Under the pieces are notes generated by a model. It was not told the origin of the DNA. It did not search any database and saw only the letters and a list, made by a program, of their open reading frames with translations. 36,629 nucleotides of DNA from an uncultured Nitrosomonadales bacterium (GTDB taxonomy: Bacteria; Pseudomonadota; Gammaproteobacteria; Burkholderiales; Methylophilaceae): NCBI GenBank assembly GCA_913048465.1, contig CAJWVO010000012.1:1-36629 (forward strand), read 5' to 3'. Both the position numbers and the translations under genes were made by a program. Positions 1-36,629 of the stretch are shown in pieces. Each line of letters begins with the position of its first letter. Position 1 is the first letter of the stretch.

Positions 1-36
1 TTACATTGCACTCTTCGCCCTAGATAAAAATTAAAA

Positions 37-387
37 TGGTGGAGCTGGGGGGAATCGAACCCCCGTCCGCGAATCCTCCGCAGATAGTTCTACATACTTA
101 GCTTATTATTTAATTTAATTAACACTTCAGTAACAAGCAACCAAATATATTAACGAGTTACCTTAAATTTAAGAAACTACTAAGTAACCCAATAATTTCC
201 GAGCCTCTCTATATGACGCTGTAACCTGAGCGAGTGGCATATCAGGACAGCGTTTAGCTGGATTAAGCAGCTAAAGCGTAGTTATCGTCGTTTGCGATTA
301 CTAATTTTCTAGCTTTTTTTACGAGGACACTAGGCCTCGGTATGCCCTATTCTGTTTTGTAACCCACGTCGAAACCGGGTCAGCCCC
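37..387 (-). ncRNA. ssrA: tmRNA (transfer-messenger RNA)
   Basis: This RNA rescues stalled ribosomes by acting first as tRNA-Ala and then as a short message for a degradation tag. On the minus strand the 5' end reads GGGGCTGACCCGGTTTCGAC (from 387) and the 3' end is a T-arm and acceptor closing in CCA at 37-39, the standard one-piece tmRNA ends. The tag frame runs from 295 down to 263 and encodes ANDDNYALAA followed by TAA, with GCA as resume codon. It lies directly downstream of smpB on the same strand, so RNA and protein partner are neighbours. The ends are read directly; the pseudoknots were not folded. Confidence 0.97.
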
Positions 388-400
388 AAAACAATATCTA

Positions 401-406
401 ATTATA
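401..406 (-). promoter_or_regulatory. Possible -10 box of ssrA
   Basis: The minus strand reads TATAAT here, 14 bases upstream of the mature tmRNA 5' end. This suits a precursor start near 394 that is trimmed by RNase P. No good -35 box is visible. The box sits just beyond the smpB stop codon, so ssrA may be transcribed both alone and by read-through from smpB. Confidence 0.4.
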
Positions 407-862
407 CTATGCTTGCTTATTGGCAGATCGTAAAATACGTTCTTTTTCTCGCTGCCAATCTTTTTCTTTTTCAGTTTGACGTTTATCGAACTGCTTCTTA
501 CCCTTTGCTAAACCAACCTGCACCTTTATTTTTCCTTTGGAAAAATGAAAGTCCAGTGGGACTAGAGTAAAACCTGATCGTTCCACTTTACCTATGAGTT
601 TGGCGATCTCCTGACCCTTAAAAAGAAGTTTTCGAGTGCGGATTGTATCTGGCCTGATATGAGTTGAGGCTGCTCCTAAAGGGGAAATATGGCAACCCAG
701 TAAATAGATTTCACCTCTTTGAATAATGACATAGGACTCTTTGATATTTATGCGGTTGTCTCGAATTGCTTTCACCTCCCAACCCTCTAAGACGATACCC
801 GCCTCATACCTCTCTTCAATGAAGTAATCATGGAATGCTTTTTTATTAGAAATAATAGTCAA
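407..862 (-). CDS. smpB: SsrA-binding protein SmpB
   Basis: SmpB binds tmRNA and carries it into the A site of stalled ribosomes, where its C-terminal tail occupies the empty mRNA channel. The 151-residue protein shows the family hallmarks: an N-terminal '[20 protein letters not shown]' segment, the core 'GWEVKAIR', 'GCHISPL' in the OB-fold barrel, and a basic tail ('[20 protein letters not shown]') that becomes helical on the ribosome. Length is close to the usual 150-160 residues. It lies immediately upstream of ssrA on the same strand and is divergent from ratA, with 61 bases between the start codons. Identification is secure. Confidence 0.97.
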
Positions 863-923
863 AATCAGGTTGAAAGTAATTTAAAATAGCATTGTACTTG
901 ATAGTTCACTATCCATAAAAGAA

Positions 924-1350
924 ATGCATAATATCCATAAATCAGCCATTGTCCTTCATCCTGCACAAAAAATGTTTCAGCTTGTGGACTCAATTGAAAA
1001 TTATCCTCAATTTTTACCATGGTGTGGATCAACTCAAATCATTGAAAGAGACAATAATAAAACAATCGCGTCAATTGAAATCAACTATAAAGGTATTAGG
1101 CAAACTTTTACTACAGAAAATACTAAAAAGCAAAATCAAGAAATGATGATAAAACTTATTGATGGACCTTTTAAGTCACTTTCTGGAGAATGGATTTTTA
1201 AAAATTTAGACAAAGATAGCTGCCAAATTGAATTAAAGTTAAAATATGAGTTTAGTAATGTCATCCTTGAAAAATTAATTTCACCTGTATTTAATATGAT
1301 CGCAAATACATTTATTGATGAGTTTATAAAAGAGGCCAATAGAAACAATA

Positions 1351-1358
<8 letters not shown>
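924..1358 (+). CDS. ratA: RatA/COQ10-family START-domain protein
   Basis: A 144-residue single-domain protein of the polyketide cyclase/START (COQ10-RatA) superfamily. The 'FQLVDSIENYPQFLPWCGS' segment near residues 17-35 and 'LKYEFSN' near the C-terminus are typical of E. coli RatA (YfjG). E. coli RatA was described as blocking 70S assembly by binding the 50S subunit; eukaryotic Coq10 relatives bind coenzyme Q, so the physiological role remains debated. It is followed by rnfH with an 8-base overlap, the classical ratA-rnfH pair, and placed opposite smpB as in many beta- and gammaproteobacteria. The family call is firm; the toxin role is not provable here. Confidence 0.92.
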
Positions 1359-3191
<1,833 letters not shown>

Positions 3192-3192
3192 T

Positions 3193-4752
3193 TTGGATAA
3201 AGTACTAATCTTAGATTTTGGTTCACAATATACGCAGTTAATTGCAAGACGCATTCGTGAAATGAATGTGTTTTGCGAAATTTATCCCTATGACGTTAGT
3301 TTAGAAAAAATAGATGATTTTTCTCCTAAGGCAATCATTCTCTCTGGCGGTCCAAATTCAGTCTATGAGGATGAAACTCCAAAAGCTCCTCAAGAGATAT
3401 TTAAGATGAATGTTCCGATCCTAGGAATCTGTTATGGAATGCAAACCTTATGTGAACAGCTTGGTGGTAAGGTAATTAACAGCACAAAGCGTGAATTTGG
3501 TCATGCTCAAATCCGGGCACATGGTCACTCACTTCTTTTGAAAGATATCCAGGATCATACGAACCCTGATGGACATGGATTGCTCGATGTTTGGATGAGT
3601 CACGGAGATAAGGTAGAAAATCTTCCAAATGACTTCAAAATCATTGCGAGTAATGACTCAACTCCAATTGCAGCCATTGCAAATGATGAAAAGAAAATTT
3701 ATGGCGTCCAGTTTCATCCAGAAGTCACTCATACCAGCCAAGGCCAGAAGATCTTAGCTAGATTTGTATTAGATATAGCTGATTGCAAATCTGAATGGAA
3801 TATGCCAGATTATATTGACACAGCCATTAAGGATATAAAAAATCAAGTTCATGATGAACATGTAATTTTAGGCTTGTCTGGCGGAGTTGACTCATCCGTC
3901 GCGGCAGCCCTTCTGCATAAAGCAATTGGTGACCAACTCACATGTATTTTTGTTGACCATGGCCTGTTGAGAAAAGATGAGGCAACAAAGGTACTCTCCT
4001 TATTTAAAAAAAACCTTGGAGTGAAAGTCATTCATGTTGATGCAACGAAAAAATTTATGGATGATTTAAAGGGGATTGATGACCCGGAAGAAAAAAGGAA
4101 AATAATTGGCAGAAACTTTGTTGAAGTCTTTCAGGATGAGTCAAAAAAGATTAAAAAGGCTAAATGGTTAGCTCAAGGCACAATCTATCCAGATGTGATT
4201 GAATCAGCTGGCGGTAAAACTAAAAAGGGACACAACATTAAGAGCCATCATAATGTTGGCGGATTACCTGAATCATTACACCTTAAACTTTTAGAGCCCT
4301 TACGTGAACTATTCAAGGATGAAGTCAGAAAACTTGGTGTTGCACTCGGTCTTCCCAATCATATGGTGTATCGACACCCTTTTCCCGGCCCAGGTCTTGG
4401 AGTCAGAATTCTTGGAGAAGTAAGATTAGAGCATGCTAATTTATTGAGAGAAGCTGATAATATCTTTATCCAAGAATTAGAACGATCAGGCTGGTATGAC
4501 AAAACATCCCAGGCCTTTTGTGTATTCTTGCCAGTAAAATCTGTTGGAGTAATGGGTGACGGAAGAACTTACGAGTATGTTGTAGCTTTAAGATCAGTGG
4601 AAACAACTGATTTTATGACTGCCAAATGGTCTGAGCTACCGTATTCATTGTTAGCTAAAATATCCAATCGTATCATTAATGAAGTTAAAGGAATTAATAG
4701 GGTGGTCTATGATGTTTCTGGTAAACCACCTGCTACTATCGAGTGGGAATAA
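3193..4752 (+). CDS. guaA: GMP synthase (glutamine-hydrolysing)
   Basis: Amidates XMP to GMP using glutamine and ATP. The first possible start is far inside guaB (3103), but homology begins at '[19 protein letters not shown]', so the TTG at 3193 is preferred: it gives 519 residues, close to the 525 of E. coli. It leaves one base after the guaB stop, with no clear ribosome-binding site, which suggests re-initiation. The class I glutaminase domain has its Cys in 'GICYGMQ' (residue 80) and His in 'VQFHPEVTH'. The ATP-pyrophosphatase domain has the P-loop '[10 protein letters not shown]', and the dimerisation domain ends '[10 protein letters not shown]'. Confidence 0.97.
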
Positions 4753-4840
4753 TATATACATACCCGATATAAAACTTATTAGTTATATTTAATTTAAAAT
4801 AATGATTAAATTTTAATATTTATTACAAAGAAAAAAATAT

Positions 4841-5737
4841 ATGACTAGCGATAAATCAATTGTTTTAAATTTGATGACAGAAAAAGGCTTTGAAGTCTTA
4901 AAAACTGTAAGCAGATTTCAAAAATTAATTGCTTTTGTAATAATTGGAAAAGATAAGAATATAGAGATTGATTATAGTGATCAAATCAAGGATTTTTGCA
5001 AAGATAATGATATAGATTTTTACTACAGAGAAGATCATCCCAAAATTGATAAAACACAATATATTCTTGCTATTTCTTGGCAATGGATGATAAATCATCC
5101 AAAAAATAAATTAATTATTTTCCATGACTCTATTCTGCCAAAATACAGGGGATTTTCACCTCTGGTGAATATGCTTGTAAATGGAGAGAAAGAGATAGGT
5201 GTTTCTGCAATTTTTGGATCAGATGAATACGATAAAGGTGAAATTATTTCTCAAAAAAGTACAGTTATTTCCTATCCAATTAAAATTTTCGAGGCAATTC
5301 AATTAAATATTGAAAATTATAAAATACTTGCATCAGAAATATTCAATAAAATTTCAAAAGGCCAAAAAATTTCCTCAATCCCTCAAAAAGAATCTGACTC
5401 ATCATATTCAATATGGAGAAATGACGATGATTATTATATAGACTGGAATAAATCATCTTATGAAATTAAAAGATTAATTGATGCTGTTGGATTTCCATAT
5501 TTAGGGGCTCGATCTAAACTAAATGATGACAGTGAAATAATTATAAAAGATGCAATGATTTACCCAGATGTAGATTGTGAGCTGAGAGATATCGGTAAAG
5601 TAATTTTTATTGATCAAGGATATCCAATTATTATCTGTGGTAGTGGTCTTCTGAAAATAACAGATGCTTCATTTATTAAGACAGATTTATCATCTAATTT
5701 TCTACCTATAAAAAAATTTCGATTACGATTTAAGTAA
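4841..5737 (+). CDS. Formyltransferase family protein (Met-tRNA/sugar formyltransferase-like)
   Basis: A 298-residue protein with the 10-formyl-THF-dependent formyltransferase fold. The core motif is 'FHDSILPKYRGFSPLVN' (residues 94-110), the catalytic Asp is probably D131 in 'EYDKGEIISQ', and a C-terminal domain resembling that of Met-tRNA formyltransferase carries 'IDWNKSSYEIKRLIDAVGFP'. The Asn normally two residues before the catalytic His (NxH) is Ile93 here. The gene lies outside any def/fmt context, next to a SAM methyltransferase, so an amino-sugar or surface-glycan N-formyltransferase is as likely as a tRNA enzyme. The next gene begins 5 bases after its stop. Very A+T-rich compared with guaA. 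Confidence 0.75.
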   Translation: MTSDKSIVLNLMTEKGFEVLKTVSRFQKLIAFVIIGKDKNIEIDYSDQIKDFCKDNDIDFYYREDHPKIDKTQYILAISWQWMINHPKNKLIIFHDSILPKYRGFSPLVNMLVNGEKEIGVSAIFGSDEYDKGEIISQKSTVISYPIKIFEAIQLNIENYKILASEIFNKISKGQKISSIPQKESDSSYSIWRNDDDYYIDWNKSSYEIKRLIDAVGFPYLGARSKLNDDSEIIIKDAMIYPDVDCELRDIGKVIFIDQGYPIIICGSGLLKITDASFIKTDLSSNFLPIKKFRLRFK

Positions 5738-5742
5738 GTAAA

Positions 5743-6738
5743 ATGGATCCAATAAGTCAAGGTGTCCTGGGCGCCTCTCTGCCGCAAAGCTTTTCCAATA
5801 AAAAAAATATTTTTTTTGTTTTCATTGTTGGTTTCCTTGCCGGCATGTTCCCGGATGTCGACATTTTTTTTCGCTCTAATCATGACCCACTCTCATTTCT
5901 TGAATTTCATCGACAGTTTACGCACTCATTAATTTTTATTCCAGTGGGTGGTTTCATTTTCACATTAATCTTTTATGGTTTATTTTTTAAATTAATCCCT
6001 TTTAGTTTTTTAAAAACTTGGTTGTTCGCAACCATGGGGTATTCAACACATGGACTACTAGATGCCTGCACCAGTTACGGCACTCAGTTATTGTGGCCAT
6101 TTTCTAACGAACGTATTAGCTGGAACAATATTTCAATTATTGATCCCATTTTTACTATTCCTCTTTTGTTTTTATTAGTCTTGTCGCTTATAAAAAGAGA
6201 TTCATTCTGGGCAAAAATTGCTTTAGGGTGGGCTTTAATCTATTTAATAATTGGTTTTATACAAAATTATCGAGCTGAACAAGTAGCTAAAGAAATAGTT
6301 ATTCAAAGAAATCATGATGCACAAATTATTAATGTAAAGCCAAGTTTTGGTAATTTAATTTTATGGAAGACTATTTATCAACATAATGGTTACTTCTATA
6401 TTGATGCCGTGAATATTGGCCTAAATAAAGAATTATTTATCGGTCAAAAAATTAAAAAATTCAATAAATCTGATCTTTCATACTACAACAATTTAAGTAG
6501 CATTCAAAAAAAAGATATTGATCGATTTATGTGGTTTAGCCAAGACTTTGTAGCTATTAACCCAAAGAATCAATTTGAGTTACTTGATATTCGCTATTCA
6601 AATCTACCAAATGAAGTTGGCGGCTTATGGGGAATTCGCTTAACTCCAGATTTTGATGAACATGTTGAATTTGTATCTAATAGAGCATTACAAACAAGTG
6701 ATTTTAAAAAAATTTTTTATATGGTATTCAATTTTTAA
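5743..6738 (+). CDS. Membrane-bound metal-dependent hydrolase, DUF457/YdjM-like
   Basis: A 331-residue integral membrane protein. The N-terminal 'MDPISQGVLGASLPQ', then 'GMFPDVDIFF' and 'FHRQFTHSLIF' supply conserved Asp and His residues expected to bind metal in the YdjM/DUF457 (LexA-binding inner-membrane hydrolase) family. Hydrophobic segments lie near residues 22-37, 66-86, 90-110, 137-150 and 165-180, followed by a soluble C-terminal half. It sits 5 bases after the formyltransferase gene, so the two are likely co-transcribed, and overlaps the convergent methyltransferase by 4 bases. The substrate is unknown in the family. Confidence 0.8.
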   Translation: MDPISQGVLGASLPQSFSNKKNIFFVFIVGFLAGMFPDVDIFFRSNHDPLSFLEFHRQFTHSLIFIPVGGFIFTLIFYGLFFKLIPFSFLKTWLFATMGYSTHGLLDACTSYGTQLLWPFSNERISWNNISIIDPIFTIPLLFLLVLSLIKRDSFWAKIALGWALIYLIIGFIQNYRAEQVAKEIVIQRNHDAQIINVKPSFGNLILWKTIYQHNGYFYIDAVNIGLNKELFIGQKIKKFNKSDLSYYNNLSSIQKKDIDRFMWFSQDFVAINPKNQFELLDIRYSNLPNEVGGLWGIRLTPDFDEHVEFVSNRALQTSDFKKIFYMVFNF

Positions 6739-7700
6739 TTAGTTTTTTGAAGGATATAAAAACTCTCATCACCCATCCTTAATAATCTTGCAGGATATAT
6801 GTATAACTTACTTATAAATCTTAGCAGTCTATTTCTTTTACTGGGTTTCTTAAGATTAAATAAATAATCTAAAGAGTTAAGAAAAATCTTTGGAGTGGTT
6901 TTTTGGCTGGAATATAAAATTTGAAATTTATATTTTCCAATTAACTTTTCTATTCCTTTTTTGCTGTAAAGAATAATATGCCTGGGCACTTCATTAGCAA
7001 ACCAGTATTTTTTAAATATTTTTTTTCCCAACGCATTATTGTTGGGTGTATAGATATATAGTTTGCCCCCTTTTTTTAGAAGATTTGAACAAATATTAAT
7101 AATTTCTTTTGGGTTATTTAAATGCTCAATTAGGTGACTCATATAAATGACATCAAAATAACTATCTTTAAAAACAGATTGTTCTAATGGTTTATTTTGA
7201 ACATTAAGATCATTATTTATACATTTTTGGTAAACAAAGGTATTCAATTCGATCCCAAAAACCTGCCATCCAAGTTTTTTCATCTTCAGAAGTCTTGATC
7301 CGTTTCCACAACCAATGTCTAAAAATCTTCCATTCTGGACATTATCAATAAGTGACTTATCTTTTGGAATAAATAAAGAGAAAATTTTATTAAAAAGGTT
7401 ATTCTTAACTAAATCTGAATAATTATGATGAAAACATAATCTAAACCTTTCAAAAAAAGAAAACTTTGGTCTCTTTGGGTCTTCAAAGTTTTCATATGTA
7501 TCAGGGTAGTAAGATTTAATTTGATTTAAATTTGGTATTGGATTTTGATAAGAGATGCCACATAAATTACATTTTAAATAATTGTAATATTTAGTTCTAT
7601 CAAACATAAAATCTTGACCAACAAAATCAAAACTACCTATCTTGTTACATAAAGGACATTTGGCGTTAGTTTTATTCTGTTTTCGGGTTTGCAATTTCAT
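6735..7700 (-). CDS. Zinc-ribbon class I SAM-dependent methyltransferase
   Basis: A protein of about 321 residues with two CxxC pairs at the N-terminus ('CPLCNKIG' and 'CNLCGISY'), a zinc ribbon common in sugar/lipid C-methyltransferases. A Methyltransf_11-type Rossmann domain follows, with 'FLDIGCGNGSRLLKM' for SAM binding and 'DVIYMSHLIEHLNNP' later. The longest frame starts at a TTG (7733). I prefer the ATG at 7700, preceded by GAGAGA, because the extra residues overlap the upstream gene and add nothing conserved; an ATG at 7709 is also possible. Its neighbour across the 4-base convergent overlap is the DUF457 gene. A role in surface-glycan or quinone modification is conceivable; the substrate is not identifiable. 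Confidence 0.8.
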   Translation of the reverse strand: MKLQTRKQNKTNAKCPLCNKIGSFDFVGQDFMFDRTKYYNYLKCNLCGISYQNPIPNLNQIKSYYPDTYENFEDPKRPKFSFFERFRLCFHHNYSDLVKNNLFNKIFSLFIPKDKSLIDNVQNGRFLDIGCGNGSRLLKMKKLGWQVFGIELNTFVYQKCINNDLNVQNKPLEQSVFKDSYFDVIYMSHLIEHLNNPKEIINICSNLLKKGGKLYIYTPNNNALGKKIFKKYWFANEVPRHIILYSKKGIEKLIGKYKFQILYSSQKTTPKIFLNSLDYLFNLKKPSKRNRLLRFISKLYIYPARLLRMGDESFYILQKTN

Positions 7701-7911
7701 TTCTCTCATTTGAGGTGTCAGATGAGTCTTCAATATTATTATTTTTCTTCACTAAATCTGACTTAACTTTAATTTCATTATTATTTTTCAAATTTATTTC
7801 CTTAATAAAAATTTTCTGTGTCCAATGTAAGTCATTATTTTCTATTGGATTTGAAAAAACGCAAGAGAAAAAAAATATAATAAATATAGTAATTATAAAT
7901 TTCATCCCCAT
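7672..7911 (-). CDS. Small secreted hypothetical protein
   Basis: A 79-residue ORF starting MGMKFIITIFIIFFFSCVFS, a clear signal peptide with likely cleavage after 'CVFS' or nearby, followed by a polar Lys/Asn/Glu-rich tail without recognised motifs. The Cys in 'FFFSC' could be a lipobox only loosely. No good ribosome-binding site is seen; ATG at 7911 or 7905 are alternatives. Its end overlaps the preferred start of the methyltransferase by 29 bases in another frame, suggesting translational coupling. It is divergent from greB. I do not recognise the family. Confidence 0.5.
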   Translation of the reverse strand: MGMKFIITIFIIFFFSCVFSNPIENNDLHWTQKIFIKEINLKNNNEIKVKSDLVKKNNNIEDSSDTSNERNEIANPKTE

Positions 7912-7941
7912 AATATACGTATTATTTTAAAAAGAAACAAT

Positions 7942-8436
7942 ATGAGTAGAGCCTTTGTAAAAGAGAATGATTTAGAGCATGCTGGAATTGATATTCCAGA
8001 AAGACCGGTAAGTCAGTTACCTAATTACGTCACGCCTAATGGATATAAACAATTAAAAGAAACTATTTATTTAATTGAATCAAAAGTAAACTCAATTAAA
8101 GAATTAGAAGACTCTCCTGAGAGTAAACAAAATAAGATGAAATTAGAACGTGATTTACGTTATTATCTTAAACGCTTTGAAACAGCAATTCTAATAGATA
8201 AGCATGAGGACAGTAATAAAGTATTATTTGGTGCACATGTTGTCTTAATTGATGAAAACGATGAAATTTACAAATTTCAAATTGTTGGTGAAGATGAGGC
8301 TGATATAAAGCAAAATAAATTGAGTTACGTCTCTCCATTAGCTAAAGAATTAATTGGCTCATCTATTAGTGATGAGGTTATTTGGAAAAGAGCTGACGGA
8401 AACCGAGTCGTCTATATCAATTCTATAAATTATTAG
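7942..8436 (+). CDS. greB: GreA/GreB family transcription elongation factor (GreB-like)
   Basis: A 164-residue Gre factor, which inserts a coiled coil into the RNA polymerase secondary channel and stimulates cleavage of backtracked RNA. It opens MSRAFVKE, as in betaproteobacterial GreB-like proteins, and has the C-terminal FKBP-like domain with 'IVGEDEAD' and 'SYVSPLAKELIG'. The coiled-coil tip differs from canonical GreA/GreB: instead of the GD-x-SENaeY signature there is 'LEDSPESKQ'. The D57-x-x-E60 spacing would still allow the acidic pair that holds the catalytic Mg2+. The nitroreductase gene follows after 8 bases. Confidence 0.85.
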   Translation: MSRAFVKENDLEHAGIDIPERPVSQLPNYVTPNGYKQLKETIYLIESKVNSIKELEDSPESKQNKMKLERDLRYYLKRFETAILIDKHEDSNKVLFGAHVVLIDENDEIYKFQIVGEDEADIKQNKLSYVSPLAKELIGSSISDEVIWKRADGNRVVYINSINY

Positions 8437-8444
8437 AGGGTAGT

Positions 8445-9041
8445 ATGGATTTTAAAAAAATAGTTCAAGAGAGAAGATCAATTAAACATTTTGATGTAAA
8501 TCATAAAATGACAAAGGGTGAGATCAATGAACTTTTCAAAATGACTTTACTATCACCCACCGCCTTTAATATTCAGCACTGGCGTTTTGATGTTATTGAA
8601 AATAAAGAGCTACGTGAGCATATTAAAAAAATTAGTTTTAATCAATCACAGGTGACAGATGCATCATTATTGGTCGTTATCTCGGGTGACCTAGATGCCT
8701 GGAAAAAAAATCCAAGGAAATATTGGAAAAATGCTGATGAGAATGTGCAAAAGATGATGGAATCCATGATTACAGATTTTTACATCAACAAAAAAGAAAT
8801 GCAGCGCGATGAAGTGATGAGATCTTGCAGTATGGCTGCGATGACTATGATGCTTTGTGCCAAAAATATGGGGTACGATAGTTGTCCGATGGATGGATTT
8901 GATTTTCCAGAATTATCAAAACTACTTTGCTTTCCCAAAAACCAGATACCGGTCATGTTTGTGGCTATTGGGAAAAAGCTTCAAGATGCATGGCCACGAG
9001 GCGGGCAATTAAACTTAAACCAAGTGGTTAGCTTCAGATAA
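8445..9041 (+). CDS. Nitroreductase family protein
   Basis: A 198-residue flavin enzyme of the nitroreductase superfamily. The N-terminal 'ERRSIKHFD' provides the Arg-Arg-Ser FMN-phosphate contact, 'LLSPTAFNIQHWRFDVI' is the second FMN motif, and 'CAKNMGYDSCPMDGFD' together with 'PVMFVAIGKK' are typical of the C-terminal part. It probably acts as an NAD(P)H:FMN-dependent reductase; the physiological substrate cannot be read from sequence. The GAGGG at 8437-8441 is a good ribosome-binding site. It ends 2 bases before the convergent typA stop codon. Confidence 0.88.
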   Translation: MDFKKIVQERRSIKHFDVNHKMTKGEINELFKMTLLSPTAFNIQHWRFDVIENKELREHIKKISFNQSQVTDASLLVVISGDLDAWKKNPRKYWKNADENVQKMMESMITDFYINKKEMQRDEVMRSCSMAAMTMMLCAKNMGYDSCPMDGFDFPELSKLLCFPKNQIPVMFVAIGKKLQDAWPRGGQLNLNQVVSFR

Positions 9042-9043
9042 AG

Positions 9044-10855
9044 TTAAATTTCTCGAGAAGCTCGTTTACGCTCATGCTCAAGTAAAAATCTTTTACGGAT
9101 ACGAATTGATTGTGGTGTTATTTCAACCAATTCATCGTCGTCGATAAATTCAACAGCATATTCTAAAGACAATGGTATTGGGGGGGTAAGGTTTACCGCT
9201 TCATCTTTTCCAGATGCTCGAACGTTAGTCAATTGTTTTCCCTTAATTGGGTTAACGACTAGATCGTTATCTCTGGAGTGGATACCAATCACCATTCCCT
9301 CATATAATTTATCTCCTGGATGAACAAACATTCTTCCACGGTCCTGAAGTTTCCATAATGCATAGGCTACCGCATCACCATGTTCAGCAGAAATTAAGAC
9401 GCCGTTTCTTCTACCCGGAATATCATCCTTTATCGGGCCGTAGTTATCAAAAATATGTGCCATGATGCCTGTACCGCGAGTCAAAGTTAAGAACTCGCTT
9501 TGAAAACCAATTAACCCACGAGCAGGAATTCGATATTCTAGTCGTGTTCGACCAACACCATCATTCTCCATGTTCGCCAACTCGCCCCGTCGATGACCTA
9601 ATTCTTCCATTACTGCGCCCTGGGACTCATTATCAATATCCACTGTTAGAAACTCATAGGGCTCAGATTTAATACCATCAATTTCTTTAAATACAACACG
9701 TGGTTTACCCACGGCTATTTCATAACCCTCGCGGCGCATATTTTCCAATAAAATGGTGAGATGAAGTTCGCCTCGACCTGACACTCTAAACACATCTGCA
9801 TCCGATGTTTCCTCAACTCTTAAAGCAACATTAGTTAATAACTCAAGATCTAATCGATCCTTGATTTGCCGACTGGTAACAAACTTTCCTTCTCGTCCAG
9901 CCAGAGGTGAAGAATTCACCACAAAATCCATTGTGAGTGTAGGTTCATCCACCTTCATCAGAGGAAGTCCTTCTGGTTTATCATTAGAGCAGATGGTATA
10001 TCCAATACCAATATCTTCAATACCAGAGATGATGATGATGTCTCCAGCAGATGCTTCAGGAATAGCTGCCCTTTCCAATCCTTTAAATCCTAAGACTTCG
10101 TTAATACGACCCTGAGATACTTTTTTATCGCCAGCTATCACAGAAACACTCATGCCTTGTTTAATTGTGCCGTTTTGCACTCGCCCCACAGCCAATCTTC
10201 CGGTGTAGCTTGAGTAATCAAGAGCAGATATTTGCATCTGTAAGGCAGCGGCTGGATCACCCTCAGGAGCTTGAACATGACTTAATACTGTTTCAAATAA
10301 AGGCTTCATATCCTCATTGCTATCTTCTTCCTTGAGTTTTGCATAACCATTTAATGCGGATGCATACACCACAGGAAAATCTAATTGTTCGTCATTTGCA
10401 CCAAGATTAGCAAAAAGGTCAAATGTTTGATTAATAACCCAATCACAACGAGCCCCGGGCCTATCAATTTTATTCAACACAACGATCGGTCTTAAACCAA
10501 GACTCAATGCTTTTTTAGTCACAAATCGTGTTTGTGGCATAGGTCCATCAACAGCATCTACCAATAATAAACAACCATCCACCATACCTAAGACTCGCTC
10601 TACCTCACCACCAAAATCAGCGTGGCCTGGGGTATCAACAATATTAATCAGCGTATCATTAAAGGTCAGCGCAGTATTCTTTGCAAGAATGGTGATCCCA
10701 CGTTCCTTTTCTAAATCATTAGAATCCATCACTCTCTCAGAGACTTCTTTATGTGATGCAAAGGTACCTGACTGTTGAAGTAGCTTATCAACTAAGGTTG
10801 TTTTACCATGATCAACGTGAGCAATAATAGCGATATTTCTTAGGTTTCTGGACAT
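9044..10855 (-). CDS. typA: Ribosome-associated translational GTPase TypA/BipA
   Basis: A 603-residue EF-G-like GTPase that assists 50S biogenesis and stress/cold adaptation. G1 is 'AHVDHGKTTLVDKLL' near the N-terminus, G3 'DTPGHADFGGEVERV', G4 'NKID' and G5 'SALNG'. The C-terminal domain carries 'RIPARGLIGFQSEFLTLTRG' and 'PGRRNGVLIS', which are TypA signatures. Length matches the family (about 605). The stop is tail-to-tail with the nitroreductase gene. purT lies upstream on the same strand after a 49-base gap, so the two may be co-transcribed. Confidence 0.98.
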   Translation of the reverse strand: MSRNLRNIAIIAHVDHGKTTLVDKLLQQSGTFASHKEVSERVMDSNDLEKERGITILAKNTALTFNDTLINIVDTPGHADFGGEVERVLGMVDGCLLLVDAVDGPMPQTRFVTKKALSLGLRPIVVLNKIDRPGARCDWVINQTFDLFANLGANDEQLDFPVVYASALNGYAKLKEEDSNEDMKPLFETVLSHVQAPEGDPAAALQMQISALDYSSYTGRLAVGRVQNGTIKQGMSVSVIAGDKKVSQGRINEVLGFKGLERAAIPEASAGDIIIISGIEDIGIGYTICSNDKPEGLPLMKVDEPTLTMDFVVNSSPLAGREGKFVTSRQIKDRLDLELLTNVALRVEETSDADVFRVSGRGELHLTILLENMRREGYEIAVGKPRVVFKEIDGIKSEPYEFLTVDIDNESQGAVMEELGHRRGELANMENDGVGRTRLEYRIPARGLIGFQSEFLTLTRGTGIMAHIFDNYGPIKDDIPGRRNGVLISAEHGDAVAYALWKLQDRGRMFVHPGDKLYEGMVIGIHSRDNDLVVNPIKGKQLTNVRASGKDEAVNLTPPIPLSLEYAVEFIDDDELVEITPQSIRIRKRFLLEHERKRASREI

Positions 10856-10904
10856 GGTGACTTTTCGTAAAAATTAACGCGCCATTATATCACCGTTATA
10901 TAAA

Positions 10905-12101
10905 TTAAACAGGTATGGTTTTAATTTGAGATCTTGCTTGTTGTGCTTTATTTCTAGCGTGTTGAACGTCATCAGCATGAGCCAGAATAACGCCCATTCT
11001 TCTTTTCTTGAAAGATTGAGGTTTGCCAAATAACCGAATATCTATTCCCTGCTCTGTTAATGCCACTGGAATATTTTCAAATGAAATAGCTTCGCAATCA
11101 TGACCACCATAAATAACTGCTGAGGCGCCTGGATTAGATAGCGAGGTATCGACAGGCAATCCCAGGATTGCTTTTGCATGCAATTCAAATTCAGATTGCT
11201 TCTGAGTAATCATGGTCACCATACCTGTATCATGCGGACGAGGGCTCACTTCTGAAAACCAGACCTGGTCCTCTTTAATAAACAGCTCTACACCAAAAAT
11301 ACCTAAGCCGCCCAATGCTGAAGTGACTTTTTCAGCAATTTCTTTTGATGTTACTAAGGCTTTTTCATTCATGGGTTGCGGCTGCCAACTCTCAACATAG
11401 TCTCCATCTTCCTGTCGATGACCGATTGGTTCACAGTATAACGTAATAATATCTCCATCAGAATTATATGATCGAACTGTTAATAAGGTGATCTCATAAT
11501 CAAAATCAATTTGACCTTCTACGATCACCACGCCCTCATTAACCCGACCTGTGGTTACAGCATAGTCCCAAGCTGTCTTTACATCATCCATGGATTCAAT
11601 GCGAGATTGACCTTTACCTGATGAGGACATGGTTGGTTTAATAAAACATGGTAAACCTACCTTATGAACCGCCTTTTTTAACTCGTCACAGCTTCTGGCG
11701 AAGGCGTATGTTGATGTTGGGATCTTAAGTTCCTCAGCAGCTAACTTTCTTATACCCTCACGATTCATGGTGAGCTGCACTGCTCTTACATTGGGAATGA
11801 CCTTGGTAACATTTTCAGCCTCAAGCTTTTCCAACAGTTTAGTATTGATCGCCTCTATCTCTGGAACCACTAAAGTTGGTTTTTCCTTTTGTATAAGCTG
11901 TTCGAGTGCCGCAGCGTCAGTCATGTCAATTGAATACGCACGATGTGCTACTTGATGGCCTGGTGCATTTTCATAACGATCAACAGCGATGACTTCCATG
12001 CCAAGACGTTGAAGCGAAATAATCACTTCCTTACCTAATTCACCACTCCCTAATAACATAACCTTGGTTGAGTTTGTTTTGAGTGGTGATGAGAATTGCA
12101 T
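10905..12101 (-). CDS. purT: Formate-dependent phosphoribosylglycinamide formyltransferase (GAR transformylase 2)
   Basis: Makes formyl-GAR from GAR, formate and ATP, a folate-independent step of purine synthesis. The 398-residue ATP-grasp protein starts with the '[22 protein letters not shown]' Rossmann-like segment. It contains '[12 protein letters not shown]' (ATP-grasp loop), '[11 protein letters not shown]', '[14 protein letters not shown]' and ends with '[17 protein letters not shown]'. It uses free formate, which in a methylotroph is an abundant C1 intermediate and links C1 oxidation to purine synthesis. It is transcribed towards typA. Length agrees with E. coli PurT (392). Confidence 0.97.
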
Positions 12102-12128
12102 ACGAATACCTTATTTGAATTTTCCTAT

Positions 12129-12134
12129 ATTATA
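12129..12134 (-). promoter_or_regulatory. Possible -10 box of purT
   Basis: The minus strand reads TATAAT 28 bases upstream of the purT ATG. The -35 region is weak (TGAATG about 17 bases further up). It is the only promoter-like element in the 79 bases between purT and the receptor terminator. Confidence 0.35.
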
Positions 12135-12180
12135 CCGTGCGGAGTTAAACACATTCATATTTAAAAAATAAAAAAATAAA

Positions 12181-12205
12181 AAAAGCCCTCAGAATGAGGG
12201 CTTTT
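12181..12205 (-). terminator. Rho-independent terminator of the TonB receptor gene
   Basis: A perfect 10-bp stem, AAAAGCCCTC at 12181-12190 pairing with GAGGGCTTTT at 12196-12205, around a 5-base loop. On the minus strand it is followed by a long T-rich run (12180 down to about 12162). It lies 22 bases after the receptor stop codon and insulates purT from receptor transcription. Confidence 0.9.
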
Positions 12206-12227
12206 AACATTTCTATACAAAGTTCTA

Positions 12228-14774
12228 CTACTTAAATTGGTACCCGATGGTGATCCAGGCAGCCTGAGGTGATCCAGGTATCACACCAACACCTCTGAAT
12301 GCCTCAGAACGTACATTATTATTTACACCAGTAAAGCCATTCATCAACAATCTACCACCGTTGTAGTAATTCTTGTCCAGTAGGTTAATCGCTTTCAGGC
12401 TTACTAACCAGTTTTTCGCTGGGCTCCAATTCAAGTCAGCATTTAGTAAGAAATAACCTGGGTTTTCACCATCACCATTATGTTTTTGATTTTCGTTACC
12501 CATCATGTATGACTTACCATAAGCTAAACCAGTGAGTCCAAGTCTTAAATTTGGAGTTGCCTCGTAATTTAGACGCATTTTAAGTCGGTGCTGGGGAATG
12601 TTGGCCAATTGATCTCCTCGTTTTACGTCAATACCAGAGGTTTCAATACCCACGTTATCCTCAATCCACTCAACGAAGTCATCTTCATCAGAGCTATCTG
12701 CAATGGTATCACCTTCCTCAATATCGGATACATCATTGCCGCCCCAGATTGTCTCTCCATACAAACCTGCTAAGGCCTCTAGTGTCTCCTTTGCTTTATC
12801 GTCATCATCAACCAAGTCATCATCATCGAATGAATTGAAGGCATTTGATGTAACCGTTCTAGACGAGTTAGCATCTGATAGTAATCGGATGTCAGAGTCG
12901 TATGTCGCATTAACATACCCATAAGAACCGGACCAACTAACTTTACTGCCTTGACCGAAGAGATCAAGACCGAATAAGCCGGAACCAGAAACACCAACAT
13001 CAATCCCGTCACGTCGTGTACGGCCCACGTTATCAAAATATCCAAGGCCATTTTGTGCATTACTGTTAATAAATTGAATATCATCATGATTCATTGCGTG
13101 GTAAATCGCTGCATTCCATTTCAGATCACTAGTTAAGCGTCCTGAAGCTCCAGCCTCGTAAGTTTTTGAGACGATGTCGTCTAGTGGTGGATCATCCGCC
13201 ATCTGTGTTGGTAAGCTACAAGCAATCGCTGGATTCGAACAACCGAGCTCAATCGATGTTGGCGCACGATTTGATTCACTATATGAAACATAGGTCTGAT
13301 AATTTTCAGTTGGTTTGTAAGTTACGCCGATAGTCGGATTAATTCGAGAATAACTAGCTTTCTCAGTTAATGAACCCTCACTTTGGTCAGCCCTTCTGTC
13401 CTTGTTATCGATCTCGGTGTAGTTATAACGTAAGCCGCCAGTCACGTGCCACTGATCATTTAATGATAATGTATCTACTGCATACAAACCTGCTGTCTTC
13501 ATTCTACCTTGAAGATCAGAGTTATTCTCATACTCGCCAGTATTTGTATCAATTACGCGTGTATTTCCTATAAAACTCGAACCTTCATACTCGTTTTGAA
13601 CAAACCCAATTAATGATGTTTCTAAATTAACACCAGTCACCAAATGGTTCTTATATCCAAACAAATCATCAGTAAAAGTCAATTGAGCTGTAATGCCATA
13701 CTTATCCTGTTTCGTTTTAGTGGTTCTTGTTTCTGCCTCGACTTCGTCAATTTCATTCCCTTGATTAACCATGTAGCGACTGAGAGTAGAGTTTAGGCCG
13801 CTGTTAGTAAAATTATCTCCATCAAACTCAATTTCTGCATCACCGTTCAGAGTGTATCGATTTGATTGAACATAATACGCATTAGCACTGAGCATGACTG
13901 TGTCAGAAATGATGTCTGTGTAAGATAAGTTAAATTTGTTATAACGATTTTCCGTAGCGTCAGGCACGGTATTTACGCCAGAATTATCAGCGCCTAATAA
14001 GTATTTAGGAGCAAGGCCATTACCAATAAGATTATTAGATGCTCCGGTGTAACTTAACTCAACTCGACCCCCAGTCTCAAGATCCAAACCAATTTTACCA
14101 AAGGCCTGATTTAAGTGGGATGGGGAGTAATCACGCCACCCATTCTCTGATATATGGTTGTAGCCGAAGTAGTAATCAATGTTGGTACCATCAATAATAC
14201 CGCCCATCTCAATCAATCCGGCAGATCGATCCCATGAACCTGCAGTTGCAGAGATCACACCTTTATTGAATAACTTACCATTCTTAGTCTGCATTGAAAT
14301 GGCGCCACCTAAAGTATTCAAACCATAAATTGGGTTACTGCCGCCTACCACCTGGGCACCTGATAGAGCCCAAGTTGGAATTGTGTCCCAAAGAACCACA
14401 TCACTAAAAGGTTGGTTCTCGCGAACGCCGTCCACATAGATAGATAGTCCTTGAGGGTTACCTGCAATCGATCCAGCAGAATAACCTCTGTAAAACACTT
14501 CAGGTTGCCAAGGGTTACCGCCAACTTCATTAAAAGAAATACCCTGTGTGTTGTTGTTTAAGTAATCAGCTAAAGATACACCAGACTGTTGCTGAACATC
14601 TTCAGGTTTAATTACAGTGATAGATCCTGGCACAATCGACTGATCCAGACCAATGGATGGGAGTGGTGCGGGACTATACACATTAATTTTGCTGGTCTCA
14701 AGCTCTTCTGCATGAGCTGTGTAAGCTAGAGCAGAGAGAACTGCCAGACTTAATTTAGTTTTTGTTAATTTCAT
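12228..14774 (-). CDS. TonB-dependent outer-membrane receptor
   Basis: An 848-residue receptor: signal peptide (cleavage about AHA-22 before EELE), a TonB-box-like 'KINVYSP' (residues 29-35), a plug domain (about 45-170, with 'GLSIYVDGVRENQPFSDVV' and 'NPIYGLNTLGGAIS') and a C-terminal beta-barrel ending 'ITIGYQFK'. Residues 648-705 form an acidic extracellular-type insert, with FDDDDLVDDDDK and SDEDDFVEWIED (12660-12827). A Cys pair occurs in 'GCSNPAIAC'. AAAGGA precedes the ATG, and a GGGATAATGTCCC palindrome lies 56 bases upstream. Context (PepSY protein, acidic propeller, two-component genes) suggests uptake of a metal or metallophore, possibly lanthanide; the ligand is not readable from sequence. 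Confidence 0.93.
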   Translation of the reverse strand: MKLTKTKLSLAVLSALAYTAHAEELETSKINVYSPAPLPSIGLDQSIVPGSITVIKPEDVQQQSGVSLADYLNNNTQGISFNEVGGNPWQPEVFYRGYSAGSIAGNPQGLSIYVDGVRENQPFSDVVLWDTIPTWALSGAQVVGGSNPIYGLNTLGGAISMQTKNGKLFNKGVISATAGSWDRSAGLIEMGGIIDGTNIDYYFGYNHISENGWRDYSPSHLNQAFGKIGLDLETGGRVELSYTGASNNLIGNGLAPKYLLGADNSGVNTVPDATENRYNKFNLSYTDIISDTVMLSANAYYVQSNRYTLNGDAEIEFDGDNFTNSGLNSTLSRYMVNQGNEIDEVEAETRTTKTKQDKYGITAQLTFTDDLFGYKNHLVTGVNLETSLIGFVQNEYEGSSFIGNTRVIDTNTGEYENNSDLQGRMKTAGLYAVDTLSLNDQWHVTGGLRYNYTEIDNKDRRADQSEGSLTEKASYSRINPTIGVTYKPTENYQTYVSYSESNRAPTSIELGCSNPAIACSLPTQMADDPPLDDIVSKTYEAGASGRLTSDLKWNAAIYHAMNHDDIQFINSNAQNGLGYFDNVGRTRRDGIDVGVSGSGLFGLDLFGQGSKVSWSGSYGYVNATYDSDIRLLSDANSSRTVTSNAFNSFDDDDLVDDDDKAKETLEALAGLYGETIWGGNDVSDIEEGDTIADSSDEDDFVEWIEDNVGIETSGIDVKRGDQLANIPQHRLKMRLNYEATPNLRLGLTGLAYGKSYMMGNENQKHNGDGENPGYFLLNADLNWSPAKNWLVSLKAINLLDKNYYNGGRLLMNGFTGVNNNVRSEAFRGVGVIPGSPQAAWITIGYQFK

Positions 14775-14829
14775 AAAAATTCCTTTATTGCTTTTAAGTG
14801 ATTTAATAACAAAATCATTGATTTAAGTA

Positions 14830-14842
14830 GGGATAATGTCCC
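14830..14842. promoter_or_regulatory. GGGAT/TCCC palindrome upstream of the TonB receptor
   Basis: GGGATAATGTCCC is a near-perfect palindrome matching the sites at 15041 and 17087. It ends 56 bases before the receptor ATG, a position suited to an activator next to the -35 region. Probably an operator for the neighbouring NarL-type response regulator; binding is inferred from recurrence only. Confidence 0.6.
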
Positions 14843-15040
14843 GCATGTTGTATCTTTATGCTTTTTTTTTAAAATATGTTGTTTTTTTGCAACAAAAACA
14901 AAAAAATGATAGTTCTTGATTAAGTCTACATATGCATTAAGTGTAAGCATTTTTTAGCCTTCATCTCGTAATTAATGATTTTTTTTTAACATAACTCAAC
15001 TTGCCTTAAAGATGAAACTTCTCACACGAGCGTGTATATC

Positions 15041-15074
15041 GGGATATTATCCCTCTTAATCAGGATTCATTCCC
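15041..15074. promoter_or_regulatory. Tandem GGGAT/TCCC operator pair, 21 bp apart
   Basis: Two 13-bp sites: GGGATATTATCCC (15041-15053, perfect palindrome with one central base) and AGGATTCATTCCC (15062-15074). The starts are exactly 21 bp apart, two helical turns. The pair ends 65 bases upstream of the ATG at 15139. The propeller/PepSY intergenic pair has the same spacing and nearly the same distance to its start codon. Confidence 0.65.
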
Positions 15075-15138
15075 TGACTCTTCATCATTAAATTTAGTTA
15101 ATATTCATAGGTATTTCTTATATCTATTTTTTCAAACC

Positions 15139-15243
15139 ATGAATGACGACTTATTATTAGTTATTGGAGTGACTGTAGGAATGATTATTCTGTTTACTCT
15201 AATTAATATATTTTACGGTACTCTGACTTCTATCTTCTATTAA
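15139..15243 (+). CDS. Possible 34-aa single-span membrane peptide
   Basis: A short ORF encoding MNDDLLLVIGVTVGMIIL followed by more hydrophobic residues and ending 'TSIFY'; it reads as one transmembrane helix with an acidic N-terminus. It stops one base before the convergent response-regulator stop codon. No convincing ribosome-binding site precedes the ATG, which lowers confidence. The argument for it is context: the operator pair at 15041-15074 has the same geometry relative to this ATG as the pair upstream of the PepSY gene. It could be a real small protein of the regulon, or the promoter may instead make a small RNA. No family recognised. Confidence 0.35.
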   Translation: MNDDLLLVIGVTVGMIILFTLINIFYGTLTSIFY

Positions 15244-15244
15244 T

Positions 15245-15865
15245 CTAGATCAGGTCATTTTCTCTAGCCGCGTTAAATAACTCAAAATCAGAACTGATCT
15301 CGATTTTTTCTTTAATGAGTGCAAGTTTGTTAGCCACAGTCTTAGGACTGATGTTAAGAAGATCCGCCACTTCGCTGTTAGTCTTTCCTGATGCCAATAA
15401 TTTTAATACCTCAAACTCGCGGGTTGTAAGTATATTTAAGTTTGTTTTATTAGATTGACTGGATTGAACAGCGTCTGATAGTTCTTGTGAGATAAAGACT
15501 TTACCTGAGAGAATGGTTTTCACAGCATCGTTTAAATTTTCAGCAAATTCACCCTTGCTGATAAATCCCATCGCCCCTGCCGTCATCACCTGGTGAATGA
15601 TCGCCGGGTTCTCATGCATCGAAAGCATGAGTACCTTTTGACTGGGGTATTTCTGTAAAATTTTTCTCAAAGTCTCAACTCCACTAATGCCAGGTAAATT
15701 AATATCCAGGATAATTAAATCAAATACCTGGTTGTTCATCAGCTGGTATGCATCTGAACCGTTACCAGCCTCATGAATAGAATCTACTTCGGGGTGCGTC
15801 GATAACACACTCTTAATTCCCTTTCGGATAATTTCATGATCATCAACTATTAAAAGTGTGGCCAT
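15245..15865 (-). CDS. NarL/FixJ-type response regulator
   Basis: A 206-residue regulator. The receiver domain (1-120) has the acidic pocket D8-D9, the phosphoacceptor D54 in 'LIILDINLPGISG', S82 and K104. A C-terminal LuxR-type HTH (about 145-190) follows: 'LTTREFEVLKLLASGKTNSEVADLLNISPKTVANKLALI'-like in order, with the key TxREhEVL and ISPKTV elements intact. It lies 45 bases after the propeller gene on the same strand, so the two probably form an operon. The likely kinase partner is the MoxY-like protein at 17907-19235. It is the best candidate to bind the GGGAT/TCCC sites around it. Resembles MoxX-type regulators of methanol oxidation. Confidence 0.93.
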   Translation of the reverse strand: MATLLIVDDHEIIRKGIKSVLSTHPEVDSIHEAGNGSDAYQLMNNQVFDLIILDINLPGISGVETLRKILQKYPSQKVLMLSMHENPAIIHQVMTAGAMGFISKGEFAENLNDAVKTILSGKVFISQELSDAVQSSQSNKTNLNILTTREFEVLKLLASGKTNSEVADLLNISPKTVANKLALIKEKIEISSDFELFNAARENDLI

Positions 15866-15910
15866 CTTTAGTTAGCTTTTATTTAAAAACAAAATTATAG
15901 TTTAAAAACG

Positions 15911-17023
15911 TTATTTATACACAGGTTCATCGAGGCTACCGTAGGTTTTCGGATAGGTGACCACACCCCATGGCTTGCCAGGCATGTCAAGACGCTTCTT
16001 TTCGGTATAGGTCATGGCATCGAGAATAAGAAACTCGTCAGAGCCGCCGCAAGCAATGAGAATATCCTCGCCGCTCGGGCTAAAACTCATGTGCCAGCAA
16101 CGCCTTGCGTTCAAGTCAACCGTCCTAAATTCTTCCCTGGACGCTATGTCATAGACAAGCATCTGTTGCGACTTGCTGGCCAGCACATAAAGGCGCTCAC
16201 CATCTTCGCTAAACATCAAGCCATAAGGATTTTTGCCCGTCGGAATGGACTCAACCACTGAGTAATTATTTCTATCATTTGCAATTAAGACTACATTGTC
16301 GCTATGTTCCATGGTCACCGCATAAAAATTTCCAACCGGCGATCGTTTAATACCTCTCGGTCTCTTACCGTGTTGCTTTAAGTCGATGGATGCAAGTTGA
16401 TCACCTGATTTGATGTCATGCACGCTCACAGTACTGTCATTTTCATTGGTGACGATAATTGCTTGTCTGTCATGGGTAAATTCAATACCCTCCGTCTCAA
16501 TCCCAGCTTCGATGTCTTGAATTATTTTTCCGTTGGTGATATTAACAACCTTGATTCGAGCCGGCTCCTCCTCCTCATCCTCATCTTCATCCTCATCGTC
16601 ATCGTCATCGTCATCTTCTTTTTTTACTGGATCATGTTTTTTTTCAGGCATGGGTTTTCCTTTTGATGACGGCTCAGTGGATACGAAGACGTGATCGCCA
16701 TACACTCGAATAAATTCCGGATTTTCCCCAACCTCTAACTGCCTATTCTGGTTATCTGATTTGAGATCGATCAGGTTAATCGAAGCGCTCCCTTTGTTGG
16801 CTGTCACTAGATATCGTCCGTCTCGAGTGATTCCAACTCCTCTAGGCTTGTCTTTATTTTCTAATTGCTGACTCACCTCATAAGTCTCAAGATTGATGAT
16901 ACTCACCCCACCCTTTTCCGTCGTAACAAATGCCAGCTCCTCTTGTTTATTGTCGGCACATCCCAGCAATGTAAGACTTATTATGAAAAAAAGGTGAAAG
17001 TGAAGTTTGAATAGCTTATGCAT
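15911..17023 (-). CDS. Lipoprotein YVTN/YncE-type beta-propeller with acidic tract
   Basis: A 370-residue protein with a lipobox signal peptide ('LTLLGC', lipidated Cys 22) and repeated YVTN-like blades such as 'RDGRYLVTANKGSASINLIDL', 'HDRQAIIVTNENDSTVSVHDI' and 'EDGERLYVLASKSQQMLVYDI'. Related propellers accompany PQQ-dependent alcohol oxidation in some bacteria. Residues 136-153 are 18 acidic residues in a row, placed in a loop between blades after a Lys-rich stretch. It is divergent from the PepSY gene across a 163-base region with two operators, and upstream of the response regulator. Probably periplasmic, anchored in a membrane, and possibly a metal-binding sensor accessory; the function is inferred. 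Confidence 0.85.
   Translation of the reverse strand: MHKLFKLHFHLFFIISLTLLGCADNKQEELAFVTTEKGGVSIINLETYEVSQQLENKDKPRGVGITRDGRYLVTANKGSASINLIDLKSDNQNRQLEVGENPEFIRVYGDHVFVSTEPSSKGKPMPEKKHDPVKKEDDDDDDDEDEDEDEEEEPARIKVVNITNGKIIQDIEAGIETEGIEFTHDRQAIIVTNENDSTVSVHDIKSGDQLASIDLKQHGKRPRGIKRSPVGNFYAVTMEHSDNVVLIANDRNNYSVVESIPTGKNPYGLMFSEDGERLYVLASKSQQMLVYDIASREEFRTVDLNARRCWHMSFSPSGEDILIACGGSDEFLILDAMTYTEKKRLDMPGKPWGVVTYPKTYGSLDEPVYK
16565..16618 (-). repeat. GAT/GAG-type trinucleotide repeat coding an acidic tract
   Basis: Eighteen codons, all GAT, GAC, GAA or GAG, encode E, seven D, three ED pairs and four E in the propeller protein. On the plus strand it is an imperfect run of tcatcg/tcatcc/tcctcc triplets. 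Such runs can change length in frame by slippage, so the acidic loop may vary between strains. Confidence 0.8.
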
Positions 17024-17086
17024 AAGAATTTTTTCCTAAGATTTACATAAAAATACATATTAATTACTTAACAAGTGAATTTAAAC

Positions 17087-17120
17087 AGGATATGCTCCCG
17101 TCCGGTCGGGATATGTGCAT
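17087..17120. promoter_or_regulatory. Tandem operator pair between propeller and PepSY genes, 21 bp apart
   Basis: AGGATATGCTCCC (17087-17099) and GGGATATGTGCAT (17108-17120, right half degenerate) start exactly 21 bp apart. They lie midway between the divergent genes: 64 bases from the propeller start and 67 from the PepSY start. The intervening bases also form TCCCG...CGGGA. Most likely a shared activator site for both promoters. Confidence 0.6.
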
Positions 17121-17186
17121 CATTGAAGATGAACTTTCTTAACCTCTCCAAGTCAGTATTTTTTTAAATTATCATAGGAATCTCAA

Positions 17187-17714
17187 ATGTTAAAAAAAGC
17201 AACACTCGCAGCCCTCATATCTTTTTCATCATTGGGTATGACAGCTCACACTGAAGAAGAAATCGCCAAATCTCTTACCTCAGGTTTAGATAAATGCTTC
17301 ATGGCGGTCAATAAAAAATATGGGGGGAACATTCTCTCACTCGAACGCGAGGTTGAAGACGGTCAGGCTGTGTATGAGCTTGATGTCAAAACCAAGGATG
17401 GTAAAGAAATTGAGATCGAATGTAACGTAGCGACCACCGAACTTTCTGACGAGGAAGTTGAAGTAGCTGCGGACGACAAAGCCTTTGTAGGTGCGGTAAA
17501 GATTTCTGCTGAAGAAGCAGAAAAGATTGCCTTAGAAAATACGCCAGGTAAGGTGGTCGAGAGAGAATATGCCTTTGAAGGTGATCTCCCTGTCTATGAA
17601 TTTGATATTTACTCTGAGAAAATTGGTCACGAAGTTGAAGTTGAAATTAATGGAGTGACGGGTGAGATCATGGAAAGCGAGGTTGAGATTTATGACATTG
17701 GGATGGATGGCTAA
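17187..17714 (+). CDS. Periplasmic double-PepSY acidic protein, lanpepsy-like
   Basis: A 175-residue protein: a signal peptide (cleavage near 'GMTA-H', residue 20) and two PepSY repeats, about 30-95 and 105-170. The repeats share a strand pattern, 'YELDVKTKDGKEIEIECN' in the first and 'YEFDIYSEKIGHEVEVEIN' in the second. The mature protein is strongly acidic with paired E/D on alternate strand positions; the first repeat has two Cys (37, 79). Architecture and size match lanpepsy, a lanthanide-binding periplasmic protein described in Methylobacillus flagellatus. AGGAA at 17176-17180 is the ribosome-binding site. It is divergent from the acidic propeller, shares its operators, and ends at a strong terminator. 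Metal binding is inferred; calcium is an alternative. Confidence 0.82.
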   Translation: MLKKATLAALISFSSLGMTAHTEEEIAKSLTSGLDKCFMAVNKKYGGNILSLEREVEDGQAVYELDVKTKDGKEIEIECNVATTELSDEEVEVAADDKAFVGAVKISAEEAEKIALENTPGKVVEREYAFEGDLPVYEFDIYSEKIGHEVEVEINGVTGEIMESEVEIYDIGMDG

Positions 17715-17727
17715 ATACATCTTCTAG

Positions 17728-17755
17728 AAAAAACCCCAGCACGCTGGGGTTTTTT
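17728..17755. terminator. Rho-independent terminator after the PepSY gene
   Basis: An A-run and CCCCAG (to 17739), a CACG loop and CTGGGG followed by TTTTTT: a GC-rich stem flanked by complementary A and T runs. It starts 13 bases after the PepSY stop codon and can also act for the convergent kinase transcript. Confidence 0.92.
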
Positions 17756-17868
17756 ATTACCTATTTTTTTTGGGAGAGTAAAAAAAAATTGCAAAAAAAA
17801 ACTTAAGAAAATTAAATAAAATCAAATTACCAAAACAATATAACTTTAGATGTTATCCTCAATGAAGA

Positions 17869-17901
17869 GGGATTTCTCACGAATGATAGTGAATCGGTCC
17901 C
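17869..17901. promoter_or_regulatory. Nested inverted repeat resembling the local operators
   Basis: The stretch begins GGGATTTCTCAC and ends GTGAATCGGTCCC, giving GGGA...TCCC outside and TCAC...GTGA inside. It recalls the GGGAT/TCCC tandem sites but the halves are one base off register. It lies between the PepSY terminator and the kinase stop codon, where no promoter is expected, so function is uncertain. Confidence 0.3.
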
Positions 17902-17906
17902 GACTT

Positions 17907-19235
17907 TTAATTACTTGTCAGTGGAATTAAAACTTTAACGATAAAGCTGCTTTTTATTTTTTTAGCAGAAAATCTACCATTTAATGCAGCTACCCGCTCT
18001 CTCATTCCGATCAATCCTAATCCCGACGTTTCTATTTTAGACTTGCGTATGCCATTATTTCTAACAATTATCTCAAGTTCATCTCTTACCTCCAAAATTG
18101 AAATGGATGTTTTTTTTGAATTACTATGTTTACTTATATTTGCGAGGCTCTCCTGAATAATACGGTAAAGGTTAATAATTTGACGCTTATCAAGAGCATC
18201 CAATTTTTCAGTTACATTTATTTCGAGCTCTACATTTTTTTGCTTATTTTTCTTGATCCATTGGTCTATCATATCATTCAGAGCGGTCTCAATACCCACC
18301 TCGTCAATAATTCCAAGGTTTAAGCTTTGCAGTAAAGTCCGTAAATCTTGAATCATAGATTTGCTGATACTTATTATTTTTTTGAGTTGTGTATTTTTAA
18401 AAGTCTGGCTCTGCTTTTCAGTGGCGACATATGCCTCAGCCTGTATGGCTGCAAGTGATTGTGCGAAGTCGTCATGCAGGTCTCGAGATATAGATTTCTT
18501 TTCGTCCTCTTGGATATTCACTACGGCCCGGTTTAGTCGGATGATCTCGTCATTATTTTTTTTTAATTGACGTGCCATGGCGTTAAATTTTTTGGATAAT
18601 GCATTGAACTCTAAGATTTTAGGGAGGGCTACGGCAACATTAAATTGTTTTTTTGCCAGCCGATCAAAAGACTCAATAAGCTGATTAATGGGAGACAGTA
18701 TTCGCGAAAAGATAATAAAAATAGATACATTAATCAAGATCACAAAAATAATTGTAACAAGCAAGCTGTTTTTAAACTGTTCCCATATTTCATTAAATTC
18801 TGAAGTAGGATCTGGTGTTAGTTTAATGTAACCAATATCTTTTCCAGAAATATTGAGTGGAATAATTTCATGTTCATAATGTTGTTTTTGTTTCCATGAT
18901 AGCAAAAAAGAAAACCATGCAGGAGTTCGTTCCTGCGTATTTTGATTTAAATTAGTCTCAAGCAACAAGTCATCTTTATTGTAATACTCGATCAATAAGT
19001 GTCTCACCGTGATGAGTTCGGAAATCCCTAGCGTTTGGTTTTCTTGTTGATATCTAATATATTCTGGGTTTTTTTGAATGGATTGCCGGATAGCATAGGA
19101 CGCTAACTGTTTCGAAGATAAAATCTCACTTTGAGTATTCTCAGCTGAATTTAATACAATAAGAATTAAACTTAAGACTATACTTAATATGAGTAGAGTG
19201 TTGACAATCAAGATAAGGCGTAACTTAAAGCTCAT
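17907..19235 (-). CDS. MoxY/UhpB-type sensor histidine kinase
   Basis: A 442-residue membrane kinase. TM1 is about residues 8-28, a periplasmic domain spans 30-155, TM2 156-177, HAMP about 178-230, then a HisKA_3 helix with H254 in 'ISRDLHDDFAQSLAAIQAEA' and a HATPase_c domain with N box 'QESLANISKHS' and 'SGLGLIGMRERV'. The segment 'DPTSEFNEIWEQF' before TM2 matches LapD/MoxY-type sensors; MoxYX controls methanol dehydrogenase in Paracoccus. The usual Asp of the ATP-lid DxG motif is Asn ('RNNG', 392-395). It starts 9 bases after tilS, so it reads as the last gene of dnaE-accA-tilS, yet lies beside its presumed partner genes. Confidence 0.9.
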   Translation of the reverse strand: MSFKLRLILIVNTLLILSIVLSLILIVLNSAENTQSEILSSKQLASYAIRQSIQKNPEYIRYQQENQTLGISELITVRHLLIEYYNKDDLLLETNLNQNTQERTPAWFSFLLSWKQKQHYEHEIIPLNISGKDIGYIKLTPDPTSEFNEIWEQFKNSLLVTIIFVILINVSIFIIFSRILSPINQLIESFDRLAKKQFNVAVALPKILEFNALSKKFNAMARQLKKNNDEIIRLNRAVVNIQEDEKKSISRDLHDDFAQSLAAIQAEAYVATEKQSQTFKNTQLKKIISISKSMIQDLRTLLQSLNLGIIDEVGIETALNDMIDQWIKKNKQKNVELEINVTEKLDALDKRQIINLYRIIQESLANISKHSNSKKTSISILEVRDELEIIVRNNGIRKSKIETSGLGLIGMRERVAALNGRFSAKKIKSSFIVKVLIPLTSN

Positions 19236-19244
19236 AATCGTTAG

Positions 19245-20558
19245 TTAAATTATTCTTATTTCAAAGCTTAACCCAGCTTCATGGTTCTTGCATAGATAAT
19301 TGACATCTGTTGCAATCCCCGGAATCAATACTACTTTGTTATTTAGGTACACAACAGGATAGTTCTTCCTCTCCCATGGCGGGATTTTATTTTGCTGAAA
19401 AATATACTGCAGCGTTCGTGCTGGCTGTTGAGGATGAATTTTAACCTTAGCACTCATGTTTCGGGGTTGATCAATTTCTATTGTATTTTTTTTGAGCTGA
19501 TCCAGAGAGATCCTTTGGTCAAGATTATTTCTAACAATGATCATTCTATTGTTATCTAAGATCATCTTCTTTTGTTTTTTCCAGATGACTTTTTTAAATG
19601 GAGCATCATTGTTTTTAACTAAATATAATAATTGATTAAAAGAGCAGATATAACATTGGTCGACCTTAATTTTTATGTTACTTTCAGAATGGATTTTTTT
19701 AACCTGGTTTATAATTTGATCAAGAACCTTAATGCTAGGCATTAAAACCTGATGTTCATTTAACCAAAATCGAATGACGTTACCCATATCGTAATCAGAA
19801 AGGTTTTTTAATTTCAGGCCATTTAATTGATTAGTGCCCTCAAGCACATTCTGATAGAGTTCTGAGTTAATTAAATTTTGATAATTATAAGCGTCAGCAA
19901 TGTGTTTGATTGATCGTCCTGAAGTCGTTGCAAACTGTGGGAATCTTTTTTTAATTAAGGGGATCACCTTATTCCTTAAATAATTTCGATCATATTTGTT
20001 ATCAGAATTAGATGAATCTTCAATAAATTTTAGTTTATGTTCTTGTTGATACCCGTGAATCAGGTCCTTGCTTAAACCTAACAGCGGTCTCCAAATCTTT
20101 AAAATATTATGATACTCAGGCATGCAGCTTAAACCCTTTGAACCAGCTCCTCTAGCAAGCTGGAGAAGTAGGGTTTCTAATTGATCATCTTCATGCTGGG
20201 CGAGTACTAAAATATCTTTTTGATGTTTATGGAATGCCTGATACCTATGTTTCCTGGCAGCCCCCTCGATACCTAACTTAAGATCCTGATCGATTGTGAC
20301 TTTTTCATAAATGTAGTCCGTCGATAATTTTTTTGCCAACCGTTTTACAACACCAGCCCATTTTTTTGATTCAGGATGCAATTGATGATCGATGTAAATA
20401 AAAGTTAAATCAAATAGATATAGTCTTCTTAATGTACTTAAGGCGTGACCGAGAACAACCGAATCGATACCTCCACTAACTCCAATGAGGAGATGACAAT
20501 TTTTTTTAAGTTTCTGTTTTAAAAATGATTGCTCAAGAAAGTTAACGAGCTCATTCAT
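19245..20558 (-). CDS. tilS: tRNA(Ile)-lysidine synthetase
   Basis: Converts C34 of the CAU-anticodon tRNA-Ile to lysidine so it reads AUA. The 437-residue protein has the N-type ATP-pyrophosphatase P-loop 'LIGVSGGIDSVVLGHAL' near residue 25. The family motif 'LAQHEDDQLETLLLQLARGAG' follows near 120-140, then 'RPLLGLSKDLI' and 'EDSSNSDNKYDRNYLRN'. The C-terminal substrate-binding domain is present ('GIATDVNYLC'). It begins 3 bases after the accA stop and is followed by the kinase after 9 bases. AUA codons are frequent in this AT-rich genome, which fits retention. Confidence 0.97.
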   Translation of the reverse strand: MNELVNFLEQSFLKQKLKKNCHLLIGVSGGIDSVVLGHALSTLRRLYLFDLTFIYIDHQLHPESKKWAGVVKRLAKKLSTDYIYEKVTIDQDLKLGIEGAARKHRYQAFHKHQKDILVLAQHEDDQLETLLLQLARGAGSKGLSCMPEYHNILKIWRPLLGLSKDLIHGYQQEHKLKFIEDSSNSDNKYDRNYLRNKVIPLIKKRFPQFATTSGRSIKHIADAYNYQNLINSELYQNVLEGTNQLNGLKLKNLSDYDMGNVIRFWLNEHQVLMPSIKVLDQIINQVKKIHSESNIKIKVDQCYICSFNQLLYLVKNNDAPFKKVIWKKQKKMILDNNRMIIVRNNLDQRISLDQLKKNTIEIDQPRNMSAKVKIHPQQPARTLQYIFQQNKIPPWERKNYPVVYLNNKVVLIPGIATDVNYLCKNHEAGLSFEIRII

Positions 20559-20561
20559 AGA

Positions 20562-21521
20562 TTAGGACTGAAATTCACCATAACTCATTAATCTCTGATA
20601 TCTTGTACTTAATAAAATATCTATTGGTTGTTTTTTTAAGCGACTTAATTGTTTTATCAGTGACTGTCGGACAGATTCCATGATCGCTTCTTTATTGCGA
20701 TGTGCACCGCCGAGAGGCTCAGGAATAACTTCATCAGCTAGACCCACTTTTTTTAGATGATCAGCAGTGATCCCAAGACTTTCTGCCGCAATGTCAGCTT
20801 TTTTTGCATCCTTATAAAGAATGGACGCACAACCTTCGGGTGATATCACTGAATAGGTAGAATATTGGAGCATCATTAAATGGTCGACGACTCCGAGTGC
20901 CAATGCACCGCCAGATCCTCCCTCACCTATTACAACTCCTATGGATAGAGTTTTTAGTTCACTCATTGCATATAAATTTCTCGCAATCGCTTCTGACTGA
21001 CCTCTCTCTTCGGCACCAATTCCAGGATAAGCCCCTGGGGTGTCAATCAATGTAATAAGTGGAAGTTTGAATTTTTCAGCCAAATGAAATAATCTGAGCG
21101 CCTTACGATAACCTTCAGGTCGTGGCATACCAAAGTTACGATACTGTCTTTCCTTGGTATCACGTCCTTTTTGTTGTCCCACCACCATGACGGGCTCACC
21201 CTCAAACTCTGCCAAGCCCCCAATAATTGCAGGGTCATCAGCAAAAGCACGATCGCCATGTAACTCTTGAAAGTTATTAAAGATATGTTCAATATAATCA
21301 CTGGTATAAGGTCGTTGCGGATGGCGAGAGACTTGAGAGATTTGCCACGGGGTTAACTCATCGTAAATCTGATGCAATAAATCATCTGTTTTATTTTGCA
21401 ACTGTTTAACTTCTTTTGAGATGTTTAATTTTGGATTATCTCTATGAGCTGACTCAAGCTCTTCTACTTTGGAAGCTAATTGTTGTAATGGTTTTTCAAA
21501 TTCAAGGTAATGTAATTTCAT
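20562..21521 (-). CDS. accA: Acetyl-CoA carboxylase carboxyltransferase subunit alpha
   Basis: The alpha half of the carboxyltransferase that moves CO2 from biotin to acetyl-CoA, first step of fatty-acid synthesis. At 319 residues it has the family length. Motifs include '[30 protein letters not shown]', '[31 protein letters not shown]' (read in order), '[18 protein letters not shown]' and '[13 protein letters not shown]', the oxyanion-hole glycines of the crotonase fold. It lies 28 bases after dnaE and 3 before tilS, the common dnaE-accA-tilS order. The beta subunit is not in the window. Confidence 0.98.
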
Positions 21522-21549
21522 AATCAGATTATATATATCTTATCCGTGG

Positions 21550-24500
21550 CTAATTATAAATGATTTTAACATTCTCATCTTGAAATGATTTTTTCAGATC
21601 AAAGATAAGGTTTTCGTGAGGGGCAACAGCCCAATTGTCACCTAATTTAATTTCTGCAGATCCCTCTTGATTTTGATACTCAATCACCACTGGACACCTT
21701 CCAATCTCTTGCGGATATGCTCCATTACTGTAAGGTTTCAACAATAATTTAAGTTGCTCTGGGTTAAGATTCTTACCCACATTGATTTTTATTTGTTTGG
21801 TTTTTCTACTTTGTACGGTCAATAGATCAAAAATATTCACTGCTGATACCCGATTACCTCCAGTAAACTCATCAGGACTAACTCTACCCTCCACGATCAA
21901 TAATTGATCTTCTTTTATAAGTGGATAGACCGTCGATAATAATTTACTACCAACAATCATATCTAATCTCCCCTCACCGTCATCAAGAGTCACGATGGCA
22001 ATTTTTCCTCTCTGGGTCATTCTATTTCTGATTGCCACCACTACACCAGATAGCCATTGATTATTATTTGATGGTCTTGCATCACGTAATGACTGAGGAT
22101 ACATGGCTCGAACCATTTCTTTATAATGCGAGAATGGGTGCCCGCTATAATAAAAACCTAAGGCCACCTTCTCTTCATAAATTTGTCTTTTACTATCCCA
22201 CTCATCTGTTGCAACATAATTACTCACTTCTTTGTTCACTTCCTCACCAAATAGAGAGTCCTGACCCATATGAGATTTTGATTGCTCTGCTAGAGATATG
22301 GCTTGATTGATGGATGCTAATAGGGAAGCTCTATTTTTTTCTAACTCATCAAAGGTGCCGGCGCGAATCAAAGACTCTATTACTTTTCGATTCACTTTTC
22401 GCAGATCAAGTCGAGCACAAAATTCAAATAGAGACTGATAAGGTCCATTGTTATTTCTATCCTCTAAAATGATTTCAATCGCAGCCAACCCTGTTCCTTT
22501 AATAGCCCCTAATCCATAAAGGATCTCATTATCATTTAATGGCTGAAATCTAAATATACTGCTATTAATCGACGGTGGAAGGAGCTTAATTTTGTTAAGT
22601 ACACAGTCATCAAATAAGAGTGCAATATTATCTGTATTATTCATATCTGCAGACATTGAGGCTGCAATAAATGATGAGGTGTAATGTCTTTTTAAATACG
22701 CAGTTTGGTATGCTATTTTTGCATAAGCAGCCGCATGAGATTTATTAAAACCATATCCAGCAAACTTTTCTAGTAAGTCGAATAGGTTTGAAGCCTGCTG
22801 TTTTTCTAAGCCGTTTTGAGTGGCTCCTTGAATAAACACTTCTCGCTGGGCATCCATTTCTTCCACTTTTTTCTTACCCATAGCGCGCCTTAAAAGATCT
22901 GCACCGCCCAGAGTATACCCAGCAACAGTCTGAGCTATTTGCATCACCTGCTCTTGATACACAGCAATGCCATAGGTTTCTTTCAAAATCTCTTCTGTGG
23001 ATGGATGGGGATAAGATACCAATTGTTGCCCGTGTTTTCTTTTACAAAAATCTGGAATCAAATCCATTGGACCGGGACGATATAAAGCAACCAAGGCAAT
23101 AATATCCTCAAAGCAGTCCGGTTTAGCCTGTTTCAGCATATCCTTCATGCCTCTTGATTCCAATTGGAAGACTGCAGTCGTATTCGCATTACTTAACCAC
23201 TCAAAGGTCGCTTCATCATCAAGAGGAATATCATCTAAATGAATGGGTGATTTGCCTTCGGCGGCTCTCATCTTATTGGCATTATTAAGAGCCATAGATA
23301 AAATTGTTAAGGTTCTTAAGCCGAGGAAATCAAATTTAATAAGGCCGATTGATTCCACATCATCTTTGTCAAATTGGCTGACCATCCCTTCACCATCTTC
23401 TTGGCAATATAAAGGTGAGTAGTCTGAAATTTTTCCTGGAGCTATTAGAACGCCTCCTGCATGCATCCCTACATTCCTAACCAAACCCTCTAGCTTTAGG
23501 GCAAGATCAAAAAGCTCTTTTACCTCTTCTTCATTTTTTATTCTTTGTTGAATTTGCTCTTCTTTTTCAATGGCGTCTTTTAAAGTGATGCCCAATTCCA
23601 TAGGGATTAATTTGGCAATGCCGTCAACAAAAGGAAAGGGTAAATCGAGTACTCGACCAACATCTCTAATCACCGCTCTAGCGGCCATGGTACCAAAGGT
23701 AACGATCTGACTAACCGCGTCATATCCATATCGCTCCTTTACGTACTCAATAACTCGGTCTCGACCCTCTTGGCAAAAATCAATATCGAAATCTGGCATG
23801 GAAACCCGCTCAGGATTCAAAAATCTCTCGAACAGTAAGTTGTAAGAGAGCGGGTCAAGATCAGTAATACCAAGAGCAAAGGCTACCACAGAGCCAGCAC
23901 CTGATCCCCTACCCGGCCCAACCGGAACATTATTTTCTTTTGCCCAGTTAATAAAGTCTGCAACGATTAAGAAATAACCAGCATAGCCCATTTGATTAAT
24001 GACATTGATCTCAAAATGTAATCGATCCAGATACTTTTTTTCTTGAGTTTTAAAATTCTCCACTTCAGGGTATAAATTTTTAAGTTTTTTTTCTAATCCA
24101 TCGATGGCAGTTTTTTCCAAATACTCATTAATCGTTAACCCTTCCGGAATTGGAAAATCAGGAAGGAAAACATTCCCTAACTCAAATTCAAAATTACACC
24201 TTTTGCTAATTTCTAAAGTATTATTAATCGCTGACGGAATATCATCAAATAAAGCGACCATCTCCTCAGGTGTTTTGAAATATTGTTCAGCAGTGAAGTT
24301 TTTTGGTCTACGCTGATCTCCCAGCACATACCCATCAGCAATACATGTTTTTGCCTCATGCGCCTGAAAATCTTCTTTTTTAATAAATTGAATAGGTTGA
24401 GTGGCGACCAGTGGAATATCTAAATCATATGCAAGTTGTGCTGTAGCTAAAATTAAGCTCTCCTGCTCCTCGACTTTTTTTGCTACCTCGTAACGCTGGA

Positions 24501-25020
24501 CCTCAAGGTAAAATCGATCATCAAAAGCCTCTTTTAATTGTTTGGTTATGTGAATAGCTTTTTCCTTTTTTTGAGAAAGAAGATTTTGTCCAATCGCACC
24601 AAAATTAAACCCTGAAAGACAAATTAACCCATGGTTAAAATCTGAAAACAACCACTCAAGCTTAATTTCTGGTCGGTCTCTGTATTGATTTTCTGTGTAC
24701 GCTCTTGATAGTAATTTGGATAAATTCAAATAACCTTGTTTATTTTGACAAATCAATAACAGGCGACTTGGTTGATCCCGATTGTCTTCATTCTGAATGT
24801 AAACATCGGCTCCAATGATTGGCTTGATTCCATTACTAGTCGCTAATTTAAAAAATTTAACGGCTGCAAAAATGTTACTCAGGTCACTGATTGCAAGTGA
24901 TTCTAATTCCAATTCTTTTGCTAAAGAAACATAATCACCAAGCCTAACAATACCGTCTGTTATTGAATATTCGCTATGACATCTGAGGTGAATAAACTTG
25001 GATTCTGAATTACTTTGCAT
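21550..25020 (-). CDS. dnaE: DNA polymerase III subunit alpha
   Basis: The 1156-residue catalytic subunit of the replicative polymerase. An N-terminal PHP domain begins 'FIHLRCHSEYSITDG'. The palm has the catalytic aspartates in 'MPDFDIDFCQEGRDRVIEYV' and the preceding 'GPGRGSGAGSVVAFALGITD'. The fingers include 'ALYRPGPMDLIPDF' and 'YGIAVYQEQVMQIAQTVAGY', and 'FNKSHAAAYAKIAYQTAYLK' follows. The C-terminal part has the HhH and OB-fold ('GVVVAIRNRMTQRGKIAIVTLDD'). Length is normal for the DnaE1 type. It heads the dnaE-accA-tilS-kinase series and is divergent from tpx. Confidence 0.98.
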   Translation of the reverse strand: MQSNSESKFIHLRCHSEYSITDGIVRLGDYVSLAKELELESLAISDLSNIFAAVKFFKLATSNGIKPIIGADVYIQNEDNRDQPSRLLLICQNKQGYLNLSKLLSRAYTENQYRDRPEIKLEWLFSDFNHGLICLSGFNFGAIGQNLLSQKKEKAIHITKQLKEAFDDRFYLEVQRYEVAKKVEEQESLILATAQLAYDLDIPLVATQPIQFIKKEDFQAHEAKTCIADGYVLGDQRRPKNFTAEQYFKTPEEMVALFDDIPSAINNTLEISKRCNFEFELGNVFLPDFPIPEGLTINEYLEKTAIDGLEKKLKNLYPEVENFKTQEKKYLDRLHFEINVINQMGYAGYFLIVADFINWAKENNVPVGPGRGSGAGSVVAFALGITDLDPLSYNLLFERFLNPERVSMPDFDIDFCQEGRDRVIEYVKERYGYDAVSQIVTFGTMAARAVIRDVGRVLDLPFPFVDGIAKLIPMELGITLKDAIEKEEQIQQRIKNEEEVKELFDLALKLEGLVRNVGMHAGGVLIAPGKISDYSPLYCQEDGEGMVSQFDKDDVESIGLIKFDFLGLRTLTILSMALNNANKMRAAEGKSPIHLDDIPLDDEATFEWLSNANTTAVFQLESRGMKDMLKQAKPDCFEDIIALVALYRPGPMDLIPDFCKRKHGQQLVSYPHPSTEEILKETYGIAVYQEQVMQIAQTVAGYTLGGADLLRRAMGKKKVEEMDAQREVFIQGATQNGLEKQQASNLFDLLEKFAGYGFNKSHAAAYAKIAYQTAYLKRHYTSSFIAASMSADMNNTDNIALLFDDCVLNKIKLLPPSINSSIFRFQPLNDNEILYGLGAIKGTGLAAIEIILEDRNNNGPYQSLFEFCARLDLRKVNRKVIESLIRAGTFDELEKNRASLLASINQAISLAEQSKSHMGQDSLFGEEVNKEVSNYVATDEWDSKRQIYEEKVALGFYYSGHPFSHYKEMVRAMYPQSLRDARPSNNNQWLSGVVVAIRNRMTQRGKIAIVTLDDGEGRLDMIVGSKLLSTVYPLIKEDQLLIVEGRVSPDEFTGGNRVSAVNIFDLLTVQSRKTKQIKINVGKNLNPEQLKLLLKPYSNGAYPQEIGRCPVVIEYQNQEGSAEIKLGDNWAVAPHENLIFDLKKSFQDENVKIIYN

Positions 25021-25035
25021 GTTTTAATTTTACCT

Positions 25036-25064
25036 GATATCTTTATTTATTCACGATATCTTTA
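25036..25064. repeat. 10-bp direct repeat in the dnaE/tpx intergenic region
   Basis: GATATCTTTA occurs at 25036-25045 and 25055-25064, 19 bases apart, within the 63 bases between the divergent dnaE and tpx starts. It could be an operator for either gene, or chance in AT-rich DNA. Confidence 0.35.
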
Positions 25065-25083
25065 AGACTTTATGGAGAGAAAA

Positions 25084-25587
25084 ATGTCATCAGTTACACT
25101 CAAGGGAGACCCGGTTAAAATTGGCGGTCAGTTCCCAGAAAAAGGGACGTCAATCCCAGATTTTAATCTTGCTAACCAAAAAAGAGAAAATGTGTCATTA
25201 GAAAGCTATTCCGGAAAAAGAAAAATACTGAATATTTTCCCAAGTATTGATACGCCGACCTGTGCACTCTCAGTCAAGCGATTTAATGATGAAGCGGCCA
25301 AGCTAAATAATACAGTGGTGTTATGTATCTCAGCAGATTTACCATTTGCACAAAAGAGATTCTGCGGAGCCGAAAGTGTGGAAAATGTTGAAACATTATC
25401 TGCCTTTAGAGACATAGCTGGTTTTGCTAATGCATTCGGTGTGGCAATAAATGATTCGAGTCTACAAGGACTAACTTCAAGAGCGGTCATTGTGGTTGAT
25501 GAGAATAATACTGTGATGCACAGTGAATTAGTCTCTGAAATTACCGAAGAACCAGATTACGAAAGCGCGCTTAATTCTCTTGCTTAA
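25084..25587 (+). CDS. tpx: Thiol peroxidase (atypical 2-Cys peroxiredoxin)
   Basis: Reduces hydrogen peroxide and organic peroxides using thioredoxin. The start is set at the ATG at 25084, preceded by GGAGAGA; an upstream ATG at 25072 would add four residues and lacks a spaced ribosome-binding site. The 167-residue product starts MSSVTLKGDPV as in E. coli Tpx. The peroxidatic Cys is C60 in 'SIDTPTCALSVKRFN' and the resolving Cys C94 in 'QKRFCGAESV', both conserved. It overlaps the convergent RlmL-like gene by 17 bases, and its terminator lies inside that gene. Confidence 0.96.
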   Translation: MSSVTLKGDPVKIGGQFPEKGTSIPDFNLANQKRENVSLESYSGKRKILNIFPSIDTPTCALSVKRFNDEAAKLNNTVVLCISADLPFAQKRFCGAESVENVETLSAFRDIAGFANAFGVAINDSSLQGLTSRAVIVVDENNTVMHSELVSEITEEPDYESALNSLA

Positions 25588-26734
25588 GCTTGCGGTTGCT
25601 ACCAGCAACCATAATAAACTCAAATAATCTGCAATCCAAGGCCCCGTTATATAGCGGGGTCTTTTTGCTGGCAGATAATCTCAAGCCTCTTGGAAAAGCC
25701 ATATCATTACTTATAAAGTAAGCTCTCCAGCCTGAAAATTCTTTTTTTAAAACAGATCCCCAAAGCTGATAACTTTCAAGGAGCTTTTCAGACTCGTCTA
25801 ACCTCACCCCGTAAGGTGGATTACAAACAATCACACCATGATCGATGGGTGCATTCGATGTTTCAAATCGGCGATTATTAATTCGTATGTAAGGCTTTAA
25901 TCCCATTTGATCGATATTAGTTGATGCCGCATTAAACGCTTGGCGATCAATATCAGAAGCATAAATATGTAATTCTTTTTCTATTTGCTTTTCTTTTAAC
26001 TGTACTTTAATTTTGTGAAACACCTCTTTATCAAAGTCATGCCAATGGTGAAATCCAAAAGTGCGGTTCATTCCAGGATAAATATTTAATGCCATCATGG
26101 CTGCTTCAATCGGGAGGGTGCCGCTTCCGCACATTGGGTCTAATAGTGGCTCCTTAAAATCCCAGTCAGATAAAGTAATTATGCCTACCGCAAGATTTTC
26201 TTTTAGAGGAGCTTCGATTGTTTTTTGTCGGTATCCTCTTTGATACAGTGGCTTGCCAGATGAATCAATGTAAATAATAAAATTATTCTTTTCTAAAAAA
26301 AGATGCACTTTAATATCAGGATCTCTCACATCCACATTGGGGCGCTGTTTATATTTTTGATTAAACACATCGCAGATGGCATCTTTAATTTTTAGGGTCA
26401 CAAAATCAATACTCTTTAAAGAGGTTTTAATTGAGGTTGTTGAGACTTTTATGGTTTTATTTACGGGAAAAATATCGTCCCATCTTACTTTCATTGCTGC
26501 CTGATATAAGTCATTTTCAGACTTGAATTGACCGTACGATAATCGTTTTAATACTCTAGTGGCATACCTTGAAGTTAAGTTTAAGGAGTACATACTGTCT
26601 TGATTGCCATTAAACGATACCCCGCCATCATGAACTTTTATTTTTTGACCATCGAGTGTTCTAATTTCATTAAAGAGGAATTTTTCTAGTCCTCTAGGGC
26701 ATGTGGCAAAAAGGGAAATTTTTTCTAGTGACAA
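25571..26734 (-). CDS. rlmL: THUMP-domain rRNA (guanine-N2) methyltransferase, RlmL N-terminal type
   Basis: A 387-residue class I methyltransferase matching the N-terminal half of E. coli RlmL, which makes m2G2445 in 23S rRNA. It has a ferredoxin-like/THUMP region ('LFATCPRGLEKFLFNEIRTL' at the start, 'FVTLKIKDAICDVF'), the SAM motif 'PLLDPMCGSGTLPIEAAMMA' and the catalytic 'VCNPPYGVRLDE'. The C-terminal RlmK half found in gammaproteobacteria is absent, as in other betaproteobacteria. It starts with TTG and overlaps the upstream spermidine-synthase-like gene by 10 bases; the 3' end overlaps tpx. Confidence 0.88.
   Translation of the reverse strand: MSLEKISLFATCPRGLEKFLFNEIRTLDGQKIKVHDGGVSFNGNQDSMYSLNLTSRYATRVLKRLSYGQFKSENDLYQAAMKVRWDDIFPVNKTIKVSTTSIKTSLKSIDFVTLKIKDAICDVFNQKYKQRPNVDVRDPDIKVHLFLEKNNFIIYIDSSGKPLYQRGYRQKTIEAPLKENLAVGIITLSDWDFKEPLLDPMCGSGTLPIEAAMMALNIYPGMNRTFGFHHWHDFDKEVFHKIKVQLKEKQIEKELHIYASDIDRQAFNAASTNIDQMGLKPYIRINNRRFETSNAPIDHGVIVCNPPYGVRLDESEKLLESYQLWGSVLKKEFSGWRAYFISNDMAFPRGLRLSASKKTPLYNGALDCRLFEFIMVAGSNRKLKQEN
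25642..25666 (+). terminator. Terminator of tpx, inside the RlmL-like coding region
   Basis: CCCCG at 25642-25646 pairs with CGGGG at 25655-25659, partly extended by TTAT/ATAG, and is followed by TCTTTTT on the plus strand. It lies 55 bases after the tpx stop and within the last codons of the convergent methyltransferase gene, so it must serve both as terminator and as coding sequence. Confidence 0.75.
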
Positions 26735-27483
26735 TGTATATTCTCAAATAATTGTTTATTTCTTTTCAGCATTCTCTTATAAAAAAAGTTTAAATCAAAA
26801 TTTATTTTCGCTTGTAAAAGTTTTAATCGATATTCCATTTGCTTGTTTGATAAGAATTTAAAATGTTCCTTGAAACAAAACACCATAATATTTCCTGGGT
26901 CATCTGATTCAACAACTATTGCCTTTGAAAAAATATCTTTGAGTTCTTTAATATACCTGGGTGTATTTTTATCAGAACCCCACAAATTAATAATAAAAAT
27001 TCCTTGTTTTGTTATTCTGTCATGACAGATTTGAAAATATTTCTTTTGTGTAAATTGTTTTGGAATCCCATAGCCGTCAAATAAATCTGAAATTAATACT
27101 TCATGCTTATTCTTTTTTGTTAAGAATTCCATTGCGTCCTGCTCAATCACTTTATGTCTTGAGGTATCCTTGGGGACTTCAAACATCATCCTAGCGACAT
27201 TAATTACCTGCCGATTAATTTCAATGGTTTGCAATTTGGTTCTAGCACAAAAATAGAAAAAGAATTTTGTTAATGATCCTGCGCCCAAGCCTAGGATGGT
27301 GATGTTTGTTGGATGTCTATTAAATAGCAGTAGCAGCGCTGTCACTTGGGTATATTTTAGTGTTAGATGGATCGGATCTGAAATATCCATCGAACTTTGA
27401 ATAGAGTCAGTCTCAAGATGCAGTGAGCGAAATCGATCCGTTTCACTAATTTCAACTGGTAATTTTTTAAGGTTCACTTTCAC
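26725..27483 (-). CDS. Spermidine synthase-like SAM-fold protein
   Basis: A 252-residue protein of the spermine/spermidine synthase (SpeE-like) fold. The cofactor loop is 'ITILGLGAGSLTKFFFYF', the acidic end of the next strand is 'LQTIEINRQVINVARMMF', and a core 'QDAMEFLTKK...VLISDLFDGYG' follows, where SpeE has its Asp proton acceptor. It lacks the typical SpeE N-terminal barrel with 'hPMLvhp'. Whether it makes polyamines is therefore open. The start is GTG directly after the hrpA stop (no gap), and the end overlaps the RlmL-like gene, so the three are translationally coupled. Confidence 0.75.
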   Translation of the reverse strand: MKVNLKKLPVEISETDRFRSLHLETDSIQSSMDISDPIHLTLKYTQVTALLLLFNRHPTNITILGLGAGSLTKFFFYFCARTKLQTIEINRQVINVARMMFEVPKDTSRHKVIEQDAMEFLTKKNKHEVLISDLFDGYGIPKQFTQKKYFQICHDRITKQGIFIINLWGSDKNTPRYIKELKDIFSKAIVVESDDPGNIMVFCFKEHFKFLSNKQMEYRLKLLQAKINFDLNFFYKRMLKRNKQLFENIHCH

Positions 27484-30400
27484 TTATTGATATTCTCTTA
27501 ATATTTGCGCCCATTCTTTATCCATCCGCTTGGCTGAGATGGGAGAGTTGGTTTTAAGCTCCTGAGCAAAAAAAGATACCCTCAATTCTTGGAGTTTCCA
27601 TTGAAAGTCAATGTATGCTTCTGGTATTTCTAATTCATTTTCAACAAAACCCAATACTTTTTCCACCCATTTATTTTTAATTCGATTGTATTGCGAGATG
27701 CACTCTTGATCATGATCCATTCGCTGTGGGTATTTTTCAATGCGTAATTTCAGAGCCTCTAGGTATTTTGGAATAAATTGAAGTTTGTCATATTGAAATA
27801 GTGGTTTTTCATAAGGAGGCAACAGAGCCTCTAACTGCTCCTCAATATCATCCTCAATCTCCTCGATATAACTTTGTGATTGTCGTAACTTCTGAATCTC
27901 TTTATAGATTGAAGCAATCTTATTAAGATGTATTGTCATGTGATCAATCATTCTGGGTAAGTTATTTCTTCCATCATTGATCAATTGTTCAAAATCAATT
28001 TGTTTCCTTATGTTAGTCTTATGGCCAATCATTTCATCAACAATGACATCACATAAATTTTCCATCAAATCTTTTGGAGGTATTTGTGTTGATAAGGTGA
28101 TTGCTGCTTCAGAAAGATCTGGTGGAATTTTTTGGATCCGCTTAAACCGCTCCTTAAAATGAAAATAGATTAACCTTCTTAGCCCCTGAACATGATATTG
28201 TTCTGCGAGCTTAGGGTTATCAAACACCTCAATGGATATCGAATTTTGATAATCAACAAATGCTGGGTAGGCCTCAAATTTTTTTCCATTAATGGTTTGC
28301 TCAACCTTAATCGGTAATTCGTCTATCGACCAGCTCGTAATTCCATCCTGTTCTATATTAAATAGAATACGCTCAACCACCGCCTCAACATTTTTTTTAT
28401 TTTCTTTTTTTAATAAATCAAGGTCTTCACTTAGATCAATCATCTTCCCTTGATCATTGATGACTTCATATTTAATTTTTAAATGACTGGGGATGGAAGC
28501 AAAATAATCATCTGACATTAAAAAATGAGGGTCGACGTATTTCCAAATAAAACGATTAAATGTTTCCTTAAAACTTCCCTGCCTTGGATACTCCAAGAAT
28601 TTTTCTAGCCAATCTTTCACTGGAATACATTTTCTACGGATATCTTTGGGTAGATTTTTAAATGACCAGGTAATCTTTTCCTTTAATAATCCAGGCACCA
28701 ACCAGTCTAACTCTGATCTATCAATTAAATTCAAGTTTGGCAATGGGATAGCAATTGTTAATCCGTCACGAGGGTGATTGGGTTCAAAATGATATTTCAA
28801 TTGATACTTTTGTTGGTTGATGGTGATGTGATTAGGGTACACAGTTTCTGTAATATCTTTGGCACTGTGTTGCATCAAATATTCTTTTGTTAGGAACAGG
28901 TATTTAGGTTGATTTTTTTCAACCCCCTTTCGCCAGTGTTCAAAGCCAGCAGCATTGATGACATTTTCACTAATTTTTTCATCATAAAAATCAAATAACA
29001 CATCATCGTTGATCAGAATGTCTCTTCTTCTTGATTTATGTTCTAGGTCCTCAATTTCTCTGATCAGTTTTTGATTTTCCTTCCAGAACAGCCCTGGACT
29101 GATATATTGGTTTTCAACTATTCCTTGTCGAATAAATATAGATTTAGATAATTCTGGATTGATTGGTCCGTAATGAATGGCTCTGTCAGGAACGATCACT
29201 AGTCCAAATAATGATAGCTTCTGTGTGGCATCTACACGATTTAGTTTTTTATTAAATCTAGGGTTTGAATATTCAGCCTCGAGAAGATGTTCTGCATATT
29301 TCTCAATCCACTGGTCATTAATTTCAGCAATACATTGAGCATAGAATTTACCCGTATCAATAATCTCTGCAGCCATAATCCATTTAAATTTTTTATTTCG
29401 AAACAGTTTAGGTCCAATAAGAAACCTTAAACTTTTACATCCTAAATAATAATTAGATTCAACTTCTTTAAAACCAATGTTCCTTAAAAGGCCGCTCAAT
29501 AAAGATTGGTGTATCTGGTCGTAAGTAGATTCTTTTTTATTTAACCGATAACCCAATTCCTCAACAATTTGCATGAGCTGTTTATGCATCTCTTGCCACT
29601 CACGCATCCGAGTAAAGGATAAAAAGTACTTTTTACAAAAGACTGCAAAATCTTTAATCTTCTTGCTCCTCACCTCATCTAACAGAAGTACCCAGAGACT
29701 GTAAAAACTCATAAATCCTGACCTAGGATCATGAAAATTCATTTGAGCCTTCTCTGCTTCTTCCAGCTTGTCAAACGGTCTTTCAATGGGGTCGGCCACA
29801 GATATTGCTGAAATGATAGGAATAATTTCAGATAGGCAATGCTGCTTGGATGCTTCTATTATGATTCTGGAAAAAACAGGGTCTATTGGTATTTGGGCCA
29901 TTGTACGACCCAGCTCAGTAATGGCTCGGTTTTTCTCAACCGCATGCAGCTCAAATAACAAGTCATAACCATCTTGAATAAATTTTTTAAATGGAGCATC
30001 AATAAATGGAAAGACTTCCACATCGCCTAAGTTCAAACTTGCCATTCTAAGAATCACAGATGCAAGCGAGCTACGCATTATTTCTGGATCGGTATACTCT
30101 GATCGGTTATTAAAATCATCCTCGTCATATAGTCGGTAACACACGCCTGGTGCAATTCGACCGCATCGACCGGTTCTCTGATTAGCAGCTGCCTGAGAAA
30201 TTTTCTCGATGAGAAGTTGTTCGATCCGCAATCTTGGATTGTATCTGACCACTCGTGCCAGCCCTGAATCAATGACAAATTTAATATTTGGGACGGTTAA
30301 TGATGTTTCAGCAATGTTAGTAGCCAGGATGATTCTTTTTTTTGTGCTGGTCGTAAATATTTTCTGTTGATCTGGGACAGGAAGTCTTGAAAAGAGTGGG

Positions 30401-31155
30401 AGGACCTCATAATCATGATTTAACATCTCATTCAAATAACGGCGAATGTCATGAATATCTTTTTCGCCAGGAAGAAAAACCAGGACATCTCCGGATTGAC
30501 GGCCTATCTCTTGTATCACCTCATAGACCGACTCCTCAATCGATAACACATCCTCCTCTTCAATATTTTTCATCGGGCGATACAACGTCTCGACTGGAAA
30601 TGTTCTACCCGATATCTCAAGCGTTGGTGCATTGTCAAAGTGTTTTGAAAACTTGTCGACATCAATGGTCGCGCTGGTGATGATTATTTTTAAATCGGGT
30701 CTTTTGGGGAGAAGTTGTTTGATGAAGCCAATTAGGAAATCAATATTAAGATTTCGCTCATGCGCCTCGTCGATGATTAAAGTGTCATATTTTTTTAGCA
30801 ATGGGTCTGTTTGCGTCTCAGCTAGCAAAACACCATCGGTCATGACTTTGATTTTAGTTTTATTGGATGTTTTATCAGTAAAGCGGACCTTGAAACCGAC
30901 CTCCTGACCTAAGTCCACCTCAAGTTCTTCAGCAATTCTTGATGCAACTGAGCGGGCTGCGATTCTTCTTGGCTGGGTATGGCCAATGATTTTTTTTTGT
31001 CCTCGACCTAAATCAAGGCAGATTTTAGGCAGTTGTGTTGTTTTTCCTGAGCCTGTTTCTCCACAAAAAATAATGACTTGGTTGTTATCGATCAGCCTTT
31101 TGATTTCGTCAACATTTTGACTAACCGGTAAGGAATCTGGGTATAAAATTTTAAT
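27484..31155 (-). CDS. hrpA: ATP-dependent RNA helicase HrpA (probable AUU start)
   Basis: A DEAH-box helicase; E. coli HrpA rescues stalled or collided ribosomes. The open frame extends to 31158 without ATG, GTG or TTG before the Walker A motif 'CGETGSGKTTQLPK'. The first GTG (30918) would delete motifs I and Ia, so I place the start at an ATT (31155), preceded seven bases upstream by AAGGTG. This gives 1223 residues beginning IKILYPDSLPVSQ, lacking the roughly 75-residue N-terminal extension of E. coli HrpA (1300). Motif II is 'LIIDEAHERN', motif III 'ITSATID', motif VI 'QRTGRCGR'; the HrpA C-terminal region (DUF3418 type) is intact. Upstream neighbour is 11 bases away. Confidence 0.88.
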   Translation of the reverse strand: MKILYPDSLPVSQNVDEIKRLIDNNQVIIFCGETGSGKTTQLPKICLDLGRGQKKIIGHTQPRRIAARSVASRIAEELEVDLGQEVGFKVRFTDKTSNKTKIKVMTDGVLLAETQTDPLLKKYDTLIIDEAHERNLNIDFLIGFIKQLLPKRPDLKIIITSATIDVDKFSKHFDNAPTLEISGRTFPVETLYRPMKNIEEEDVLSIEESVYEVIQEIGRQSGDVLVFLPGEKDIHDIRRYLNEMLNHDYEVLPLFSRLPVPDQQKIFTTSTKKRIILATNIAETSLTVPNIKFVIDSGLARVVRYNPRLRIEQLLIEKISQAAANQRTGRCGRIAPGVCYRLYDEDDFNNRSEYTDPEIMRSSLASVILRMASLNLGDVEVFPFIDAPFKKFIQDGYDLLFELHAVEKNRAITELGRTMAQIPIDPVFSRIIIEASKQHCLSEIIPIISAISVADPIERPFDKLEEAEKAQMNFHDPRSGFMSFYSLWVLLLDEVRSKKIKDFAVFCKKYFLSFTRMREWQEMHKQLMQIVEELGYRLNKKESTYDQIHQSLLSGLLRNIGFKEVESNYYLGCKSLRFLIGPKLFRNKKFKWIMAAEIIDTGKFYAQCIAEINDQWIEKYAEHLLEAEYSNPRFNKKLNRVDATQKLSLFGLVIVPDRAIHYGPINPELSKSIFIRQGIVENQYISPGLFWKENQKLIREIEDLEHKSRRRDILINDDVLFDFYDEKISENVINAAGFEHWRKGVEKNQPKYLFLTKEYLMQHSAKDITETVYPNHITINQQKYQLKYHFEPNHPRDGLTIAIPLPNLNLIDRSELDWLVPGLLKEKITWSFKNLPKDIRRKCIPVKDWLEKFLEYPRQGSFKETFNRFIWKYVDPHFLMSDDYFASIPSHLKIKYEVINDQGKMIDLSEDLDLLKKENKKNVEAVVERILFNIEQDGITSWSIDELPIKVEQTINGKKFEAYPAFVDYQNSISIEVFDNPKLAEQYHVQGLRRLIYFHFKERFKRIQKIPPDLSEAAITLSTQIPPKDLMENLCDVIVDEMIGHKTNIRKQIDFEQLINDGRNNLPRMIDHMTIHLNKIASIYKEIQKLRQSQSYIEEIEDDIEEQLEALLPPYEKPLFQYDKLQFIPKYLEALKLRIEKYPQRMDHDQECISQYNRIKNKWVEKVLGFVENELEIPEAYIDFQWKLQELRVSFFAQELKTNSPISAKRMDKEWAQILREYQ

Positions 31156-31166
31156 AAATCAACACC

Positions 31167-31571
31167 TTATTTTTTAACTTGAACACAATCTTCAAAGCCA
31201 GTATTACCTCCTTTATAACCTGGTTCAAAATAGAATTTGTGAAAACTCCATGCTTGATTTTCTGACTGTTTAAATTTAGCAATTCCTACGCCATAATCTT
31301 CGTTTTTTCGATCATCCAATGCGAAATAAACAGCCACGTCAAGACCATTCGCCGATGCAAATCCATTATAATCACCAAAACCTGGAACCTTTAATACAAA
31401 GTCATAACTCGCATAATTATCTTTGCTGAATTCAGGGATTTTTTTCATTATAATTTCACCTTGATATGCCCCCTCACTCCCATCATTTCCTTCACATTGG
31501 TATGTCCCTGTAAAGTCATTAGCGAATACTGAGTTAATTAATAAACAGAATAAAAAAAGATATTTGTTCAA
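31167..31571 (-). CDS. Secreted hypothetical protein
   Basis: A 134-residue protein with a signal peptide (MNKYLFLFCLLINSVFA, cleavage before NDF). The mature part starts 'NDFTGTYQCEGNDGSEGAYQ' and ends with a second Cys in 'FEDCVQVKK', so one disulfide is possible. The pattern recalls small lipocalin-like beta-barrel domains, but I do not recognise a named family. The start is TTG, supported by GGGAGA five bases upstream. It sits between a methyltransferase gene and hrpA, 11 bases before the proposed hrpA start. Confidence 0.7.
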   Translation of the reverse strand: MNKYLFLFCLLINSVFANDFTGTYQCEGNDGSEGAYQGEIIMKKIPEFSKDNYASYDFVLKVPGFGDYNGFASANGLDVAVYFALDDRKNEDYGVGIAKFKQSENQAWSFHKFYFEPGYKGGNTGFEDCVQVKK

Positions 31572-31591
31572 GATGATCTCCCGTGAGTTAT

Positions 31592-32395
31592 TTAAATATT
31601 TAAGAATCGAGATTGTAACTCTGATAAGTCAAAATCAGCCAATAATTTTTCAATACGGGCGCCTGCAGATGGCTTCTTTTGCTTGATATTCTCAGCTATT
31701 ATGATTTCATTTTTCATAGAATGTTCCCAGCCAACCAGCTCTGTCACCGTAACTTTAAAACCATAATATTCGAGCTTTAGGCACCGCAGTACGTTTGATA
31801 ACATACTTCCAAATTCCCTTGAGTGAACCCCATGGCGATACAGTTCAACTAAATGATGATTGAGATTATTAGATTTATTTTTTTTCAAGTGTTGATACAC
31901 CTCAGCCTGACAACAAGGAATGATCACAACCCAATCTACATTTTTTTGTAATGCAAAATCAATCGCGTCATCTGTAGCAGTATCGCAAGCATGCAGAGCA
32001 GTAACAATTTCAGCATTTTTAATTGTCTCGTTACTGGAAGCAATATCTTGTGACATAAATGACATATTTGAAAATTTAAATTTCTGCATCAATTGGTTTG
32101 ATTTTTTTACCAACTCCTCATTGATTTCAACCCCTATAATTTTGCCCAATGTGTTTTTGATGATGAGATCATACAAAATAAATCCCAGATAAGACTTCCC
32201 TGCCCCATGATCAATTAAGGTAAATGGCTTATTTTCATATGTTTGAATAATGGGTTCTATAAAGTTTGCAAGATGGTAAATTTGCTTTAATTTTCTTCTA
32301 GAATCTTGATTGAGCTTTTGATCGCGAGTCAAAATATGAAGCTCTTTTAATAGCTCAATTGATTGATCAGCTCTTATCTCGTAGGTTTTTTCCAT
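31592..32395 (-). CDS. SAM-dependent methyltransferase, METTL25/Methyltransf_32-like
   Basis: A 267-residue protein. The SAM motif is 'FTLIDHGAGKSYLGFILYDL', followed by 'GKIIGVEINEELVKKS', 'TALHACDTATDDAIDFAL' and the paired-Cys 'VVIIPCCQAEV'. The HACD and PCCQ pattern is typical of the Methyltransf_32 family, which includes RNA-methylating relatives. A small-RNA or rRNA substrate is plausible but unproven. It is the first gene of the minus-strand series leading to hrpA and is divergent from rbgA. Confidence 0.78.
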   Translation of the reverse strand: MEKTYEIRADQSIELLKELHILTRDQKLNQDSRRKLKQIYHLANFIEPIIQTYENKPFTLIDHGAGKSYLGFILYDLIIKNTLGKIIGVEINEELVKKSNQLMQKFKFSNMSFMSQDIASSNETIKNAEIVTALHACDTATDDAIDFALQKNVDWVVIIPCCQAEVYQHLKKNKSNNLNHHLVELYRHGVHSREFGSMLSNVLRCLKLEYYGFKVTVTELVGWEHSMKNEIIIAENIKQKKPSAGARIEKLLADFDLSELQSRFLNI

Positions 32396-32417
32396 GCGTT
32401 TAAGTTTACATTATAAT
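32389..32417 (+). promoter_or_regulatory. Probable sigma-70 promoter of rbgA
   Basis: TTTCCA (32389-32394) and TATAAT (32412-32417) are separated by 17 bases. The predicted start near 32424 leaves a short leader carrying GAGGG at 32431-32435 before the ATG at 32441. The -35 box overlaps the start codon of the divergent methyltransferase. Confidence 0.5.
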
Positions 32418-32440
32418 AAGCTTAACTACAGAGGGATAAT

Positions 32441-33283
32441 ATGGCAGTTCAATGGTTTCCTGGTCACATGACCAAAGCAAAAAAAGATTTTGAAAAAAAT
32501 CTTAAATACAACGATCTTGTCATTGAAGTGGTAGATGCGAGACTGCCTCAGTCATCTGAAAATCCGATGTTAAATCAAATTATTAAAAATCGTGCTAAGC
32601 CGCATCTAAAATTACTGAATAAGTCTGATATTGCAGATGAAAAAGTCACTCAACAATGGATTAATTTTTTTGAAAAAGAGACAAATATTACGGCACTTGC
32701 CGTATCAGCTAAAAATAAAAAAAATAAAATTGACATAAAAAATGCGTGCATGAAGCTTGTGCCTCACCGAGGAACAAGCGTCAAGCCTGTTCGAGCTATC
32801 ATTATTGGTATCCCAAACGTTGGCAAATCCTCCCTCATTAATCTATTAACGCAAAAAAAGATTGCAAAAACTGGGGATGTTCCTGCGGTCACCCAAATGC
32901 AACAACGAATTATTGTTGATAATGATTTTGTTTTAACCGATACCCCAGGTTTAATGTGGCATAAAATTGAAAGTGAAATCCAAGGTAACTATTTAGCTGC
33001 CTCAAACATTATCGGAATCAATGCCTATGATGAAACTGAAGCGGCACTATATTTGCTCGATTGTTTGAAAAAAAATTACTCACAGAGTTTAATCGATCGA
33101 TATGAGCTTGATGCAACCATCATTAATCAACCATCCGAAAATATTATTGAGGCCATTGCCATAAAAAAACACATGCTTCTTAAGGGTAACAATCCTGATT
33201 TAAGAAAATCGGCAGTTATTATTTTGCAAGATTACCGATCCCAAAAAATTGGAAGAGTCTCTTTAGAATTTCCTGAAAAATAA
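32441..33283 (+). CDS. rbgA: Ribosome biogenesis GTPase YlqF/RbgA
   Basis: A circularly permuted GTPase that helps late 50S assembly. In the 280 residues the order is G4-G5-G1-G2-G3: 'NKSD' at 60-63, 'VSAKN' near 88-92, 'GIPNVGKSS' at 123-131, then 'DTPGLMWHK'. The N-terminal 'AVQWFPGHMTKAKKDFEKNL' and 'VIEVVDARLPQSSENPML' are signatures of the family; the permutation is normal for it. A good ribosome-binding site (GAGGG) precedes the ATG. The InaA-like kinase gene follows after 3 bases. Confidence 0.96.
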   Translation: MAVQWFPGHMTKAKKDFEKNLKYNDLVIEVVDARLPQSSENPMLNQIIKNRAKPHLKLLNKSDIADEKVTQQWINFFEKETNITALAVSAKNKKNKIDIKNACMKLVPHRGTSVKPVRAIIIGIPNVGKSSLINLLTQKKIAKTGDVPAVTQMQQRIIVDNDFVLTDTPGLMWHKIESEIQGNYLAASNIIGINAYDETEAALYLLDCLKKNYSQSLIDRYELDATIINQPSENIIEAIAIKKHMLLKGNNPDLRKSAVIILQDYRSQKIGRVSLEFPEK

Positions 33284-33286
33284 CCT

Positions 33287-34009
33287 ATGTATGAGTATGT
33301 AAATCCAAAATGGAAAAAATTACTTCAAAAAAATCAACTAATTGATTTTGAAAGTTTTTGGAGTCTGCCTAATAACTGGTTCGAGCCATTAAATACTAGG
33401 CGGAATGGATGGAGTGGGGTCATTACAAAAAAGGTTGGGGAAGATTTATTCTTCATAAAAAAACAAGAAAACCATAACTTTAAAAGTATTAGACATCCCA
33501 TTTCAGGACAGCCAACATTTTTAAGAGAATTTCAAAATATCCAATATCTCATTAATCACAAGATCCCAACTTTAGAAGTTATATTTTTTGGTATTCGAGA
33601 TAATCAGTGTGTTCTGGTGACACGAGATCTAAATAAAAATAATCAATCTTTGCAAAAAATAATAGAAAAAAAGAAATTATTTTCAAAAACTGATTTAAAT
33701 AGAATTGCCAAGACATTTCGCGATATGCATAAGCATAATGTTCAACACACCTATCCGGTTCCAAAACACATCTATCTCAATAAAGTGAATGAGGATATAG
33801 TCTTAATTGATCTTGAAAAAATGAAGAAACGATTTTTCTCTTTTCAAGCATCAATCAGAGATCTCTATGCGTTCTTAAAATACGCAAGAGAATATATGGA
33901 TGCACAAGATATCAGTTATTTTTTAAGAAAATATTTCAAAAATCAAAAACCCAATATTTTTCAAAAATTTATTTTAAGAAGAGTAAATAAAAAAATTAAG
34001 AAGTTGTAG
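33287..34009 (+). CDS. InaA/WaaP-like lipopolysaccharide kinase family protein
   Basis: A 240-residue protein of the Kdo/WaaP kinase-like superfamily, closest in pattern to InaA. It has an N-terminal 'WSGVITKKVGEDLFFIKKQE' (nucleotide-binding Lys in the FIKKQ strand), 'FLREFQNIQYL' (helix C Glu), a catalytic-loop equivalent 'HNVQHTYPVPKHIYLN' and a DFG-like 'VLIDLEKMKK'. The HRD-type Asp is replaced by Tyr, while the 'PKHI' and 'DLEK' elements are InaA-like. It may phosphorylate a core sugar or be a non-catalytic relative. It is co-transcribed with rbgA and overlaps rhlE tail-to-tail by 14 bases. Confidence 0.78.
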   Translation: MYEYVNPKWKKLLQKNQLIDFESFWSLPNNWFEPLNTRRNGWSGVITKKVGEDLFFIKKQENHNFKSIRHPISGQPTFLREFQNIQYLINHKIPTLEVIFFGIRDNQCVLVTRDLNKNNQSLQKIIEKKKLFSKTDLNRIAKTFRDMHKHNVQHTYPVPKHIYLNKVNEDIVLIDLEKMKKRFFSFQASIRDLYAFLKYAREYMDAQDISYFLRKYFKNQKPNIFQKFILRRVNKKIKKL

Positions 34010-35336
34010 CTTGTGGCTTAATATTTTTTTTAACTGGCCTTCTTCTTGGTTTTGCTTTTGTTTTTGCGTCAGCCTTAAATCCTGGTTTTTTTCGTTTACT
34101 TGAAGCAGTAAATTTATCGTTCTTTTTTCCACCAGCCGAAGATCTTCGTTTCTTTTTAAAGCCGCTCTCTTTTTTCTTATAGACCAAGGAAACATTAGAG
34201 GTGCTATGGGTGGATTTAATGATCTCGATTTTGATGTTTGCGTACTTTTCAATCTTCTGAAGCATAAATTTTTCTTTATCGACGATCAGACTAATAGCCT
34301 TCCCTTTTCTCTCCGCCCTACCTGTACGGCCAATTCGATGAATATAATCTTCAACCTGCCTTGGTAAGTCAAAGTTAATGACATGAGTGATGTCATCAAC
34401 GTCAATCCCTCTTGCAGCGACATCAGTTGCCACCAGAATTTGGATTTCATTATTCTTAAAACGATTGATGGTGCGTGTTCGTTCTCTTTGGCTCATATCC
34501 CCATGTAAAGTTTTTGATCGATGGTTCATTAAATATAATTCATCTGAAAGGCGATCCGCCTCTCGTTTTGTAGCTGTAAAAATAATAGCCTGATTAAGAT
34601 CAGCCTCATTAAGCACATCCACCAACACTAATTTTTTCTGGTTATAGTCTGCGACTGGATAAGCTATCTGTTGAATATTTGTATTTGATTTATTTTCCTG
34701 TTCAATTGCAATTCGTTGTGGATCTTTTAAAAACTGTTGCGTAATTTTTTCAATTTGTTTGTTTAATGTAGCGGTAAACATCAATACTTGCTGATCTTGG
34801 GATGTTGATTCAAAAATCTTTTTAATGTCAGAAATAAAACCCATGTCCAACATACGATCTGCTTCATCAATCACAAGTGTATCAATATGCTTTAGATTAA
34901 TTTTTCTTTGTCTCACCAAATCCATCAAACGGCCCGGTGTGGCCACTAAAAAATTTACATTAGATTTTAATAATTTATTTTGCAACTTATAAGACACGCC
35001 GCCTACAACAGCAACAATATTTGTGTCCATAAAGTGGCTAAATCGCTTTAATTCTTGTTCAATCTGAGTCGCTAGTTCACGCGTAGGAGACAATATCAGA
35101 ACATCGGGACTAATATTTCTCTTGTGTTTGTGTTTTGGCTTGTTTGCCACCAAATCCAACAAGGGTAGGCAAAATGCAGCTGTCTTGCCTGTGCCAGTTT
35201 GTGCCGAGGCTAATACATCTCTTCCTGATAAAACAACAGGAATACATTGCTCTTGAATGGGAGTTGGGTTGGAATAATTGATATGACTGATGGCCTTAAC
35301 TATAGGTGGAATGAAACCAAAATTAGAAAAAGACAT
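33996..35336 (-). CDS. rhlE: DEAD-box ATP-dependent RNA helicase RhlE
   Basis: A 446-residue helicase. It has the Q motif 'GFIPPIVKAISHINYSNPTPIQ', Walker A 'AQTGTGKTAAFCLPLLD', 'PTRELATQI', motif II 'LVIDEADRMLDMGF', a motif III reading TAT rather than SAT ('FTATLNKQ'), and domain 2 with 'ARGIDVDDITHVINFDLP' and 'HRIGRTGRAERKG'. From about residue 375 the tail is a long Lys/Arg-rich low-complexity region (RNA-binding, typical of RhlE). Likely roles are ribosome maturation and cold growth. AAAGGA precedes the ATG. Confidence 0.95.
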   Translation of the reverse strand: MSFSNFGFIPPIVKAISHINYSNPTPIQEQCIPVVLSGRDVLASAQTGTGKTAAFCLPLLDLVANKPKHKHKRNISPDVLILSPTRELATQIEQELKRFSHFMDTNIVAVVGGVSYKLQNKLLKSNVNFLVATPGRLMDLVRQRKINLKHIDTLVIDEADRMLDMGFISDIKKIFESTSQDQQVLMFTATLNKQIEKITQQFLKDPQRIAIEQENKSNTNIQQIAYPVADYNQKKLVLVDVLNEADLNQAIIFTATKREADRLSDELYLMNHRSKTLHGDMSQRERTRTINRFKNNEIQILVATDVAARGIDVDDITHVINFDLPRQVEDYIHRIGRTGRAERKGKAISLIVDKEKFMLQKIEKYANIKIEIIKSTHSTSNVSLVYKKKESGFKKKRRSSAGGKKNDKFTASSKRKKPGFKADAKTKAKPRRRPVKKNIKPQATTS

Positions 35337-35441
35337 GACAATCCTTTTAATTATTTATGAACAGACTGGCTCTCATAAAAAAATCAAGACAATCAATTAG
35401 TTGCGCCATTATAGACAGGTATAAATATTAAGCAAGCGAAT

Positions 35442-36026
35442 TTAATTCTTTAAAAATTCAAAAATAATCACTATGCCAATAATGAAAGTTATGAACCATC
35501 CAAGCTGATTAATATATCGCTGAATAAAGTAATCCACTCGCTCCCCAAAGAATTTTACAAAACAAGCGACTCCAAATAGCCTCAACCCTCTTCCCAAAAA
35601 GGAAGCGATTAGAAAAAGAGGTAAATTCATCATTAAGACCCCAGCAGCAATAGTAAAAATCTTATATGGAATTGGCGTCACTGCGGCAATAAAAATGGCC
35701 CAAAATCCCCAATCAGCAAACCATTCTAGGGCAAGATCATAATGGCTTTGATAACCGTATTGTTCAATATAAGGTTGCACAAGATTAAATCCAAACATCC
35801 CAATAAAATACCCAAGGGCGCCGCCAAGCACTGATCCAAGAATAGCAATTAAAGTTAGTTTCCAAATTTTTTTAGGCTGGGCTAAGCACATTGGTGCCAA
35901 CATCACATCAGGAGGAACAACAAAAAAGGAGGCCTCAGTGAAGCTCAAAAGAAAAAGATAAAATGATGCTGCTGGTTTAGCAGATAACTCAATTGTTTTG
36001 GTGTAGATTTTTTTGAATATACTCAT
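35442..36026 (-). CDS. yqaA: YqaA family (DedA-superfamily) membrane protein
   Basis: A 194-residue inner-membrane protein of the VTT/DedA superfamily, YqaA branch. The family elements are 'FTEASFFVVPPDVMLAPM' (re-entrant loop with E and PPD), 'GSVLGGALGYFIGMFGF', 'AAVTPIPYKIFTIAAGVLMM' and 'FLGRGLRLFGVACFVKFFG'. About four hydrophobic spans are visible, plus the final helix 'FITFIIGIVIIFEFLKN'. DedA relatives are implicated in lipid-carrier flipping; YqaA itself is uncharacterised. There is a 105-base gap before rhlE. Confidence 0.92.
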   Translation of the reverse strand: MSIFKKIYTKTIELSAKPAASFYLFLLSFTEASFFVVPPDVMLAPMCLAQPKKIWKLTLIAILGSVLGGALGYFIGMFGFNLVQPYIEQYGYQSHYDLALEWFADWGFWAIFIAAVTPIPYKIFTIAAGVLMMNLPLFLIASFLGRGLRLFGVACFVKFFGERVDYFIQRYINQLGWFITFIIGIVIIFEFLKN

Positions 36027-36088
36027 CTAAAATAGTCCATTGAACTCAGATGAGATCATAACAAATATTCTGTATATTTATTAGTTGA

Positions 36089-36223
36089 TTATTTGCTAAC
36101 TTTTGCTTTCTTTGGAAAGCTCACATCATATATAACAAACAATATAAACAATAAGACAAAAAATTGCGTCTGGGATAACTCTGCAAAGTTAAGCCAATAG
36201 GTTAAGCTAAAAAAATTAAACAT
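36089..36223 (-). CDS. 44-aa single-span membrane protein
   Basis: A short ORF starting MFNFFSLTYWLNFAELSQ, with one hydrophobic helix at about residues 20-32 and a basic C-terminal tail 'FPKKAKVSK', which predicts a cytoplasmic C-terminus. The start has an excellent ribosome-binding site, AAGGAG six bases before the ATG, making it more credible than most ORFs of this size. It lies 62 bases upstream of yqaA on the same strand. No family recognised. Confidence 0.6.
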   Translation of the reverse strand: MFNFFSLTYWLNFAELSQTQFFVLLFILFVIYDVSFPKKAKVSK

Positions 36224-36441
36224 TTCGTTTCTCCTTAACTTTAGCTAATGCAATTTTTGTACCAGTGCTAAAAATTTATAAGTAATTGATTTTTAAAGTA
36301 TTTCTTTTAATAAATTTACTTATTGCACATATTTGTGACAAGCAATTCACCATAATGATTCAAAAATCAAAATAAATTGAACATTGCAATGTCATTTCAA
36401 TCTGTTAATCTTTAAAACTTTTAAATCATGAAAGGTTAGAT

Positions 36442-36629
36442 ATGTATTCAAAATTACTAGCAGCTCTAGTTGCTTCAACTTTATCTCTATCAGCTTTTGC
36501 TGCTGTTGAAACTGATACAAAAGGCGACAAAGATAAAGCTGAAAGAGGCTTTTTTGTAGCTGGTGACGAAAAAGAAGGCGACAAAGATAAAGCTGAAAGA
36601 GGCTTTTTTGTAGCTGGTGACGAAAAAGA
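36442..36629 (+). CDS. Secreted tandem-repeat protein (partial, runs off the window)
   Basis: Starts MYSKLLAALVASTLSLSAFA, a clear signal peptide with cleavage before AVETDTK. It then consists of a charged 18-residue unit, GDKDKAERGFFVAGDEKE, repeated in tandem. The two copies visible are identical in DNA, and the window stops one base short of the end of copy two, so the true length is unknown. AAAGG lies nine bases before the ATG. The unit has a hydrophobic core (GFFVAG) flanked by Lys/Asp/Glu. No family recognised; it may be a repeat-built surface, adhesion or metal/peptide-related secreted protein. Confidence 0.75.
   Translation, partial: MYSKLLAALVASTLSLSAFAAVETDTKGDKDKAERGFFVAGDEKEGDKDKAERGFFVAGDEK
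36523..36629 (+). repeat. Perfect 54-bp tandem repeat in coding sequence
   Basis: Copy 1 is 36523-36576; copy 2 starts at 36577 and is cut at its last base by the window end. The copies show no mismatch even at third codon positions, indicating very recent duplication or active homogenisation. Confidence 0.95.

Follow-up and report, generated by a model that had tools for sequence, protein, structure and literature searches.

The window analysed here is the whole stretch of 36,629 nucleotides of contig CAJWVO010000012.1, from an uncultured Nitrosomonadales bacterium of the family Methylophilaceae (genome G000). It carries a gene cluster with two intergenic stretches, 14775-15138 and 17024-17186. 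The first is flanked by the gene of a TonB-dependent receptor (12228-14774, minus strand) and by a 34-codon ORF (15139-15243, plus strand), after which comes the gene of a NarL/LuxR-type response regulator with Response_reg and GerE domains (PF00072 and PF00196; 15245-15865, minus strand). The second separates a beta-propeller gene with an acidic run (15911-17023, minus strand) from the gene of a LanPepSY-like protein with two PepSY domains (17187-17714, plus strand), and the gene of an MxaY-like sensor histidine kinase with HAMP, HisKA_3 and HATPase_c domains follows at 17907-19235 (minus strand). We propose that the response regulator binds the sites described below, and that the receptor, the 34-codon ORF, the propeller and the PepSY gene are its targets. 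The top-scoring models for the receptor were siderophore-receptor models, all under the cut-off. We regard the 34-codon ORF, which encodes a small hydrophobic protein, as a real gene because it is conserved in the complete sister genome G003 (34 codons, 94% identity) and in five further relatives, where the homologues have 35-39 codons, are hydrophobic and lie beside sites. That the small protein tunes the kinase or the receptor is a guess.

The PepSY protein has 175 amino acids, an N-terminus which by eye looks signal-like, and PF03413 in two stretches. It matches PDB entry 9vy3 at 7e-20, and a PepSY protein identical to 9vy3 over the aligned part is encoded in G054, a probable Methylobacillus. 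From this we infer that 9vy3 is LanPepSY, the lanthanide-binding protein of Methylobacillus flagellatus, which, according to the available parts of the publications, also has two PepSY domains (PMC11845868, PMC12482762). The window protein differs from LanPepSY in being a predicted lanthanide binder, and none of the listed homologues from outside the genus is more than 47% identical to it. The PQQ-dehydrogenase matches in the window genome were a lanthanide-type XoxF (HDEWDYD) and a divergent lipoprotein (HDLWGYD), typed by what we take to be the Asp/Ala signature; an MxaF-type enzyme was not found in this genome, which is 88% complete.

PF16448, the LapD/MoxY periplasmic domain, was detected at E <= 0.01 in 20 of 26 aligned kinases, and the window kinase gave no match to it. 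In all 26 the periplasmic domain closes with the shared motif P-x-x-E-x-x-E-x-W (E146 and E149 in the window kinase), and E37, R78 and H79 in window numbering are shared as well. When a model of the window kinase was used in a fold search, the matches were to known kinases, for the most part to their cytoplasmic portions, and the 50 listed gave no identification of the sensor domain. In Methylomicrobium buryatense the lanthanide switch is controlled by the kinase MxaY, which acts upstream of the LuxR-type regulator MxaB and becomes constitutively active by the change E147G, as described in the part of the paper at hand (PMC5018670). MxaY carries the LapD/MoxY domain (PMC6115532, in part). The kinase family has a conserved periplasmic glutamate, and a conserved glutamate of the window kinase is probably the equivalent of E147.

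Five sites had been proposed in the first-pass annotation, and their positions and sequences were borne out on recheck. Site 1 (GGGATAATGTCCC, 14830-14842) lies upstream of the receptor; sites 2 (GGGATATTATCCC, 15041-15053) and 3 (AGGATTCATTCCC, 15062-15074, 21 bp further) form a tandem pair upstream of the 34-codon ORF; site 4 (AGGATATGCTCCC, 17087-17099), between the propeller and PepSY genes, is followed after 21 bp by the half-site GGGATATGTGCAT (17108-17120). The distances given to the start codons of the receptor (56 bp), the 34-codon ORF (65 bp), the propeller (64 bp) and the PepSY gene (67 bp) follow from the coordinates. The description of the sites as sharing GGGAT and TCCC halves in a 13-bp frame is right for four of the five if written as RGGA-N5-TCCY; the site at 17108 has the GGGAT half and lacks the TCCC half, and two sites start with AGGAT instead of GGGAT.

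The strict form RGGAN5TCCY has four matches in the 36.6-kb window, all within the two intergenic stretches. Dinucleotide shuffles of these two stretches contained 0.021 strict matches on average and none of 2000 reached two, whereas whole-window shuffles had a mean of 1.54 and 15 of 200 reached four. The count of four in the window is unexceptional by itself; the exceptional feature is the clustering. It had also been stated that no comparable site exists elsewhere, which is true of the strict form in the window, but GGGATANNATCCC at one mismatch adds a match at 23008, within a gene. A degenerate site at 17869 was not counted: it does not fit the frame and is near the 3' end of the kinase gene. 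A promoter scan stayed at shuffle level (7 found, mean 7.7). The loose scans were non-specific: GGGATANNATCCC with up to three mismatches had 72 matches in the window compared with 67.5 in shuffles, and GGGATANNNTCCC with up to two mismatches had 462 in the genome compared with 347 for the control. At one mismatch or less from GGGATANNNTCCC there were 21 distinct places in the genome, 17 coding and 4 intergenic, and three of the four were at this locus. RGGAN5TCCCG had 7 matches in the window genome and 8 in G003, compared with 3 for the control in each; in G003 all intergenic places, as defined by the ORF caller, were at this locus. In both genomes this locus alone has an exact copy of the tandem arrangement seen at the PepSY promoter. 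We call a place intergenic if no ORF of 90 codons or more covers it; in the genome placements of GGGATANNNTCCC at one mismatch and of RGGAN5TCCCG the cut-off was 60-70 codons.

Gene order and all sites are retained in G003, including GGGATAT of the half-site at 17108. Between the window and G003 none of the 32 outer positions of the four full sites (8 bp per site) was changed, while 8 of the 20 central positions (5 bp per site) were, as counted by eye. In five other genomes of the genus (G001, G014, G005, G015 and G008) the receptor, kinase and regulator genes are lined up together and diverge from the small ORF and the PepSY gene, and the intergenic stretch contains three copies resembling TAGGAA-N3-TTCCTA, again in the 13-bp frame. 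The copies are spaced by 37 and 27 bp in three of these genomes and by 36 and 37 bp in the other two. The tandem starts exactly 21 bp apart, present in both pairs in the window and in G003, are therefore not general and belong to the window lineage.

The regulator of the window is only 41% identical to its counterpart in G001, compared with 88% for the receptor, and for this reason replacement of the regulator was first suspected. The regulator tree placed it in a genus clade of 14 rows (99/99) among 34 Methylophilaceae rows, apart from a clade of 26 rows which includes the Methylococcaceae regulators divergent from mxaF; within the genus clade the window and G003 regulators share a long branch, a position to which the usual warning about long branches applies. 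Four of the 13 intended extra rows were left out of the tree (L321, L326, L334 and L338), and genes outside the set length ranges were left out of the gene collection. Because the long branch falls within the 99/99 clade, rapid divergence fits better than replacement by an unrelated regulator, which we disfavour. The recognition helix is mostly KTVANYQT-x-IKQKL in the other local-type Methylophilaceae regulators and KTVANKLALIKEK in the window and G003. Among the 42 half-sites of the other same-genus genomes, 40 have A at operator position 5; the 16 half-sites of G000 and G003 have T (10), C (4), A (1) or G (1) there. In other genera the counts are A 41, G 18, T 12 and C 1 (72 half-sites), thus T at this position is not unique to the window lineage. 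These counts come from strict sites listed by hand, so nothing can be learned from letters that the pattern itself fixes. The recognition helix and the letters of the operators have apparently changed together in the window lineage, and such a matched change would be a natural case of transcription-factor specificity evolving with its sites.

The element tracks a gene set consisting of the histidine kinase, the NarL-type response regulator, the TonB receptor and the two-domain PepSY protein. In 41 Methylophilaceae stretches (506 kb) RGGAN5TCCY had 78 matches, compared with 15 and 10 for two control patterns; outside ORFs the numbers were 62 versus 2 and 2, inside ORFs 16 versus 13 and 8. Regions for this comparison were taken by score and genus spread, 20 centred on PepSY (119 genomes had a match) and 20 on the kinase (180 genomes). 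The window apart, intergenic sites were present in 28 of the 31 fetched regions with a kinase or regulator, as opposed to 2 of the 9 PepSY-centred regions without them. These two are L069 and L061, the latter ending before the pair would appear. Among PepSY-centred regions with a kinase or regulator match 10 of 11 had an intergenic site; the exception, L075, has one regulator, 33% identical and more than 6 kb away. Among kinase-centred regions it was 18 of 20; the other two, L159 and L162, are cut short where their contigs end. Some regions have the site next to a neighbouring gene and not next to the pair itself. Direct reading of the genomes shows the sites, that they are conserved and that they go with this gene set. 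The idea of a small regulon with a putative binding site for the local regulator is thus supported by the footprint together with the family-wide association with the kinase-regulator pair. That the sites are chance palindromes or intrinsic terminators would agree with the background level of the motif under loose thresholds, but we consider this highly improbable in view of the shuffles of the intergenic stretches, the conserved halves with a drifting centre, the intergenic excess over both controls, and a terminator scan which found none at the sites.

The dyad is also present upstream of methanol dehydrogenase genes. We counted 79 of the best 80 of 395 mxaF loci, L276 having too little upstream sequence, and divided them by rank, the first 29 being taken as Methylophilaceae (4 of the 29 are labelled above family level). 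A search of the 450 bp preceding mxaF found the dyad in 31 of the 50 outside-family loci (Methyloversatilis, Methylobacter, Methylomicrobium, Methylomonas, Methylococcus, Crenothrix and more) and in 7 of the 29 Methylophilaceae-ranked loci, leaving 22 without it; it was found in none of 7 alphaproteobacterial loci. These 50 loci had 35 sites; six control patterns had 0-3 there, and the form with a spacer of 4 had 11. The six spacer-4 sites inspected are all one shared sequence, GGGATTTTTCCC. The overall dyad rate in the mxaF loci, sites included, was 0.044 per 450 bp. The loci are not independent, because many are from close relatives. Both the family-wide spread and the sites at methanol dehydrogenase promoters had been missed in the first-pass annotation. 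In several Methylococcaceae loci a NarL-type regulator gene diverges from mxaF and the dyad lies in between, which is the position described for mxaB (PMC5018670, in part).

Regulators in the MxaB position and local-type regulators adjoin one consensus in different taxa. This, and the presence of a second NarL-type regulator in the window genome (G000:C6:17314), would be in line with another protein, either this second regulator or a distant MxaB-like one, binding the sites, the local pair being just another target. We think this rather improbable, since the recognition helix and the operators changed in the same two genomes and the same-genus sites precede the receptor-kinase-regulator genes.

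Genome scans pointed to further candidate target genes. A strict site was upstream of xoxF in none of the eight same-genus genomes examined. The tight form YGGGAVWWWNTCCYGA gave 20 matches in eight genomes, compared with 2 for the control; 12 of these are at 8 places in the same-family genome G175, and two genomes had none. One G175 site is 71 bp before a MoxR/DUF58/VWA operon, which we take for an mxaRSACKL-like operon, and for the remaining G175 places a connection with methanol oxidation is not evident. G106 also has such an operon with a tight-form site 425 bp before it, and this site is, according to the ORF caller, inside an ORF of 242 codons. The looser DRGGAANNNNTCCYR, scanned with C barred at the first position, which was a poor choice, was not enriched genome-wide and stayed below control (37 versus 44 in G054, 10 versus 32 in G175). 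G054 has strict sites 154 and 270 bp before xoxF, 61 bp before the PepSY gene (the inferred LanPepSY gene), before a kinase gene, and two before a truncated TonB-receptor plug gene. Classification of the last gene as a TonB receptor was rejected; Pfam finds only the plug and a phage domain in its 521 residues.

We conclude that the element is probably an operator of an MxaY/MxaB-type lanthanide switch which serves uptake and sensing in this genome. The reading we prefer, with a probability of roughly three in four, is that the sites are operators of the cluster's own pair, the kinase sensing lanthanide and predicted binding by the regulator controlling the uptake and binding genes. The membrane kinase would sense the periplasmic lanthanide status through a MoxY-type domain and phosphorylate the NarL-type regulator, a dimer of which would bind the 13-bp dyad, with the central bases serving as spacer. 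Tandem sites 21 bp apart, i.e. two helical turns, could accommodate two dimers on one DNA face. Once bound, the regulator would control uptake through the TonB receptor and periplasmic lanthanide binding through the PepSY protein, together with the propeller and the 34-residue protein. Dimers of NarL-family regulators sit on inverted half-sites, and at BvgA targets tandem dimers are about two turns apart; the BvgA and NarL operators differ from the window sites in the letters of the half-sites, in spacing and in their biology.

Judging from MxaY/MxaB and PedS2/PedR2, the regulator would most likely be phosphorylated and active when lanthanide is scarce, and we lean towards activation under scarcity. 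In Pseudomonas putida the kinase PedS2, active without lanthanide, phosphorylates PedR2, a LuxR-type regulator of PQQ dehydrogenases, although the periplasmic domain of PedS2 is of another type (PMC6115532, in part). In M. alcaliphilum the mxa genes and mxaB drop with La (PMC6277846, in part). Unlike in the MxaY/MxaB system, no mxaF was found in the window genome, the targets are uptake and binding genes, and the regulator belongs to a different clade. The sites are 56-67 bp before the start codons, and the G054 PepSY site ends 18 bp before TATAAT, hence it overlaps or abuts the -35 region. This placement would suit activation by polymerase contact, or repression. Binding by the local regulator, a lanthanide signal, and activation rather than repression are what we infer.

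A different signal, such as another metal, methanol or the redox state, could also act through the same pair and operators. The siderophore-receptor models obtained for the receptor point in this direction, as does the statement in the available part of a review that two M. flagellatus two-component systems were unchanged on La addition. Against it are the MxaY-type sensor domain in the relatives' kinases, the match of the PepSY protein to 9vy3, and the sites at mxaF, xoxF and the LanPepSY-like gene, and we regard a non-lanthanide signal as unlikely, if less so than binding by another regulator.

The mechanism of rare-earth sensing in methylotrophs is still to be worked out, as far as the available parts of two papers tell (PMC11845868, PMC5784242). 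A binding site for the MxaY/MxaB switch was not found in the accessible text of PMC5018670, nor the term 'binding site' in that of PMC6115532, and a literature search, mostly without subscription journals, found no description of such an operator. The element would thus be a concrete DNA target for the lanthanide switch. With a defined operator the regulon could be read from genomes and the switch tested by gel shift and reporter assays; the operator also predicts new lanthanide genes, namely those of the small membrane protein, the propeller and certain TonB receptors. A broader view, to which we give somewhat less than even odds, is that RGGA-N5-TCCY might be a common proteobacterial operator of the lanthanide switch in beta- and gammaproteobacterial methylotrophs, kept in the absence of MxaF, that helix and operators were rewritten together in the window lineage, and that the membrane protein of 34-39 residues is a conserved member which may tune the kinase or uptake.

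One intergenic match to RGGAN5TCCCG in the window genome is outside the locus (G000:C23:3047). Because about 0.2 intergenic matches are expected by chance, a rough estimate from the control count, we keep it as a possible regulon member only. This extra strict site is upstream of a cytochrome c gene and a sugar-dehydrogenase gene.

The genes of the cluster do not all point to the same nearest relative. The TonB receptor of the window (12228-14774) is 88% identical to the receptor of the same-genus genome G001 and 79% to that of the sister genome G003, whereas the PepSY protein and the regulator show the opposite pattern, being much nearer to their G003 counterparts. Judged from these sequence comparisons, the receptor was thus likely exchanged between lineages. 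The small hydrophobic protein (34-39 residues; 15139-15243 in the window), whose gene adjoins the operators, is conserved in seven same-genus genomes, the window's own included. The propeller protein contains a long internal run of Asp and Glu residues (16560-16620), and it is possible that this acidic run binds metal.

In G054, a probable Methylobacillus, the gene behind two dyads (L233, 7371-8936) encodes 521 residues combining a TonB-receptor plug domain with a phage domain (DUF3653), and is apparently a receptor gene interrupted by phage DNA. For the kinase matches of the same-genus genomes G008 and G015 (loci L138 and L140) one internal TGA was reported.

Dyads were also seen in other positions. 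At four loci of one genus (L072 8520, L071 7767, L068 6279 and L069 1585) the PepSY gene is followed directly 3' by a dyad; at L072 a gene was looked for behind the dyad at 8520, and no clear one was found. Elsewhere in the window's genome, a lone GGGAGATAGTCCCG (L106, contig C23, 3047) lies upstream of a cytochrome c gene and a gene of the glucose/sorbosone-dehydrogenase family, and a gene encoding a divergent PQQ-dehydrogenase lipoprotein is nearby. Six mxaF loci (L280, L285, L290, L294, L300 and L313) carry a second dyad, GGGATTTTTCCC, whose spacer is 4; it is located some 214-222 bp in front of mxaF.
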